DNA from: an uncultured Flavobacteriales bacterium
GTDB taxonomy: Bacteria > Bacteroidota > Bacteroidia > Flavobacteriales_G > Salibacteraceae
NCBI GenBank assembly: GCA_943788775.1
Contig: CALSRO010000009.1
Coordinates: 1 to 64,000 of the forward strand
Length of the DNA stretch: 64,000 bases
Reading direction: 5' to 3'
A program made the position numbers and the translations under genes. Shown here piece after piece: positions 1-64,000 of this stretch. The notes beneath the pieces were generated by a model, which worked only from the letters and a program-made list of their open reading frames with translations, made no database searches and was not told the origin of the DNA. Each line of letters begins with the position of its first letter. Position 1 is the first letter of the stretch.

Positions 1-1189
1 GCTTAATTTCTCCCTATGGAAGATCAAGCGAGGCGAAACGGAATACGGCATTGGCTGGTTCCCCATGGGTGGTTACGTGCAGATTGACGGCATGGTGGAC
101 GAAAGCATGGACACCGAAGCGCTGAAAGAAGAACCAAAACCCTGGGAATTTAGAAGCAAACCAGCATGGCAGCGACTCATCATCATGGTGGGTGGAGTCG
201 TGGTGAACCTGATCCTGGGATTCTTGATTTACAGCATGGTGCTCTTCGCTTGGGGCGATGAGCGATTACCGATTCAAAACATGAAATATGGCGTGATGGT
301 GGACAGCACCATGATGGAATACGGATTTCAAAATGGCGATAAGCTGATCCAAGTTGGGGATGGCGATATTAAGTACTTCTCAGAAATCGGCATGGAAGTG
401 CTCATCAATGGCCAGAATAAATTCACTATCGAGCGAGATGGCCAGATTCAAGACATCGTTTTACCGGAAGACGCCAACTTGGCGCTGGTGGACAAAGGCG
501 TGAAACAAATGTTTGCTCCGCTCTTTCCTTTCGCGGTGCTAGAGGTAATGAAAGGTAGTAACGCCTCCGCTGCTGGAATGCAAGACAATGATGTGATCAT
601 TAGCGTGGCAGGTGAACCGACTCCAGATGCATACACAGGAATTGATAAGATTAAGTCGCACGCTAATGAAACCATTGATCTCGTGGTCATGCGAGGCGAT
701 GAGGAAGTAACCCTTACTGCGGATGTGACAGATGCAGGAACCATCGGGTTCAGGCTCAAAGGAATGTTCGACCTAATTGAAACGGAAACCTATGAATATG
801 GATTCTTCGAGTCTATTCCTGCAGGCTTTGTAAAGACAGGCGAAAAGCTCGGAAACTATATCAGCAGCATGAGCTTGTTATTAACTAAGGAAGGTGCTTC
901 TCAGATTGGTGGTTTTGGCGCCATAGGCGGCATGTTTTCTCCAACGTGGGATTGGCATTCATTCTGGTCGTTAACGGCATTCTTGTCGCTGATTCTGGCA
1001 TTCATGAATATTCTACCGATACCAGCATTGGACGGTGGTCACGTGATGTTCCTATTGTATGAGATCATCTCAGGTCGCAAACCGGGCGATAAGTTCATGG
1101 AAGCTACCCAAACGGTGGGTATGGTGATTCTCTTAGCGCTTCTAGTTTTTGCCAATGGCAACGACTTGGTTAAGTTGTTCATGGACTAA
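1..1189 (+). CDS. rseP: RIP metalloprotease RseP (site-2 protease), 5' end missing
   Basis: Intramembrane zinc protease that cleaves anti-sigma factors and other single-span membrane proteins. The reading frame is open from base 2, so the gene starts before the window; the N-terminal HEXXH zinc site is not visible. Seen here: the family segment ending GIGWFPMGGYV just before base 80, a membrane segment (about residues 40-65 counted from the ATG at 65), PDZ-like domains, and the C-terminal zinc-ligand motif NILPIPALDGGH followed by a final membrane span. About 395 codons are present, consistent with most of a roughly 440-residue bacteroidotal RseP. The ATG at 65 is internal, not the start. The family assignment is firm; the substrate is not shown by the sequence. 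Confidence 0.93.
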   Translation, partial: LNFSLWKIKRGETEYGIGWFPMGGYVQIDGMVDESMDTEALKEEPKPWEFRSKPAWQRLIIMVGGVVVNLILGFLIYSMVLFAWGDERLPIQNMKYGVMVDSTMMEYGFQNGDKLIQVGDGDIKYFSEIGMEVLINGQNKFTIERDGQIQDIVLPEDANLALVDKGVKQMFAPLFPFAVLEVMKGSNASAAGMQDNDVIISVAGEPTPDAYTGIDKIKSHANETIDLVVMRGDEEVTLTADVTDAGTIGFRLKGMFDLIETETYEYGFFESIPAGFVKTGEKLGNYISSMSLLLTKEGASQIGGFGAIGGMFSPTWDWHSFWSLTAFLSLILAFMNILPIPALDGGHVMFLLYEIISGRKPGDKFMEATQTVGMVILLALLVFANGNDLVKLFMD

Positions 1190-1235
1190 GCGAAGCGCGG
1201 GCTTCAGTATCCAATAAGCAATACTCAGTGAGCAA

Positions 1236-1257
1236 TATCCAATATCGATATTGGATA
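1236..1257. repeat. 22-bp perfect palindrome
   Basis: The sequence TATCCAATATCG followed by ATATTGGATA reads the same on both strands over all 22 bases. It lies 46 bp after the rseP stop. It lacks a T-run, so it is not a clear terminator. Its TTGGATA core is shared with the nearby dispersed elements at 1645, 1919 and 2113. Confidence 0.7.
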
Positions 1258-1390
1258 CTCATTATTCATTATTCATTGAGCTTTGAATATTGATGGTTGA
1301 GTATTGTGCGGTTCGAAGCAGGATTCTTATCTTCCTTTTTTGCTTGACCAAAAATGAAGAGGTCGTTTTTTCCTTTTCCACTTTTTCTTA

Positions 1391-1411
1391 GCACTTCGAC
1401 AGGCTCAGTGC
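1391..1411. repeat. REP-like element (CTTCGACAGGCTCAGTGC type)
   Basis: The core CTTCGACAGGCTCAGTGC is bracketed by GCACT and AGTGC, giving a short imperfect stem. Complementary-strand translation gives the peptide TEPVEV, which I recall as a frequent spurious translation product in bacteroidotal genomes carrying this repeat. Only one copy was noticed in this window, so repeat status rests on recall of the family and not on counting. Confidence 0.55.
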
Positions 1412-1644
1412 ATGCTGCAAGTGGAGCAAAACCCAAGCCCCATTCAAGACAATTTTTTCTGTATGATTCTCGACACAGAAAAACCACGGTTCTGAATTTT
1501 AATCACCAGCGTGACCGAGGCTAGTGAAACTTGAATCCATCGTTTCCCACGGGATAAGTGGTCGATTCATTGGCCCCAAATTCAGCCCGCTATTGTTGAG
1601 AATGGGGCGAGGGGTAACATTCACCTGTTGTGCTTTTAAATACA

Positions 1645-1984
1645 TTTCGACATTGGATATTCGGAGTTCGATATTCGCTATTCATTTCTCCTTGATCATT
1701 GAATATTTCCTTGTCCTTTTTCCTTGATGAAAAAGAACGAAAAAATCAAGGCGCGGAAGAACCTCAAAGGCGTCTTCTCGCTTCACCTAAGTTCGGTCGG
1801 GTGATTTCCGAAGCAAGTTCGGAACTTCCCGATCTCACTAAGGCGAATCTTCAAATTCAACCTTAGAGTTTCTTCAAGGCCATTGTGGGCTTCGCGAGTT
1901 ACTTCGTTGTTCTAAGCATTTCGAAATTGGATATTCGGTGTTCGATATTCGAAATTAATTTCTCCTTGATCATTGAATATTTCC
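1645..1984. repeat. Pair of direct repeats, about 66 bp each
   Basis: Bases 1645-1710 and 1919-1984 are near-identical over about 66 bp: both begin TTTCGA, continue with TTGGATATTCGG and TTCGATATTCG, and end TTTCTCCTTGATCATTGAAT. A third, more divergent and shorter copy lies at 2113-2160. The second copy is bracketed by ATTTCGAA and TTCGAAAT, so it can fold. Nothing in them encodes protein. Confidence 0.7.
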
Positions 1985-1995
1985 CAGCTGTTCGT

Positions 1996-2044
1996 CCCCT
2001 CTCGAGAGGGGTGGCAGTTTGAGGCACGAGAACTGACGGGGTGT
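1996..2044. repeat. Palindromic CCCCTCTCGAGAGGGG element with conserved-looking flank
   Basis: A perfect 16-bp palindrome (1996-2011) is followed by GTGGC and then by GACGGGGTGTG (2035-2045). I recall similar 'ctctc-gagag-gggtggc ... gacggggtgtg' strings as interspersed elements in other bacteroidotal genomes. That is memory, not a search. Only one copy is seen here. Confidence 0.5.
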
Positions 2045-2206
2045 GCTGAAATTAACCTGAATCACAATACAAGGTCTATTTCACTTTAGTTGAAGGTTTG
2101 CTCCTCTAACTATTTCGAAATTGGAAATTCGGAGTTCATTATTCGATATTCAATTGATCATGGAGTATTGAGCATTGAGTATTGTTAGTTATATATTATA
2201 CCTTCT

Positions 2207-4540
2207 CTAGAATTGAACTTTGTACATCATTACTGTAAGGATACCAAGCATGTTAGATCGCTCCAGTTTATCTGTTTCTGGACTATAGTATTCGGTCCAG
2301 TAATTCTCACGATTCGTTGCATTCTGAATGTCAATCTTGAATGAGTGCGTGGTTTTTGGTCGATCTACACGGTAGGTCAATTGAGCATCTAGGCGAAAGA
2401 AGTCCGGCATTTTCTCGCTGTATATCTTGGTTTGATCCCTCACCGTGTATCCAGCAGCTCTTGAATCATCCAAAAGAATGGGGGTGTTTCGCATGCCACC
2501 CGCCCAAACGACCTTGGAGCTTATGCTGATGACTCGACCTGGCTTTCTTAATTGGAATTCTTTACCGCCTTGGAAATTATTGACATAGTTCGAATTCCAA
2601 AGGGTATTGCGCTCCTTGCCGTCACCTGCAACGTATTTAGATTGATACAATGACGAAGTAAGCATCATGAACCAGTTGTTGGTGAAGTATTTCTCCACCG
2701 TGATCTCTGCTCCATAATTGTGGCCAGTTCCTTTATTCTTCAGTGGCACATCCGAATATCCATCAAAGGAATTGATTCCAGAGAATACGCTATTCGCTGA
2801 GTCGATGATAGGCACGTCAAATAAGTCCTGATAATAAACTTCTGCCTTCACGCGCAAGCTGGATGTTACCATCTGCTCGTAGCCTAAGACATAATGAATA
2901 GAGCGGGTCATTCCCAGTTTTTTGTTGGGTTGATATTGCGAACCATCGGCTCTAGTTGCTTTGGCGCTATAGACTGATAAATCGTGCGTAGCACTGTGCA
3001 TACCAAAGCCAGCATTGATCCATTTTGATCTGCCAATTTCGTATCGAAGTCCTGCTCGTGGTTCAATCACGTTTTGCTTGTTCAAGTTGAAGTAGGTTTG
3101 ATGAATTCCTGTGTTCAGGGTCAACTTTTCGGTTGCTCTAAATTGCCATTGAGCAAAGGATTGAATGTGGTCTGCATTTCCCTCATCGTCCTGGTCTTTA
3201 ACTTGTTTGGCTAATTCGTCATTGTAGTATTCCTCGAAGAAATCGTAGAACATCTTGTTGTATATAACACCTGTTCTGAGGGTATGTCTTGAATTGAATT
3301 TATGGTTCAAAGTAGTATTGGCACGAATGGCCATGTCCTTCATGGTTGAGTTGTAATCATCTCGGATATAAACATCATTAGTATCAAAGGTTTCGTTGAA
3401 ATATAAACGTTCAACGCCACTTCCAGAAAGGGTCGTTTTGATTAGTGTTTTCTCGCCCAAAAGCAGCGTATGTTTGATACCTGTTATACCCATGTTTGTG
3501 GTGTAAACATCATCGTAGCGCAAGCTATCCTGATCCCAGTTCTCAGTGGCAACACCATTTCCAAATAATCCAAATACACTGAAGTTTCCTGCTTTGCCTG
3601 CAGGTAAGTTGAAATTATAGCTCTGGTCTTGAAACTTGGGTACAACATCGCCTACAACGTCCAAGCCAACTAAGCTAAATACACTGAGGGTAGAGTAGCG
3701 GTAATTGATAAGGTAGGAGCCGCCATAATTTTTGCTGAATGGACCTTCGACTGCTAGGTCGGTTCCTAAAATGCCAATGCCTAAAGTGTATTCACGTTGT
3801 TCATTGTTTCCTTTTCTAAGGTTAATATCGAAGATTCCGGAGTAGGCATTGCCGTATTCAGCGGGAAACGCTCCCGTGAAGAATTCGGAGTTGGCCATCA
3901 TATTTGTGCTTAACATAGATATGGGGCCACCACTTGCACCTTGTGAGCTAAAGTGGTTGGGGTTGGGTATTTCTACTCCCTCCATGCGCCAGTGCATTCC
4001 CCTCGGTGAGTTTCCGCGAATGACCAGGTCATTGTTGCCATCCACCACGCCCACACCGGCATAGCTGGAGGCCATTCGCGATGGATCGTCAATGGAACCA
4101 GCATACCTTTTGGTTTCTTCAACGGAGAAGGTCCTAGCGCTTACGGTAGCCATTTTATTGAGGTTTTCGCCACGTGCGGCTTCGCTCTCAATGACTACTT
4201 CCTGCAGTGATTGAAACGACTCTTGCAGGCCAATGGTCAAGATCATTTCCTTACCAGAATTGACCAGCATGTTCGGCATTTCTCTTGGCTCATATCCCAG
4301 GTATGAAATGCGCAAGGTTTGACGACCTGTTGGAACGTTTTCCAATCGAAAATTTCCGTCAATATCTGCGCTTGCACCTATGAATGGGTCGCTACCCACA
4401 ACGATGATGTTGGCTCCAATAAGCGGGCCTTCGGTTTGTTGATCTACGATGGATCCTCGGATGGTTTGAGTGGGTTGATCTACTTGTGCTAGACTCACAA
4501 AAGCGCATAGCATGATCAAAGAGGTGATGATAGTTTTCAT
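2207..4540 (-). CDS. TonB-dependent outer-membrane receptor (carboxypeptidase-regulatory-like front domain, plug, barrel)
   Basis: Outer-membrane active-transport receptor of 777 residues; substrate unknown. It has a Sec signal peptide (about residues 1-19), a CarboxypepD_reg-like beta-sandwich (about 25-110, starting at TIRGSIVDQQTEGPLIGANI), a plug domain (about 130-230, with VDGNNDLVIRGNSPRGMHWR), and a C-terminal beta-barrel ending in Phe. There is no N-terminal STN signalling domain, so it is not a classical transducer. The ATG lies 24 bp after the stop of the upstream repeat-protein gene on the same strand, so co-transcription is likely. Residues about 312-318 (LPAGKAG) look like translation of a REP-like insert (3588-3606). 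The signalling genes at 8203-11763 may control it, but that is inference. Confidence 0.9.
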   Translation of the reverse strand: MKTIITSLIMLCAFVSLAQVDQPTQTIRGSIVDQQTEGPLIGANIIVVGSDPFIGASADIDGNFRLENVPTGRQTLRISYLGYEPREMPNMLVNSGKEMILTIGLQESFQSLQEVVIESEAARGENLNKMATVSARTFSVEETKRYAGSIDDPSRMASSYAGVGVVDGNNDLVIRGNSPRGMHWRMEGVEIPNPNHFSSQGASGGPISMLSTNMMANSEFFTGAFPAEYGNAYSGIFDINLRKGNNEQREYTLGIGILGTDLAVEGPFSKNYGGSYLINYRYSTLSVFSLVGLDVVGDVVPKFQDQSYNFNLPAGKAGNFSVFGLFGNGVATENWDQDSLRYDDVYTTNMGITGIKHTLLLGEKTLIKTTLSGSGVERLYFNETFDTNDVYIRDDYNSTMKDMAIRANTTLNHKFNSRHTLRTGVIYNKMFYDFFEEYYNDELAKQVKDQDDEGNADHIQSFAQWQFRATEKLTLNTGIHQTYFNLNKQNVIEPRAGLRYEIGRSKWINAGFGMHSATHDLSVYSAKATRADGSQYQPNKKLGMTRSIHYVLGYEQMVTSSLRVKAEVYYQDLFDVPIIDSANSVFSGINSFDGYSDVPLKNKGTGHNYGAEITVEKYFTNNWFMMLTSSLYQSKYVAGDGKERNTLWNSNYVNNFQGGKEFQLRKPGRVISISSKVVWAGGMRNTPILLDDSRAAGYTVRDQTKIYSEKMPDFFRLDAQLTYRVDRPKTTHSFKIDIQNATNRENYWTEYYSPETDKLERSNMLGILTVMMYKVQF
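3588..3606. repeat. REP-like insert inside the TonB receptor reading frame
   Basis: The bases CCTGCTTTGCCTGCAGGTA read on the minus strand as Leu-Pro-Ala-Gly-Lys-Ala-Gly, in frame, within the beta-barrel. The core is a partial palindrome around CCTGCAGG. The peptide stands out from its surroundings (YNFN before, NFSVFG after), and removing it leaves a plausible strand. I recall LPAGKAG as a recurrent insert in predicted bacteroidotal proteins; this is not verified here. Confidence 0.5.
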
Positions 4541-4564
4541 AGGTATTTGTTTGTGGTTTTGTAC

Positions 4565-5848
4565 TTAGAAACTGACTCCAATTTGGGCTCCGACCCAAAA
4601 TTTTGAGTGAACATATTTGCCTTTATCTTCCATGATGGAATAGGGGGAGAGCTTGCTTTTGAAAGCCGATCCGTCCACCCGCTGATAGGCGCTTTGATGA
4701 AGGTTTAGTGATGGTCCGCCCCAGATTGCAAATCGATTAGCCTTTGGGTGGTATTCATACCGGGCACTGAATCTATATAGTGCATTGTATGTATTGGTGA
4801 ACAATTGCTTTTCGTGCACTTGATAAGCTACCAAGTCAAGTAATACATCTGATTTCTCAGTGTCCAATACTTTGCTGCCCAATCCATATCCATAGGCCCA
4901 GCTTGCTGAATTTGGAATGGGGTTCATGGCTACAGCAAAATACATTATGCAATCGATCAGTACCTGTTCTGAATTGGAATTCGGCCCATCCGATTTCATT
5001 CACTCCAAGAGAGTAGTTGCGGTAGCCTTTTCGTACGTAGCTGAAAAATCCAATTGGGGCACCTTGCTCAAATGAATCTGCCACGTTGATGAATCCAACT
5101 TGTGTTCCTTTTACAGTTTTTGCGAGGTTTAAAAACCCGCTGAATTGAGCTCCTGTCAAATCTTCACATGCATTTCCGAATCCAGCGGCCTGTGTGCCCC
5201 TTACATCACCAATCGCTGCGTTTCCGAAACCTGCGAATTGTGCTCCATCCAGATCACCTTTAGCGACATTCACAAAACCAGCCGCCTGTAAGGCGAGTGT
5301 TCTGTCGCCAGAATAATTGGCAAATCCAGCAGCTTGCAGCCCAGTGACAGAATCCTTCGAAAAATTCGTAAACCCTGCTAGTTGAGCTCCCATAGAGCTA
5401 CCTAGACACTGGTTAGAAAACCCTGCTGCTTGCAATGCCATGGAAGACTGATTGCTATGATTGGTGAATCCAGCTGCCATTATCCCATCTGATTCACCGT
5501 GGACATAGTTTGAGAAACCAGCTGCTTGAATGCCCTTCATGTCGCCACGAACAACATTGGCAAATCTGCAAATTGTCCACCTTTCATATCGTATTCAAGA
5601 ACATTGGCGAAACCGCCTACTTCTACTCCTTCAACTCCACCATTGTAACCTGCCACCACGTTGAGAGAAAGGTTGCTAGTCACCTTTGGACTCAGGGTTC
5701 CATTGGTTCCCATGGGAGTGATAAAGGTGATCTGAAACGGTAGGCCAGAGGTGCTATCGTTTAGCGACAAACTGTCGGGTTCTGTGGCAAAAGTTGCGTT
5801 GAAAAAAGGCAATACGATTCCCATCAAGACTAAAATTCTTGTTTTCAT
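4565..5848 (-). pseudogene. 16-residue GxQxAGFxN repeat protein, split by two single-base frameshifts
   Basis: Paralog of the repeat part of the protein at 8203-10149, but without STN and carboxypeptidase-like domains. It begins with a signal peptide (start 5848), then a conserved lead-in (NVVAGYNGGVEGVEVGG), then about 11 units of 15-16 residues such as GLQAAGFANYSGDRTL, then a C-terminal region ending FWVGAQIGVSF, probably outer-membrane beta-strands. The frame breaks twice. Near 5565, GCAGATTTGCC should be GCAGGATTTGCC, a lost G. At 4937-4940 an AAAA run (TTTT on the coding strand) has one extra base. The two shifts restore the frame, so the protein would be about 427 residues if both are errors. 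Repeats of this kind resemble the LA_2272-type surface repeats; function unknown. Confidence 0.75.
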
Positions 5849-5906
5849 GATACTATATGTTTTTGGTGAAGTGGCCTACTGGCCTTGGATGTAGCGATTT
5901 GCTTTT

Positions 5907-5948
5907 GACTAAGTATTCACCTCTTACATTAGAGGTGAATACTTAGTC
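5907..5948. terminator. 18-bp perfect hairpin between head-GIN and repeat-protein genes
   Basis: Arms 5907-5924 and 5931-5948 are exact inverted complements (GACTAAGTATTCACCTCT) around a 6-base loop (TACATT). It starts 10 bp beyond the stop of the minus-strand head-GIN gene. On the plus strand it is followed by TTTATTAAG; on the minus strand by AAAAGC, so it is not a textbook U-tailed terminator for the minus-strand genes. It could instead be an mRNA-stabilising or processing hairpin separating the two halves of the operon. Confidence 0.6.
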
Positions 5949-5958
5949 TTTATTAAGT

Positions 5959-6696
5959 TTATCGCTTATGTACGTCTCCTGAACCGCTGATGTCGGTGTT
6001 GAATGAAGTTGGTGTTCCATCATAATACACGTCACCGCTACCGCTGATTTTCACATCAAGTTCTCCATTTAAGAATACTTCGCAATTACCGCTTCCACTG
6101 ATGTCGATAAAGCAATCGCTTGTTACAAGGTTGTATCCGTGTATGTCCCCACTACGATCTATTTCAATGTCTAGGTCTACCGCTGCTCCATTTAATTTGA
6201 TGTCACCACTTCCGCTGATGTCGCAACGCATGTTTTTGCCTGTGACATCCATATCCATGTCTCCAGATCCTTCTATTTCCATATCAAGATCGTTCACGGT
6301 AAATGGAGTCTTCGTGGTTGCGCTGCCTGAACCTGAAATTTTCATGGCTTTCAGATTCGCCACATTGATTGTGAAGGTCATTTTTTCCTTTCCTCGAATG
6401 CAGTCACTATCGATGATGAGCTTACCATTTTTCACTTTAGTTTCAATTCGATCCATGATGTTTTTGCTCGCCTCGATTTCGATAGTGTGAGATGTTTCGC
6501 TAGAAATTTGGTACAGGAATACGTCTCCTTCTCCTTGCAGTTCGATTTCAGTAAAGTCTTCCACTGTTCTTGTTTCAGTGGTCATTTTGCCATTTGCCTT
6601 CACGCAATTAGGCCATTTGTCTTTGTTGCAAGATGTAGTAGAGAAACTGATTGCTGCTAATGCAAGTCCAAGGGTAACTGTGTTTAAAGTTTTCAT
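5959..6696 (-). CDS. Head-GIN (DUF2807) lipoprotein
   Basis: Predicted surface or periplasmic lipoprotein of 245 residues. A lipobox (FSTTSCNKD) follows a hydrophobic leader. The rest is the DUF2807 'head GIN' domain, a right-handed beta-helix-like fold with regularly spaced ISGSG / EGSGD motifs (about eight copies, such as DISGSGDIKLNG). The start was placed at the ATG at 6696 (MKTLNTV); the frame opens 18 bp earlier at MYKTRK, which is not signal-like. It lies 68 bp downstream of the S41 peptidase gene on the same strand. Family members are called putative adhesins, but no function is shown. A second member sits at 24881-25573. Confidence 0.9.
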   Translation of the reverse strand: MKTLNTVTLGLALAAISFSTTSCNKDKWPNCVKANGKMTTETRTVEDFTEIELQGEGDVFLYQISSETSHTIEIEASKNIMDRIETKVKNGKLIIDSDCIRGKEKMTFTINVANLKAMKISGSGSATTKTPFTVNDLDMEIEGSGDMDMDVTGKNMRCDISGSGDIKLNGAAVDLDIEIDRSGDIHGYNLVTSDCFIDISGSGNCEVFLNGELDVKISGSGDVYYDGTPTSFNTDISGSGDVHKR

Positions 6697-6764
6697 TTTT
6701 CTGGTTTTATACATCTATGACAATGCTGAAATAAAATACCCCTACGTGTCCCCTTAAAAAAGAT

Positions 6765-8168
6765 TTAATTGAGCTTAATGTGCTGAATTACAGTTTCTAA
6801 AACTTTATCTTTTTGATCAGATATGCTTCTCGCAGAGGGGTGTACCTGCAAATTTGGAGTTACTCCACCACGTTTTGGCGCCAAGCCTAAATCGTTGGTG
6901 GACCGAACAAGTGGGAAGCGTATTAATATTTCAGAGGCGGGCAATTTTAACTTGGCATATGATCCCGCATTGGTTTCTCCATCGCCTCCACCTGTTTCTT
7001 CACCAACTATGATTGCTCCACATTGATGTTTCATTATTGCCGCGAATTGCGAGGCGGTAGAACCAGTTCTTCCATTCACAATGACATATACCTTACCCTT
7101 GAATTGAATATTTGAAGCTTCCATTTCAAAGGAATAAATGCGCTCCTTATTTGGTCCTTTTTCTCTCCGATGTACATTCACCATCTGCCAAAAGCGAAGA
7201 CCAATTTTGCCCAGGAAAAACCGATGCCATTGCCGCTTTTGTGTTTGGGTATAATGTCGCTTCCTCTAATGGGTTGGTTTGTGAAATGTGATGCCAGAAG
7301 GTTGGCATTGTTTGCCTTTCCACCTCCATTGTCCCTAAGGTCAATGATCAAGGTTTGCTTTTCTCCTTTATTCAGAGTTTCGATAAATGTATTTGCCATA
7401 CGCTCACCATCGGAATAGGCGAACGTGCTGATGTTAGCATATGCAACTTTTTCTAAGTGCTTTACATCATAGGTATTGATGGCGCCAAATGATCTGATCA
7501 GGGAGTCGTGGAATTCGTCAGTATTCAAATCATATCCGTAAGAGTAGACTCTATTCTGCGCTTTGCTATTAATCACTTCATTTCGAAGTTCGATGCGAAA
7601 CTCATCTGTATCATGGAAAAATTCTCGGGTAATTATGGTTCCATATTTATTGAAATACCAGATTCCAGTGGTTTTTTGATGTCCATCAGCCGCTTTGAAG
7701 TTGAGAAGCTTTGGCAGAAATTCATTCACTGGCACATCATTAATAGCAAACACTTGAATTGGATATACCATATCCTCACTCTGAACATCATCGTTGCTCG
7801 GAGCCATCAAGTAGAGACTTTGTCCATCGGTCCAAAATTTATATGGAAAGTGAGGTAGGGACATTTCTTCCGAAGGAAGTTTTGGAGGATAAATGTTGGT
7901 GTGGTAGCAGCCTAATTCGCTTAGAATCGCTCGTAATGCAAAGTGATATTGAATGCGGTCAAATTCCCTTGTTTCGCCTGCCCTTAAGGCTATCTAGGAT
8001 TCGAGGGAGTGGGTTTTCGAAGGCACTATTGAGTTGAATCGGGTGTGCTTTGGTCACAGCCATGTTCAATGCTTCTACATCTTCAATTAGGTCAAAGACG
8101 GTGAGTGATTGTAATTGTGCCTGGGCACTAAAAAAACAAAGTAGAATAAGGCCTAGGATTCGTTTCAC
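6765..8168 (-). pseudogene. S41-family (tail-specific-like) peptidase, two frameshifts
   Basis: Serine peptidase of the C-terminal-processing family, exported. Three reading frames join into one protein. A signal peptide starts at a GTG at 8168 (VKRILGLILLCFFSAQAQ). An N-terminal helical part and PDZ-like region follow, then the S41 core with TLIIDLRDNGGG, the nucleophile region NGRTGSTASQFA and GEETGGGDGET. The first break is near 7979, where AAGGGCAGGCGA reads on only if one A is removed. The second is near 7208, where TTGGTCTTCGC lacks one base (TTGGGTCTTCGC would restore KLGLRFW). The frame between them is open from about 7975 down. It starts 35 bp after the STN-repeat gene, so it probably belongs to the same transcript. 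It is either a recent pseudogene or a sequencing artefact. Confidence 0.78.
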
Positions 8169-8202
8169 ATGGCAAAGAAACGCAAATGACCACAGCTGAA
8201 TA

Positions 8203-10149
8203 TTAGATGCGGATTCCCAATTTGGCGCCAATCCAAAAGTTCACATCGTATGTGCCGTCTAACTCATCATATATGGGTGGATATGAATCGCGGAAAGACA
8301 TGGTTTTACCGACATCGGGGTCTTGGTTTTGAATGTTTCCAGTCGAGATAATGGCGTTAAGAGTGGGGCCAAAAACGATGGCGGGTCTCTTTTTTCCTAT
8401 TCGAACATTTAGAGTTGGGTCGAGATGCACGTTCAGATTCAAGGGGCTTTGTTCATTATTGATGTCCACAATTTGTCGGGCTAGGAGCTCCAAATTCAAA
8501 TGGATTCTTTTGTCATTAGGCCCTATTTCAGATCCAATGCCGTACCCATAGCTGAAAAGACCCAAACCAACATAAGATCCATAAACTGCCTGAAGGATGT
8601 TATAAAAATGCCTGGATCCTGTGCGATAGGATAGGTTGTAAGGTTGGATAAGATCGCTGTGAAAATCTATGTGATTCATTCCCTTTAATGAAAAGGAGAG
8701 AAATCCTAGACTCAAATGGGTGGTATCGCTGAAATTGAAGACTCCTAGTTGTAGACCATCGATTTTCTTACCCACATTCATGAATCCGGAAATTTGGGTG
8801 GTAGCATCTCCACTTGCGTTTAAGAATCCCGCTACCTGAGCACCGGTAATATTCTTTGCCAGATTCATGAAACCTGAGACCTGCGTGCCTTTTACTTCGC
8901 CCATAGAGATGTTCATGAAGCCAGCGACCTGTGCCCCAGAGACAGTACCTGCAGTATTCATAAATCCTGCTGCCTGCGCAAACTTCACATCCCTAATAGT
9001 ATGGTTTGAGAAACCTGCGGCTTGCAATCCAGTCATGTTCTCAGTGGCCACGTTAAAGAGTCCACTTAACTGCGTTCCTTGAATGGTACCTCTGAGTACG
9101 TTGAAAACTCCTGCGGCCTGTGCTCCTTTGACCGTGTCGAGTACGATATTGTACACTCCCGCGGCCTGAAGGCCATAAACACTGCCTCTTACGTTATTAA
9201 ACACACCACCTGCTTGAATGCCTCGAACTTTACCACCAACGATGTTTGATACTCCAGCAGCTTGTAATCCCATCATGTCTTCGCGGTTGATGTTTACTAA
9301 TCCACCTACTTCGAGTCCTTCAACCCCGGCATTGTAGCCTGCAAGCACGTTAACAGAAAGTAAGTTGCTTTTCGCACCACTTGTGAACTTATTCGTTCCA
9401 ATACTTGGAAGCAATGAGATTTGCACTGGGATGTTTTCTAAGAAATCTAGATTGACTGCAAATTGCCGCTGAGGCTCGGGCACCAAGAATTTCACCATGG
9501 TCAGTTCTTCTACCTCCTTTGGTCGCGTAGAAACGGAGGTGCGAATAGGCATTTTCTCGGGGGCAGCTTCGCGCGGTTCTAATCTTATATCCTTATTGGT
9601 GATTCCTGCTATGGGCTTAATCACAATGATCGTATCGAAATAGGATTGTCGGCTATAACTCAATCCAATGGATTCCTTGTCAGTTTCAAGGTTGAGTCGG
9701 TAAAAACCGTTGGAGTTGCTAATCACAGCTGATTTGTCACCCACCGCATAAATGGAGGCATTCGAAATGACAATCCCCGATTTTGCATCTCTTACATAGC
9801 CTTCAACTATGTATTCCTTTTTCTTGGGCTTTTCTTCACTCGTGGTTTTCTTCGGAGTCATCAGTATGTAGCGACTCCTCTGTTTGATGTTAAACTTGCC
9901 TTGCGTGATTTTTTCAAGCACTTGAATGAGTGGCATTTGACTGACTGATAAATTGATGCTCTGATCAGGATTTAATTGATCGCTACTGTAACTGAACGAG
10001 CAATTGATTTGCGATTCCAGTTTATCCAATGCTTCCTCAATAGTGCATGGCGCGCATTTTAAATCAACAGGGGTGGTGAGGCAATCCGCATAACTGATGC
10101 TGCCAAATAGGACAAAGAGAACGGCAAGTATGCCGATTTTTAGTTGCAT
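8203..10149 (-). CDS. STN + carboxypeptidase-regulatory-like + 16-residue-repeat outer-membrane protein
   Basis: Intact 648-residue exported protein. Order: signal peptide (1-21); STN (secretin/TonB short N-terminal) domain, about 25-103, with a FSYSSDQL segment and ending YILMTP; Lys/Glu linker; CarboxypepD_reg-like domain, about 112-190; linker; lead-in NVLAGYNAGVEGLEVGG (about 270-287). About 12 repeats of 15-16 residues follow (consensus G-x-Q-x-A-G-[FV]-x-N, e.g. GLQAAGVYNIVLDTVK). A C-terminal 170-residue region ends FWIGAKLGIRI and looks like outer-membrane strands. There is no TonB plug or barrel. The start overlaps the FecR-like gene by 10 bp. By analogy with FecA, the STN domain should contact the FecR C-terminus in the periplasm; that it acts as the signal receiver is inference. 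Confidence 0.85.
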   Translation of the reverse strand: MQLKIGILAVLFVLFGSISYADCLTTPVDLKCAPCTIEEALDKLESQINCSFSYSSDQLNPDQSINLSVSQMPLIQVLEKITQGKFNIKQRSRYILMTPKKTTSEEKPKKKEYIVEGYVRDAKSGIVISNASIYAVGDKSAVISNSNGFYRLNLETDKESIGLSYSRQSYFDTIIVIKPIAGITNKDIRLEPREAAPEKMPIRTSVSTRPKEVEELTMVKFLVPEPQRQFAVNLDFLENIPVQISLLPSIGTNKFTSGAKSNLLSVNVLAGYNAGVEGLEVGGLVNINREDMMGLQAAGVSNIVGGKVRGIQAGGVFNNVRGSVYGLQAAGVYNIVLDTVKGAQAAGVFNVLRGTIQGTQLSGLFNVATENMTGLQAAGFSNHTIRDVKFAQAAGFMNTAGTVSGAQVAGFMNISMGEVKGTQVSGFMNLAKNITGAQVAGFLNASGDATTQISGFMNVGKKIDGLQLGVFNFSDTTHLSLGFLSFSLKGMNHIDFHSDLIQPYNLSYRTGSRHFYNILQAVYGSYVGLGLFSYGYGIGSEIGPNDKRIHLNLELLARQIVDINNEQSPLNLNVHLDPTLNVRIGKKRPAIVFGPTLNAIISTGNIQNQDPDVGKTMSFRDSYPPIYDELDGTYDVNFWIGAKLGIRI

Positions 10150-11154
10150 CCCGCGCCAGTGAGAATATAGGTATCGCCATTTTTCTCAAGATCAAGGTCT
10201 AAAGTCGTAGCGATGATCTCTGCAATGGTTTCGGGTCTTTCATTTGTGAACGAAACAGTCAATTCACAGTTTGCCAGTGCTTCTGATCCCAGTTGGATTT
10301 TCATTTGAAGCAACAGATTCAAAGATTCAACCACCTTTGATAACTGGGTTCGTTTGAATATTGATGGTTTTATCCTTCCAAAAGAATGGAGCAACATTGT
10401 CATTTTCGATTACAGCAATTTCACCAGCACTCACTTGAACGGCTGCCACTTGTCCCGCTGTAACTCTGGCTGCGGTGCTAATGGATTCGTTGCTTACTTC
10501 TACAATACCCTCTTCCACGGACACTTTGAGATCAAGGTCAGGCATATCGCACTGCACTTCGAATTGCGTCCCAACTACCTCAATATCTCCACCAGAAGTA
10601 TGGATGATGAATGGTTTTGTTTTGTCCGGAGCGACTTTAAAATAGGCGATACCTGAAAGTGCCTCATCACCAGATAGTGTGACCTCTCTTGTTTCGCCAT
10701 CGAATGATTGTGGATAGCTCAATACGGAATGTTCGTTCAGAGAAATTTCGGTGCCATCAGCAAGAGTGATACTCGCCATTTGATTGCCCGATCGCAATTC
10801 ATTCATTGCACCGTCATTCATAAACCAAAGTGCTGCTGTGTTGCCAATTATTACCGCTAACGCTGCTGCAACGCGATAAAACATCATACTCGGTTTATTC
10901 ACTGAAACCTCTGGTTCAATGCGATGATTACCCGTTGAAGTTTGTGCTATTACATTACTCCAGGCTGCATCCACGTCAATAACCGGAGCACTTTGATCCA
11001 CTTCAAAAATCACCTTAAGATCATCAAATTCTTTTTGGTTTTCTGGACGCACCTTCAACCATTTTTCGAATGTCTCAATTTCTTGAACAGAGCACTCTCC
11101 AGCCAAAAACTTGGCAGCCAATTCAAAGTCTATATGTTGGTTTAAATCTTCCAA
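10140..11154 (-). pseudogene. FecR-like anti-sigma factor with one frameshift before its C-terminal domain
   Basis: Inner-membrane anti-sigma regulator. N-terminal cytoplasmic part (FLAGECSVQEIETFEKWL, about residues 14-31), one membrane span (about 93-112), then the FecR domain (SGNQMASITLADGTEISLNEHSVLSYP and a GTQFEV motif). The frame breaks at about 10357, just after FFWKDKTIN. Removing one A gives WKDKTINFKRTQLSKVVESL, the expected start of the DUF4974/STN-like tail, which then runs intact to 10140. The break separates the domain that would touch the STN protein, so a true mutation would uncouple signalling. Its start lies 3 bp after the sigma gene's stop and its tail overlaps the STN-protein start, a tight operon. 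Confidence 0.82.
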
Positions 11155-11157
11155 TTC

Positions 11158-11763
11158 TTACTTCATGACAATTGAAAAAACGTTTACCCCTATGAGGAAC
11201 CATAAAATACTTTTTACGAGTCTCATCGTTGTCTTTTGTTCTTCGCGCAATTCATCGCGCAAGGTCCGCAATGCCTTTCCCATTTGGTTTTCAACCGTTT
11301 TCACGCTGAGCGATAATTCATCCGCAATCTGCTGATATTTTTTCCCTTGGAGCCGGCTCATCAAGAATATCTTGCGGCACTGAGTAGGAAGTGATTGAAC
11401 GGCCGTTCTCACTTTCAGATTAAACTCTTCCTCTTCTAACAGATCTCTTTGCTCGGTTTCAGAGGCGCCAAACAATGACTGTGCGCTGTGTTCGGCTTTC
11501 ACCTTTTCATGCTTGATTGCGTTCAAACAAGCATTGTGTGTGCTTCGCAGTAAGTAGCTTTTTGTGCTGCCTTCAATTTCTAAGGAACCTTGTTTGTCCC
11601 AAATATTAACAAAGAGCTGCTGAACCACATCGGCTGCGGAATCTGCATCGCCAAGCAATTTACTTGCGTATCCAACCAACGGAGCATAGTGCGCTCGAAA
11701 GAGGGATTCAAATTCTTGTTTATTGGATATCGTGGTTGACAAAGAGGCTTGGTCTGAGCACAA
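11158..11763 (-). CDS. ECF RNA polymerase sigma factor, FecI-like
   Basis: Sigma-70 family, extracytoplasmic-function type, 201 residues. Region 2 (FESLFRAHYAPLVGYASKLL and VVQQLFVNIW) and region 4 (QSLPTQCRKIFLMSRLQG, then YQQIADELSLSVKTVENQM, a helix-turn-helix) are both present, about residues 18-85 and 118-175. The C-terminus carries a hydrophobic segment (VKSILWFLIGVNVFSIVM), also seen in other bacteroidotal FecI-like factors. It is directly followed by the FecR-like gene and the STN-repeat gene, so it very likely drives transcription of this block once released. The start ATG at 11763 is 14 bp after the DUF1801 gene stop, which leaves little space for a private promoter. Confidence 0.92.
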   Translation of the reverse strand: MCSDQASLSTTISNKQEFESLFRAHYAPLVGYASKLLGDADSAADVVQQLFVNIWDKQGSLEIEGSTKSYLLRSTHNACLNAIKHEKVKAEHSAQSLFGASETEQRDLLEEEEFNLKVRTAVQSLPTQCRKIFLMSRLQGKKYQQIADELSLSVKTVENQMGKALRTLRDELREEQKTTMRLVKSILWFLIGVNVFSIVMK

Positions 11764-11777
11764 AAATAGAATTCAAC

Positions 11778-12203
11778 CTAGTCTTCGATGTGATTTCTTG
11801 ATTTCATGAAGGCAACTGAAGCCTTAATGAGTTCCTCAAGGACATCCATGTTTAGGTCGCTTAGACTCCTTACGTATAGGCAAGATTTACCGATTTTGTG
11901 CTTACCTAGTTTTGTAAGTAACACATCATAATGGCTGAAACCGCTCATTATATAAAGCGTCAACGCTTGTTTGCGGGGAGAAAAACCACAAAGCATCCAA
12001 TCTCCTTCTCGACCAGATTTGTATTTGTAATGGTATGTGCCGAACCCGACAATGCTTGGCCCCCACATTTCAGCTTTATCACCTGTTACGCGCTCCATTA
12101 ACTCTAAAACTTTAAAGGAGTCTTCTCGCTTCTGAGCATCGGTTACGGTATTCAAAAAAGCCGTGACACTTTCGTTATTCCTTTTGGTTTTAGGTTCGGA
12201 CAT
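11778..12203 (-). CDS. DUF1801 (YdhG-like) protein
   Basis: Small cytosolic protein of 141 residues with the DUF1801 fold. Recognisable features are the N-terminal helix followed by the MWGPSIVGFGTYHYKY segment, the WMLCGFSPRKQALTLYIM strand, and a C-terminal LGKHKIGKSCLYV segment. The biochemical role of the family is not established. It lies on the minus strand between the P460-like lipoprotein gene and the sigma factor, with 13-14 bp gaps, and may be read through from upstream. Confidence 0.85.
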   Translation of the reverse strand: MSEPKTKRNNESVTAFLNTVTDAQKREDSFKVLELMERVTGDKAEMWGPSIVGFGTYHYKYKSGREGDWMLCGFSPRKQALTLYIMSGFSHYDVLLTKLGKHKIGKSCLYVRSLSDLNMDVLEELIKASVAFMKSRNHIED

Positions 12204-12216
12204 AAGGCTTACATCA

Positions 12217-12828
12217 TTATTTTGAGAAAACCATGTCAGTCGCTGCGCTTACGTGACAGCCATTGCAGTATCCGTCATAGATGGTAGCGCCACGAATTGG
12301 ACCTTCCACATCTGACTTTATTGTGCCATCTGCGTTTAGAACAAACCATTCCCAGTTATTGCTTGCATTGCTATATCCTTTTTCCTTTTTCACCATTCCT
12401 ACATATTCGGAATTGGTGCTATCAATGGTTCGTATATGCTTGAAAATCATGGTGCCTTCAGGGTACTTTCCGTCAGTGGGGTCTTGACCTTCAAAGAAAT
12501 AAACATCGCGTGTAGAGGTGCTGTCGCCACCGATGTGCGCTACGCCAAGGTTGGTGTCAATCCCTGTTTTGGTGATTTCTAGAATCCAATCTTCCCATGT
12601 GGTGAATGTCATGCATGAGCCATCATCAATGGTAGCAGACGAATCAAAATTGATGGAGGTAGGTTCCAAACATCCTTGAATGTAGTTGCAGGTTCCGTTG
12701 TCCTTGTTGGTGTCCTTGTCATAATTAGAAGCGATAGAATCGGTGCATCCTTCCTTTGCGCATCCTACAATTGTGACGAGTGCAAGGCTGATTCCAATGA
12801 GCGAAATACTTCGTAGGCTAAGATTCAT
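12217..12828 (-). CDS. Cytochrome P460-like lipoprotein with an N-terminal Cys-Asp motif pair
   Basis: Predicted exported lipoprotein, 203 residues from the ATG at 12828 (MNLSLRS; lipobox IVGCAK). After the leader come two copies of a short motif, GCTDSIASNYDKDTNKDNGTC and a related GCLEPTSINFDSSATIDDGSC, found in many secreted bacteroidotal proteins and possibly metal-binding. The C-terminal region resembles the cytochrome P460 family and ends in a canonical haem c attachment motif, CNGCH, near residue 190. P460-type proteins can oxidise small nitrogen compounds, but no such function can be claimed here. The track-like upstream extension (METILKE...) lacks signal character and was rejected as the start. 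Confidence 0.72.
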   Translation of the reverse strand: MNLSLRSISLIGISLALVTIVGCAKEGCTDSIASNYDKDTNKDNGTCNYIQGCLEPTSINFDSSATIDDGSCMTFTTWEDWILEITKTGIDTNLGVAHIGGDSTSTRDVYFFEGQDPTDGKYPEGTMIFKHIRTIDSTNSEYVGMVKKEKGYSNASNNWEWFVLNADGTIKSDVEGPIRGATIYDGYCNGCHVSAATDMVFSK

Positions 12829-12964
12829 AAATGTGATATAAGTGGTTTCTTTTAGGATCGTTTCCAAAGACCATAGTTCTTTGAATAGGCCGTGAAGATA
12901 CTTTCTCTAAAAACCTTTTGCAACGATGTTTGCAATTGACTTCATTCGCTGTAACTTTATTACC

Positions 12965-13585
12965 ATGTTAATCCGCATATATCCAGACAATCCTCAAGAG
13001 CGCGAACTGCTTCGCGTGGTGGAGATATTGCGAAATGGCGGAGTGATTATTTATCCAACGGACACGGTTTATGGGGTGGGGTGCGACATCACCAATAGGA
13101 AAGCGGTGGAGCGGGTAGCTAAACTCAAAGGTGTAAAACCTGAGAAAGCGAACTTGTCCATCATTTGCTACGATTTAAGCCATATTACTGATTACGCCAA
13201 GCATGTTGACAACAAGACCTTTCGAATCATGAAACGGTGCTTGCCTGGCCCATTCACATTCATTTTGAATGCCAGTAATAACATGCCTAAAATCTTCATG
13301 GCCAAAAAGAAGACCATTGGAATTCGTATTCCCGATCACTCCATTCCAAGAGAAATTGTGAGGTTATTGGGAAACCCAATTGTAACTACCTCCATCCGAG
13401 ATGAGGATGATATCATTGAGTACAGTACCGACCCGGAATTGATTCACGAAAAGTTCGAGCACTTGCTAGATTGCGTCATTGACGGAGGATATGGAAATCA
13501 AATTCCATCCACTATTGTGAATTGTGCCGATGGAGAAGCAGAGGTGATCAGAGATGGACTAGGTGACCCAAAAATGTTAGAATAG
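12965..13585 (+). CDS. Sua5/YciO/YrdC family protein, YciO-like
   Basis: Cytosolic protein of 206 residues, the usual YciO length. The family transfers threonyl-carbamoyl groups to AMP for tRNA t6A modification in its Sua5/TsaC branch; the YciO branch is less certain. Visible motifs: GGVIIYPTDTVYGVGCD (about residues 25-41), a KLKGVKPEKANLSIIC segment, CLPGPFTFIL, IGIRIPDHSIPREI and PIVTTSIRDEDD. The start was put at the ATG at 12965 (MLIRIYPDN); the frame extends 39 bp upstream without homology. It is divergent from the P460-like lipoprotein gene and ends 3 bp before the convergent lipocalin gene. Confidence 0.87.
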   Translation: MLIRIYPDNPQERELLRVVEILRNGGVIIYPTDTVYGVGCDITNRKAVERVAKLKGVKPEKANLSIICYDLSHITDYAKHVDNKTFRIMKRCLPGPFTFILNASNNMPKIFMAKKKTIGIRIPDHSIPREIVRLLGNPIVTTSIRDEDDIIEYSTDPELIHEKFEHLLDCVIDGGYGNQIPSTIVNCADGEAEVIRDGLGDPKMLE

Positions 13586-13588
13586 AGA

Positions 13589-14134
13589 CTATTCTACATC
13601 GCCCTCTTGTGGCACCATCACCAGTTTATCCGTATCAAATCCTAGAGACTTGGCCTTAGCGATTAATTGGTTAGTCGTTTCACTCGAAAACTTTGGGTCT
13701 CTCGCTAAAATCCATAAGTAATCCTTGTCGGATCCACACACCAGCGCATAGGAGTAATCTTCTTTGTCCAAGGATATCACATTGTATCCGGCATAGAAAG
13801 GACCAAAAAAGCTCACTTTAAGCATAGAATTTTTTTCATCGTTGGCCAGTTTGGCTTTTCCAGTAATGTCGCTCCACGCGTTTTTTGTAGTGTCGAAACC
13901 TCGGTTTTTCACTTCTATCATACCGTCATCTTGAAGGGTATAGGTGGCAGTTACATTCACTAAGTTTTTTTCAAAACGACTATTCATTCTGGCTATTTCG
14001 TGCCATGTACCAGTGTACCTGTTTAGATCCATATTGTCAACGGCTTCAATGCCCTTGGGTATGGGGCTGCAAGAAGCAATGACAATTGCTGTCAAGGATA
14101 AGAATAAGTGATTTTTTAAGTTGGTCAATTTCAT
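13589..14134 (-). CDS. Bacterial lipocalin (Blc-like outer-membrane lipoprotein)
   Basis: Lipid-binding outer-membrane lipoprotein of 181 residues. A leader with lipobox (IVIASCSPI) is followed by the lipocalin barrel: MDLNRYTGTWHEIARMNSRF contains the G-x-W lipocalin signature; later strands include MIEVKNRGFDTTK, VSFFGPFYAGYNVISLDKED and YSYALVCGSDKDYLWILAR, which is typical of Blc. The start at 14134 (MKLTNLK) gives a proper signal peptide. Family members help maintain or repair the envelope under stress. The gene is divergent from yaaA with only 51 bp between start codons, so their promoters must overlap. Confidence 0.9.
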   Translation of the reverse strand: MKLTNLKNHLFLSLTAIVIASCSPIPKGIEAVDNMDLNRYTGTWHEIARMNSRFEKNLVNVTATYTLQDDGMIEVKNRGFDTTKNAWSDITGKAKLANDEKNSMLKVSFFGPFYAGYNVISLDKEDYSYALVCGSDKDYLWILARDPKFSSETTNQLIAKAKSLGFDTDKLVMVPQEGDVE

Positions 14135-14185
14135 ACTAAACAATAAGGATCGAATGTAGTTTAGATTTGTCGCAATTACTAACTG

Positions 14186-14947
14186 ATGATTACAATACTT
14201 TCTCCCGCTAAAACACTCGATTTCGATACTACTTATTCGGATATTCCCGTCAACATCCCCGAGCATTTGGATGATTCAGCCAAAATCATGAACAAGCTAA
14301 AAAAGTTGAGCAAGAAGAAAATCGCTTTATTGATGAATTTGAGCAAAGACTTGGTGGAATTGAATGCTCAGCGATATCAAGAATGGAATACGGAATTTAG
14401 CGCAGAGAATAGCCGTCCAGCGCTTTTAACTTTTAATGGTGAGGTGTACCGAGGGGTAGATGCCAAGTCTTTTTCAGAGAGTGAATTAACCTTTGCTCAA
14501 GATCATCTTCGCTTATTAAGCGGATTACATGGTTTACTAAAACCACTGGACTCCATTCAACCCTATCGGCTTGAAATGGGTACAAGCATTTCCATCGGCA
14601 GAAAGAAGAATCTATATCAATTTTGGAGGGAAAGAGTAACTGAAAGTTTAAACGAGGCAATGGAAGCGTCTGACTCAGATACATTAGTAAATCTCGCTTC
14701 GAATGAATACAGTAAGGCGGTCAATTTTGATAAAATCAATGGCAAGGTGATCACGCCTGTATTTAAAGACTTGAAGAATGGAGAGTACAAGGTAGTTATG
14801 ACTTGGGCCAAATCTGCTCGAGGCAAAATGGCTGGCTTCATCGTTCGCAATAAGATTACCGATCCGCAAGATCTGATTCGATTTGATGAGTATCAATACA
14901 GCGAACCGATGAGCACGGACAGTGAGTGGGTTTTTGTAAGAGGGTAG
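14186..14947 (+). CDS. yaaA: Peroxide-stress protein YaaA
   Basis: Cytosolic DUF328/UPF0246 family member, 253 residues, about the usual length. E. coli YaaA lowers free intracellular iron and limits peroxide damage. Conserved motifs: MITILSPAKTLDF at the N-terminus, PALLTFNGEVYRGVDA, LRLLSGLHGLLKPLD, PYRLEMGT, LVNLASNEYSKAV and VMTWAKSARGKMAGFI. It starts at the ATG at 14186, divergent from the lipocalin gene. A TAGATTTG string at about 14162 matches the bacteroidotal -7 box but has no clear -33 partner. A 7-bp tandem array begins 12 bp after its stop. Confidence 0.93.
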   Translation: MITILSPAKTLDFDTTYSDIPVNIPEHLDDSAKIMNKLKKLSKKKIALLMNLSKDLVELNAQRYQEWNTEFSAENSRPALLTFNGEVYRGVDAKSFSESELTFAQDHLRLLSGLHGLLKPLDSIQPYRLEMGTSISIGRKKNLYQFWRERVTESLNEAMEASDSDTLVNLASNEYSKAVNFDKINGKVITPVFKDLKNGEYKVVMTWAKSARGKMAGFIVRNKITDPQDLIRFDEYQYSEPMSTDSEWVFVRG

Positions 14948-14959
14948 TTTATTAATTTT

Positions 14960-15047
14960 CAATACTCAATACTCAATACTCAATACTCAATACTCAATAC
15001 TCAATACTCAATACTCAATACTCAATACTCAATACTCAATACTCAAT
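14960..15047. repeat. 7-bp tandem repeat (CAATACT), 12.6 copies
   Basis: Eighty-eight consecutive bases are exact repeats of CAATACT (12 full units plus CAAT) with no mismatch. It lies between the yaaA stop and the next plus-strand gene. All three frames carry different peptides and no frame is closed by stop codons in it, but no gene spans it. The complement, AGTATTG, occurs as a short run at 2163-2184, so the unit is reused elsewhere. Perfect copies suggest recent slippage expansion. Confidence 0.95.
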
Positions 15048-15152
15048 GTACTAGTGCTTTGAAATGATGGTTTATCATTAATCAGCAATGTATCGTTCAT
15101 AGTTTTTCAATAGCGCTTTCATGGAACAGTCGTTTTAGACCACATTTGTTGC

Positions 15153-16376
15153 ATGACGTTCAATTACATCTGGGTTGCATTCTTCGTGGTTGCCTTTGTG
15201 GTGGCCGTGTTGAAGTGGATTATACTGGGTGATACGGAGGTCTTCGGCCTGATGGTACAAAGCACCTTTGACATGGCTAAGACGAGTGTGGATATCTCCA
15301 TCTATCTAATCGGTGTAATTACTCTCTGGCAAGGAATCATGAAGGTAGGGGAGCAGGGGGGAGCAGTGGCTGTGCTTACGCGAGCTGTGTCTCCATTTTT
15401 TAGCCGTCTGTTTCCGGGAGTATCCAAAAACCATCCCGCCATCGGGAGTATGATGATGAACTTCAGTGCGAACATGCTCGGACTCGATAACGCGGCAACT
15501 CCGCTTGGGTTGAAAGCGATGCAGGAATTGCAAGAATCCAACGAGAATAAGGAGCAAGCATCGGATGCGATGATCATGTTCATCGTGTTGAATACTTCCG
15601 GTTTGACCATTGTACCCATCAGTGTGATGGCGCTTCGTGCGGCTAACGGAGCGGTTAACCCATCGGATGTGTTTCTACCCATACTCTTGGCCACCTACTT
15701 CGCTACCCTAGCCGGATTGTTGTTCGTTTGTATTCGCCAACGGATTAATCTTTTGCAACCCGTTTTATTAGGTTGGTTAGGCGGCATTACGGCTATGATC
15801 GGGGCCTTGCTTTGGTGGTTTAGCCAAATGCCACAAGATCAGCTGGCGAGTGTATCTAGCGTATTCGGAAATGGTATAATACTCACCATCATCATCGCTT
15901 TTTTCTTGATGGCTGTTCGCAAGAAGCTGAATGTCTATGAATCCTTCATTGAAGGAGCGAAGGAAGGGTTTGAAGTATCAATCAAAATCATTCCATACTT
16001 AGTGGCGATATTGGTTGGAATCGGACTTTTTCGTATCAGTGGAGCCATGGATTTCTTGCTGGAAGGAATCGCGGGTGTTCTGCAATTAGATAAAACCTTA
16101 GTAGATGCGCTGCCCACCGCGCTTATGAAACCATTGAGTGGAAGTGGCGCACGAGGAATGATGGTGGAAGCCATGGAAACCTATGGTGCAGATTCATTCA
16201 CAGGTAGATTGGCAAGTGTATTCCAAGGGTCCACGGAAACTACTTTTTACACACTGGCCGTGTATTTTGGTTCGGTTAGTATTCGGAAAACCCGTTATGC
16301 TTTGGGAGCAGGACTCTTTGCTGACCTGGTGGGCATCATCGCTGCGATCTTTATCAGCTATGTGTTTTTTGGGTAG
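15153..16376 (+). CDS. Nucleoside-recognition (Gate domain) membrane protein, SpmA-SpmB-like fusion
   Basis: Polytopic inner-membrane protein of 407 residues that joins regions resembling spore maturation proteins A and B, as is usual in non-sporulating Bacteroidota. The first half has GSMMMNFSANMLGLDNAATPLG (about residues 97-118) and FIVLNTSGLTIVPISVMALR. The second half has IIPYLVAILVGIGLFRISGA, LMKPLSGSGARGMMVE and VFQGSTETTFYTLAVYFG. Each half carries a Gate domain with several membrane spans. The transported or recognised molecule is unknown. No obvious operon partner; the nearest downstream gene is convergent. Confidence 0.88.
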   Translation: MTFNYIWVAFFVVAFVVAVLKWIILGDTEVFGLMVQSTFDMAKTSVDISIYLIGVITLWQGIMKVGEQGGAVAVLTRAVSPFFSRLFPGVSKNHPAIGSMMMNFSANMLGLDNAATPLGLKAMQELQESNENKEQASDAMIMFIVLNTSGLTIVPISVMALRAANGAVNPSDVFLPILLATYFATLAGLLFVCIRQRINLLQPVLLGWLGGITAMIGALLWWFSQMPQDQLASVSSVFGNGIILTIIIAFFLMAVRKKLNVYESFIEGAKEGFEVSIKIIPYLVAILVGIGLFRISGAMDFLLEGIAGVLQLDKTLVDALPTALMKPLSGSGARGMMVEAMETYGADSFTGRLASVFQGSTETTFYTLAVYFGSVSIRKTRYALGAGLFADLVGIIAAIFISYVFFG

Positions 16377-16483
16377 CAGCGGCCAAAAAGGCGAGTTTTG
16401 AGTGGAATAGGCGGGCAACTGTCTCCCGATTCAGACGAGCTCATGGTTCGAATCAAAAATCAATCGATCCATGGCAGGCTTAC

Positions 16484-16870
16484 CTACACCACCGAATAGA
16501 TCATTGCCATTCCAAATAGTACAGAGAAAGGTGATATTATTCTAATCAGATTCGGATTCAGAAGATCGGCACACAAGAGTGCGTATTTATGATGAAGTCT
16601 CCGTGGCACGAAATAGAGGACTACAGAAGTGCCAATCATAAACCAACCGAAGTATTTAAAGATTTCTGGAAATTTTGAGAATTCTGAATACAAGATCAGA
16701 GCAGCAGCAGGTATCATTCGAACCGTAATCTCTGTGTAATTAATCAGGTTGGTGCTTCCTGCCTTTTTCAAATACTCTCTTGCCTTTTCTGGTTTCAATA
16801 GCATCAGTAGCCCAACTCCAATTAAGAAGATACCAAAGAGTATTACGATACACTTAGCTATGATTGTCAT
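16484..16870 (-). CDS. Small four-span membrane protein, unknown
   Basis: 128 residues with four hydrophobic segments (about 5-27, 48-62, 70-87 and 107-127). Features: LLKPEKAREYLKKAGSTN after the first span and YFVPRRLHHKY near the third. I do not recognise a named family. It is convergent with the SpmAB-like gene and is followed upstream by a 396-bp gap without genes. Confidence 0.6.
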   Translation of the reverse strand: MTIIAKCIVILFGIFLIGVGLLMLLKPEKAREYLKKAGSTNLINYTEITVRMIPAAALILYSEFSKFPEIFKYFGWFMIGTSVVLYFVPRRLHHKYALLCADLLNPNLIRIISPFSVLFGMAMIYSVV

Positions 16871-17266
16871 GAGTTATTCAGTTCCTTTCAAGTTTTATTT
16901 ATAAATGATGCACAACGGCTCCGCTAAGAAGCGTGCGGATTAGAATCGTTCATGTCTTCCGTGTTGCAAAATAGTGAAGCAAGGCGAAAAACATGAATTT
17001 TACTGTTCACCGAGCATGCTTTCATAGGCTATGTTGGCACACGTGCTTTTTTTCTTTTTCTGGCTGAAGTGTAACCGTAACGTAGTGCAATAAATTGCAA
17101 CAGTGCAAGTGGATAGTTTATTGCGGTCTTTTTGTTTGGGCTAAAAAGTCTGGGTCTTAGGTTCGCTTGCCAGTGACCCCTCAATAAGTCGATTTCCGTT
17201 TCGACTAAATCACCTAAGAAATTCTCAAAATCCAGTTAGCCAAGAAGTTCCACTAGCATTCAAACA
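16871..17266. other. 396-bp intergenic gap with short inverted repeats, no gene
   Basis: No coding frame of note. Near 16907-16965 lies CACAACGG-CTCCGCTAAGAAGCG-TGCGG, which can form two small stems (CCGC/GCGG and CGCT/AGCG), and a loosely complementary CCGTGTTGC about 45 bp later. This type of string is common beside acquired hypothetical genes in bacteroidotal genomes. An attachment-site role is only a guess. The remainder shows T-rich runs at about 17048-17060 and nothing else. Confidence 0.35.
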
Positions 17267-17884
17267 CTAATGCCTGTTCAAATATATCTGTAATGCAACG
17301 CGTGCATTAGGAATTTTATCCTCGAAAAATTTGGTCACTCTGCCACGACTCCCATTGGATATCGGATGAGTAATAGAAAACACCCTTATACCAAGACTTG
17401 GTTCCAAAGCTATGATCTTGTTCAACCAAATCGCAGTGCCAAGAGCCATGCTCCCATAATAGCGTGGTAACGAATTATTGTACCCTTTGCTAAAGACGCT
17501 CCCAAGTCCAACTGAAGGGTAAAGCGCAATCTTAGAATTCAAATTAATATAATACCTAGAGTAAATCGAGGGAGAAAACGAATGACGAGAGTTAGCCTGC
17601 GGTCGGCCTCCATAATTGAAGTAAAATGCAGGTGAAGCACCAACAACGAAATTTTTTGCAACAAACCAGCCTGCAGACGGGGCGATGTCAATTGAAACAA
17701 AGTTGGGCTGGTCTAGATTTAACCGTCCACTTCCACCAACCATAATTGTGTTTTTTGAAATTTGAGAGAATGAGGACAAGGCCAACACATTCATTAAAGT
17801 GACCATAATTGTTAGAGCAACGCTAGATATTTTTATGCTTTTAGTGAATTGTTCTTTAAGTTCATCAAACATAGTTAATGTCAT
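17267..17884 (-). CDS. Outer-membrane beta-barrel protein, small
   Basis: Predicted exported barrel of 205 residues. A hydrophobic segment ending LALSSFSQ (about residues 22-41) serves as signal peptide, followed by alternating strands such as FVSIDIAPSAGWFVAKNFVVG, SPSIYSRYYINLNSKIALYP and ALEPSLGIRVFSI. The C-terminus, ARVALQIYLNRH, is strand-like. The start is uncertain: ATG at 17884 gives a long charged lead; ATG at 17869 (MFDELKEQ) is equally possible. A 6+6 bp inverted repeat (ATAACA-AC-TGTTAT, 17912-17925) lies 28 bp before the start and could be an operator. Function unknown. Confidence 0.6.
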   Translation of the reverse strand: MTLTMFDELKEQFTKSIKISSVALTIMVTLMNVLALSSFSQISKNTIMVGGSGRLNLDQPNFVSIDIAPSAGWFVAKNFVVGASPAFYFNYGGRPQANSRHSFSPSIYSRYYINLNSKIALYPSVGLGSVFSKGYNNSLPRYYGSMALGTAIWLNKIIALEPSLGIRVFSITHPISNGSRGRVTKFFEDKIPNARVALQIYLNRH

Positions 17885-18080
17885 ATCCCGACTTGATTGC
17901 TTTCACACCATATAACAACTGTTATGAGGTATTATGACAGTCACCAATCTGCATTGGATAACTCGAAAATCGCAAGATCATTCCAACGATCCAGTGCCGG
18001 TGTAAGATTTAGGACTTCAATCGCATGATTTTAAGACCGTATCCAGCATTCAATTTTTAGATCCCGACAACAACATCCAA

Positions 18081-18109
18081 AAATAAAGCCCGCTTACACG
18101 GCCTTATTT
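18081..18109 (-). terminator. Probable Rho-independent terminator for the 18144 gene
   Basis: Arms 18081-18090 (AAATAAAGCC) and 18100-18109 (GGCCTTATTT) pair with one mismatch around a 9-base loop. Read on the minus strand the 3' arm runs into TTTATTTTTGG, a U-rich tail. It lies 35 bp beyond the stop of the minus-strand gene at 18144. Confidence 0.5.
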
Positions 18110-18143
18110 GAAGTCGTTTTTGGAAGAAATGAAGGGTTGTGCA

Positions 18144-18752
18144 TCAGTTACCTATGTTAGGTGCAGGCTTTTCTTTTTCTTTTTGAACTAGTGCCTTTAA
18201 TTTTTTCATTCTCTCGGAGTAAATTCTATTTTGACTCTCAGTGTCATTTCGAAATACTAACTCAGTAAGGTTCAATTCTTGATCTTCAATTAGTATTGCT
18301 CCTCGAAAGTCTTCAGCTTTTTTCAAAGGGAATTTTCGGTCACCGATACTAATCTGAGTAATCCTGTCAATAGGAATTGAAATATAATCAGATATAGTTC
18401 CATTTTTTTCTGGTTCTGTCTTGGAGAAAATTCTTAATTCTCGAGACTTAATCATTGCTACTGGCCATTCAATAGTTTTAGTGTCATGTACTGCATACCG
18501 ACCAAATTCTACAGTATTGTCGGTTCCCAGATTATGTTTTCTGTACGTACTCCTTCTATTTTTATTTTCATATCTAGATTGAATTATCAGGTAAACAATG
18601 CCAATAATTATAAGGATAACCGTCAATCCTCCTCCGCCTGTAGGATAGTCTTCGTCTGGTCTCCCGCCTCTTTGTGCATACAATGTGAGGCTTTGAAAAA
18701 GAGTGATGAAAAAGAAAATTATCAACCTTTTAACTATCGTAGTTACTTTCAT
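18144..18752 (-). CDS. Membrane-anchored hypothetical protein
   Basis: 202 residues: signal-like leader (about 8-26, ending LTLYAQ), a Gly/Asp-rich stretch (RGGRPDEDYPTGGGG), one membrane span (about 43-59, LTVILIIIGIVYLIIQ), then a soluble, charged domain with IEWPVAMIKSRELRIF and a Lys-rich C-terminus. I recognise no family. The ATG overlaps the stop of the upstream gene (TAATG at 18750-18754), so the two are translationally coupled. Confidence 0.62.
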   Translation of the reverse strand: MKVTTIVKRLIIFFFITLFQSLTLYAQRGGRPDEDYPTGGGGLTVILIIIGIVYLIIQSRYENKNRRSTYRKHNLGTDNTVEFGRYAVHDTKTIEWPVAMIKSRELRIFSKTEPEKNGTISDYISIPIDRITQISIGDRKFPLKKAEDFRGAILIEDQELNLTELVFRNDTESQNRIYSERMKKLKALVQKEKEKPAPNIGN

Positions 18753-19003
18753 TAGATTGAGATTGGGACGAAAAATCCTATTCCTTTAAGAATTGTCAGA
18801 CCAGCAACACCGAATTCTGAATTCTGTGAAAATTGTAAAGAATCTTGGTCTTGCACATCTCCATTATTACTGACAAAATGAGCAGTGAATTTAGAAAAGT
18901 CGTGTTCGTCAAGTGGCACTACAAACACGTTGAACTGGATGTCCTTGAATTCAACAGTTTCGCCATGTTTATTCTTTTCTTTTTGAGCTTCTTGATAAGT
19001 CAT
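18752..19003 (-). CDS. Short hypothetical protein coupled to the 18144 gene
   Basis: 83 residues from the ATG at 19003 (MTYQEAQKEK). The N-terminus is helical and charged, followed by VEFKDIQFNVFVVPLD, a probable beta-hairpin, and a C-terminus LTILKGIGFFVPISI. The frame extends 63 bp upstream but without a better start. Its stop overlaps the next gene's start. No family was recognised. It lies next to a recombinase remnant and may have arrived with it. Confidence 0.5.
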   Translation of the reverse strand: MTYQEAQKEKNKHGETVEFKDIQFNVFVVPLDEHDFSKFTAHFVSNNGDVQDQDSLQFSQNSEFGVAGLTILKGIGFFVPISI

Positions 19004-19062
19004 TTGTTCTATTTTTTGCTTGCACCTAAAATTGTATTTGGTTATAATAACTAATATATTTT

Positions 19063-19242
19063 TCAATCATTAGAACCTAAAAGACGCTTGCTGTCTTGGT
19101 TTTGGGTTAATATTCGGTAAAGAGGATTGACGATTTTTTGCAAATCACGTGTGCTCAAATGGGTATAAAAGACCTTTGTTTCTATTGATTCACGTTCCAA
19201 CATGGTTTGTATAAATCTATGGTTTGTCTGTGTTCCACGAAG
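19063..19242 (-). pseudogene. C-terminal fragment of a tyrosine recombinase (integrase)
   Basis: A minus-strand frame with no usable start, bounded by a TGA at 19243-19245 and a stop at 19063, reads ...NHRFIQTMLERESIETK, VFYTHLSTRDLQKIVNPL, YRILTQNQDSKR. The string matches the end of the catalytic domain of integrases ('RYIQELLGHKSIKTTEIYTH(V/L)STKDLQKI..PL'), including the nucleophile Tyr in FYTH. The Arg-His-x-x-Arg half of the active site is missing and no upstream homology is seen, so it is a relic. It is the only direct sign of a mobile element in the 16.9-19.3 kb stretch. Confidence 0.72.
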
Positions 19243-19358
19243 TCAGCGATATTTTGAATAAGAGCCGTCTATCCATTCGATATCGAGTCCAAAAAAATAA
19301 CGCTAAAATCTAAAAGGACAACTATGCGCAACCCAGCAGTGGCCCCTCGCTACCTCGC

Positions 19359-21524
19359 TTAGCCCTTCACCAAATCCATTTCCTCCACCAAGTGACCAGC
19401 CCCAGCAAATTTGTCCATGATAAAAAGCACATAGCGTATATCAACAGTGATATTTCGACAAATGGTAGGGTTAAACATGATGTCACTCATCGTGCTCTCC
19501 CATGTTCGATCAAAGTTCAATCCAATCAGCTCGCCCTTGTCGTTAAAAACTGGGCTGCCGCTGTTTCCTCCTGAGGTGTGGTTGCTGGCTATGAAACACA
19601 CTCGCATTTCGCCCGATTCATCCGCATACTGGCCGTAGTCTTTTTCCTCATAGAGCTCTTTTAACTTGCCCGGCAGGTTATACTCAGGGTTTGTAGGATC
19701 TTCTTTGGCGATAACACCCTCCAAGGTGGTGTAATGCAGATAATCTGCTCCGTCAAACGGAGAGTAGCCTTCCACCTTTCCGAAGGTAATTCGCAATGTT
19801 CCATTGGCGTCTGGATAGTAGGTTTTTTCTGGAATGACTTCCATTAATGCCGACATCCACACCCGCATCAAACTGTCCTGCGTTGGCACGTAGTTCATCA
19901 TTTTGGGACGAGTTTGATCATAGTAATAATCACTGATTCGCTTGCTGAATGCAAAGGCTAAGTCTTTTTCTATTTTCTTGTAATCATTGCGCTTATAGCC
20001 TTCTAAGAAATCTTTCAACTTGGCTTCATCATCAAAGATGGTCTCCTCGTAAATGCGATCAACAAACTCATTCAAGGACTCCTTTTTGTCTTTTAACTTA
20101 ATAGTGAAGAGTAGGGGAGGCTGGCCATCTAAGAAATGTCTGATTTGTGCTTTCATGATGTCTTCATCCACTTGCGCATCATAGTTTTTGAAATAGCCAA
20201 GCTTACCGAGTCGTTCCTTTACCCAAGCCTCAATTTCTTCATCGGGAACGTTCTTGTTTTTACTCATTTCAACCAACTCATTAAAGCCTCCACTGAAACG
20301 CAGAATTTCTGGCCCCATGTAGTAGAACTCGATAAAGTAATCGCGACTTATGTTATGGGGCTTGAGTTGCACATCTAGCGAAGACATTTCCAACAGAAGA
20401 CTGCCATATTTTTCGTTCCATTCTTCGTTGTCTCGCACCCTGTCTTGAAAAACATTTTCTAGCGAATCCTTCTTAGCCACTGCTCTGTGGCGGATCAATC
20501 CCTTTGATTGTCCGATCCATTTCTTGTAAGCATTGCTGATGCGACTTTGTTTTGCAGCATACTGAATCTTGGTCAGTTCCGATCCTGCCATGCCCTTATC
20601 AATCACTCCTAATGAAGCTTCTCGCATGGCTAAGCGCAGCGGATTAATTACTTCTAATACTTCCTCAACGTTGTTTCCCGTAATGTAGTTTTCTGTGCGA
20701 CCTGGAAATCCATAAACCAATGTGAAATCATTTTCGTCCACTCCATCCAAACTGACTGGCAAATGATAATTGGGCTTGAAAGGAACATTGTCCTCACTGT
20801 ACTCTGCTGGTTTGTTGTCCTTATCGGCATAGATTCTAAATACACTGAAATCACCTGTGTGTCTTGGCCAAACCCAGTTATCGGTGTCAAATCCGTACTT
20901 GCCAATGCTTGATGGTGGAGCTCCCACTAATCGAATGTCTTTGTACTCTTCGTTGATAAAAAGCAAAAACTGATTTCCATAATAGAAAGGTCGGATATAG
21001 GCGGAATAGTGTGACCCTTCAGTCGCCTCAGCAACAATCTTTTCTGTTTGTGTTTTAATCATAGCAGCACGTTCCACTTCTGTGGCATCTGCTGGCAAGT
21101 CCTTCAAAATTTCTGAAGTAACATCCCTAATTTCTTTAATGATGGTGGCGGTCATATCTGGATTTTCCAATTCCGCATCATGGTTTGCAGCCCAAAATCC
21201 ATCCTTCAAGTAGTTGTTCTCAAGAGAACTATGGGCTTGAATTCTGCTGTAACCACAGTGGTGGTTTGTCAATAAAAGCCCTTTGTCACTTACCAGAACT
21301 GAAGTGCATCCTCCGTTAAAATGCACCACTGCATCCTTGACACTGCTTTGATTTATGGCATACAACTCTTCAGCACTGATCTTCATACCCATGGCGGCCA
21401 TGTCGTCTGAAACCAGCGACTTGATCATAGATGGAATCCACATTCCTTCCGTAGCAGAAATTGGGGTGGTGGTCGAAAAAATTGCGATTAGGGATAAAAT
21501 GCTCCCCACTATTTTCATTTTCAT
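19359..21524 (-). CDS. S46 dipeptidyl peptidase, DPP11-like (Asp/Glu-specific)
   Basis: Exported serine exopeptidase of 721 residues that removes dipeptides from peptide N-termini in the periplasm. Signal peptide about 1-24. The trypsin-like triad is visible: His in LLLTNHHCGY (about 88-89), Asp in RHTGDFSVFRIYAD (about 225), and Ser655 in GGNSGSPV. Numbering from the Met at 21524 puts an Arg at 673 in GLNFDRTWES. In Porphyromonas DPP11, Ser655 is the nucleophile and Arg673 fixes preference for Asp/Glu at P1, whereas DPP7 has Gly there. The same numbering is striking, so DPP11 specificity is a good inference. No operon partner; the gene is divergent from the T9SS protein at 21603. Confidence 0.93.
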   Translation of the reverse strand: MKMKIVGSILSLIAIFSTTTPISATEGMWIPSMIKSLVSDDMAAMGMKISAEELYAINQSSVKDAVVHFNGGCTSVLVSDKGLLLTNHHCGYSRIQAHSSLENNYLKDGFWAANHDAELENPDMTATIIKEIRDVTSEILKDLPADATEVERAAMIKTQTEKIVAEATEGSHYSAYIRPFYYGNQFLLFINEEYKDIRLVGAPPSSIGKYGFDTDNWVWPRHTGDFSVFRIYADKDNKPAEYSEDNVPFKPNYHLPVSLDGVDENDFTLVYGFPGRTENYITGNNVEEVLEVINPLRLAMREASLGVIDKGMAGSELTKIQYAAKQSRISNAYKKWIGQSKGLIRHRAVAKKDSLENVFQDRVRDNEEWNEKYGSLLLEMSSLDVQLKPHNISRDYFIEFYYMGPEILRFSGGFNELVEMSKNKNVPDEEIEAWVKERLGKLGYFKNYDAQVDEDIMKAQIRHFLDGQPPLLFTIKLKDKKESLNEFVDRIYEETIFDDEAKLKDFLEGYKRNDYKKIEKDLAFAFSKRISDYYYDQTRPKMMNYVPTQDSLMRVWMSALMEVIPEKTYYPDANGTLRITFGKVEGYSPFDGADYLHYTTLEGVIAKEDPTNPEYNLPGKLKELYEEKDYGQYADESGEMRVCFIASNHTSGGNSGSPVFNDKGELIGLNFDRTWESTMSDIMFNPTICRNITVDIRYVLFIMDKFAGAGHLVEEMDLVKG

Positions 21525-21539
21525 ACGTCAGTCTTCTAA

Positions 21540-21567
21540 TTGATCTCCTGCAAAAGAAACATATTTG
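21540..21567 (+). promoter_or_regulatory. Near-consensus bacteroidotal promoter for the 21603 gene
   Basis: TTG (21540-21542), a 17-base spacer, then CATATTTG (21560-21567), one mismatch from TAnnTTTG. A start of transcription about 7 bases later would leave a leader of roughly 30 bases before the ATG at 21603. Confidence 0.5.
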
Positions 21568-21602
21568 CAGGGTAGTTCATACCTAACTATTAATTCAGCT
21601 TT

Positions 21603-23819
21603 ATGAAACATACGATTTTGACCCTAGGTCTTTTAATCGGATTTGGAGTTACACAACTCCTTGGACAGTCTCTTCCAGATATTGAAAAACACACCACAGG
21701 TCAACGATCTGAAATAAGATCAGTGCCTAAAGTGGCCTCTTTGAAAGGCATTCAACCACAAGACGAGTGGCAAACGGTGATGAAGAAGGTGGCCATTTAT
21801 CACACCAAAGGAGATTCAGTAGATGCGCTGAAAGCATTGAGTCAGGTGAAAAAAGCCAATGCTGAGATTGGATTAGGTATTGATAACCCAGGAGGCCGGG
21901 CCGTTACTCCAGTAATTGGAACGGGTATCAACGGTACGACCATGAATAGTTACACTCCACCGGATAATACGATGGCAATATCGAACGGTGGACGGATTGT
22001 AGCTGCTGATAACGAAGACATATCCTATTTCAATGAAACAGGCACCAACACTGGAGTTCAGACTCACTCTGGATTCTTTAGTGGATTTTCAACAAGTTCT
22101 TACTTATTCGATCCTAAGTTGATATATGATGCTGAGGAAGATCGATTTATCTATGTCTTATTGCATGGAAATTACTACACAAACTCTAAGATTTTTGTTT
22201 GCTTTTCTAAAACAAACGACCCCGAGAACGATGGCTGGGAGATCTACGAATTACCAGGAAATCCATTAAATGATGTGAGCTGGACAGATTATCCGAGCAT
22301 TGGTTTGAACGAAAACGAATTATTCATCTCAACGAACCTCTTTTATAGCGGTGGTGGATTCAACGAAACGGTTATTTATCAAATCGACAAATTCGATGGA
22401 TACAATGGATCATCTTCCTTAGACTATGTCTTATGGGACGGCATTTTCGATGCGAATGGCGGTCGCGCTTTCACCGTGGTTCCTGCTACTTATGGTCAGC
22501 AAGGTACTTATGGTCCAAACATGTATTTCGTAAGCTCAAGGTCAGGCGGAGGAAGTAGGTTTTACTACTATGAGATTACAGATGATATTAATGGAAATGC
22601 TCAAATGTATGTGGATGATATCATTGTTAACTACAGCATCGCTGGTGATGCGAATCAATTAGGTTCTAGCAGCTTAGTAGATGTTGGAGATTGCCGAGTT
22701 CAAAGTGCATTTTTCTTGAATGGTACTATCCACACAGTGCACGCAGCTTCCTACCAAAACTCAGGATATAATGGAATTAACTATTATCGGATTCCTGTTG
22801 ATGCACCCACCTTTTATGAAACAACATCCTTCGGTCAAACTGGATTTGATTATGCCTATCCAAGCATCGCGTCTTTTGGCCTTGGTGAATGTGATAAAAG
22901 CGTGATGATTGGGGCGCTTCGAAGCGGTTCAACCATTTATCCAGAGATGCGAGTGATGAATTGCGATCAAGACATGCAATGGTCTTCATCCTCTCAAATC
23001 GTTGCTGGTAATTCTCCAATTAGTTTTATTGGAAATCCAGAACGCTGGGGCGACTATACCAGCATGCAACGCAAGCACAACGCCAATGCACCAGAAGTGT
23101 GGATGAGTGGTTGCTTCACAGTCGGGAATAGATATCGAACTCGTATTGCAGAAATAAAAGGGGACTATGAGCCGGCAGAGGGGCCAACGGTGGATTTTTA
23201 TTCCAATGATTCTGTCGGGGAACCAACGTTTACGATCAATTTCTATGATAATTCCGCTGGTAACCCAACGGCTTGGGAATGGAGATTTGAAGGTGGAACC
23301 CCAAATACATCGACTCAACAGAATCCACTAGTGAGTTATTTGGATACAGGATCGTTTGATGTGAGCCTTACTGCATGGAATGACGACTGTTTTGATTCCC
23401 TTCTCATTGAGGACATGATTCAAGTTCAAAAGCTAACTCCAGATACTGACACTGTTGTCTTGAACGGAGGCTTCACTGTATATGTGATTGATGGTGATAC
23501 CTTTCAAACTTGGGGTGGAGAGCTTGTGCCATTGGGGCAGGAGGAGTTGATGACTCTAGATAACAAGGTTTATCCAAATCCCATCTCATCGGCCGAAATG
23601 ATGTACATAGACATTGAGTTGTTATCTGGAATGTACATTGATGCTATCATCTATGACATGAGTGGACGTGAAGTGAAGAATCTCTTTAGTGACTACGTCA
23701 AAGCGGGTAAACATCAGCTCGGCTTTAATAAGCTGGCTCTTTCTAGTGGTAACTATGTGCTTCAGGTAAAAAGTGAATCAACAATATTGATCAATGAGAA
23801 GATTATTGTTCAGCGCTAG
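21603..23819 (+). CDS. Secreted PKD-domain protein with T9SS sorting tail
   Basis: 738 residues, exported through the type IX system and probably surface-attached. Signal peptide 1-22 (ending LLGQS). The large middle domain (about 110-525) has short motifs such as TPPDNTMAISNGGRIVAADN and DPKLIYDAEEDRFIYVLLH, typical of beta-propeller-like repeats in secreted bacteroidotal proteins. A PKD-like domain follows at about 535-610 (VDFYSNDSV, AWEWRFEGGTP). The C-terminal 75 residues are a Por-secretion tail: VYPNPISSAEMMYIDIE, DMSGREVKN, LSSGNYVLQVK. The substrate is unknown. The last 26 bp overlap the next gene. Confidence 0.85.
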   Translation: MKHTILTLGLLIGFGVTQLLGQSLPDIEKHTTGQRSEIRSVPKVASLKGIQPQDEWQTVMKKVAIYHTKGDSVDALKALSQVKKANAEIGLGIDNPGGRAVTPVIGTGINGTTMNSYTPPDNTMAISNGGRIVAADNEDISYFNETGTNTGVQTHSGFFSGFSTSSYLFDPKLIYDAEEDRFIYVLLHGNYYTNSKIFVCFSKTNDPENDGWEIYELPGNPLNDVSWTDYPSIGLNENELFISTNLFYSGGGFNETVIYQIDKFDGYNGSSSLDYVLWDGIFDANGGRAFTVVPATYGQQGTYGPNMYFVSSRSGGGSRFYYYEITDDINGNAQMYVDDIIVNYSIAGDANQLGSSSLVDVGDCRVQSAFFLNGTIHTVHAASYQNSGYNGINYYRIPVDAPTFYETTSFGQTGFDYAYPSIASFGLGECDKSVMIGALRSGSTIYPEMRVMNCDQDMQWSSSSQIVAGNSPISFIGNPERWGDYTSMQRKHNANAPEVWMSGCFTVGNRYRTRIAEIKGDYEPAEGPTVDFYSNDSVGEPTFTINFYDNSAGNPTAWEWRFEGGTPNTSTQQNPLVSYLDTGSFDVSLTAWNDDCFDSLLIEDMIQVQKLTPDTDTVVLNGGFTVYVIDGDTFQTWGGELVPLGQEELMTLDNKVYPNPISSAEMMYIDIELLSGMYIDAIIYDMSGREVKNLFSDYVKAGKHQLGFNKLALSSGNYVLQVKSESTILINEKIIVQR

Positions 23820-24117
23820 TCTGCTGATTTTTGTTGGATGCTCTAGTCGAAAGAGCGAAATGGCGAAACCTGAGGCAGAACCTCGGCCTTCTGTTGAATT
23901 AGAGGATGCTCCAATAAACGAGCCGACACCTGAAGTAAAGAAGGCTGAACAGCAAACCACCAGCAATGGACCTCAGCGCAAAACTGCTGGTAAGGCTGTG
24001 AAGTCTGAATCAACGACTGAGATGAATGATGATCATAAAGAAATGCCTTCTCATGGATCTCCTGATCAAGAGAAGATTGATAGCATCAAACAGGCTAAAC
24101 AGAAGGACAAGAAGTAA
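23794..24117 (+). CDS. Small hydrophilic lipoprotein, overlapping the previous gene
   Basis: 107 residues with a short leader and lipobox (LLIFVGCSSRK), then a low-complexity, Pro/Glu/Lys-rich chain with no fold visible (EMAKPEAEPRPSVELED, KQAKQKDKK). The ATG lies 26 bp inside the end of the T9SS protein gene, in another frame, which fits translational coupling. It ends directly against the convergent pepE stop codon with no spacing. Function unknown; the shared transcript hints at a link with the secreted protein. Confidence 0.6.
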   Translation: MRRLLFSASLLIFVGCSSRKSEMAKPEAEPRPSVELEDAPINEPTPEVKKAEQQTTSNGPQRKTAGKAVKSESTTEMNDDHKEMPSHGSPDQEKIDSIKQAKQKDKK

Positions 24118-24810
24118 TTATACTTCAATCATTCCATGTTGAAGTGTTTTCACTTCTCCATTTGCGGTCAATAATTTGATTGGTTCTGCGGATAGCAGTC
24201 TGGTTCCCTTTTCATCAATTCGAATTCCACATCCTTCAGGCAGGCAAACAACTGGAATGTCATTGATGGCGCTATATTCTTCCAATCTCATTAATCTGGA
24301 TTCGCCTCCATGTCCTGCAATGGTCTGCTCTGTAAAATGTGGATTAATTTGAAAATTTATCAAGTTCAATGCATCAAAACTGGTGGGTTCTATAATTGGC
24401 ATATCGTTCGTGGTTTTAATCGTTGGACAAGCCAAATTAGAACCTGCGCTCCATCCTATGTATGGAGTGTTATCGTTCATGACTTTGCTTCTGATCGAAT
24501 TTACAAGACCAAGTTTTTGAATGGTGTGTAGCAAGTGGAATGAGTTTCCGCCACCGACCAAAATAGATTCGGCAGATTCAATTGCTTTTGTTGGATCATC
24601 AGCATGGTGAATGGATCGCACATTAATGCCTTTTACTTGCAGCGCCTGTTGAACCTTGGCTTCGTAATCGTCATAACTGAAATTTACGGCCGCATAGGGT
24701 ATAAAAAGACAGTTTCTGACATCTCCTAAAAATCGATCGATGTAATCGAGTGGCCAATCCAAATATGGTTGTCCAACATTAGTGGAATTGCTGAGAAGTA
24801 AAAGATTCAT
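24118..24810 (-). CDS. pepE: Dipeptidase E (alpha-aspartyl dipeptidase, S51)
   Basis: Cytosolic serine peptidase of 230 residues that hydrolyses Asp-X dipeptides. Key motifs: LLLLSNSTNVGQPYLDW at the N-terminus, ILVGGGNSFHLLHT, YIGWSAGSNLACPTI with the nucleophile Ser, and INPHFTEQTIAGHGGESR carrying the conserved His. Length equals E. coli PepE (about 229). It would complement DPP11-type peptidases by processing Asp dipeptides; this is inference from specificity, not from an operon. Confidence 0.93.
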   Translation of the reverse strand: MNLLLLSNSTNVGQPYLDWPLDYIDRFLGDVRNCLFIPYAAVNFSYDDYEAKVQQALQVKGINVRSIHHADDPTKAIESAESILVGGGNSFHLLHTIQKLGLVNSIRSKVMNDNTPYIGWSAGSNLACPTIKTTNDMPIIEPTSFDALNLINFQINPHFTEQTIAGHGGESRLMRLEEYSAINDIPVVCLPEGCGIRIDEKGTRLLSAEPIKLLTANGEVKTLQHGMIEV

Positions 24811-24880
24811 TGTTTGGTAAAGTTTAGACTAGTGCAAAAACATTTCACACCTTTGAAAGCATTCAAAACTAACGTATATC

Positions 24881-25573
24881 ATGAAATCACTAATCTACTT
24901 TACACTCTCGCTTGTATTGCTTTCTTCCTGCGGAGAAACGATCAAAGGAGATGGGAATCTTGTGACAGAAGAAAGACCCATGGAAGCCTTTACCGAGTTG
25001 AAAGTTTCTGGAATGTTCACAGTTGTGTTGATCCAAGGCGAACCGAAAGTGGTTATTGATACGGACCAAAACTTGTTAGAGCATATTTCGACTACGGTAG
25101 ATAAGAACAAATTGACATTGTCTTCTAATAACAAGATGCTCCAAACCGATCAGTTGGTGTTGACCGTATATTATCGCAGCATTGAGGAGGTTGATCTATC
25201 GGGTGCTTGTGATTTAGAAACTTCAGGAAGCATAAATGGTGAATCATTTGCCTTAGAAGTATCGGGTGCTGCGGAGGCTGACTTGACGTTGAATGTGACG
25301 AATTTCGAATTAGAATTAAGCGGAGGTGGGGATATTGATTTAAAAGGAATAGCAAATAATGTTGCCATAGGAATCAGCGGTGCAGCAGAGGTGAACGCCT
25401 TTGAATTGGAAAGTAAAAAGGCTAATATTTCCGTTTCCGGAGCCGGTGAAGTTGAAATCAATGCTTCAGAAGAGCTTGATGTAGATATTTCTGGAGCAGG
25501 AGAAATTACCTACATCGGAAATCCAACAATTAAGAAAAATATATCAGGGGTTGGAGAACTCAAACAAAAATAG
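24881..25573 (+). CDS. Head-GIN (DUF2807) lipoprotein, second copy
   Basis: 230 residues with leader and lipobox (VLLSSCGET). It carries the DUF2807 beta-helix domain: FTELKVSGMFTVVLIQGE (about 38-55), then regularly spaced ISGAAE / SGAGE / SGGGD motifs (for example VAIGISGAAEVNAFELES). It is related to the gene at 5959 but uses Ala-Glu rather than Gly-Asp in many motif positions. Starts 70 bp after the divergent pepE start. The next gene (MORN protein) starts 10 bp after its stop, so the pair is likely co-transcribed. Confidence 0.9.
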   Translation: MKSLIYFTLSLVLLSSCGETIKGDGNLVTEERPMEAFTELKVSGMFTVVLIQGEPKVVIDTDQNLLEHISTTVDKNKLTLSSNNKMLQTDQLVLTVYYRSIEEVDLSGACDLETSGSINGESFALEVSGAAEADLTLNVTNFELELSGGGDIDLKGIANNVAIGISGAAEVNAFELESKKANISVSGAGEVEINASEELDVDISGAGEITYIGNPTIKKNISGVGELKQK

Positions 25574-25583
25574 ATCGAAGGAA

Positions 25584-26033
25584 ATGACGAAGTTTTTTTG
25601 TGTGGTAATAGGCCTACTAGCTTATCAAATTGGATTTTCTCAGATCAGTAACCCTGAGGATATGCGCTTACTAGGCGATGGGTTTCAGACTATTTTTTGG
25701 GAAAATGGATCCAAGTATTATGGTGAGATCTATGAAGGTGAGTTTAGCGGCAAGGGAACCATGGTTTGGGCTGATAGTAGCTTTTACGAAGGGCGTTGGC
25801 AAAACGGAATGCGACACGGTAAAGGAACGATGCAATGGCCTGATGGTCGCAAGTATATTGGACGTTGGAAAAACGATGACCCAAATGGTAAGGGGCAGAT
25901 GGAGTGGCCCAATGGTCAGTTATATCGAGGTCAGTTTAAAGAAGGAAGAAGGTCAGGCAAGGGGAAAATTAAATACCCCGATGGCACCATCTGGAAAGGG
26001 GAATTCGATAACGGAAAACCGATAAAAGATTAG
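25584..26033 (+). CDS. MORN-repeat secreted protein
   Basis: 149 residues from ATG 25584 (MTKFFCVVIG). Signal peptide about 1-20 (ending QIGFSQ), then about five MORN repeats of 23 residues: YYGEIYEGEFSGKGTMVW, YEGRWQNGMRHGKGTMQWPD, YIGRWKNDDPNGKGQMEWPN, YRGQFKEGRRSGKGKIKYPD and WKGEFDNGKPIKD. MORN repeats in bacteria are structural modules; the partner is unknown. Stop codon shares TTAG with the convergent gene's stop (26030-26033). Confidence 0.85.
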   Translation: MTKFFCVVIGLLAYQIGFSQISNPEDMRLLGDGFQTIFWENGSKYYGEIYEGEFSGKGTMVWADSSFYEGRWQNGMRHGKGTMQWPDGRKYIGRWKNDDPNGKGQMEWPNGQLYRGQFKEGRRSGKGKIKYPDGTIWKGEFDNGKPIKD

Positions 26034-26521
26034 GTTGAACTGATTTTATGGATGTCATTATTATCCATTTCGATTTCATCCTTTATGTGTTCCATTTTTT
26101 TGGCAAGTAGAGCAAACACCTTCGTTTCTGGAGTCATTAGTTTTTGAAAGGCATCTTCATCGCCATCTCCGGCCATTGCCATTAGATGCAACAGATTAAA
26201 GTTATTTGTCTTTAGCCAAGTCAAGGCGTTTTTATTCCCTTCAATGCCATTAATTAATGCCATCAGATGCGGAAAACCATTGGCCAGCAACCAATCTCTT
26301 GAACGATCTTCATTTCTGAGGGCATAGCGAAATAGTGCGAGTTCTGGAAAACCATTTTTCATGAACCATTCTGTGATTTTTTGGTTTCCATCGATGCATT
26401 CTCCCCAAGCAACTAAAACCTTGGCTTCATATTGTAACCCTTTTGGTGTGAGTTTCGTCATAGAAATCAATATTGTTTCTAGGTCATTTCTTCTGGAATA
26501 GAAATTACCTTTGGTTTTCAT
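26030..26521 (-). CDS. Hypothetical protein with 25-residue W..NGFP repeats
   Basis: 163 residues from ATG 26521 (MKTKGNFYS). A helical protein, no signal. Three consecutive units of about 25 residues share the pattern 'WF/L..NGFP.L' (ITEWFMKNGFPELALFRYAL, SRDWLLANGFPHLMALINGI, ALTWLKTNNFNLLHLMAMA), so an ankyrin-like alpha-solenoid is plausible. No named family is recognised. The start is 7 bp from the start of the divergent gene at 26529, so each promoter must lie inside the other's coding sequence or close to it. Confidence 0.6.
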   Translation of the reverse strand: MKTKGNFYSRRNDLETILISMTKLTPKGLQYEAKVLVAWGECIDGNQKITEWFMKNGFPELALFRYALRNEDRSRDWLLANGFPHLMALINGIEGNKNALTWLKTNNFNLLHLMAMAGDGDEDAFQKLMTPETKVFALLAKKMEHIKDEIEMDNNDIHKISST

Positions 26522-26528
26522 TTCAAAG

Positions 26529-26777
26529 ATGTCAAAAATCAATTGGAAATATACAGGTGTAGCTGCGGTCTTGACTTTTATTGTCATTTCAGCATGCGAA
26601 CGCACATGGACTTGCCGTTGTGAAAATTATGACGGACAATTTGAATATGTCATCATTGAAAAAGCGAAGGAAGATGAGGCAATTGAAGTGTGTGATAGTC
26701 TAACAGGAACTGATTTGAACGGTGCATTAGTGAGACGATGCGAATTGAACGGAAAGTATAAAGGCCCGACTAAATAA
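26529..26777 (+). CDS. Small cysteine-containing lipoprotein-like protein
   Basis: 82 residues from ATG 26529 (MSKINWK). A leader span (about 7-23) ends ISACERTWTCRCENYDGQF, with Cys at the lipobox position, followed by CRC and single Cys later (VCDSL, RCELNG). Similar in size and cysteine pattern to the proteins at 27703, 27958 and 29924. It is 2 bp before the MauE/thioredoxin-like gene, implying shared translation. Function unknown. Confidence 0.65.
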   Translation: MSKINWKYTGVAAVLTFIVISACERTWTCRCENYDGQFEYVIIEKAKEDEAIEVCDSLTGTDLNGALVRRCELNGKYKGPTK

Positions 26778-26779
26778 CC

Positions 26780-27676
26780 ATGAAAATCGTAATACTAATT
26801 CTTCGAATCCTTTTGGGATTGATTTTCATCGGTTCAGCAGCACTCAAACTGTTTCCTATCGAGGCCTTCGAATTAGTTTTAATCAAACAGGTTGGTTTTT
26901 CGTGGGCTGCGGCTCCATTTTTTGCAAGACTGATCATCCTATTCGAATTTGCACTTGGTATTGCGCTCGTTTTTGGATGGAAGGCTAGGCTTACAATATG
27001 GGCAAGTTTAGCTATGCTGGCATTTTTTACTCTATTCCTCGGTTATCAAATAGTTATTGGGGCTGGCGATGAAAACTGTGGATGTTTTGGTGAATTAATT
27101 CCGATGGACGCTCCTACCAGCATTGCTAAGAACTTAATCTTAATTGCTTGGTCACTCGTTCTCCTTTGGCAGTTTCACTTTCACAAGAATTGGAAGTATA
27201 GTTGGATCAATTTGATAGTAACCTTTATAGCCATCCCAGCCTTGTTTCTAGCCTTACCATTACCTGAAGTGGATCTAAACAAAGAAGCAACAATTGGCGA
27301 TGAACTCGTTGAAATTCTTGATTCTGACTTAGAATGGGATTTGAACGAAGATGACAAATTAATTGTGGTGATGATGGCGAAATGTGTCCATTGCAAGCAA
27401 TTGGCCTCATTGCTCTCTACATTAGAACCTACCAAGGCTCAATCCACTTTGAGAATAATCGTCTATGGATCGGATGAGAGTATCCAAGAGTTTGTATTAG
27501 AAACTGGAATCGAATCATTTCAAGTCAAGCGAAGTGCTAACCGAAATTTATTGCAAGCAATAAATGGCACTTTTCCAACGGCTATGCTTGTTAAAGAAGG
27601 AGACATAGTATCCAATTGGACCGGATCAGAATTGAATATTAACCTTCTTTCTAAGGTGCTACAGAATAAAGAATAG
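26780..27676 (+). CDS. MauE/DoxX-like membrane protein with C-terminal thioredoxin-like domain
   Basis: 298 residues. Four membrane spans in the first ~160 residues (ILLGLIFIGSAALKLFP, LIILFEFALGIALVFG and others) carry the DENCGCFGELIPMD motif (about 94-107), typical of MauE/DoxX-like redox proteins. A soluble C-terminal domain (about 175-298) has KLIVVMMAKCVHCKQLASLL with a CXXC pair (about 202-205), a thioredoxin-like active site. Bacteroidota use such proteins for disulfide exchange across the membrane. It lies among small cysteine-rich lipoproteins (26529, 27703, 27958), so electron transfer to these partners is a reasonable inference, not shown. Confidence 0.82.
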   Translation: MKIVILILRILLGLIFIGSAALKLFPIEAFELVLIKQVGFSWAAAPFFARLIILFEFALGIALVFGWKARLTIWASLAMLAFFTLFLGYQIVIGAGDENCGCFGELIPMDAPTSIAKNLILIAWSLVLLWQFHFHKNWKYSWINLIVTFIAIPALFLALPLPEVDLNKEATIGDELVEILDSDLEWDLNEDDKLIVVMMAKCVHCKQLASLLSTLEPTKAQSTLRIIVYGSDESIQEFVLETGIESFQVKRSANRNLLQAINGTFPTAMLVKEGDIVSNWTGSELNINLLSKVLQNKE

Positions 27677-27702
27677 GACTTGAATTATTACCATTGCTCG
27701 TT

Positions 27703-27954
27703 ATGAAGAACCTTTTGAAATTTGCTGTTGTATTTGTTGTTCTAGCATTTGCAAGTATGTCTTGTAAGCGTTGCTATCAATGTGTTGTGCGTGAAGACGC
27801 GAGTGACAGCCTGAGATGGGCTTACAAAGAGGTGTGTGTATCCAAGAAGGACTACGATGCCTACAAGGATATTTGCAAAGAAGCTGCTGAAAATGGTTCT
27901 GATGAGACTACGACATTGTATTGTGATTGTGCAGAAAACCTAGTAATTGAATAA
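27703..27954 (+). CDS. Cysteine-rich small lipoprotein (83 aa)
   Basis: Leader and lipobox (LAFASMSCKRC) are followed by C-x2-C-x2-C (CKRCYQC), a VCVSKKDYDAY segment and CDC near the C-terminus. About eight cysteines occur in the mature part. The start is ATG 27703 (MKNLLK), 26 bp after the thioredoxin-like gene. Next gene starts 3 bp after its stop. No named family is recognised; the cysteine layout matches the gene at 27958. Confidence 0.7.
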   Translation: MKNLLKFAVVFVVLAFASMSCKRCYQCVVREDASDSLRWAYKEVCVSKKDYDAYKDICKEAAENGSDETTTLYCDCAENLVIE

Positions 27955-27957
27955 GTA

Positions 27958-28170
27958 ATGAAACAATTAATAATTCTATTAGGAACCATTTTCATCCTTG
28001 GTAGTTGCGACAAGTGTCACGTTTGTGTGGTTAAAGATCAAGATAGCATTACTCGCTATGAATATCCTGAGGTGTGTGGTTCCAAAAAAGAATTAAGTGC
28101 CTATGCCGATCAGTGCGAAACGGAATACGGTAAATACAACCAGACATGTGCTTGTGGTGAAGCTCCGTAG
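27958..28170 (+). CDS. Cysteine-rich small lipoprotein (70 aa), paralog of 27703
   Basis: Leader and lipobox (TIFILGSCDKC) followed by SCDKCHVCVVKDQDS, again C-x2-C-x2-C, then VCGSKKELSAYADQC and TCACGEAP. The order of cysteines and the segment V-C-x-S-K-K-x-x-x-A-Y are shared with 27703, so the two arose by duplication. Its end overlaps the likely GTG start of the broken beta-lactamase-like gene. Confidence 0.7.
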   Translation: MKQLIILLGTIFILGSCDKCHVCVVKDQDSITRYEYPEVCGSKKELSAYADQCETEYGKYNQTCACGEAP

Positions 28171-29282
28171 TTTCAACCTTTACATATTCGCTTACATATT
28201 CGTACTTTTTGGTTGTGAGGAGGATACACCGCGCGATGTGCCTGTTGTTTCACGATGTTCCCATCGAAGCACAAGCTCCCGAATTGCTCGATTCGACCAG
28301 TATCATTGCTATTGAAGATTATTTCACCAAGCTATTTGACGAAGGGAAATTTAACGGTGTGGCTTTATTCCATAGGGATAGCAAGCAATATGCGTTTGCA
28401 AAAGGCTTAAAAAGTTGTGAAGGAACCGGTGATTCATTAACCATTCAGGATCAATTTCAATTGGCTTCCTTATCCAAGCCATTCACGGCATATGCTGTCT
28501 TGCAATTGATTGAAAGAGGATTAATAAACATGGAAGATTCATTGACTGAATTTTTGCCCTGTACACCATACAATAACGTCACCATTAGGCACTTACTAAC
28601 GCATACAAGTGGTATTGGTTATTACGCTTATGTGACGGATAGCTTATGGGATAGTCCTGAAAACATGATGAGCAATGCAGACTTGCTCACAATGATGGAG
28701 TGCAAGGAGATACCCAACTATTTCGCACCATCCAGATACTTTGATTATTGCAATACGAACTATGCGCTGCTAGCCAACGTAATAGCCAATGTTTCGGGAA
28801 TGCCATTTCATGACTATATGAATACTCACGTTTTTGAGCCCTTAGGCATGGAACATTCGGAAATTATGCAATCAGAAACTAGGGATGCCACTATGTATGA
28901 CGTACAAGGTCATTTTCCAAATCGCGAATCAAAATTGCCTTCTTATTTAGATGGTATAGTAGGTGATAAGGGCATGTATAGCACGCTAGATGATCTATTG
29001 AGGTTTTATCAAGCCAAGGGCACATCTCAGTTTGTAAATGATTCCATTTGGAACGAAGCAACAATGCCCCAAGAAAAATATGGTAGAAATCTGTACTATG
29101 GATATGGCTGGAGAATAAAACCGATTCAGAATGGAGATACCTTGGTATATCACAATGGCTGGTGAAGAGGATTTCGCACTTATTTCTGGATGTCGAAAAA
29201 AACGGATAAAGTTTGTATTGTCCTAACCAATTGGGTACGGGGCGGATATCTTAATCAAAAAGAAGTTTGGTTGTTGTTTTAG
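28157..29282 (+). pseudogene. Class C beta-lactamase-like serine hydrolase, frameshift plus nonsense codon
   Basis: Lipoprotein leader starts at a GTG at 28157 (KLRSFNLYIFAYIFVLFGCEED). The frame shifts by +1 near 28240 and continues as EAQAPELLDSTSIIAIEDYF. Catalytic motifs are present: S-x-x-K (LASLSKPFTAY), Y-x-N (YCNTNYALL) and H-x-G (YHNGW). At 29163 a TGA interrupts the frame exactly where Trp is expected (HNGWW-RGFRTYFWMS); the same frame then runs to TAG at 29280-29282. Two independent lesions suggest true decay, though consensus error remains possible. Family members act on D-Ala peptides or esters; the specific substrate is unknown. Confidence 0.8.
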
Positions 29283-29319
29283 TAAAACTCTTTTATCATT
29301 GAAGTTGTTACACTAACCA

Positions 29320-29922
29320 ATGAATACTGAATCGAAGGAAATAGCGATGTTCCCGCTCAATATTTTACTCCTCCCTGGGGAGCAACTTCCGCTGCACATA
29401 TTCGAGCCAAGGTATCGGCAATTGTTTGATGAAGCAGAACAGAACTCCACTCCATTCGCCCTCCCTTATAGTAAGAATGGAGTCAAGCTTGCTTCAAAAT
29501 GTAAATTACTTCAGGTTACAAAGAGATTTGCCGGTGGTGTTCGAGATGTGATAATAGAATGCACCCATTTGCATTCACTTGAACGTCAGGAACCCTTATT
29601 TGCAACAAAACTGTACCCAGGTGGAGTGATTGGAGCGGAAATAGAATTGAGAAATGAGAAACTTGCGACAATAGAGCTTTTGGAACTATTCGCAGATTTC
29701 ATTGAAATTAAATATGGTAAGCGACCTGTTTTGGAGGAGATTCTCCGCTACAGAACCGTGGATGTGGCAGCATGCATAGCCATGAGCAACGAGGATAAAA
29801 CTCGATACGTAATTGCTCAAAATGAGTTAGAACGTGAGCGTTTGTTAACCGGTTTGATCAAATACATGCACTTTCTATACTTCCAAGAAGCACAAGCTGA
29901 AAATGGGATTTTGCTGAACTAG
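29320..29922 (+). CDS. LON substrate-binding-domain protein
   Basis: Cytosolic protein of 200 residues resembling the N-terminal substrate-binding domain of Lon protease, without ATPase or peptidase. Motifs: MFPLNILLLPGEQLPLHIFEPRYRQLFDE near the start and a helical C-terminal half. Such stand-alone proteins are widespread, function uncertain. It ends one base before the convergent lipoprotein gene at 29924. Confidence 0.85.
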   Translation: MNTESKEIAMFPLNILLLPGEQLPLHIFEPRYRQLFDEAEQNSTPFALPYSKNGVKLASKCKLLQVTKRFAGGVRDVIIECTHLHSLERQEPLFATKLYPGGVIGAEIELRNEKLATIELLELFADFIEIKYGKRPVLEEILRYRTVDVAACIAMSNEDKTRYVIAQNELERERLLTGLIKYMHFLYFQEAQAENGILLN

Positions 29923-29923
29923 A

Positions 29924-30130
29924 CTACTGAGATACGCAAGTAGCTCCTTGCCCTTCACGTTCGTCAATTTCAGATTGATCAGCAGTACATATTTCTTGCG
30001 ATTCACTTACTGTGTCTGTAGGAGTGCTTCCAGAATATAAAATAACGTCTTCAGAACACTCATAACAAGTTGAGCAACTCGTAAGTGCTAAAGCGGCTAT
30101 TGCGATAAAAACTAAAACTAGATTTTTCAT
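29924..30130 (-). CDS. Cysteine-containing small lipoprotein (68 aa)
   Basis: From ATG 30130 (MKNLVLVF). Leader and lipobox (ALALTSCSTC) then CSTCYECSED, i.e. C-x2-C-x2-C as in 27703 and 27958, later ICTADQSE and TCVSQ. The same leader type and cysteine spacing place it in the cluster family, though it lies on the opposite strand. It overlaps no gene; the upstream bshA stop is at 30163, 32 bp away. Confidence 0.65.
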   Translation of the reverse strand: MKNLVLVFIAIAALALTSCSTCYECSEDVILYSGSTPTDTVSESQEICTADQSEIDEREGQGATCVSQ

Positions 30131-30162
30131 AAGGTTGGGTTTTGAGCGTATTTTGCCAAGTA

Positions 30163-31293
30163 TCATACCAAAGGTAAAATCAGCGACTCATAAAGCTCCA
30201 CATATTGAGGTAAGATTTTTGGCAGATCAAATTTCATCGCTTGAACACGCGCATTTGCTTTAAATTTTTCGAGCTCGCTATCGGTTTTTAGAATGGATAT
30301 TGCATTTCTAGACATGGAATCTATATCGCCTACATCACTCAGGTAACCACTAAACCCATCTACATTCACTTCAGGAAGTCCACCAGTATTGGTGCTTATA
30401 ACAGGTACTCCGGCAGCCATAGCTTCTAGCGCGGATAATCCAAAGCTTTCTGTTTCAGATGGCAGAATGAATAGGTCAGCGTTGACTAAGAATTGTTCGA
30501 TTTTTTTTGTTTTACCGAGGAAATGAATTCGATTGCAGATGCCTAAGTCACGGCACATTTTCTCCACATTATTTCTTTCGGGTCCATCACCAATCATCAA
30601 TAGCTGAGACGGCACTTCCTCAATGATTTTTGCGAAAACCGAAACGACATCTTGCACGCGTTTCACTTTTCTGAAATTGCTTAAGTGCATGACCAAACGC
30701 TCCCCATCTGGCAAGTATCGTTCACGTATTCCGTTCGGCTTGAATTTTTCGAAATATCGATTATCAATAAAATTTGGAATGACCTTGATCTCACGATTGA
30801 TATTAAAAAACTGTAATGTGTCTTTTTTCAAACTTTCAGAAACCGCAGTTACCGCATCACTATTGTTGATGGCAAAAGTGATTACTGGTTCAAACGAGGC
30901 GTCCTTTCCTAGCAGAGTAATATCAGTGCCATGGAGAGTGCAGACTATTGGAATATAAATGCCTTCCGTTTCCAGTATCTTCTTGGCCATGTAAGCTGCA
31001 GATGCATGAGGTATGGCATAGTGAACATGCAGTATATCCAATCCTTCATTTTTAACAACACTGACAAGCTTTGAGGTTAAAACCAGCTCGTAGGGTGAAT
31101 AGTCGAATAGGGGATAGTCACTTACTGCAACTTCATGGTAATAGACATTTGCTGCATATGGGTCAAGCCTAACGGGCTGAGAATAACTGATAAAATGCAC
31201 AGAGTGACCTTCATTTGCCATTTCTAGGCCTAATTCTGTAGCGACAACTCCACTACCTCCAAATGTTGGGTAACATACTATTCCGATCCGCAT
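30163..31293 (-). CDS. bshA: N-acetyl-alpha-D-glucosaminyl L-malate synthase BshA
   Basis: GT4 glycosyltransferase (376 residues) that makes GlcNAc-malate, the first step in bacillithiol synthesis. Seen: MRIGIVCYPTFGGSGVVATELG at the N-terminus, DILHVHYAIPHASAAYMAK, IVCTLHGTDITLLGKD and the C-terminal sugar-nucleotide site LPSETESFGLSALEAMAAG. These match BshA closely, including the GGSGV loop. Bacillithiol is the main low-molecular-weight thiol in many Bacteroidota and links to the redox genes at 26.5-28.2 kb in theme. Its start lies 61 bp after the GH3/beta-lactamase-like gene stop, same strand. Confidence 0.95.
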   Translation of the reverse strand: MRIGIVCYPTFGGSGVVATELGLEMANEGHSVHFISYSQPVRLDPYAANVYYHEVAVSDYPLFDYSPYELVLTSKLVSVVKNEGLDILHVHYAIPHASAAYMAKKILETEGIYIPIVCTLHGTDITLLGKDASFEPVITFAINNSDAVTAVSESLKKDTLQFFNINREIKVIPNFIDNRYFEKFKPNGIRERYLPDGERLVMHLSNFRKVKRVQDVVSVFAKIIEEVPSQLLMIGDGPERNNVEKMCRDLGICNRIHFLGKTKKIEQFLVNADLFILPSETESFGLSALEAMAAGVPVISTNTGGLPEVNVDGFSGYLSDVGDIDSMSRNAISILKTDSELEKFKANARVQAMKFDLPKILPQYVELYESLILPLV

Positions 31294-31354
31294 TGCTTTC
31301 CTTTAAGGGTACAAACAAACAATAATCAAATCAGTTCGTTGTGGTAGATTCCGA

Positions 31355-34201
31355 TCAAAATTGGCTTGCTGTGGAGTCATCGGGTTGACTCTTTTCGATG
31401 GCGTCATAGAATACCTGCTGTATGTCCGTTCTGACATTCATGTGAGCTAATTTTTTGTTATCAGCGTTAGGGTAAACTCGATTCGATAAAAAGACATAAA
31501 CCACTTTTTGATCTGGGTCGGCCCATGTTACAGTACCGGTGAAACCTTGATGACCAAAGGCATCTCTAGAAGTACATCCGCAAGATGGACCAGAGCCTCC
31601 ATTTGTCAATGGCTTATCAAATCCAGCTCCGCGTCTATTGTTATTGTCGCAAAACTGACAGCGAACAAAATCTTGAATAATAGTGCTATCGAAATAATGA
31701 ACACTACCATAATCTCCACCGTTCAAATACATCTGCATTAAGATTCCTAAATCATTGGCATTGGAAAACAATCCAGCATGACCGCCTACTCCGCCAAGCA
31801 TGGCCGCACCAGGATCGTGCACATCACCATGAACTAACTGTTTTCTAAAATAGCGGTCATATTCTGTTGGAGTAATCCGTGCTTTATCAAATCTTTCTAG
31901 TGGACGATATCCCATCGTGGTCAATCCTAATGGCTTGTAAATTTTGGTGTTTAAATAATCGTCCATCGGCATTCCGGATTGCTTTTCGATAATTCGAAGA
32001 GCGAAATAGTATCCGACATCGCTGTATTTGTATTGCTTTTCTGCCTTTATTGGATGATTGATGATTTGTCGAAACATGCGATCAGACTGATCGGCTCGGA
32101 TGTATAATTCTCTGGCCACGCGCAATGAATAGGTCTCGTTTTGAGCAATGCTATAGATGTCATATCGTGGTACTCCTTTTTGCAAAGTAGAAGCATAAAA
32201 TGGAATGAATGCAGGAAGCCCGGCTTGATGTGCAAAGATATCTCTCATTCCCATGTTCATGTATGCTGTTGTATCCACCCATTCGCTCAAATAGTCACAC
32301 AGGCTATGGTCAAGGTTAAAAAGTGAGTCTTGGTTTAACTTCATAAGTCCAGCCATAGACCCTGCTATTTTAGTGATCGAAGCCAAGTCATAGAGATCGT
32401 CCTTATTTACCGTATCCTTTGATTCGTAAGTATGGTGTCCAAAGGCCTCGTTTACCACAACCATTCCATCTTTAGCAAACCAGACTTGCGCTCCAGGACA
32501 GGCTTTTTCCTTAATGGCATTTGCCACAATTCCATCAATAGGATGCAGATATTCACTCTTTATTCCAACCTCTTCAGGAATTCCGTATGCCAACCTGGTT
32601 TTTTCCGTGTCGATTCCGAACTCACGTTCGAATGTGTCACCAACTTTACGCTTTAACCTGCCAGAAAATGGTCGCCCACCAAATATTTTTTGAATTGTGA
32701 AGTCTAGGGTTAATACGTTGGACTCGTGGCCAGTAATAACCGACTCAAGGGTAGGGATGTTGCTGACAAATAGCAGCGCCTTGGTATTTCCATACCAAGA
32801 GAATATCGTGCTTTGCTTGTATGCAATACGCTCAATTATACTTTGGTAGTGTTCGCTTATACCATATCGCTTACGCGCCAAGTTTTCCTGCGGAGAAGCT
32901 AGCATGATGACTAGGTTATAGTCATTCTGAATCCTTTCAAAGGATGCAAAATCCTCTTCTAGATGATCGAATCGGATGGAGTAGATATCTGCTGCCGAAT
33001 ACCTTTGCACCAATTCTGCGGTTAGATCTGTAGGATCATCCGCTATTCTTATGTAGGCAATATGAAGGCTATCTAAACCACGCAGTGGAATTCTGTTGTG
33101 TTGATTTCGAAGTAGGGTTAATGATGATTCGATCAGTGCTCTATTAGCAAGTTCAAGTTCTATGCTAATGGTAGAGCTGTCTTTTTTCTTCGGTTGATTT
33201 CGAACTGACCAAATCTTGGCTTGGATAACTCGTTTGCATTTCTTGTTAATGTCTTCCCTAGAAAGCAAACCTAATTCGATGGCTTGGTTTACATATTCAA
33301 TATAGTCTGCCAGATTTTCGTCAATAATAGTAACGTCATTGCCTGCTATAAAACCCCTCGTGGGATTAGGGACGGTGTCAGAGTGGTGTTGAGAAAGATC
33401 AGCCCACACCAATCCATTAAATCCAAGCTTAGTTTTTAAAACATCATTAGCCAACTGTGACTCGGAAGCTAAAAAGCTTGTGCCAGAATCCAATGCTGGA
33501 ATCAAAACATTACTGGTCATGATGTTTTGAATGCCTTCGTTCACAAGACCTTTATAAGGTTTCAATTCATTTTTTATTGGTAAATTTTCACTATGAATAT
33601 TTGATTCATCATTCGTGAGTTGATGATAATTTCCAACAACTGGAGAAATACCAGCTGAACGAAAACCTTGCACTGCTGCGATGGCATAGGTCATTGTTGT
33701 GGTAGGATCATCGCTAAACGAATGTCTAGATTCGGCCGCATCTTGGTCAATAGAAGTAAGACTCAGCGATGGCCCAAGAATGAAATTGAAACCATTTGAC
33801 CGAAGAAGATTCCCCACTGTATGTGTATAGCGACTCACCAAGCTCGGATTATTCGATTCGGCTAGTTGTTGTTCAGATGCGAATCCTGAATTGGCCTTCA
33901 ACATGTTATACCCTTTAAAATAGGGGATGCCATTTGGGTCAACGGACCCCATCGATTCAGCGGAATCAAGATGGTCAAATAGATAGCCACCAGCATATGG
34001 TTGGTTTTTACTGCCATTCCGGACGATAAATAACTGGGCAATACGCCCATTATCATCCAAGCGCACCATGACCGAGTCTGCCGCGTCTAACGTGACCGGA
34101 GAGAATGGGTGCATTCGAACCTCGTCATTATCCGGAGGTATTCCAGACAACAAAGCGAAGCACGTAATCATCAGCGCAATGGACTTGAGTTTCAATGACA
34201 T
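31355..34201 (-). CDS. GH3-like / class C beta-lactamase-like fusion protein
   Basis: 948 residues from ATG 34201 (MSLKLKS); signal peptide about 1-20. N-terminal half (about 40-545) has the shape of a family 3 glycoside hydrolase, but the usual KHFPGHG signature is replaced by NYHQLTNDESNIHSENLP; the segment LGFNGLVWADLSQ keeps an Asp where the GH3 nucleophile sits. C-terminal half is a serine hydrolase: S-x-x-K in LASITKIAGSM (about 610), Y-x-D in YSDVGYY, H-x-G in FGHQGFTG. This fusion is frequent beside bshA in Bacteroidota and may act in cell-wall recycling. A GH3 half without its sugar-binding Lys-His is unusual, so glycosidase activity is doubtful. Confidence 0.85.
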   Translation of the reverse strand: MSLKLKSIALMITCFALLSGIPPDNDEVRMHPFSPVTLDAADSVMVRLDDNGRIAQLFIVRNGSKNQPYAGGYLFDHLDSAESMGSVDPNGIPYFKGYNMLKANSGFASEQQLAESNNPSLVSRYTHTVGNLLRSNGFNFILGPSLSLTSIDQDAAESRHSFSDDPTTTMTYAIAAVQGFRSAGISPVVGNYHQLTNDESNIHSENLPIKNELKPYKGLVNEGIQNIMTSNVLIPALDSGTSFLASESQLANDVLKTKLGFNGLVWADLSQHHSDTVPNPTRGFIAGNDVTIIDENLADYIEYVNQAIELGLLSREDINKKCKRVIQAKIWSVRNQPKKKDSSTISIELELANRALIESSLTLLRNQHNRIPLRGLDSLHIAYIRIADDPTDLTAELVQRYSAADIYSIRFDHLEEDFASFERIQNDYNLVIMLASPQENLARKRYGISEHYQSIIERIAYKQSTIFSWYGNTKALLFVSNIPTLESVITGHESNVLTLDFTIQKIFGGRPFSGRLKRKVGDTFEREFGIDTEKTRLAYGIPEEVGIKSEYLHPIDGIVANAIKEKACPGAQVWFAKDGMVVVNEAFGHHTYESKDTVNKDDLYDLASITKIAGSMAGLMKLNQDSLFNLDHSLCDYLSEWVDTTAYMNMGMRDIFAHQAGLPAFIPFYASTLQKGVPRYDIYSIAQNETYSLRVARELYIRADQSDRMFRQIINHPIKAEKQYKYSDVGYYFALRIIEKQSGMPMDDYLNTKIYKPLGLTTMGYRPLERFDKARITPTEYDRYFRKQLVHGDVHDPGAAMLGGVGGHAGLFSNANDLGILMQMYLNGGDYGSVHYFDSTIIQDFVRCQFCDNNNRRGAGFDKPLTNGGSGPSCGCTSRDAFGHQGFTGTVTWADPDQKVVYVFLSNRVYPNADNKKLAHMNVRTDIQQVFYDAIEKSQPDDSTASQF

Positions 34202-34339
34202 TTTATTCAAACACATATAAAATGAATGTATGGACATAATACGAACTGAAAAAGTCCATTTACAGTACTTTTCATCAACCGATTGTTACAATAAATTATC
34301 GTGTTTTTACGTAGAGATTATTTCAATTAGGTTTGTCAA

Positions 34340-34618
34340 ATGATTCGGTTTTTATTCAAACAACCACAACCCAAGCGTTTCAGTTATCGCCCTCGATATT
34401 TCGATGAAACAAAAGAGTATCTAGAGGGCAGAAAAGCGGCAATTAGGCAAGAACTGGACCGCGAACAAAGCGGTGATGGTGGTGAAGGATTTAGAAGCAG
34501 ATTGAGCCATAGTTGGAGAGCCAAGCAAAATCGAAAGGCGGCAACTTCGTCTAATCGAAACGTGCTGATCATCGCGGCTATCTTGGCGGCTATTGCATAT
34601 TACCTCATCCTTGGATGA
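34340..34618 (+). CDS. Conserved single-span hypothetical protein (92 aa)
   Basis: Basic N-terminal half (QPQPKRFSYRPRYFDETKEY), a helical middle and a C-terminal membrane span (VLIIAAILAAIAYYLIL). Similar short proteins occur in Flavobacteriia and are sometimes mislabelled as a riboflavin synthase subunit; nothing supports that. Divergent from the GH3 fusion gene. A TAGGTTTG (-7-like) box at 34328 lies only 5 bases before the ATG and suggests leaderless transcription, but no TTG is seen 17 bases before. Its stop overlaps the start of the next gene. Confidence 0.65.
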   Translation: MIRFLFKQPQPKRFSYRPRYFDETKEYLEGRKAAIRQELDREQSGDGGEGFRSRLSHSWRAKQNRKAATSSNRNVLIIAAILAAIAYYLILG

Positions 34619-35741
34619 TTTTTCTTTGATATTATTATTGATCCTAGCAACGCTGATCCAAGTATTGATCGTGGTTGCTTATGTTTTTACTGTCATTTAT
34701 CTAAAAGTATATGAGCATTCGAATAGGGATGTAGAAAAGTCTGAATTGCCCTTCATTTCGATTATAATAGTAGCGCACGATGACCTTGAAATGCTGGCGA
34801 AAAATTTGCCTCATTTTTTCGCTTTAGATTATCCTGACTACGAGGTAGTACTCGTGAATGATAGAAGCACTGATGGTACTCAAGAATGGTTGAATACACT
34901 GGCTTTGAAACACGATAAACTGACAATTGTATCCGTATCAAAGGATGTTGAAAACCCAGGTAAAAAAACTGCGATCGTGAGGGGTATTGCTTGTGCAAAA
35001 TCCAATTTCTTGGTTTTTTCAGATGCCGACTGTTACCCCGCAAGCAACGACTTGCTGCTCAATTTTGGAAAATCGTTTTCCAAAGGATATGAATTGATAC
35101 TAGGGTTCGGTTTGTTTGAATCCACAGATAAGTTTTCTAATATTCTTTATCGAATTGAATCTGTAAAAATCGCTTTGCGATATAGTTTGGCGGCAATCAT
35201 TGGCAGGCCTTACATGGGTGTAGGTCGATCCATGGGGTACACTAAGTCGTTGTTTACCAAAGTGTCTGGCTTTACATCTCACAGTCACATCAAGAGTGGT
35301 GACGATGACCTGTTTGTTCAATCTATTCCTAGAGGAACCAAAACCAAGGTTGTGCCACAGGCACTGACAATCTCTGAGACTCCATCAGGTTTTATGTCAT
35401 GGTTTTTGCAAAAACAAAGACACCTATCTACCGGGAAATTATACAGATTTCATACAATTTTGGTTCTCGGTTTGATTGAATTATCTGAATTGTTATCCAT
35501 TATTGGTGTTTTTACATTGTTCTTAGTTCGAATTGATTCTCAATGGTTTGTTTTATTCAGCTTGATCCTTTTACGATTGGGGCTCTTAGCAGTTTTGATC
35601 TCAACCTTCAATTCCCTAATACATTATAGATCAGTTAAATTGAAAGAAATTTGGCTTGAATTATTCTTGTCCATTCTTAATCCATTATTTTCGGTCGCTA
35701 GCCAGCTACGGCAATCAGAGGAATGGATTCGAAGAAAGTAA
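34611..35741 (+). CDS. Membrane-anchored GT2 glycosyltransferase
   Basis: About 376 residues from a TTG start at 34611 that overlaps the stop of the previous gene (a longer frame opens at TTG 34593). N-terminal span, GT-A domain with FISIIIVAHDDLEMLAKN, VVLVNDRSTDGTQEWL, VFSDADC (DXD), a KSGDDDLFVQ segment and QKQRHLSTG (the QxxRW-like motif with His), then two to three C-terminal spans. Donor and acceptor are unknown. Its end overlaps the ECF sigma gene by 19 bp, so the whole run 34340-36964 is one transcript. Confidence 0.85.
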   Translation: MDDFSLILLLILATLIQVLIVVAYVFTVIYLKVYEHSNRDVEKSELPFISIIIVAHDDLEMLAKNLPHFFALDYPDYEVVLVNDRSTDGTQEWLNTLALKHDKLTIVSVSKDVENPGKKTAIVRGIACAKSNFLVFSDADCYPASNDLLLNFGKSFSKGYELILGFGLFESTDKFSNILYRIESVKIALRYSLAAIIGRPYMGVGRSMGYTKSLFTKVSGFTSHSHIKSGDDDLFVQSIPRGTKTKVVPQALTISETPSGFMSWFLQKQRHLSTGKLYRFHTILVLGLIELSELLSIIGVFTLFLVRIDSQWFVLFSLILLRLGLLAVLISTFNSLIHYRSVKLKEIWLELFLSILNPLFSVASQLRQSEEWIRRK

Positions 35742-36328
35742 GTGAAAGTGCAAAAAGAGATTTAGGTCTGGTGGATCGAGCCCTAAATGGCGATCAGCGC
35801 GCCTACACTGAGCTTATGTCCTTGTATCGAGACAGTGTTTTTTTCATGATGAAAAAGATGATTGCCAATACAGATGATGCCGAAGATTTGACCATTGAAG
35901 CCTTTGGGAAAGCATTCAAACGCCTTGCGCAGTATAGTCCGGACTATGCCTTTAGTACTTGGTTGTTCAAAATTGCATCCAATAATTGCATCGACTTTCT
36001 CCGTAGGAAGAAACTGGGGTCAACTATGAGCTTAGATGCCGGATTTGACTCCAGCGATGATCAGGAGGGAAGTATTGATGTAGAGTTTTCTGGATTGGAT
36101 CCAGAACAGGCCTTGATGAAAGAACAGCGAATAGATGAAATGCATCGAATAGTAGAGCAGCTTAAGCCAAAGTACAAGCAATTGGTAGAGATGAGGTATT
36201 TCAAAGAGTTGAGCTATGAGGAAATATCTGTAGAGTTGGACCTTCCCTTAGGAACGGTAAAGGCGCAGTTGTTCAGAGCTCGCGAGTTAATGTTCGAGAT
36301 TCTAAAACACACTAAAAATACCATCTGA
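35723..36328 (+). CDS. ECF RNA polymerase sigma factor, RpoE-like
   Basis: 201 residues. Region 2: YTELMSLYRDSVFFMMKKM and DDAEDLTIEAFGKAFKRL, then FSTWLFKIASNNCIDFLRR. Region 4: VEQLKPKYKQLVEMRYFKE and YEEISVELDLPLGTVKAQLF (helix-turn-helix). A negatively charged linker (DSSDDQEGSIDVEFSGLDPE) separates them. There is no adjacent anti-sigma gene, unlike the FecI-like factor at 11158. It overlaps the glycosyltransferase gene and abuts rsmG with no gap. Confidence 0.93.
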   Translation: MDSKKVSESAKRDLGLVDRALNGDQRAYTELMSLYRDSVFFMMKKMIANTDDAEDLTIEAFGKAFKRLAQYSPDYAFSTWLFKIASNNCIDFLRRKKLGSTMSLDAGFDSSDDQEGSIDVEFSGLDPEQALMKEQRIDEMHRIVEQLKPKYKQLVEMRYFKELSYEEISVELDLPLGTVKAQLFRARELMFEILKHTKNTI

Positions 36329-36964
36329 TTGAAGGGAGTTGAATTGATCCGTCATCACCTTGAGTGGGTTACGGATGAGCAAGCCGAAAAACTGACTCAG
36401 TTTGTGGAAATTTTTCTGAGAACGAATGAGCAAATTAACCTTGTGTCTCGAAAGGATACTGAACACATTTGGACTCGACATATCCTGCACTCACTTTCAA
36501 TAGCAAAAGCCGTAAAATTTATGGATGGGATGGATGTAGCTGATGTTGGAACTGGTGGTGGTTTGCCAGGAATTCCATTGGCCATATTGTTTCCTAATGT
36601 CCAGTTTACCTTAATTGACTCTATTGGTAAGAAGATTAAATGCGTGAATGAAATGATTGAAGAACTGGGGTTGGAAAACGCGAAAGGCTTATGCACGCGT
36701 ATGGAATCAGTTGATCAAAAATTTGATTTTGTGGTGAGTAGGGCGGTTAAATCTTTACCCGTAATGCACGGATGGTTAAAGGGCAAGATTAAACAAGGAT
36801 CTTCAGGTGAAGTCCCGAATGGGTTGGTGTATATTAAGGGCGGTGATTTTCAGCAAGAGCTTGACGAAATTGGCTGTAGGTACCGCTATTGGTATTTGGA
36901 TGAATGGTTCGATGATCCATTTTTTGAAACCAAGAAAATTGTTTGGATTAATTTATCCTCTTAG
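36329..36964 (+). CDS. rsmG: 16S rRNA (guanine527-N7)-methyltransferase RsmG
   Basis: Cytosolic SAM-dependent methyltransferase, 211 residues. Motifs: NEQINLVSRKDTEHIWTRHI, MDVADVGTGGGLPGIPLAIL (SAM-binding loop), FTLIDSIGKKIKCVNEM and FVVSRAVKSLPV. The start is TTG, directly after the sigma stop (TGA-TTG), so re-initiation is likely. Stop shares TTAG with the holA stop on the other strand (36961-36964). Confidence 0.93.
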   Translation: MKGVELIRHHLEWVTDEQAEKLTQFVEIFLRTNEQINLVSRKDTEHIWTRHILHSLSIAKAVKFMDGMDVADVGTGGGLPGIPLAILFPNVQFTLIDSIGKKIKCVNEMIEELGLENAKGLCTRMESVDQKFDFVVSRAVKSLPVMHGWLKGKIKQGSSGEVPNGLVYIKGGDFQQELDEIGCRYRYWYLDEWFDDPFFETKKIVWINLSS

Positions 36965-37980
36965 TTCAGCACCTTAAACGTAAGCTCTTTCAAAAGTTGT
37001 TCGGAAGATTCTCCGTAGGCGGAATTAACTCCTTTCATTCTGGCGTCATACTCCCTGCAGAGACTGATGATTTGGGCGACTTGTCTTTGGGTGAAATTTC
37101 TACTCGTTGCAGCTATTTGTTTTACCGCAAAAGGGCTTCGCATTCCTAATTCTCTCGCGGCAGTAGTGGGATCTTTCGATTTCAAACTTTGATATATCAT
37201 AACCTTGCTGAAATGGGCGAATAGACTAGAAATAATCAGTAAGAACGGATTGTTCTTTTCGTTTTTACCCAGAAACTGCGCGATTTTGTAGCTTTTCAAT
37301 GTATCCTTCGCGGCAAGGGCGTTCACATATTCGAACACATTATACTCCTTGCTTACTCCAATCAATCGATGAACGTCATCTATACTAATCTCCTTGGAAA
37401 GCGGAACCGTGATACTCAGTTTGCCCAATTCCATCTCAATTTTTTCTAGGTCATTGCCTAAATATTCAGCCATTAAATTCGAAGCGTGCGGATTGATTCG
37501 ATATTTCATTTGTTTGACGAAACCCGATATCACTTCAGGAAGCTCATTATCGTAGTGTCGTGTTGATGCAAATACAACTCCTGTATTCTTTATCGCACTG
37601 TACCATTTCGTTTTCGCATCTGCGGTTTTGTATTTCATGTCTATAACCATGATGGTTGTTGCCATCGGGTTTTCGAAATAACTTAGCATATCTGCCCATC
37701 GACCAGAATAATCCTGTGCTTCTCGAACAATCACCACTTGTCGTTGAGCCATCATTGGAAAGCGTCTCAATGTTTCCAATAGGCTGTCTTTGTTCAAATC
37801 ACGACCATAAAAAATATTCAGATTGAAATCGCGCTCGTGTTCTTCGAGTGCGTGTTCTTCAACGAACTTGCTGATTTTGTCAATGTAATACGGCTCTTCA
37901 CCGTGCAGTAAGTACACTGGTTTATAGTCGCCACGCTTTAACGCTACCAATATGTCCTGATACTGCTTTACATTCGCCAT
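36961..37980 (-). CDS. holA: DNA polymerase III subunit delta
   Basis: Clamp-loader subunit of 339 residues. N-terminal motif PVYLLHGEEPYYIDKI, then ALEEHERDFNLNIFYGRD, RRFPMMAQRQVVIVREAQD and the middle domain LNDLEKIEMELGKL-like segment (LGNDLEKIEMELGKLSITVP), with a C-terminal helical collar domain (SAYGESSEQLLKELTFKVL). Matches the family throughout. The start is 20 bp from the divergent gene at 38001, which leaves space only for overlapping promoters. Confidence 0.93.
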   Translation of the reverse strand: MANVKQYQDILVALKRGDYKPVYLLHGEEPYYIDKISKFVEEHALEEHERDFNLNIFYGRDLNKDSLLETLRRFPMMAQRQVVIVREAQDYSGRWADMLSYFENPMATTIMVIDMKYKTADAKTKWYSAIKNTGVVFASTRHYDNELPEVISGFVKQMKYRINPHASNLMAEYLGNDLEKIEMELGKLSITVPLSKEISIDDVHRLIGVSKEYNVFEYVNALAAKDTLKSYKIAQFLGKNEKNNPFLLIISSLFAHFSKVMIYQSLKSKDPTTAARELGMRSPFAVKQIAATSRNFTQRQVAQIISLCREYDARMKGVNSAYGESSEQLLKELTFKVLN

Positions 37981-38000
37981 GGATAATACCTATTGAGTCA

Positions 38001-38462
38001 TTGATTGATCGCAACAAATTTCCTCCTTTAGATTTGCCACCATACGCGGCCAAAGTTAGAAGCGCTGAGCAGCAGATTCAAATCTTTGATCGATTTCGTA
38101 AAAAATATTTGCTTTTGACTCCAGAAGAGTGGGTCAGACAGCACTTTGCGAATTTTCTAAACACTCGATTTAAAATCGCGGAGTCTCGAATAGTTTTAGA
38201 ATCTGAAATAAAATATGGAAAGGTTCGTAAACGTCCTGATATAGCTGTAATAGATCAGAACAATACGGTGCTTCTAATTGTTGAGTGCAAGGCACCTGCG
38301 GTGATTTTGGATGAGAGTGTTTGGATGCAAACCATAACATATGCGTCTGTTTTAAATCCTAAATTCTTAGCACTTACGAATGGAATACAGCATAATTATT
38401 TTCAGTTCCAACCAGAAACAAAGAACTTCGTCTCTATTGATGAATTGCCATGTTTAAATTGA
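38001..38462 (+). CDS. Type I restriction R-subunit N-terminal-like (HSDR_N) nuclease-fold protein
   Basis: 153 residues. A PD-(D/E)XK-like core is visible: SEIKYGKVRKRPDIAVID (about 74-91) and VLLIVECKAPAVIL (E-x-K near 98-100), as in HSDR_N domains. Standing alone beside holA, it is common in Flavobacteriia and is not part of a type I restriction system: no HsdM or HsdS gene is nearby. The start is TTG at 38001; there is no good ATG. Its end overlaps the S8 peptidase gene by 13 bp. Cellular function unknown. Confidence 0.78.
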   Translation: MIDRNKFPPLDLPPYAAKVRSAEQQIQIFDRFRKKYLLLTPEEWVRQHFANFLNTRFKIAESRIVLESEIKYGKVRKRPDIAVIDQNNTVLLIVECKAPAVILDESVWMQTITYASVLNPKFLALTNGIQHNYFQFQPETKNFVSIDELPCLN

Positions 38463-41299
38463 GATCCGCATATATAGTTGTGATGTTGCTTTTTGCCGTA
38501 AATGTTTCAATTGGACAAAAAGTATTCAGAGAGACCAAAGTACCTCTCGATTTTACATTGGAATTTGATAGAATCCCAGAACAAGAGTTAATGCATGTTT
38601 ATCTAAAAGGAGATAAAGATGAATTGTTACGAGTGTCTCAATCAAGGGGGTGGCACTTCAAGCGATATACTGGCCAATATGCCGCGGTTTTTATACCAAA
38701 GAACCAATTACACCAAGTGGATGTCATTGATGAAATTGAGGCAATGCACTTTGAACTGAAACAAGGACAGGCACTTTTGAATGATTCGAGAGTGCACACA
38801 AGGCTTGATAGAGTGCATAACGGCACGGCTGGTCTGCCTTCAATATTAACTGGAGAAGGTGTGATTATGGGGGTTATTGATGCTGGTCTGGATTTGAAAC
38901 ATCCCGACTTTTTAGACGAAAATGGGAATACTCGCGTTCTTCATTTATGGGATCAAACGCTGCCGACCACAGAAGTTTTAAGGATTCCGGTCTATGGCTA
39001 TGGGCAGGTTTATGACAGTGCAGATATTAACGATAGCTTGTGCCCGCATCAAGATCAGGCGGCATGGTATGGACATGGTACAAATACGACTGGAATCGCG
39101 GTGTCAAATGGATCTACAAATGAGCCATATACTGGGTGTGCACCTAAGGCAGATATAATTGTTGTGAGTACGAACTTTAGTGCGTATTCATGGACATCAA
39201 CGGTTGCTGATGCCGTTCACTATATTTTTAAAAAGGCAGAAGAACATGGAAGGCCATGTGTGATAAACGCATCCATCGGTAACTATTTTGGTTCTCATGA
39301 TGGAAAGGATGTTGCAACCCAAGAAATAGAAAGCTTTATTCAAGACACTACAGGACGGATTATGGTTTGTGCTGCTGGAAACTCAGGCGAAATGACTCCA
39401 TATCATTTAGGGTATGAGACAACAAGTGATACCAATTTTACATGGTTTAAAATTCCGAATAACGCTACCGCTGGGAATGGTAGCCTGGTATTTGACATTT
39501 ATGGAGATTCAGGCGATTTTGAATCTGTCCGGTTTTCAATTGGTGCCGATCAAGTTGCCCCTTCCTATAAGTTAGTTGCTGAACTTGAATTCGACAGCGT
39601 TCAAAGCGCGCTGGGCAATACTATTAGTACTAATCTAATCAGTAATAATGGTAATTATTTGGGTGAGGTAAATTACTGGGCGGAGGAGTTCAATGGAACT
39701 TATCGCATGCGCATGTATGTATCGAATATTGATTCCATAAATTATAGATATAGCCTGAGAACAACGGGTAGTGGTGGCTTGGATATTTGGTCGTCATCTT
39801 CCAGCGCTGTAAACGGTACTACTTCCGATATGTATTATGATGGCATACCATCTTCAACAGTATATCCGGCCATGGTGAACTATAAAACACCGGACTACGA
39901 ACAGCAAATCGTAAGCAATTGGGCCTGTTCTGATGTTGTGATCACAGTGGGTAATTACACCAATCGGAATGAATATGTAGATGTGGACGAGAACACAGTT
40001 GAGTTTACTTCATTAACACCAGGGCAAATTGCAGCATCGAGCAGTGCAGGGCCGTCCCGTCAAGGCTCCATCAAACCAGATGTTGCAGCTCCCGGAGAAC
40101 TAACAATTACCTCTGGAGCGTCATTTCAAATTCAGAATCAACTCACTAATAACCAGAGAGATAGGGTTGGGGTTGGAGGAATGCATAATAGGGCAGGAGG
40201 AACGAGTAGTGCCTCGCCAGTTGTCGCTGGTATCGGAGCTTTGTTTTTGCAACATTGTCCAAATGCCGATTGGGCAGACTTTAAAACAGCATTGAATTCT
40301 GATGCTCGAAGCGATCAGTTCACGGGAAACACTCCAAATTACAGATGGGGCAATGGCAAGGCCGATGCAATTAGCACCTTGAAATACTTAAGTCCTCATT
40401 CTTCGATTAAAGAATCTGTCGATGAATTTTGTGAAGGTGAGAACGTGACAATTACTCTCAATTCAACAGGGTCAATATTCGAGTGGAACACGGGGGCAAC
40501 CTCATACCCAATCAATACGGACCAATCAGGAATTTACTTTGCGTTGCTCGAAAACGATCTGGGATGCACAGGATATTCGGATTCGTTAACTCTAATCAAA
40601 CGACCTATTCCTAATTCACCAATACTAGTAATTGAAGGCGAATTGCCCGCATGTGCCAGTGCTCCACTGACAGTTTCGCTAAACGAACCTTTCGGGTCGT
40701 ATAGCTGGAGCAATGGATCACACTTAGACCACATTGAGGTAAACGAAGAAAACATTGTGTATTGCACCGTGCAAAACAGTTATGGATGCGAGAATGTCTC
40801 TGATTCGGTGCTTCTTGAGTTTCATCCTACACAGAGCGATCCAGTTTTAATTCTGGAGGCTGGTGATCAATTGCGATTGATTACCGATTCAACTTTGGGG
40901 CAACAATATCAGTGGTATTTAGACAACGAGCTGATTGCTGAAGAAAGCGATTCCGTTTTGTACGCCAAAGAGGTTGGGATATATCAGGCATCTTTTATCG
41001 ATACCAATGGATGTGAGTGGTATAGTAACGAAATACAGTTGGGTGTTTTAGGATCTTCAAATGTTGCGAACGAGGGCTTTAAAGTTTGGCCAAATCCTTT
41101 GACAGATTGGGTTACAATAAATTCCAAAGATCAATCTGGTGAGTGGGAATTGAATTCTATTGAAGGATCCATGATTTATTCAGGAAGTTTTTATAGCTCA
41201 TCATTTAAGCTCAATTTGAATGAACTTCCTGTTGGAATCTACAACCTGAAATTGATTTCAAGTCAGATGCATTCTCAGCGATTATTGATTAAGCAATGA
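38450..41299 (+). CDS. Secreted subtilase (S8) with T9SS tail
   Basis: 949 residues. Signal peptide 1-22. The catalytic triad is readable: Asp144 in MGVIDAGLDLKHPDF, His208 in YGHGTNTTGIA and Ser586 in GGTSSASPVVAGIGALF. A long insertion between His and Ser holds a beta-sandwich-like region. After the protease come Ig-like modules (SGIYFALLENDLGCTGYSDS), then a Por-secretion tail (VWPNPLTDWVTINSKD, LPVGIYNLKLIS). Exported by type IX secretion and probably surface-anchored. Its last 4 bp overlap the next subtilase gene (ATGA). Confidence 0.92.
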   Translation: MFKLRSAYIVVMLLFAVNVSIGQKVFRETKVPLDFTLEFDRIPEQELMHVYLKGDKDELLRVSQSRGWHFKRYTGQYAAVFIPKNQLHQVDVIDEIEAMHFELKQGQALLNDSRVHTRLDRVHNGTAGLPSILTGEGVIMGVIDAGLDLKHPDFLDENGNTRVLHLWDQTLPTTEVLRIPVYGYGQVYDSADINDSLCPHQDQAAWYGHGTNTTGIAVSNGSTNEPYTGCAPKADIIVVSTNFSAYSWTSTVADAVHYIFKKAEEHGRPCVINASIGNYFGSHDGKDVATQEIESFIQDTTGRIMVCAAGNSGEMTPYHLGYETTSDTNFTWFKIPNNATAGNGSLVFDIYGDSGDFESVRFSIGADQVAPSYKLVAELEFDSVQSALGNTISTNLISNNGNYLGEVNYWAEEFNGTYRMRMYVSNIDSINYRYSLRTTGSGGLDIWSSSSSAVNGTTSDMYYDGIPSSTVYPAMVNYKTPDYEQQIVSNWACSDVVITVGNYTNRNEYVDVDENTVEFTSLTPGQIAASSSAGPSRQGSIKPDVAAPGELTITSGASFQIQNQLTNNQRDRVGVGGMHNRAGGTSSASPVVAGIGALFLQHCPNADWADFKTALNSDARSDQFTGNTPNYRWGNGKADAISTLKYLSPHSSIKESVDEFCEGENVTITLNSTGSIFEWNTGATSYPINTDQSGIYFALLENDLGCTGYSDSLTLIKRPIPNSPILVIEGELPACASAPLTVSLNEPFGSYSWSNGSHLDHIEVNEENIVYCTVQNSYGCENVSDSVLLEFHPTQSDPVLILEAGDQLRLITDSTLGQQYQWYLDNELIAEESDSVLYAKEVGIYQASFIDTNGCEWYSNEIQLGVLGSSNVANEGFKVWPNPLTDWVTINSKDQSGEWELNSIEGSMIYSGSFYSSSFKLNLNELPVGIYNLKLISSQMHSQRLLIKQ

Positions 41300-44085
41300 G
41301 ATGGCTGCTAGGCCTTATATTAATATTATGCTTCAGTGCTTCAATGACAGCGCAAACAAGAAGATTTCAAGAAGGTCAATTTGTCCTGAAGGTTAAATCT
41401 GATTTTCGTGGGAATTGCGATCTGCAATCAATTGATGTTTTGAGTATTCAGGATGTGTTGGGCCGGTTAGGTGAAGTTCACGTTTCAAAGAAATTTCCAA
41501 ACCAACAGGATCCGAACGATAATCGGTCAGCAACAAATTCGGTAAAAGCGAAGACCGATCTTTCTCTAATCTACGATGTGTTTTATACCGCAAAGGTTTC
41601 ACCCATAAAGGCAGCTGAATGGATGAGCTCAACGGGGGCAGTTGAATATGCTGAACCGGCATTTATTGCCAAACCATTGGGTGTTCCCAATGACGCACTT
41701 ATTGGAAAACAATGGCATCTTGCAGCAATTAAGGCATATGACGCATGGGACTTAAATACAGGAACAGGTAATAAGACAGTAGCAATCATTGATACTGGTG
41801 TAGATTGGGATCATCCAGACCTTGCCGATGCCATTGAACTTAATCTCGAAGATCCAATTGATGGATTGGATAATGATGAAAATGGCTACATAGATGATTA
41901 TCGTGGTTGGAATTTCTATGACGATAACAACGATCCGAATGAATTGAGTTGGTCACATGGAACCCATGTTGCGGGATTAGCTGGGGCGAGCACTAATAAC
42001 GAAATTGGTGTAGCTGGATCTGGTTATTCCTGTAAAATTTTAGCGATTAAATCGGGTAATCAACTTGAACTGACCCATGGTTATGAAGGTATCGTATATG
42101 CGGTTAAAAGGAATGCCGATGTAATTAACTGCTCATGGGGCAGTACTGATTATACGAGTCTGGGACATGATGTGGTAAAATACGCTTCTGAAGAAGGGAA
42201 ATTGGTAGTGTGTGGAGGTGGTAACAATAACAACGATTATCACTTCTACCCAGCCGCTTTTCCTGAGGCAATGGCAGTGTCAGCTACAGACTCGCTTACA
42301 AACAAGGCCACTTTCAGTAGTTTCTATTATGATATGGATATTTCCGCTCCAGGACAAGTAGTATTCAGTACAAAGAATGATACCTATGATTATGATAATG
42401 GCACTTCGATGTCGTCTCCGATTGTAGCCGGAGCAGCAGCACTTGTGCTTGATCATTTTGGATATATGCCACCGGCTCAGCTTAAAGCTCAATTGATGGA
42501 AACAGCCACAAATATTGATAGCTTAAATCTAAACTCTGCCTATGCCCATCGTCTTGGTGCTGGACTGCTTAATATGAAAGCTGCCCTAGACAGCATGGTA
42601 GAATTGAGTATTGGTATGGAGAACTACATCGTATCTGACAATGACGATGAGGTTTATGTGGTTGGAGATGAGATAAGTATTGGGATCGAGTTGATTAATT
42701 ATTTGGGGCCATCACCGCCAATTACTGTGAAGCTTTCATTGCTTGATGACCTAGCAGAATTAGTAGACAGTGTGAAATTCTTTCCTGCGCTCAGTGAAAA
42801 CGGACGCGTGAATAATATGAATGATCGGTTCATTATTAAAGTGGTTAATCAGCGTAAGTACAATGAATTCATTGACTTACGATTGGATATTGTTGCGGAT
42901 GAATATCAACGCACAGAGCACCTAAGAGTATTAATCAATCCTGATTTTGTAAATGTCACTGTCAATGATATTTCAACTACAGTAAGTAGTATGGGCCATG
43001 TCGGGTATGCTAATAATTCTAGAACGGCCGGACTTGGTTTGCAACTAGAAAATGAAGGGAACTTTTTGTATGAGGCAGGTTTGTTAATTGGCACTGAGGT
43101 GTTTGGCTACACCAAGGTCGCAGATCGAGTTAGAGGAGAGGAATATACAGATCGAGATTTCTGGCCGATTACAGTTATTCAAAAAGATCAAACACCAACA
43201 AATACGGCTTTTTACGCGCAAGGCAGATTTAATGACACGTCTGCAATAAGTGATGAAATAGGTTTAGAGATGACTCAACAAGTTTGGGCCTTTGAAGAAA
43301 GTGGACACCGTAACTATGCAATTGTAGAATATACGATAACCAATGTAAGTGAGAAAGATTTGAATGATCTCCAAGTTGGTATGTATGCCGATTGGGATAT
43401 CCTAAATGCAGCTGAGAATAGGGGGGTAACTGCATATGGAAAAAGGTTGGCCTTTGTTCATTCCTCCAGTGATGTGCCTTACTCTGGGGGCATTGTTCAA
43501 TTGAACGCAGATTTACCATTTCATAGTTTTATGATCGACAACTCAACGGCAATCGAAGGAGTAGATCTTGCTAATAACGGATTCTCATCAGAAGAAAAAT
43601 GGTATGCATTGACCCACGATAAATTAACTGTAGGCGAGAGTGGTGCTGGTGTTGATGTGAGTCACGTGATATCGGCTGGTAGTATAGCTTTAGCTCAAGG
43701 GGATTCTCACAAGGTCGCTTTTGCTTTCATCGCTACCAAGAATCAAACTGAAATGCTGGCATCAGCAGACTCAGCTTTCAAGAGGTATAACGGGTTTTTA
43801 CCAGGTCAAAATATTTTAACACCAATTCAATCCATTAATCTGGCACCAAATCCAACATCGAATGTTGTTCGAGTCTCATTCGATTTGAAGAGTGCCGAAA
43901 GGTTGACATTTGACTTATTAGATATCAATGGAAAGGTAATCAGTCATTTCGGAGACTTTGCATTTTTCGCAGGACCTAATATTCATACCATCACGATGCC
44001 GAATATTAATTCAGGATCCTATTTTCTTAGGATCTACAATGATGATATTGTGCGAACCGAGCAAGTCAATTACATCAGACCTTAA
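41296..44085 (+). CDS. Secreted subtilase (S8) with T9SS tail, tandem neighbour
   Basis: 929 residues. Signal peptide 1-19. A prodomain-like region (about 25-125) precedes the protease: Asp166 in VAIIDTGVDWDHPDLAD, His221 in SHGTHVAGLAGAS, Ser371 in NGTSMSSPIVAGAAALV. The following ~400 residues are beta-rich accessory domains, ending in a Por-secretion tail (NLAPNPTSNVVRVSFDL, MPNINSGSYFLRIYND). Though adjacent, the two subtilases are not close copies; this one is nearer to the thermitase-like fold. Coupled translation with the previous gene suggests joint expression. Confidence 0.92.
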   Translation: MRWLLGLILILCFSASMTAQTRRFQEGQFVLKVKSDFRGNCDLQSIDVLSIQDVLGRLGEVHVSKKFPNQQDPNDNRSATNSVKAKTDLSLIYDVFYTAKVSPIKAAEWMSSTGAVEYAEPAFIAKPLGVPNDALIGKQWHLAAIKAYDAWDLNTGTGNKTVAIIDTGVDWDHPDLADAIELNLEDPIDGLDNDENGYIDDYRGWNFYDDNNDPNELSWSHGTHVAGLAGASTNNEIGVAGSGYSCKILAIKSGNQLELTHGYEGIVYAVKRNADVINCSWGSTDYTSLGHDVVKYASEEGKLVVCGGGNNNNDYHFYPAAFPEAMAVSATDSLTNKATFSSFYYDMDISAPGQVVFSTKNDTYDYDNGTSMSSPIVAGAAALVLDHFGYMPPAQLKAQLMETATNIDSLNLNSAYAHRLGAGLLNMKAALDSMVELSIGMENYIVSDNDDEVYVVGDEISIGIELINYLGPSPPITVKLSLLDDLAELVDSVKFFPALSENGRVNNMNDRFIIKVVNQRKYNEFIDLRLDIVADEYQRTEHLRVLINPDFVNVTVNDISTTVSSMGHVGYANNSRTAGLGLQLENEGNFLYEAGLLIGTEVFGYTKVADRVRGEEYTDRDFWPITVIQKDQTPTNTAFYAQGRFNDTSAISDEIGLEMTQQVWAFEESGHRNYAIVEYTITNVSEKDLNDLQVGMYADWDILNAAENRGVTAYGKRLAFVHSSSDVPYSGGIVQLNADLPFHSFMIDNSTAIEGVDLANNGFSSEEKWYALTHDKLTVGESGAGVDVSHVISAGSIALAQGDSHKVAFAFIATKNQTEMLASADSAFKRYNGFLPGQNILTPIQSINLAPNPTSNVVRVSFDLKSAERLTFDLLDINGKVISHFGDFAFFAGPNIHTITMPNINSGSYFLRIYNDDIVRTEQVNYIRP

Positions 44086-44102
44086 TCAAATCAGAATAAG
44101 AC

Positions 44103-44110
44103 TATTTTTG
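44103..44110 (+). promoter_or_regulatory. -7 box (TATTTTTG) ahead of the DUF5606 gene
   Basis: TATTTTTG fits TAnnTTTG. The ATG at 44130 is 20 bases downstream. The expected -33 position carries TTAA instead of TTTG, so the promoter is incomplete by consensus. Confidence 0.35.
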
Positions 44111-44129
44111 TCCACCTTTTAGATAAAAT

Positions 44130-44696
44130 ATGGCGTTAGAACAAATTCTCTCCGTTTCAGGAAAACCAGGCCTTTACCGTTTGGTGGGTCAAATGAAAAA
44201 TGGAATCATTGTTGAAGGTATTGCCGATGGCAAGAGATTTCCGGTGCACGGATCTGTGAAGGTGAGTGCGCTCGAGGAAATTAGCATTTATACCTCTGAG
44301 GAAGAGGTTCCTCTAAATGATGTGTTCAAATCCATTTTTGAGAAAGAAGAAGGAAAAGGATGCGTTGATCACAAAAGCGACCAAGCAGAAGTGAAGAAAT
44401 ATTTTGAATCTATCCTCCCAAATTACGACAAAGAGCGGGTGTATATCAGTGACATGATCAAGGTGGTGAAGTGGTATAACACTTTGATTGAGCATAAAGC
44501 CTACAACCCTGCAACAGCAGAAGAAGTGGAGGCTGCAAAAGCGGAGGCAGAAGGAGAGGAAAAACCTAAAAAGGCCACAGCTAAGAAGGTAGCCAAAAAG
44601 ACTGCACCTAAATCTGCACCTAAATCTGCAGCTAAGACAAAGTCAGCGGGAGCATCATCGCCTAGAAAGGCTGGTGGATCACAACGCGGTAGTTAA
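44130..44696 (+). CDS. DUF5606 / DUF6852 protein with histone-like basic tail
   Basis: 188 residues. N-terminal DUF5606 domain: LEQILSVSGKPGLYRLVGQM, IVEGIADGKRFPVHGSVKVS, LEEISIYTSEEEVPLNDVF (residues 3-70), then a DUF6852 helical part to about 135. The last 50 residues are Lys/Ala/Pro-rich (EEKPKKATAKKVAKKTAPKS), like eukaryotic histone H1 tails, encoded partly by a perfect 12-bp tandem repeat (44604-44627). DUF5606 proteins are conserved in Bacteroidota; function unknown. A strong terminator follows. Confidence 0.88.
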   Translation: MALEQILSVSGKPGLYRLVGQMKNGIIVEGIADGKRFPVHGSVKVSALEEISIYTSEEEVPLNDVFKSIFEKEEGKGCVDHKSDQAEVKKYFESILPNYDKERVYISDMIKVVKWYNTLIEHKAYNPATAEEVEAAKAEAEGEEKPKKATAKKVAKKTAPKSAPKSAAKTKSAGASSPRKAGGSQRGS

Positions 44697-44719
44697 TTAA
44701 GAAAACTAATTATTGATCT

Positions 44720-44745
44720 AGGCGAACCAATTGGTTCGCCTTTTT
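44720..44745 (+). terminator. Rho-independent terminator after DUF5606
   Basis: A 22-base perfect palindrome (AGGCGAACCAA / TTGGTTCGCCT, 44720-44741) is followed directly by a T-run through 44745. It lies 24 bp after the stop. As a palindrome it can also work for the convergent gene at 44760, on the minus strand. Confidence 0.85.
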
Positions 44746-44759
44746 AGTTTAGACTAAAT

Positions 44760-45236
44760 CTAACTTCTGGTTTTTTCCCTTGTGCAGATTTTGGTTTCAA
44801 TTTTACTGTTTTGAGTAAGGTGGATCATGTTATGTTGCGGATGATCACCGTATTGAAGAAGGGTGTTTTTTATTGAAATAATGGAAGCTTCTGGGTCTTT
44901 GATGGCATATCCATAAATCCAAGTGACATCATCTTCGTATTCATGACCGATCCATCTTATTGGATAGTTTTTTGATGCATTCGCAATTTCTATTCTCGGT
45001 TCGCAATATCCTCGGATGGTTTTGAATGCAATAGATGGATCGGTCGAATTGTCGAGAAATATGGTTGTACCCGTTGTCTCTTTCAGAGTTTCTTCTAGAT
45101 CATGAGTGAAAACTTTTACAGCAATTTGCACGGTGTCCTCCTTAAGATAAAGGTCCGTAATACTCACGTGAAAATCGTGTTTTGTAAACCCCATTGCTAT
45201 CGCAATAAGGACACACATTGAAATTACTAATCTCAT
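44760..45236 (-). CDS. DUF6702 exported protein
   Basis: 158 residues. Signal peptide about 1-18 (VLIAIAMGFT), then KHDFHVSITDLYLKEDTVQIAVKVFTHDLE, the DUF6702 opening, and PIRWIGHEYEDDVTWIYGYA near the middle. Family function unknown; it is typically found in Bacteroidota as a small periplasmic protein. The ATG overlaps the stop of the upstream glycosyltransferase gene by 4 bp, so they are coupled. Confidence 0.82.
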   Translation of the reverse strand: MRLVISMCVLIAIAMGFTKHDFHVSITDLYLKEDTVQIAVKVFTHDLEETLKETTGTTIFLDNSTDPSIAFKTIRGYCEPRIEIANASKNYPIRWIGHEYEDDVTWIYGYAIKDPEASIISIKNTLLQYGDHPQHNMIHLTQNSKIETKICTREKTRS

Positions 45237-46322
45237 AATCGTTCGTAAAATGCAATCAATTTTTTAGATTCAATATCCCAATTGTTTTCAGCAGAAGCAA
45301 TAGGGCAATTATTCTTGAGTCGTTCATAATAGTCAGAGCTTTCACTTAATTTGAGCAAGGAAACACGCACCGCCATAGCAGTTAATTCGGGTATCAACAA
45401 TGCAATTTCATGTTTTTGATTGAACGCTTCGTATTCCGGATAGCCTATGGCAATTTGAGGTATTCCTGCGTGCATATAATCAAAGAAACGATTTGCTAAA
45501 GAATGCTGATGGTGTAAGCCCTTTTTTGAGAACAATGTGAGACCAACCCATGCTTCATTGGTTTTTTGTCGCAACTCTCCTGGTTCAACCATGCCCATAA
45601 ACTGAACTTTGGAACCAGCGTTTTCTGCTTTCGTTAGATTTTTTAGAAATCGACCATGTGGACCGTCACCAAATATTCTTAACACAAAACCATCAAGGCT
45701 ACAAACCGCTTTAATTGCTTCTTCTAGACCACGTCCAATATTTAGTATGCCTTGGTATTGAACGATTCTATCGTTAGATTGCGTAGTCGCATTTGTGGGT
45801 ATAAGACGCGGTACGTTTCTGATGACCTCAAACTGCTTTCCATAGTTTTTTCTGAATAACTCGGCATAACCATCGCTAATTGTATATGCGAATTGAATTC
45901 GCTTTAAAATGAATCGTTCTAGAGAAAGCCAAAGTCGTTTAATCATTGGTCTACTTACGATTTTCTTCCATTTCAGTGAAGTATTCGTGAGCATCATACA
46001 CCAATTTTTTGTCTCGAGCAACGCTGACTATATATCCTGGTAGAATACTATCTAGATCAATTGAGCAGATTATGTCACACCTTATAAACAGCAAATGCCA
46101 TAGCAGCTTAAGATTGTACTCAAAGTAGAACAGTTTGCCTTTTTGGAATAGACAAGAAATGCGTCTTCGATTATGAGGCTTTTCTGTTAATGGAATTGAA
46201 CCTTCATGCTCCCTACCGATCAAGGTGACATGAAATCCATGAAGCGCAAGCGTACTGCAAATACGCTCCATACGCTGGTCATACGTTAAATCATTCGTAA
46301 CTGTAAAAACGATACGTTTCAT
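45233..46322 (-). pseudogene. GT4-like glycosyltransferase, one frameshift in a homopolymer
   Basis: Two frames join to one protein of about 362 residues. The first (46322-45951) has MKRIVFTVTNDLTYDQRMERI at the N-terminus and ends in LVYDAHEYFTEMEE. The second continues at IVSRPMIKRLWLSLERFI with GT4 motifs IRNVPRLIP, YQGILNIGRGLEEAIKAV, LRIFGDGPHG and a weak C-terminal EAW...FFDYMHAGIPQIA sugar-binding site. The join lies at 45961-45964, where TTTT (AAAA on the coding strand) needs only three bases to keep the frame. This pattern is typical of a sequencing error. If real, the gene is dead. Acceptor unknown. Confidence 0.8.
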
Positions 46323-46414
46323 TCAGGCGCGAAAGTCTAGAAAATATATGCATCACCGCAAATCTTTAAAATGCCTGGCACAGATAGTCGGCCACTTTTT
46401 GGAGATTGGAAATC

Positions 46415-46789
46415 TTAATCATCAGATGTTCTATAGCGATCCAAATCTCTACGATCTCGTTTAGTAGGTCTGCCAACGATCCCATGAAATCGATTTTGTC
46501 GATTCATCTCTTGCACAAGTTTTATTTTATCTAGTTCACTTTGATCGGTTGTTTCCAGCAAAAAGTCCTTTACCAATTTTGCTCCTACGCGAGTTTTCGG
46601 TTTGTCTATCAACTTATATGTTCTCCAAGTCGGATTATCACGCATACGAATAATGTCTCCGATACTCACTTCTTTTGATGGTTTTATGGGGTCTTCATTG
46701 ATCTGAACCTTGTCAGACACACACAATTTGCTAGCAATTGTCCGGGTTTTGGCCAACCGAACAGCCCATAAGTATTTGTCAATACGCAT
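46415..46789 (-). CDS. S4-domain RNA-binding protein (Hsp15/HslR-like)
   Basis: 124 residues. N-terminal S4 domain: MRIDKYLWAVRLAKTRTIASKLCVSDKVQINEDPIKPS. The C-terminal part is charged (NRFHGIVGRPTKRDRRDLDRYR). Hsp15 recycles stalled 50S subunits in E. coli; the length and ending match this family. The ATG is at 46789, with about 110 bp to the divergent lectin gene. Confidence 0.87.
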   Translation of the reverse strand: MRIDKYLWAVRLAKTRTIASKLCVSDKVQINEDPIKPSKEVSIGDIIRMRDNPTWRTYKLIDKPKTRVGAKLVKDFLLETTDQSELDKIKLVQEMNRQNRFHGIVGRPTKRDRRDLDRYRTSDD

Positions 46790-46902
46790 CTTGAGCGCAA
46801 TTTCCAGAAAAATTTAATACACATGCCAACCTTAATCAATGGTTACGTCTTTAATGGTATAGCGAAGACTAGATTCTTTAACTTCGCTGGCTGACTTTGG
46901 TT

Positions 46903-49900
46903 ATGACAGATACGTCTACTTTGAGGAGAAAAAAATCAGTATTGAATACAGTTAAGTTTTGGACAATAGCTCTTTGTGCGATGTTGGCGCTTCCCGCGTT
47001 ATCCTTTGCACAGTTTTCAGTTGGTAATAATGCCTTGAACCAAGGTGGTGGATGTTATCGACTTACTCAAGCTTCAATCAATAAGAAAGGGTTTGCCTGG
47101 AACATTAACCAAATCAATCTAAACGATACGTTTGATTTTAAATTCAGAGTGAATTTAGGCTCGAATAACGGAGGTGGAGATGGAATCATGTTTGTCTTAC
47201 GTGATACATTGGATGGTCTATTAATCGGAAATGAAGGAGCTTCATTAGGTTTTGATGCCAATTCGATGGATACAGCAGCCTTGGGAGTAGAAATTGACAC
47301 TAAACAAAACACAGGAACAGGTTTTGGTGGTGGTGATATTGCCGCTGATCACGTTGCAATTGTGAGCAATGGAAATAATAATCACAACAGTGCAACTAAT
47401 TTGGCAGGTCCAATCCAAGCTAGGGCTGGTAATGCGAATATCGAAGACGGAAATGACCACACATTTGATATCAAATGGAATCCCTCAACACAAACGCTAA
47501 AAGTTTACATAGACTGCAGTCTCCGATTTGACCTATACGGGTGATATCATCAACGATGTTTTTGAAGGAGATCCAATGGTGAATTGGGGTTTCACAGGAA
47601 CTACAAGTGGCGATATTAATCTGCAGACCTTCTGCGTGGGCACTCCAATTGATAGTGTAGTGAATTTATTACCTTCTATGGTAAGCATTTGTAAGGGTGA
47701 TACGGCTGATCTTGATGCGGGTGATGCAGGAGTGAATTATTTGTGGTCTCCAGGTCTTGGTTTAAGCGCCACAAATACTGCTCAAGTGCAAGCATTTCCA
47801 TCAGATACGACAGTTTACACGGTACGAAGAACATATCAATGTGATACCATTACAGATTCGGTTAAGGTTCAGATTGTTCCTCCAAACTTCAATATCACCG
47901 GATCTATTATAAATGCACAGTGTAAGGATGACTGTGATGGAGAAATTGATCTTACCGTTTCTGGTGGAACTGGAACTTACGCCTATTCGTGGGATAATGC
48001 TGCTATCTACTCAAGATTTAAATGGTCTGTGTGATGGGACGTATATCGTTACTGTGCAGGATGTGCAGACAACTTCCCCGAATTATCTCTGTTATAAGCT
48101 GGATACATTCATTATCACGGAACCAACATTACTCACTGCTACTATTATCAATCCGACCAAAACAAAATGTCCTAAAAGCAATGTTTGTGATGCCGAAGCG
48201 AATGGAGTTTCCAAATGGTGGTACTGCCCCTTATAGTTGGAATTGGTCAAGCTCAGATAACGTGCAGCAGGCCTCAGCTCTTTGTGCTGGTTGGAACTTT
48301 GTGACCATTACCGATAATCAAGGGTGTCAGGCTATTGACTCGGTAGATATTGATGTTCCTGATACCATAAATACGGTCGCCTTTGGTGATACCACTATTT
48401 GTATAAATAGCATTGCAGCAATTGTTGCCGCTTCCTCTGGCGGAACACCTCCATTTCTCATATGTGTGGCATGAGAATACATTGGTCGGTCCGATCGTAT
48501 CTATTGCATCAGCGGATGCTGTTACACCGGTAGTAACAACAGATTATTACGTTGAATCATATGATGGAAATGGTTGTTATGGTGACACGTCCATGATTAC
48601 GGTCAACGTTAGGCCTAGATTAGAAATCGACTTTGAACATATTGATACTATTTGTCCATACGATACAATTGACATAACTGCCATTGGCGTTGGTGGAGAT
48701 AGTGTATATTCATTTGCCTGGGAAACTGGAAATTTTGGCCCCGTGATTACGGTCAGTCCTGATTTGAGTAGGTACTATGTCGTAAACGATATCAGATTTT
48801 TGCGGAACTCCATTCGTTGTTGATAGCATAAAAGTGCAAGTTGGAGGATACGATGACATACGGCCGTCTATTAGAATAGAAGACGATTCCATTTGTGCTG
48901 GTAAATCCATCTACATGATTGCTTCAGGTAAAGGAGGATTCAATGGTCCAGATGAATATATATTTACATGGCAGCACAACCAAAGCAACGATAATGTGCA
49001 GTTCGTGCGTCCAACACAAACTACCAAATACGTAGTGAAAATTGAAGATCTATGCCTTTCGGTTCCTGGATATGACACAGTGACCATTTATGTTGGAGAT
49101 ACAGTAAATCCTGAGATTGAGTTTTTACCACCCGTAGCCTGTAAAGAGGCGGATGTTGTTATGCGTATTGATGACTATAACAACGACTATACCTATGACT
49201 GGGTGATTGACACTTTTGATGTTTTCAATGATTATGAGTATGATTCATTGATATATCAGTTCAGCAATACGGGTTGTTACGACTTTGACCTATATGTGAC
49301 TACTGATTTTGGATGCGCCACGAAGGTTAATTATGATTGTGCGGTTTTGATACAGAATAGTCCAAAGGCAAGTTTTCTTTCACAATCCATTGTATCCGAC
49401 CAATATTGAGCCAATGATCGACTTCGTAAATACATCGGAGGGTGGTAACCAATTGTATTGGATTATAGACGGTGATTCATTTCCAAACGACACTGCATTG
49501 CGTTATGAGTTTTATGAACGTGAAGACCCTTTCAGTGTTGGACTTTATGTTTCTACGGATGATGGTTGTACCGATTCTTCAAAACATTTTACTCCAATAC
49601 AAGGAAGAAACAATAATCCATTATCCAAATAGCTTTTCTCCAAATGCAGATGGGAAGAATGATAAATTCTACGTCTTAAGCGAAGGAGTGCAATTGGCTG
49701 ATTTTAATCTTGAAATATATAATCGTCAAGGCGAACAATTGTTCAGAACTACACGCCAATCTCAAGGTTGGGATGGTCGCAAGCCTAATGGCGAATTGGT
49801 TCCGATCGGAACCTATTACTTCATTTTGAGGTATCGTGATGATGAAAACATCGAAAAGGTAATTCACGATGAAGTTAACATCGTAGTTACTGGTGTGAAA

Positions 49901-49912
49901 ACTGGTCTTTAG
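46903..49912 (+). pseudogene. L-type lectin / CHU_C surface protein split by seven frameshifts
   Basis: A single ~1000-residue protein in seven pieces. From ATG 46903: signal peptide (ALCAMLALPALSFAQ), an L-type lectin-like domain with FKFRVNLGSNNGGGDGIMFVL, ALGVEIDTKQNTGTGFGG and a WNPSTQTLKVYIDC close, then Ig-like repeats and a gliding-motility CHU_C domain (PNSFSPNADGKNDKFYVLSE, NRQGEQLFRT, GTYYFILRY). Frames break near 47530, 48010, 48205, 48455, 48793, 49393 and 49602. Each is repaired by removing one base (for example TTTTT to TTTT at 48798, AAA to AA at 48213). Such a uniform set looks like consensus error rather than decay. The stop shares TTAG with the convergent EamA gene. Confidence 0.8.
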
Positions 49913-50780
49913 ACCACTCCTTGAGTAGGAGGAATTTTTTTATTCGCACTCTTCACAAGAGTGTTCACCACAACGGCTATGATGACAATCATGATACCAA
50001 CGAGGCTGAGCCACGGCAGGGTTTCTTGAAAAAAGAATAGACCTATGAGGAAGGCATAAATGACTCCGAAGTATTTAAAGGGCATGATCGTGCTGCTATG
50101 GTCTGCGTGAAGAGCTTTAGTCATATAGATCTGAGCTACTTGAGTCAAGACACCTAGAAGAGCCAGAATGAGCCATTCAACGCCTTGTGGCATGACCCAA
50201 TCTACGGTAATGCATGCGGTTCCCATTATTGGGGTTGCAATCAACGGGAAGTATAGAACTACAGGTCACTGGATGATCGGTATTACGGCATTTCATTATT
50301 GCATTATATGCGATTCCAGAAATGAAAGCCGACACAATTCCTAACCCCTAGATATAAATATGAAATGCGATCATCGAACCCTTTTATCATTAACACACCG
50401 ATAAAGGCCAATAGAAACAACAACCATTGTATAGGCCTGACCTTTTCTTTCATCAGTTGTGTAGCGAGCAAAACGGTGAAAATGGGTGAGATATATTGAA
50501 TTGTCGTTGCGCTAGCTAGAGGCATCTCCTTGATGGTAAGAAAGAATAGAAAGAGGGCAGACATTCCAGCGAAACCTCTAATCATAAGCCATTTACGATT
50601 GTGTCCAAAAAATGGAATTTTCAACCTTTGGATCCATACAATGCTGATGACAAGCGAAATAGCCGATCTAAAAAAGACAATTTCATGTGTAGGAATATGT
50701 TGGAGATATTTAACACAAAGGTTTACTGCGGCATAGGTCAACGAAGACAGCAATATGTAGAGAATTCCCTTGTATTTCAA
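49909..50780 (-). pseudogene. EamA/DMT-family transporter, two frameshifts
   Basis: Ten-span inner-membrane metabolite exporter. It probably starts at a TTG at 50780 (LKYKGILYILLSSLTYAAV); the frame extends upstream without homology. First EamA half: FFRSAISLVISIVWIQRL, RGFAGMSALFLFFLTIKEMPLASATTIQYISPIF. The second half ends FKYFGVIYAFLIGLFFFQE. The frame breaks near 50338 (GGGG where GGG keeps YLYLGLGIVSAF in frame) and near 50262 (GACCTGTAG where GACCGTAG keeps VTVVLYFPLIATP). Both are single-base insertions, next to the identical pattern in 46903-49912. Substrate unknown. Confidence 0.8.
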
Positions 50781-51023
50781 GTGGGCGAAAGTAGCCAAAT
50801 GCCAATCGAAATGGCGAACATTGCGGTATGCCCAAAAAGATTCCATTGATACTCAGGTTTATAAGAGTTGCCTTTAGGGTGTGCAGTTTTTTGCTTCCCA
50901 GTTTAGCAACAAAGTGGGCGATTAAACTTTTTCTTACACCTCAAAAACGCGCCCTATACAAATAGGGGTCTTAAGCTTTTAGAAAAAGTAGAGAAATTTG
51001 AAATTGAAGCTAATGGTAAGAAA

Positions 51024-51668
51024 ATGGTTACTTACAAAATGGGAGCGGGGCCCGAAGTGATTTGCTTGCATGGATGGGCTGGAAAATCTACCCAGTTTGC
51101 TAGTATAGCCGATGCTTTGGTCGAAGCAGGATATACGTTTATTTCGGTGGATGTATGGGCTCATGGAAAAAGTGAGGGTAAAATGGCGAGCACTTTTGAT
51201 TTTGCTGCTGCCATCAAGGAGTTATTGGCAAGGTGTCGAAATCCACAAGCAGTTATTGGCCACTCTCTAGGTGCAGCATCTATTTCATTAGCGGTTCACG
51301 ATGGCTTGCAAATCCCCAAATTCATAGCCATGGGAGCTCCAACCATTGGAAATGATATTTTAGATTCTTTTAGGGCAATAATTCATGCTCCGAGTTATAT
51401 AAATCAAGGTATTAAGGACGCTTGTTTGAAAATGTATGGAAGAGAATTTGATGAATTGACGATGACTCACACGATAAAGTCTGTTAAGTGTCCAATTCTG
51501 GCAATTCACGGTGAGGATGATTTTGATGTTCGAATCTTTCACCTCGATGCCCTGATCAAAGCCAAGCCGGAAATTGAAACGCTACGAGTTAAGGGACTAG
51601 GACATAGAAGAATCTTAAAAGACAAGAAGACGATTGACAGAATAATAGAGTTTATCGCTGTTAACTGA
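51024..51668 (+). CDS. Alpha/beta hydrolase
   Basis: 214 residues from ATG 51024, though homology to the usual start (FEIEANGKKMVTYKMG) is open upstream to about 50970 without an ATG, so the true start is unsettled. Motifs: EVICLHGWAGKSTQF (oxyanion loop), FISVDVWAHGKSEGK, AVIGHSLGAASIS with the nucleophile Ser, CPILAIHGEDDFDVRI (Asp) and GLGHRRILKDK (His). Substrate unknown. It lies next to relics of an AMP-ligase and a UbiA gene on the other strand; a former cluster link is possible. Confidence 0.82.
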   Translation: MVTYKMGAGPEVICLHGWAGKSTQFASIADALVEAGYTFISVDVWAHGKSEGKMASTFDFAAAIKELLARCRNPQAVIGHSLGAASISLAVHDGLQIPKFIAMGAPTIGNDILDSFRAIIHAPSYINQGIKDACLKMYGREFDELTMTHTIKSVKCPILAIHGEDDFDVRIFHLDALIKAKPEIETLRVKGLGHRRILKDKKTIDRIIEFIAVN

Positions 51669-52023
51669 GATGCTGCAAGAGTGCTGTAAAGTTTACTTTT
51701 ATTTCATGTCTAGCATCCTTTGGAATCTTCGAAACGATATGAATTTTAGCGATGGATAGAAAGGCCATGGAGATATGCTTCTCAATTTCACTTTTGGATA
51801 CTCCCTTTTTAATTACGATAGCAATTTCGAATCCATTGCCGCGATGGTATGGAGCGGAGTCCAAGATATTTAGCATTCTGTCTGTTATTGTTTAGACTTC
51901 AAAAGGATATATGTATATTGATTGGAATCGACTCTAATTCGATGATCTGTTCGTCCTAATAGTTTCAATGCACCAGCGTCATCAATGTATCCTACATCAC
52001 TTTTTTATATCCATTTGGTCTCG
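51661..52023 (-). pseudogene. C-terminal relic of an AMP-dependent acyl ligase
   Basis: No intact frame, but three in-order pieces recall the C-terminal subdomain of fatty-acyl/OleC-type ligases. They are DVGYIDDAGALKLLGRTDHRIRVDSNQY (in several short runs: SDVGYIDDAGALKLLGRTDH, RIRVDSNQY), then YPFEV-stop-TITDRMLNILDSAP, then AIVIKKGVSKSEIEKHI and KIPKDARHEIKVNF. The last matches the 'P-x-D-x-RH-x-x-K' end of the family. Lesions: an A-run shift near 52011, a shift near 51910, a TAA replacing a Glu codon at about 51894. The larger N-terminal domain is gone. Confidence 0.65.
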
Positions 52024-52035
52024 CTTTTTGCGTTG

Positions 52036-52308
52036 CTAGCCCAACCAATAGCTGTCCGACTCCCTTAATGTGATCAATCCTCGCGGTACAGTTAGTTCTG
52101 GTCTGTATTTGGGGTCAATTCCTTCGTCCTTAAACTCATCAGAGATTCGGAGGAGTAAGAATAATGATATGTTCGTTATCAACCCTACAAGAAATGTATC
52201 AGAATCAATGAATCACGTCTCTGCCCGGCATATAAGTGAGAATGAAATGGCGCTAAACGTAAATGCTGCAAGTAGGGGGGAGTGAGTAAGAAATGGAAAT
52301 CTTTCAGA
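52036..52308 (-). pseudogene. N-terminal relic of a UbiA-like prenyltransferase
   Basis: One minus-strand frame with a single internal TGA reads ERFPFLTHSPLLAAFTFSAI, SFSLICRAET, stop, DSDTFLVGLITNISLFLLLR, ISDEFKDEGIDPKYRPELTV, PRGLITLRESDSYW, then stops. The ERFP.L.H.PL.AAF.FSA and LRI.DEFKD....YRP..(P/T)VPRGL patterns are those of UbiA-family membrane prenyltransferases, with the prenyl-diphosphate Asp motif in DEFKD. The remaining ~200 residues are lost; the sequence passes straight to the AMP-ligase relic. No start codon is evident. Confidence 0.65.
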
Positions 52309-52377
52309 CTGGTAAATCCAAAAGCGCTTAGCTAAGGATTGTGTTGGGTTGCTCAAGCTTAACCAAGTTAAAAACAA

Positions 52378-52406
52378 AAGGCCCTTGAATTATATTCAAG
52401 GGCCTT
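52378..52406 (-). terminator. Rho-independent terminator of the 52432 CHU_C gene
   Basis: Arms 52378-52390 (AAGGCCCTTGAAT) and 52394-52406 are exact complements around a 3-base loop. Read on the minus strand, the stem is followed by TTGTTTTT (from ACAAAAG and the A-run upstream on plus). It lies 26 bp beyond the stop of the minus-strand gene. Confidence 0.8.
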
Positions 52407-52431
52407 AGATTTAGAATAATTGGGTTGTTGA

Positions 52432-55400
52432 TTATCTCAACAATAAAACATTACCGTGTAATTGATCTTCCACTTTATTACCTTCTTGTTCCGCACCGTA
52501 AATAAGTCTCCAAGTATATGATCCTGCTGGAGCCTTTTCACCAAGATGCATCCCGTTCCAAGATTCTGTAGGGTCTTCAGAATAGAACATCTCCTCACCC
52601 CATCGATTAAATACACGGAACTCATACTCGAAGAATTTGCAATCGGTCTTTGGAATAAATTCATCGTTTTTATCATCACCATTTGGATTGAAAGCGGTGG
52701 GTAACCAGATAGGACATTCACATTTATCAATAAATACACTGTCCGAAACAACTCCACAATCGTGTGTGGCACGTACCCAATATAAACCTTCAGATTCTAC
52801 TACAAAGCGAGATGAAGTAGAGCCATCCTGCCATTCATACGCGTTAAACCTTGGGTCATATACGTTGAATGGAATTTTATCACCAATGCAGATAGTCTCG
52901 GGTGCAACTAATCTCACATTGTAATCGGTCGGATTATCCTTTATGGCAACATTAATTTTACCAGGGGTGTTACAATATCCGTCAAATACCATAACCACAT
53001 ATTTTCCACTATCAGATACCTTGATTGATTGGGTTGAGTCGCCAGTATTCCAAACATACATTTCGTTTCGAGCATCCTCACGAACCATTAGTGGAATTTC
53101 ATCGCCTTCGCATATGGCTGTATCAGGTCCTAAATCTGTATTTGGAACATCTCTTAGAGTGATGAAAATTGAATCTGTAGATGTACAAACAACATTTGTA
53201 GCTTGCACCCAATAGGTAACACTATCAACAGAAGTTATCTCTTGGATTGGAGCAGTGCTACCAGTAGACCATCTGTATTCCATAATTTCAAACGGGGCAG
53301 TAACATCAATTTTAAAGGAAGTGCCTGGGCAAATTGCCGTGTCCTGTCCCATGTCGATTTCTGGGTATTGATAATAGAATACATTGATTTCGTCAGAAGC
53401 ATCACACAAGTCGTTGTTTACCGAAACAGTATAGGTGCCATGTCCGCTAATTTGGAGCGTTGAATTGGTTGTTCCGTCATTCCAAGTGTAATTATTAACT
53501 GGAAGGGTGGTGACTGGTTTCAATGTGACGTTTTTACCTTCACATGTATTGATGTCTTCACCTAAGTTAACTTCCAGTTTTGGATATTGATTAACTATGA
53601 TAGTATCGCGAATACTGCAGTTTTCATCACTCACTTCTACCCAATACAAGCCAACAAGATTTACGTTAAGGTCTGGATTGTTGCTATTGTCATTCCATAG
53701 ATATGTCATCGGAAAGCTAGAATAAGTGAAAGGAGTAATATTCAAGATATCATCATGACAAAAAGAAGTGTCATTTCCAAGGTCCAGAAGCGGTTCATGC
53801 CAAAAGCTCCATTCAACCGAATCGATCATTTGACAATGTCCGCCTACACCTTTAACAGTAACGAAATATAAGTCTGTGACAGATAGATCTATGTTAGAAG
53901 TAGTTGCTCCTGTAGACCATTGATAAGTAAGTACATTAGTCTCGGCCTTAGGCGATAGGTTGATAAATGGTTCATAACAGAAACTACTGTCGTTGCCCAA
54001 TTCAACTGTAACTTCAGGATAGTATTGTATTACGACTGTGTCAGCATACGTACAAATACCTTCTGTAACAGTTACCATATAAGTTCCCGTGTCATAAGCT
54101 GTGATGGTGCTCTGAGAACTCCCCGTATTCCATGTATGCACATAACCTGCCGATGTGCTTAGACCAGTAGAAAGGACAATGTCATCATAAGTACACATGG
54201 AAGTATCATCCTGAATATCTAGGTCAAAGGGGTAAAAGAAGTTGACTAAAATCGTATCGGAAACAGTATCACAAATACCATTTATAGTTACCGCAACGAG
54301 AGAATCAGGGTAGGAGACAGTATATGCCGAATCGGTGCTTCCGTCATGCCAAACATATTCAGCGTGGGGTTGACTAACGTCTAATGTAAACTCAAGTCCC
54401 ACACATAAGGTCGTATCTGGACCTAAGTCTACAGATTGTCTTGGGTATATATATACTTGATCCGTGATTGTATCTGAGAATAGACCATTAAATACAACTA
54501 ACGTAACAGTATAAAGTCCTGTATCCGTGTATAAGTGACCAATGGACAGAAGTCCTTCGCCTATGTTGCTTGCTCCAGATAAGGTATCTCCGAAATCCCA
54601 ATACATGGAATCCACATTGGTCGTATCTGCGGTGAAGTATGTAGTATCTCCATAACAGTTATCAGTCACTTCGATAGAAGCACCAAAGAATGAACCTAGA
54701 AATAATGGTAGCCCCCATCGACTTAAGTCACCGTTTGAGAGTTGCACCGCGTTTGCAGTATATCCAGCACCGGTACCTTGCACATCAGGATTTGCGATTC
54801 GACATACATAATTTTGTCCAAAGCGTGCGCCATACAATAGACCATCGGGACCTAATTGTAGCAGACCTCCGCCAGTTGCACTGCTTCCCAAGGTAACCTG
54901 TGAAGCTGATATCTGAGCAGCAGTTCCAGCCATAACGTTGTATTGTTTAACATCGCTTACGTTCCAGCTCTGCACATATAGCAGATTTCCATTTGGACTA
55001 AACTCAACACCGTAAGGATTACTATTTGTAATGCTTATGGTTTTGGTGCCGGTAACCATTCCAGTTGTTTTGTTGAAATCGAACAGATGCACTGCGTTTG
55101 TTATGCCTTGGTGAGCGGCTGCAAGCATAGTTCCAGTTGTATTGGACTTCATACCTCCGTAAAAGTTATTAGTACCTAGGTTGATACCAGTATTACTTTT
55201 CACTGGGGTAGAATTAACACCGCTAGAAGTCACTTCATAAGCATATAAGGTATCACCAGGAAGTTTTAGTGCACATACCCAATATCCTCCGTTTTTCTTA
55301 ACACCTGCAATTTTTTCAGCAAAACCATTGTCGAGGAAAACATTTTTTGTGTTCGTTACTGCTCCTAGTCCGCTGGATAAAGTCATGTCGACCACGGAAT

Positions 55401-55779
55401 ATCGCATTCCATTTGCTCCAACATTTTGGGCTTGGGTGAAGATGTAATATTTTGTACTTGAACCCGGATATGGGATAACCTGACCAGACTGTGTTGATGA
55501 TCCACCGCCTGTAAGACCCGTTCCATTGGTCATGTTTGCATGATTGGCATTCTTCACCACGCTGCCGTCCGTATAAAAATACAGGGAACCTACAGGAGAT
55601 GAAATGGATGAACATCCCTCATAAGTTTGAAGCGTTCCGTTTGGGTCTGCAGTTGGGGAGGTATTAAAATCCAATCCTGCTCCAGAACCAAAATACCACC
55701 ATCGGGCTTGTTGAACCTGAGCACCGGCACTTATGGCCAATGTCGAAATCGATAATAAAAGAAGAAATTTTTTCATCAT
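52432..55779 (-). CDS. Giant surface protein with CHU_C C-terminal domain
   Basis: 1115 residues, intact. Signal peptide 1-20 (LLLSISTLAISAGAQ). N-terminal domain (about 25-370) resembles a secreted beta-propeller (WWYFGSGAGLDFNTSP, GNLLYVQSWNVSDVKQYNV). Next is a PKD-like module (about 375-445: DSMYWDFGDTLSGASN). Then come about seven Ig-like modules of ~80 residues with a repeating L-G-[ND]-D-[TS]-x-[FL]-C motif (VELGNDSSFCYEPF, LDLGNDTSFCHDDI, VNLGEDINTCEGKN). The last 90 residues are the gliding-motility CHU_C domain (CPIWLPTAFNPNGDDKNDEF, FRVFNRWGEEMFYSED), which type IX secretion uses for export. A TAAATTTG box at 55840-55847 may be its promoter. Function: probably adhesin, inferred. 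Confidence 0.88.
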   Translation of the reverse strand: MMKKFLLLLSISTLAISAGAQVQQARWWYFGSGAGLDFNTSPTADPNGTLQTYEGCSSISSPVGSLYFYTDGSVVKNANHANMTNGTGLTGGGSSTQSGQVIPYPGSSTKYYIFTQAQNVGANGMRYSVVDMTLSSGLGAVTNTKNVFLDNGFAEKIAGVKKNGGYWVCALKLPGDTLYAYEVTSSGVNSTPVKSNTGINLGTNNFYGGMKSNTTGTMLAAAHQGITNAVHLFDFNKTTGMVTGTKTISITNSNPYGVEFSPNGNLLYVQSWNVSDVKQYNVMAGTAAQISASQVTLGSSATGGGLLQLGPDGLLYGARFGQNYVCRIANPDVQGTGAGYTANAVQLSNGDLSRWGLPLFLGSFFGASIEVTDNCYGDTTYFTADTTNVDSMYWDFGDTLSGASNIGEGLLSIGHLYTDTGLYTVTLVVFNGLFSDTITDQVYIYPRQSVDLGPDTTLCVGLEFTLDVSQPHAEYVWHDGSTDSAYTVSYPDSLVAVTINGICDTVSDTILVNFFYPFDLDIQDDTSMCTYDDIVLSTGLSTSAGYVHTWNTGSSQSTITAYDTGTYMVTVTEGICTYADTVVIQYYPEVTVELGNDSSFCYEPFINLSPKAETNVLTYQWSTGATTSNIDLSVTDLYFVTVKGVGGHCQMIDSVEWSFWHEPLLDLGNDTSFCHDDILNITPFTYSSFPMTYLWNDNSNNPDLNVNLVGLYWVEVSDENCSIRDTIIVNQYPKLEVNLGEDINTCEGKNVTLKPVTTLPVNNYTWNDGTTNSTLQISGHGTYTVSVNNDLCDASDEINVFYYQYPEIDMGQDTAICPGTSFKIDVTAPFEIMEYRWSTGSTAPIQEITSVDSVTYWVQATNVVCTSTDSIFITLRDVPNTDLGPDTAICEGDEIPLMVREDARNEMYVWNTGDSTQSIKVSDSGKYVVMVFDGYCNTPGKINVAIKDNPTDYNVRLVAPETICIGDKIPFNVYDPRFNAYEWQDGSTSSRFVVESEGLYWVRATHDCGVVSDSVFIDKCECPIWLPTAFNPNGDDKNDEFIPKTDCKFFEYEFRVFNRWGEEMFYSEDPTESWNGMHLGEKAPAGSYTWRLIYGAEQEGNKVEDQLHGNVLLLR

Positions 55780-55839
55780 GCTTTATTGACGTACAACCCT
55801 CAAAAAAGAAGCCTGTTAATTCAAAAAAAAATATCAGAC

Positions 55840-55847
55840 CAAATTTA
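55840..55847 (-). promoter_or_regulatory. -7 box (TAAATTTG) ahead of the 52432 gene
   Basis: On the minus strand, TAAATTTG matches TAnnTTTG. TTG triplets lie 15 and 20 bases upstream rather than 17, so the -33 match is imperfect. Start codon 55779 is about 60 bases downstream. Confidence 0.35.
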
Positions 55848-55917
55848 GACTTAAATGCCTATCAAATCAAGGGGTTTTATTTTCCCATTGACAATGCAAT
55901 GTTGAATGCGAAATTGA

Positions 55918-58827
55918 TTATCGAATTAGGAGGATTTGACCGCTTTCCTCGGACTTCATAATGTTGCCTTCATGAAGTACGGTGAATATCATTTTCCATA
56001 CATAAGATCCTGCAGGAGCAGCTTCGTTTCTGTATTTCCCATCCCATGATAATTCAGGATCGCTACTTTCAAATATTAACTCGCCCCAACGATCATATAT
56101 ACTAAACTGAAACTCAACTGGATTACAATCAATGACGGGTATGAATTTGTCGTTTTGATCGTTGCCATCTGGATTGAATGCTGTAGGAGCCCAAATAGGA
56201 CATTCACAACGATCAACAATAGCTGTGTCTCTTAAGACACCGCACCTGTGTATTCCTTCAACCCAATAAATCCCTTCTTCGTCAATGGTGAAACTTGAAC
56301 TCGTGGATCCATCCTGCCACTGATAATTTGAAATAAGATCATTTCGCATATCAACTGTAAACTCTTCATTTAAACATATGGTAGACGGAACATCGATTTG
56401 AAATGATCCTTGACTAGGCTCATCTCGATATCGAATTCTGCGTTTATCGGTTGATGTGCAAATCCCATCGAATACGTGGACAGTAATTTCTCCTGAATCA
56501 CTTACCATGATCCCTTGAACTGAATCATTTGTGCTCCAGACGATGGTTTCGATACGCGAATCTTCTTTCACCTTCACCTGAATTTCATCTCCCTTACAGA
56601 TTGCAGTGTCTGGTCCAATTCCTGCCGATGGAGTTTTTCTGATGGTTACTAAAATTGAATCGGTGGTTTGGCAATTACCATTGGTTGTTGTCGCCCAAAT
56701 TAATGTCTCATTGAAATCGATATCGGTAGTGTAAATCGGGCTTGAAGTTCCGTCAAACCATTTGTAACTCATTATTTCAGCATCCTGAGTTATATCGAAG
56801 CTAATCTCGTCACCAGGACAGACAGCAGTGTCGTTTCCTAGATCAAATATTGGATAATCGAATACAAAAACATTGATCTCATCAGCATCAGAGCAAACAC
56901 CATTTGTTACCGTTACGTGATATGTGCCTGCTTCGGTCACTTTAAGCGTATTGTTTGTAGAGTTATCACTCCAAGAATACCCCGCAATGTTGATTGGACT
57001 TTTAGGAGTAAGTGTAGCAGTTTCACCTTCACAAATTGAAATGTCTTCACCTAATGTGACAGCCAAGTCATCATACATTTCAATTATTATAGAATCTCTA
57101 ATTGCACAATTATCGTTGCTTGCTTCCACCCAAAAGAGTCCTACTTGGTTTGTGAGAATTGCAGGGCTTATGTCCCCATTATTCCACAAATATTCAACAC
57201 TTAAGCTTGACGTTACGGCTGGTTCTAATTCAATTTCTGAGCCCACACAAAAACGCATAGTATCCTCGCTAAACTGAATCGTTGGTTCGGAATGAAAATT
57301 ATACTGAACTGAGTCAGTAACCTCGCAGTAACCATTATATGTGGCGCTGACATAATACATGTTGGTAGCGTTTACCTGAAGAGAATCGGAGTTCGCACCT
57401 GTGGACCATTGGAATTGATTCACATTCACAACCGCAGGAGTAATGGTTGCGCCAGAAGTATAACAAAAGTCCTTTTCATTCCCAAGATCGATGCTTACTT
57501 CAGGGTATTCTGAAATGACTACCGAATCACTGTAAGAACAATATTCATTCGTAACAGTAACCGCATAGAGTCCCGAATCAAGAACACTAATGTTTGGAGT
57601 TGAAGCACCCGTATTCCAATTGAAAAGCAAAGGTGTGGATAGGCCAGATTGCAAGAAGTAAGAGTCATCCTTACAAATGGTAGTATCGTCAATCAGTTCA
57701 AAAACCGGAAATTCATAAAAATCAACATGAAAGCTGTCTCTCTTTGTGCAATTATAAATGGAGATGTCAAGCCAGTGATAACCACTATCTAAGGTTGTGA
57801 ACAACGAGTCAGTATCATTATTGGACCAAAGCAATTCATAGCCAGGCAGATTGACCAACCTATTCAATGTATCACCTTCACAAATGATAGTGTCATTTCC
57901 AACAAATTCGGATGGAGGATCGTGCACAGTAACTGTAAACGCAAATGTGTCATTCCAAGTAATTGCCCAATAGGTTGTTGTTTGAGATGGAGTAACGGTC
58001 AACGTATCGTTGCTTCCGAGTGAGACCGTTGGATTCGAAGCATTTACCCAGTAGAATGTAGAATCTAAAATAGAATATACCTGTGCTTCTTCTCCAAGAC
58101 AAATGTTCGAATCACCAAAAACACCATTATAAACGATCACTTGTGCATCGTCAAAATACATGTAGGCACCATTGATTGAAGCACTACTAGTTACTAAAGT
58201 TCCAGATGCATTTTGAGTGAAACTTCCTATAGTAATGTATTGCTCACCTCCAGAAGCAATGATCGTATCTTGATACGTTGACCATGAATTTGATGAAAGC
58301 ACGTTCCCAGAAGGATTGGTGCTATTTGGAGTAACAGGAAGGACTCCGAATCCACTCGTTCCCATGGTTGGCCATGAGGAGCTTAAGTAGAAGCCAAGGG
58401 CATCTGTGGCATATTTACAATTTGTTGATCTTGCATACTGAAAAGATACGATGTAAGCCTGCCCGGCAACAAGTGCCTGATTCAAAGTTCCTACCACATA
58501 TTCACGGTATATAGCATAAGAGCCAGTATAGTTTAAGAATGTATAACCTCCAGCATACGCATTGCCTTGATTTGCATTGGTAGATCCAAAGGTGTTGGTT
58601 GGAACTCCAGCTGTTGTGTTTGTCTGACAAGAATTAAAGTAGTCAGGAGAACCAATGTGGAGGGTGGGTTGTCCCCAACCAGTTGCATTGCCCAGTTGAC
58701 TTAATGTATTTGGGCAAGTTGTGAATGTTTCCAATCCTTGATTGCTTACAAGGTTAGTTTGTGTATGCCCATTTAATGTTAGGAGACATGTGAGGAAGCT
58801 TATCGATAACAGATGTCTAAATTGCAT
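55918..58827 (-). CDS. Giant surface protein with CHU_C C-terminal domain, paralog of 52432
   Basis: 969 residues, intact. Signal peptide 1-22. The N-terminal domain (about 25-235) differs from that of the neighbour: LVSNQGLETFTTCPNTLSQL, GNAYAGGYTFLNYTGSYAIY, AYMYFDDAQVIVYNG, like a carbohydrate-binding or jelly-roll module. From about residue 300, Ig-like modules (IDLGNEKDFCYTSG, VTLGEDISICEGETATLTP, GIGPDTAICKGDEI) match those of 52432 in order, ending in the same CHU_C domain (CPIWAPTAFNPDGNDQNDKF). The two genes are a tandem duplication with swapped N-terminal domains. Downstream gene 52432 is 138 bp away, same strand. Confidence 0.88.
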   Translation of the reverse strand: MQFRHLLSISFLTCLLTLNGHTQTNLVSNQGLETFTTCPNTLSQLGNATGWGQPTLHIGSPDYFNSCQTNTTAGVPTNTFGSTNANQGNAYAGGYTFLNYTGSYAIYREYVVGTLNQALVAGQAYIVSFQYARSTNCKYATDALGFYLSSSWPTMGTSGFGVLPVTPNSTNPSGNVLSSNSWSTYQDTIIASGGEQYITIGSFTQNASGTLVTSSASINGAYMYFDDAQVIVYNGVFGDSNICLGEEAQVYSILDSTFYWVNASNPTVSLGSNDTLTVTPSQTTTYWAITWNDTFAFTVTVHDPPSEFVGNDTIICEGDTLNRLVNLPGYELLWSNNDTDSLFTTLDSGYHWLDISIYNCTKRDSFHVDFYEFPVFELIDDTTICKDDSYFLQSGLSTPLLFNWNTGASTPNISVLDSGLYAVTVTNEYCSYSDSVVISEYPEVSIDLGNEKDFCYTSGATITPAVVNVNQFQWSTGANSDSLQVNATNMYYVSATYNGYCEVTDSVQYNFHSEPTIQFSEDTMRFCVGSEIELEPAVTSSLSVEYLWNNGDISPAILTNQVGLFWVEASNDNCAIRDSIIIEMYDDLAVTLGEDISICEGETATLTPKSPINIAGYSWSDNSTNNTLKVTEAGTYHVTVTNGVCSDADEINVFVFDYPIFDLGNDTAVCPGDEISFDITQDAEIMSYKWFDGTSSPIYTTDIDFNETLIWATTTNGNCQTTDSILVTIRKTPSAGIGPDTAICKGDEIQVKVKEDSRIETIVWSTNDSVQGIMVSDSGEITVHVFDGICTSTDKRRIRYRDEPSQGSFQIDVPSTICLNEEFTVDMRNDLISNYQWQDGSTSSSFTIDEEGIYWVEGIHRCGVLRDTAIVDRCECPIWAPTAFNPDGNDQNDKFIPVIDCNPVEFQFSIYDRWGELIFESSDPELSWDGKYRNEAAPAGSYVWKMIFTVLHEGNIMKSEESGQILLIR

Positions 58828-58930
58828 GTGCTAAAAGTATAATAATGATAGTGATTATGTTACGTCCGAAATAGAAAAGGGTTGTGAGTAGTTATTGATT
58901 AATTAAGGATTTAGAATTGTTGTGTTTGCT

Positions 58931-58960
58931 TTTTGACATATACATAGTCGGCTATATTTG
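58931..58960 (+). promoter_or_regulatory. Consensus bacteroidotal promoter for the 58980 operon
   Basis: TTTG (58932-58935) as -33, a 17-base spacer (58936-58952), and TATATTTG (58953-58960) matching TAnnTTTG exactly. Transcription should start near 58967, leaving about 13 bases before the ATG at 58980. Confidence 0.75.
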
Positions 58961-58979
58961 TCAGAACACCTTTGTACCG

Positions 58980-59702
58980 ATGAAATTTGACTCATTGAAA
59001 TCCATTTATTTCTGTGGTTTTATAGCAATGCTCACACTTACGTTGACTAATTGTGAACATGAGCTTTTTGAACCCACTGTCTCTCCCATACCTAATGATT
59101 CTTCTGTGTCGGATACCATTATATCTGATACAATTTCTCCTTGTTATGGTGACACTATTTTCTTCACCAATGATATCTTACCAATTATTGGTGCCAATTG
59201 TTCAATGTCAGGGTGCCACGATGCAAATACTCAATCTGATGGTGTCGATTTGTCCACTTATGATCAAATCATCGCAACGGGTAAAGTTTCACCCTATGAT
59301 CCAGATGATAGCGATTTGTACAAAGTTTTAAGTGAATCTGATCCTTCGGAGAGAATGCCACTGAATTTACCTGAACTCACAGATTGTGAGAAAAAAGCCA
59401 TTTATAAATGGATTGAACAAGGGGCGTTGAACTTGACTAAAACCGAAACCATTGACACTACAAATGTTCCGTCATTTCTTTCGGATATTCAACCAATAAT
59501 GAGCGCCAATTGCGCAGTTCCTGGTTGCCATGTTGCAAATGGACAAAACCCACCACTGAATGATTATTTAGAAATTAAATCTCAGGATCAAAGGGTGAAA
59601 ATTAGAACAAGCAATGAGACCATGCCAGTAGGCGGATCGCTTACAGCAGCAGAAATACAGGCTATTGCCGATTGGGTCAACGCTGGATCTCCAAACAATT
59701 AA
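58980..59702 (+). CDS. Diheme-type cytochrome-like lipoprotein with CX4CH motifs
   Basis: 240 residues from ATG 58980 (MKFDSLKS). Leader and lipobox-like LTLTNCEHE. Two tandem domains each carry a C-x4-C-H motif, GANCSMSGCHDAN (about 78) and SANCAVPGCHVAN (about 175), and each is followed by an Ile/Leu-rich segment and a Met-Pro pair (ERMPLNLPEL, ETMPVGGSL) that could supply an axial Met. This resembles planctomycete-type c-type cytochromes in Bacteroidota, with a wider Cys-Cys spacing than CXXCH. Haem attachment is likely but not proven. A promoter at 58931 makes it the head of the operon. Confidence 0.78.
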   Translation: MKFDSLKSIYFCGFIAMLTLTLTNCEHELFEPTVSPIPNDSSVSDTIISDTISPCYGDTIFFTNDILPIIGANCSMSGCHDANTQSDGVDLSTYDQIIATGKVSPYDPDDSDLYKVLSESDPSERMPLNLPELTDCEKKAIYKWIEQGALNLTKTETIDTTNVPSFLSDIQPIMSANCAVPGCHVANGQNPPLNDYLEIKSQDQRVKIRTSNETMPVGGSLTAAEIQAIADWVNAGSPNN

Positions 59703-59706
59703 GAAA

Positions 59707-60060
59707 ATGATAAAACAGTTCATCTACGCCACTTTGTTTGTAGTTCTGACTATAGTCACAATGAATAGCTGCTACTATGATAACAGAGATGATATGTATC
59801 CGCTACCTATTGATACCATTGTAACTTTTAATGACGATATCAAGCCTTTTATTACAGGGTCTTGTGCAGATGGATCTGGTTGTCATGGGGCTGGTTCAAA
59901 TTATCCAGTATTAGAAACCTACGATCAAATTGTTCAACATATTGATAGAATCGAAAATAGAGCGATCATAAATAAGACAATGCCCCCAACAGGACCGGCT
60001 AACCAAGATCAATTAGACAAATTGTCAACATGGATTGCTGAAGGAACACCAAATAACTAA
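59707..60060 (+). CDS. Cytochrome-like small lipoprotein with CX5CH motif
   Basis: 117 residues from ATG 59707 (MIKQFIYAT). Leader and lipobox (TIVTMNSCYYD). One haem-like motif, GSCADGSGCHGAG (C-x5-C-H), followed by a KTMPPTGPANQDQLD segment with a possible axial Met. It is a half-size relative of 58980, sharing the C-terminal WI.EGTPNN-type ending (AGSPNN in that protein). It begins 4 bp after its neighbour's stop. Confidence 0.75.
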   Translation: MIKQFIYATLFVVLTIVTMNSCYYDNRDDMYPLPIDTIVTFNDDIKPFITGSCADGSGCHGAGSNYPVLETYDQIVQHIDRIENRAIINKTMPPTGPANQDQLDKLSTWIAEGTPNN

Positions 60061-60074
60061 AATAAAAAGGAATT

Positions 60075-60479
60075 ATGAAGTCAAATATTTTTCTCCCACT
60101 GATAGGTTTTTCAATATTTCTAATGAGTTGTGGCCATGATACAACAGCAGATTTAGAACCTGCCTTTACAACAGATGTGGATGCAATTGTTCAAGAATTC
60201 TTAGATGATGAAAAAACTGCTGGAACAAAGTACATAGATCAGGTTATTCAAATCACTGGACCTGTTTTTGAGATTAATAAAGTCGAAGGAAAGATTTCAG
60301 GTGTCAAAATTTCGAAGGACGAATTTGCCATTGTGAATTGCACATTTCAGGAGGCACCTGAAACTGTGCCTGAAGGTGAGATCACAATTAAAGGAATGTG
60401 TTCTGGTTTTATGGGAGATTCAGAATCCATGCTTCCAGGCGGCACACTAGAAATGAATAGAGCTGTATTAGTTCAATAG
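60075..60479 (+). CDS. OB-fold (tRNA_anti-like) lipoprotein
   Basis: 134 residues. Leader and lipobox (IFLMSCGHD). The rest fits the PF12869 tRNA_anti-like family: an acidic helix (VDAIVQEFLDDEKTAGTKYI), then DQVIQITGPVFEINK and VKISKDEFAIVNCTF strands of an OB fold. Despite the name there is no evidence of tRNA binding. The gene sits 15 bp after the cytochrome-like gene and 20 bp before yceI-like, in one operon. Confidence 0.78.
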   Translation: MKSNIFLPLIGFSIFLMSCGHDTTADLEPAFTTDVDAIVQEFLDDEKTAGTKYIDQVIQITGPVFEINKVEGKISGVKISKDEFAIVNCTFQEAPETVPEGEITIKGMCSGFMGDSESMLPGGTLEMNRAVLVQ

Positions 60480-60498
60480 AATCAAATCAATAGAAAAT

Positions 60499-61050
60499 AT
60501 GAAAAAGACATTTTTATTAGTATCGGCAATGATTATGGCCGGTGCAGGAATATCACAGGAAAAATATTTCACTAGAGATGGGCATATCAAATTCTTCAGT
60601 TCTACTCCTATGGAAGACATTGAGGCTGATAACCATAAGGTGACTTCCGTTTTGGATGAAGCATCGGGTAAGATCGAATTTGCCGCAAATATGAAATCCT
60701 TCGAATTTGAAAAAGCCTTGATGGAAGAGCACTTCAATGAAAATTACGTGGAATCCAAAGAATATCCTAAAGCGGTATTTAAAGGAAGTTTGAAAGGTTT
60801 TAAAATGGGAGACTATTCAGTAAAAACGGAGATTATTGCGGCTGGAACTATGACTATGCATGGTGTGTCAAAAGAGATCGAAATCCCTGGAACCATTGAG
60901 TTTACTGGGGGTAATTATCATTTAGTTTCAAAATTCATGATCAGTCCAGAGGATTATAATATTGAGATTCCGAATACAGTAAGAGATAATATCGCGAAGG
61001 AAATGGAAGTTACTGTTGACGCCAAATTGGGCCCATTGAGTAAAAAATAA
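60499..61050 (+). CDS. YceI-family lipocalin-like protein
   Basis: 183 residues. Signal peptide about 1-19 (IMAGAGISQ). YceI domain: YFTRDGHIKFFSSTPMEDIE, ASGKIEFAANMKSFEFEKAL, ESKEYPKAVFKGSLKGF and TMTMHGVSKEIEIPGTIEF. The family binds isoprenoid quinones or other lipids in a lipocalin-like barrel in the periplasm. Together with the cytochrome-like lipoproteins, this suggests a periplasmic electron-transfer theme, which is inference. Confidence 0.9.
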   Translation: MKKTFLLVSAMIMAGAGISQEKYFTRDGHIKFFSSTPMEDIEADNHKVTSVLDEASGKIEFAANMKSFEFEKALMEEHFNENYVESKEYPKAVFKGSLKGFKMGDYSVKTEIIAAGTMTMHGVSKEIEIPGTIEFTGGNYHLVSKFMISPEDYNIEIPNTVRDNIAKEMEVTVDAKLGPLSKK

Positions 61051-61055
61051 TCTCT

Positions 61056-61979
61056 ATGAATAAAATTCGTTGGACCTTTCTTTTTTTATTTCTGGCATGT
61101 TGCAGCTCTTACGCTCAAGATGACGATAGTCTCTTAGACTTGTTAGGTGAAGATGAACCGACACAAGACTTTGCTGCAGCAGGTTTCAAAACAACAAGAA
61201 TAATTAATGGTCACTCCTTTGAGATGAATGCCCATGGGGTGATGGACTTTAAGATTTCGCACCGATTTGGATACGTAAGTGGTGCGCTTCAAGAAATGTT
61301 TGGTTTAGATCAAGCAAACATTAGAATTGGACTCGATTACGGGGTTACTGATTGGTTGAATGTTGGGGTTGGACGCACCAATGTTGGGAAGTTTTATGAT
61401 GGATTTGCCAAAGTGCGGCTGCTACGCCAGCAAACAGGTATGAAAAACATTCCGGTGCATTTGTTGCTAGTTTCTGACATTGCGGTTACCTCATTAACTA
61501 ACGAAAGACTATTGGCAGATAACGGATTGACAGGAGCCTTTACCGACTATCCATTTTCGAATCGATTGTACTTCACCAATCAGCTTATACTAGGTAGAAA
61601 ATTTAGTGAAGGTTTTTCACTTCAATTAATGCCAACCTTGGTGCATAGAAATTTCGTGACAACCAAAAAGGCAAGTAACGATGTATTTGCAATAGGGGCA
61701 GGAGGAAGAGTTAAGTTGACTAAACGAGTGGCGCTTAATATGGAGTACTACTATGTGCTTCCAGATCAGTTAGATCCGAGTATAAATTATAAAAACAGTT
61801 TATCTGTAGGTTTCGACATTGAAACGGGCGGACACGTTTTTCAACTACACTTCACCAACAGTCGTGGTATGGTAGAGAATGCATTTATTACTGAAACAAC
61901 GGGCGATTGGTTGAAAAGTGATTTTAGTTTCGGTTTTAATGTCAGCCGAGTGTTTACAGTATATAGACCAAAAGACTAG
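61056..61979 (+). CDS. DUF5777 outer-membrane beta-barrel protein
   Basis: 307 residues. Signal peptide 1-20 (LACCSSYAQ), then GHSFEMNAHGVMDFKISHRFG (DUF5777 start), FGLDQANIRIGLDYGVTDWLNVGVGRTNVGKFYDG, and repeating amphipathic strands to the end FSFGFNVSRVFTVYR. It is a barrel of about 14 strands judged by eye. It is often found next to YceI and cytochrome genes in Bacteroidota; role unknown. Gap of 5 bp from the yceI-like gene. Confidence 0.87.
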   Translation: MNKIRWTFLFLFLACCSSYAQDDDSLLDLLGEDEPTQDFAAAGFKTTRIINGHSFEMNAHGVMDFKISHRFGYVSGALQEMFGLDQANIRIGLDYGVTDWLNVGVGRTNVGKFYDGFAKVRLLRQQTGMKNIPVHLLLVSDIAVTSLTNERLLADNGLTGAFTDYPFSNRLYFTNQLILGRKFSEGFSLQLMPTLVHRNFVTTKKASNDVFAIGAGGRVKLTKRVALNMEYYYVLPDQLDPSINYKNSLSVGFDIETGGHVFQLHFTNSRGMVENAFITETTGDWLKSDFSFGFNVSRVFTVYRPKD

Positions 61980-61991
61980 CATCGATAAATC

Positions 61992-62393
61992 ATGAATGCT
62001 AAAAGCAGATTAGCTATGAGATTACTCTTTCTAGTTTCAATGTTCTGGCTGCTTTCGAATATTGGTTTTTCACAAGACACGTTTGTAAAAAAAGAGTTTT
62101 GTAAGAAATCGGAGGTTGAAATCCTCACTAATTGCGGAGTTCCAGAAAACTATGTTATCGTTGGGACATCTACCTTTGCAAAGGTGTCGGGTCTAGACTC
62201 CCTTTCAGAACTGAGTCAAAGTCAAATAAAAAAAATGCGCTCTTTTGCCCGTAGAATGAAGTCTTGCCACATATTAGTAGATTTTTCAGGTGAGTTAATT
62301 CCTTTGACAGATGGACAAGGTAATCCAATAAGCGCCAGACATAGCGCATTTTTTGCACTACAGCCATCCTATCTTTGTGGTTCTTATGATTAG
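61992..62393 (+). CDS. Exported hypothetical protein
   Basis: 133 residues. A signal segment (LLFLVSMFWLLSNIGFSQ) is followed by a soluble domain with several Cys (EFCKKSEVEILTNCGVPE, MKSCHILVDFSG, SYLCGSYD). No family recognised. It starts 12 bp after the DUF5777 stop, so it may be the last gene of that operon. Confidence 0.6.
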   Translation: MNAKSRLAMRLLFLVSMFWLLSNIGFSQDTFVKKEFCKKSEVEILTNCGVPENYVIVGTSTFAKVSGLDSLSELSQSQIKKMRSFARRMKSCHILVDFSGELIPLTDGQGNPISARHSAFFALQPSYLCGSYD

Positions 62394-62439
62394 TCGTTTT
62401 TAGGACTATTTATTTCACTTTCAACGCAATAAGTCTTTC

Positions 62440-63378
62440 ATGGTACACGGAACCCACAATGCTTTAAAAGATAGTCGAAACGATGATATTCTAGTTTATA
62501 TAAATGGTGACCTCTTCTCAAGAAATGCCGCGAAAATTTCGGTCTTCGACAGCGGTTATTTGGTTGGTGATGGTATATGGGAGGCAATTCGATTGCATGA
62601 TGATATTTTAGTTTTCATTGACGATCACCTTGAGCGAATGTGGTCGGCCGCGGCAACAATCGGAATGGATTTGAAAATGTCTAAGGAGGAATTAAAGAAG
62701 AAAATTCATAAAACTTTGATTGCAAATGATATGCATGATAATGTGCATGTGCGAATCATGGTTACACGCGGCATTAAAAAGACACCTTCTCAAGATCCTA
62801 GATTGACCATTTCGGGGCCCAACATTGTTATAATTCCTGAATATAAGGTAGCTTCTGATCAAAGTGCTCAAAAAGGAATAACCTTGTATACAAGCACCAT
62901 TCGCAGAGGGTCGCCAGACTATCTCGACCCAAAATTAAACTGTCATAGTAAGCTTCACGAGGTACAGGCACTTATTCAAGCTATTGAAGCTGGTGCAGAT
63001 GAAGCATTGATGCTGGATGTACATGGTTTTGTGGCAACATGCAATGCCACCAATTTCTTTATGATCAAAAATGGAGAAGTCTGGACCTCATCGGGAAAGT
63101 ATTGCATGAATGGAATTACAAGATCTAAAGTGATTACGATATGCGAGGGTATGGGTATCCCGTGTTATCAAAAGGATTTTTCTCTCTTCGATGTTTATGG
63201 CGCAGATGAAGCTTTTGTCACAGGAACTTTTGGTGGATTAACTCCAGTAGTGAAGATCGATGGTAGAGTAATCGGCACTGGGGAGAAGGGCGATCTGACG
63301 GATCGATTGAGCGGTTATTATAAACTACTCATTGAATCAGAAGTTCGTAAAATGAAGAAATCAAAGGATGCCAACTAA
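62440..63378 (+). CDS. Class IV aminotransferase (BCAT/D-AAT/ADC-lyase fold)
   Basis: 312 residues, PLP-dependent. Motifs: VYINGDLFSRNAAKISVFDSG, WEAIRLHDDILVFIDDHLERM, LYTSTIRRGSPDYLDPKLNC, HSKLHEVQALIQAIEAGADEALMLD with the catalytic Lys, and CNATNFFMIKNGEVWT, followed by a GTFGGLTPV loop. The exact substrate cannot be told from the sequence. The last 11 bp overlap the start of the next, sulfotransferase-like gene, so the pair is translated together and may share a pathway. Confidence 0.88.
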   Translation: MVHGTHNALKDSRNDDILVYINGDLFSRNAAKISVFDSGYLVGDGIWEAIRLHDDILVFIDDHLERMWSAAATIGMDLKMSKEELKKKIHKTLIANDMHDNVHVRIMVTRGIKKTPSQDPRLTISGPNIVIIPEYKVASDQSAQKGITLYTSTIRRGSPDYLDPKLNCHSKLHEVQALIQAIEAGADEALMLDVHGFVATCNATNFFMIKNGEVWTSSGKYCMNGITRSKVITICEGMGIPCYQKDFSLFDVYGADEAFVTGTFGGLTPVVKIDGRVIGTGEKGDLTDRLSGYYKLLIESEVRKMKKSKDAN

Positions 63379-64000
63379 ACGTATTTGCCTTTGGTCTGGT
63401 CCTCGCAATATTTCAACTGCTCTGATGTATTCTTTTGCTCAGAGATCGGATACGGCCGTAGTTGATGAACCACTTTATGCCCATTATCTCAGCGTTTCAG
63501 ATGCGAGTGAATACCATCCTGGCGCCAAAAAAGTCTTATTGAGTCAAGAAAATGACGGTAAAAAAGTAATTGCAAGTATGCTTGAGAATGACAAAGCCCC
63601 AGTCATTTTCTACAAACACATGGCACATCATTTAACAGGTTTAGATCTGAATTTTCTAAATTCTACAGTCAATATTATACTGACCAGAGAACCGAGAGAG
63701 ATGATTACTTCATTTGCCAAGGTGATCCCAAATCCAAGTCTGAAAGATCTCGGTTATAAGCAACAAGTTGAATTATTTGAAACACTCAAATCGATGGAAC
63801 AAGTTCCTATTGTGCTTGACTCCAAGAAAATACTTATAAATCCAGAAAAGGCCTTACGAAATCTATGTAATAGATTAGAAATCCCATTTCAGAACGAGAT
63901 GCTGAGATGGAAAGCGGGAGCAAGAAAGGAAGACGGAATCTGGGCAGAGCATTGGTATAAAAATGTTCACGAAAGCGTTGGGTTCGCACCGTATACTCCA
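63368..64000 (+). CDS. Sulfotransferase-like (P-loop) protein, 3' end outside window
   Basis: 211 codons are visible from ATG 63368; no stop before the window end. N-terminal RICLWSGPRNISTALMYSFAQR is the phosphate-binding (5'-PSB) loop of PAPS-dependent sulfotransferases. VDEPLYAHYL, VIFYKHMAHH, NIILTREPREMITSFAKV and VLDSKKILINPEKALRNLC follow the family order. A stand-alone gene next to an aminotransferase is a recurrent pairing; I recall plant proteins that join the two domains. Substrate unknown. Confidence 0.82.
   Translation, partial: MPTKRICLWSGPRNISTALMYSFAQRSDTAVVDEPLYAHYLSVSDASEYHPGAKKVLLSQENDGKKVIASMLENDKAPVIFYKHMAHHLTGLDLNFLNSTVNIILTREPREMITSFAKVIPNPSLKDLGYKQQVELFETLKSMEQVPIVLDSKKILINPEKALRNLCNRLEIPFQNEMLRWKAGARKEDGIWAEHWYKNVHESVGFAPYTP

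Follow-up and report, generated by a model that had tools for sequence, protein, structure and literature searches.

The membrane enzymes DsbB and VKOR, the latter including VKOR-thioredoxin fusions, combine a helical membrane domain, a cysteine pair and a thioredoxin domain. AssT has an oxidase pair dedicated to it, DsbL and DsbI, whose genes lie next to its own. MauE and MauD serve MauA, a small cysteine-rich periplasmic protein, in the maturation of methylamine dehydrogenase. Among the active-site motifs, CPHC and CGHC belong to the oxidants DsbA and PDI, while CxPC is found in thioredoxin and the ResA-like reductases. Bufferin clusters (DUF2282, MNIO, DUF2063 and DoxX) are described as containing DoxX genes together with small four-cysteine precursors (PMC12452194). 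Lipoprotein RiPPs also exist in Bacteroidota and use a C-terminal CPxCGxG motif (PMC12636315).

We analyzed a 64,000-nucleotide stretch of DNA (the window) that is part of contig C9 in the genome assembly (3.1 Mb, 11 contigs) of an uncultured Flavobacteriales bacterium. The window encodes a MauE-thioredoxin fusion next to small cysteine-rich lipoproteins of two classes, A and B. We found that the fusion is inherited together with small lipoproteins of even cysteine number. Among the titles and abstract openings listed by searches of an open-access collection, none concerned the fusion-lipoprotein pair.

Results

Gene layout of the module

The initial annotation had listed three small lipoprotein genes, at 26529, 27703 and 27958, interleaved with a MauE/thioredoxin-like gene, and all four were found at those positions (Table 1). 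The gaps it gave between A, the fusion, B1 and B2 (2, 26 and 3 bp) were the same on recheck. Lipoprotein A has the lipobox ISAC followed by the pattern C-x5-C-x-C...C...C, and B1 and B2 share the pattern C-x2-C-x2-C...C...C...CxC. A class A profile that covered mature sequence only, and from which the genus of the window had been left out, recovered the class A gene of the window.

Only 7 bp (26519-26529) separate the start of lipoprotein A from the likely start of a divergent 163-aa gene, so the two promoters should overlap each other's coding sequence. Downstream of the module, a gene for a beta-lactamase-like serine hydrolase (28209-29165) ends at an in-frame TGA stop (29163-29165). Its relative at locus L047 (3338-4441) reads on, and the frame in the window is open to ~29280; the window gene is either broken, affected by a sequence error or the source of a shortened protein.

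Table 1. Features of the module and its surroundings in the window
Feature	Position	Strand	Length (aa)	Cysteines and other properties
Class A small lipoprotein	26529..26777	+	82	lipid Cys23; Cys29, Cys31, Cys55, Cys71; predicted beta-beta-alpha-beta fold
MauE-thioredoxin fusion	26780..27676	+	298	predicted helical membrane bundle plus one extra TM helix
Fusion cysteine sites	26780..27676	+		CGC loop C100, C102; CxxC = C202-V-H-C205
Class B small lipoprotein B1	27703..27954	+	83	six Cys beyond lipid Cys
Class B small lipoprotein B2	27958..28170	+	70	six Cys beyond lipid Cys
Look-alike CxxCxxC lipoprotein	29924..30130	-	68	position conserved in genus

Co-occurrence of the fusion and class A lipoproteins

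A class sample of 149 genomes, drawn evenly from the class, was searched for both partners. The fusion was full-length in 31 genomes, as judged from coverage and E-value, weaker or partial in six that were set apart (G071, G079, G085, G118, G151 and G173) and absent from 112. Class A lipoproteins (E <=1e-6) occurred in 30 of the 31 full-length genomes, 2 of the 6 weaker or partial ones and 7 of the 112 fusion-free ones; only part of the first-look candidates of many genomes was scored (e.g. 38 of 106), which makes the absences and the 7/112 soft. The difference between full-length and fusion-free genomes gave a Fisher p of about 5e-23 with relatedness ignored. When the six weak or partial cases were counted as fusion-free, class A was present in 9/118 and p was 2e-22. 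Profile A6 for class A was built from fusion-adjacent lipoproteins and may miss unlinked types. In the sole full-length genome without class A (G107), the fusion lies at the very end of a contig.

The finding named initially as speaking against the proposal, that the lipoproteins mostly occur without the thioredoxin-like gene, was looked for and the opposite was seen: the 39 class A genomes comprised 30 with a full-length fusion, two with a partial or divergent one and seven with none. Four genomes (G081, G115, G153 and G174) carry both partners far apart, so the co-occurrence is not just linkage. By hand tally, 25 of the 31 fusions had a class A gene within 1 kb (that of G006 through a weaker match; G107 and G120 are at contig ends), and 15 of the 65 families in the sample contained both partners. 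One genome, G183, held 17 class A matches scattered through the genome and one full-length fusion.

Genomic linkage

Among 60 relatives, 25 had a near-full-length fusion, and a small cysteine-rich lipoprotein gene adjoined it in 24 of these, the exception being G014; the fusion of G008 is cut by a contig end. Divergent partners in G015, G026 and G041 each lie beside a class A gene; profile A2, whose training set did not include these three, detected it in each case.

We also performed an independent scan of named genomes with the fusion as sole query; of 201 places, the best 80 were retained. The closest fusions among these best 80 came from Flavobacteriales and Salibacteraceae assemblies. Linkage was scored when a small same-strand ORF that has a lipobox plus four or more further cysteines lay within 1 kb, and 66 of the best 80 of 201 loci had such a lipoprotein. 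Of the loci outside the genus with at least 400 bases of upstream sequence, 53 of 65 were linked. The density of lipoprotein ORFs around these 65 loci was 1.15/kb at 0-500 bp from the fusion, 0.27 at 500-1000 bp and 0.05 at 1000-1500 bp, with none at all in the 208 kb that lie 3-5 kb away. Every lipoprotein ORF within 1.5 kb (94/94) was on the strand of the fusion. Most were just upstream of it, the nearest upstream lipoprotein being at a median distance of 57 bp, and some loci had up to four copies.

On a tree of 79 fusions the adjacency label changed 8-9 times and the losses were sporadic, which suggests an old adjacency with occasional loss. Twelve of the 77 non-edge loci in the tree were without an adjacent lipoprotein, and the three Chlorobiota and Ignavibacteriota rows were all without one. 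No third conserved gene was found that stays close and consistent around the module. The recurring neighbours, named by eye from sequence, look like housekeeping genes (e.g. MutS and an OmpA-like protein), and the flanking genes vary from lineage to lineage.

The fusion protein

The initial description of a MauE-like protein with a CXXC thioredoxin-like C-terminus agreed with our analysis. Residues 1-130 match Pfam MauE (PF07291) at 85.3 bits (cut-off 27). The C-terminal part scores below the cut-off of Pfam Thioredoxin (PF00085; 16.7 bits vs 23.5), and the predicted structure, which is confident (pLDDT 89.9, pTM 0.80), shows its thioredoxin fold clearly. Structure comparison of residues 173-298 gave Z 14.0 with DsbF (122 aligned, rmsd 2.5) and Z 12-13 with ResA, and besides the fold this part has a CxxC and the later conserved Pro266. 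The predicted helices span residues 2-24, 27-38, 44-65, 69-92, 111-134 and 141-158 and are followed by the thioredoxin domain. The membrane part aligned with NACHO/TMEM35A (9h9e_B) along 116 residues (Z 11.9, rmsd 2.4); similarity on this scale between helical proteins may reflect a common arrangement only. No match of the fusion (P0002) to Pfam DsbB (PF02600) or VKOR (PF07884) was found up to E 1. Neither VKOR nor DsbB appeared among the listed structure matches of the whole fusion, a list that is filled by the thioredoxin part and excludes nothing.

Seventeen positions were invariant in 77 of 77 fusions: S19, K23, P26, F30, E31, R50, E56, G60, C100, G101, C102, G104, K117, N118, C202, C205 and P266. 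The CxxC read CxHC in 75 of the 77, including CPHC in 36, and CxPC in none. Loops 66-69 and 134-141 are basic, and loops 93-111, which holds the CGC, and 159-175 are acidic. From these charges, the CGC and the CxxC are likely to lie on the same, periplasmic side of the modelled bundle.

The same domain order, a MauE domain and then a thioredoxin-like domain, occurs in the NCBIfam BT_3928 family (NF045576). Membership of the fusion in this family was considered and rejected, since it scored 67.2 bits, over residues 6-152 only, against a cut-off of 250, and a true member is encoded elsewhere in the same genome. That protein is a separate 462-aa frame (G000:C1:220339-221637) which reaches the cut-off. 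All 77 fusions matched the NF045576 model, every one under its cut-off. Long BT_3928-type proteins (L032-L035) keep the Cys-x-Cys loop of MauE, and four of the five long forms examined have no CxxC. The separate location of the BT_3928 gene and the long forms without CxxC indicate that the short fusion is a paralogue of its own, with the CxxC retained. No class A or B neighbour was found at five long BT_3928-type loci (L031-L035); the loose cysteine pattern picked one unrelated ORF each at L033 and L034.

Class A lipoproteins

The 114 linked lipoproteins, for which at least four further cysteines were required, had four in 95 cases, six in 17 and five in two, so that the number was even in 112/114. 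Without this threshold there were 121 same-strand neighbours within 1 kb, seven of them with fewer than four cysteines. Even numbers fit what structural disulfides would leave. Class A made up 93 of the 114. Its four cysteines are invariant in a 76-row alignment, and only one other mature position, a Lys close beside the lipid anchor (81%), is more than two-thirds conserved, as taken from 83 sequences from outside the genus. In the beta-beta-alpha-beta model (pLDDT about 90 across the core), strand 1 carries Cys29 and Cys31, the helix Cys55 and strand 3 Cys71. Comparison of class A with the PDB gave no Foldseek match below E 0.5, a best VIA match of Z 4.9 and no sequence match; a missing PDB relative of a predicted model does not prove a new fold.

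No Pfam family matched the module lipoproteins above its cut-off, and NCBIfam matches were sub-threshold only. The PG1828 family (NF050142, cut-off 50 bits) likewise consists of small lipoproteins with a similar signal peptide, but its curated cut-off was not reached here: P0003 scored 14.6 and P0005 25.3 in the window, with no match for P0001 and P0004, and the highest score printed among five relatives was 29.7 bits, several matches stopping near the signal peptide. At E 0.01 or better, NF050142 matched 44 of the 76 class A rows.

Two known types of exported protein were tried as candidates. A surface-export (LES) signal, given in PMC5080379 as K-(D/E)2 or Q-A-(D/E)2 after the lipid cysteine, was rejected for the module lipoproteins, having been found in 5/114; many of the 114 carry K-K-D, with a single acidic residue only. 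The variability and copy number of the lipoproteins would nevertheless fit outer-layer or surface roles. A RiPP reading was set aside, as the genome has no MNIO and no modifying enzyme recurs near the module. The C-terminal CPxCGxG motif of the lipoprotein-RiPP type is absent from the module lipoproteins.

Class B and the look-alike lipoprotein

A common origin of A and B found no support: profile comparison aligned 33 columns, mostly signal peptide, and mature-only A and B profiles failed to find each other within the window. As judged by these profiles, the likeness of A and B appears limited to the signal peptide and the cysteine pattern. Class B was detected in the genus and in few other genomes, all close relatives. 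Its strong matches (E <1e-15), on most of which the class B profile was trained, all adjoin the fusion except G015:C6 (E 2e-20).

The lipoprotein at 29924, which had been annotated as a fourth relative, turned out to share the C-x2-C-x2-C start, whereas no significant similarity to either class was seen in its mature part. It matched B at E 4e-4 among the window ORFs, a score that was gone without the signal peptide, and it occupies the same place in 12/12 genus loci. Another CxxCxxC lipoprotein (L004:1339-1674 and L053:2973-3203) has a large exported-protein gene on one side and an RNA-methylase-like gene on the other; a comparable site near MutS is taken by the fusion module in other Bacteroidota (genes named by eye).

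The gene block of the window, consisting of the 163-aa gene, class B, the beta-lactamase-like gene and a LON-domain gene, is present in G015 without A and the fusion (44-59% identity for three genes compared). Thus, either class B acquired the A-fusion pair as a neighbour within the genus, or G015 has lost the pair. Elsewhere in G015 (L048:2941-4020), a class A gene adjoins one for a thioredoxin-like protein with CKYC, a hydrophobic N-terminus and no detectable MauE, suggesting that the module can do without a MauE domain in some cases. Its core appears to be the thioredoxin-like protein with the lipoprotein, usually driven by a MauE domain that can be replaced.

Discussion

We propose that the module is a cell-envelope redox system of Bacteroidota in which a membrane disulfide oxidase would act on dedicated lipoprotein clients, a reading that we consider evenly poised between right and wrong. 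The lipoproteins, to judge from their lipobox, would be exported and lipidated, and the two active sites of the fusion would face the periplasm. The thioredoxin domain, with C-x-H-C as in DsbA and PDI, would then oxidise the cysteine pairs of the exported lipoproteins. The CGC loop of the MauE domain would re-oxidise the thioredoxin domain and pass the electrons to the membrane, probably to menaquinone. As dedicated clients, the lipoproteins would be tiny disulfide-braced domains on a lipid anchor whose non-cysteine sequence is nearly free to vary. The initial annotation had suggested a dedicated disulfide-handling or redox relay system for these lipoproteins. A dedicated link holds across Bacteroidota and is strongly supported; the general relay gave way to disulfide formation, favored by the CxHC motif, the CGC loop and the even cysteine counts, as the reaction that we infer. 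More tentatively, and with some doubt on our part, the fusion could be a third kind of membrane enzyme that makes disulfides de novo, besides DsbB and VKOR. It would consist of a DoxX-type bundle with a CGC loop, in Bacteroidota lacking both, and its dedicated clients would be tiny lipoproteins, fast-changing and disulfide-braced, that have their own fold.

The fusion could instead be a reductive or isomerising partner, in which membrane electrons passing through MauE and the thioredoxin domain keep the lipoproteins reduced or proof-read, as ResA and CcmG do in cytochrome c assembly. The nearest solved structures of the thioredoxin part do include the reductases ResA, CcmG and StoA. However, the active-site dipeptide is x-H in nearly all fusions and never x-P, the even cysteine counts suit structural disulfides, and the recurring neighbours other than the lipoproteins look like housekeeping genes. 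We consider this role unlikely.

Slightly less probable still is a general envelope oxidase that replaces DsbB or VKOR for many proteins, with the lipoproteins as accessory factors or as the most closely linked of its clients. Neither DsbB nor VKOR was found in the genome of the window, and only 3 of the 60 relatives have either: VKOR occurs in two (G025 and G045), neither with the fusion, and DsbB in one (G014), the only one of the 25 fusion genomes whose fusion has no lipoprotein neighbour, a single case that would agree with this role. Proteins of the DsbA family were found by Pfam in 39/60 relatives, so other oxidants may exist; this Pfam family also holds cytosolic members. Thioredoxin-fold candidates are thus present where a recognised membrane oxidase is absent, a gap that the fusion could fill and that fits our preferred reading as well. 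Against a general role, the tight linkage and co-occurrence with one small family exceed what a general enzyme would need, and 112 of the 149 class genomes do without such a fusion.

Metal handling appears improbable. Here the lipoproteins would bind copper or zinc and the membrane protein would protect or load them, as DoxX accompanies bufferins. The four cysteines of class A recall the four conserved ones of the Buf1 precursors, whose clusters have core DoxX genes (PMC12452194). On the other hand, the MNIO enzyme of those clusters (PF05114) gave no match in the genome of the window, which places the module outside the bufferins, and was present in only 21/60 relatives; class A has no conserved His or Met. 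A chance or merely inherited neighbourhood is hardly credible, for although such lipoproteins are multi-copy in some genomes, as in G183, and relatedness inflates the counts, the ORFs vanish 3-5 kb from the same fusion genes, co-occurrence holds where the partners are unlinked and the flanking genes differ by lineage.

Our preferred reading, the dedicated disulfide oxidase, turns an anonymous gene pair into a testable pathway that may explain how envelope disulfides form in Bacteroidota lacking DsbB and VKOR. It offers an entry to a lipoprotein family taken by no Pfam or NCBIfam model and would tie the DoxX/MauE superfamily to a clear chemical function on a defined client.

Several features of this proposed oxidase recur in known systems. 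As in DsbB and VKOR, a helical membrane domain with a likely periplasmic cysteine pair is combined with a thioredoxin domain, but the fusion is outside both families by sequence and its membrane part matches NACHO/TMEM35A. As in DsbL-DsbI with AssT, the putative dedicated oxidase is encoded beside its client, although the membrane protein and the client are not known to be related to DsbI and AssT. With the bufferins, the module shares a small exported four-cysteine protein next to a DoxX-type membrane gene; it differs in that MNIO is missing, the small protein is lipid-anchored and the membrane protein carries a thioredoxin domain. No methylamine dehydrogenase subunit was found among the ten module and neighbouring proteins scanned. 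The likeness to MauE/MauD and MauA is that a MauE-type membrane domain and a thioredoxin-like protein serve a small cysteine-rich periplasmic protein, whereas here MauE and thioredoxin are one protein and the clients would be lipoproteins.
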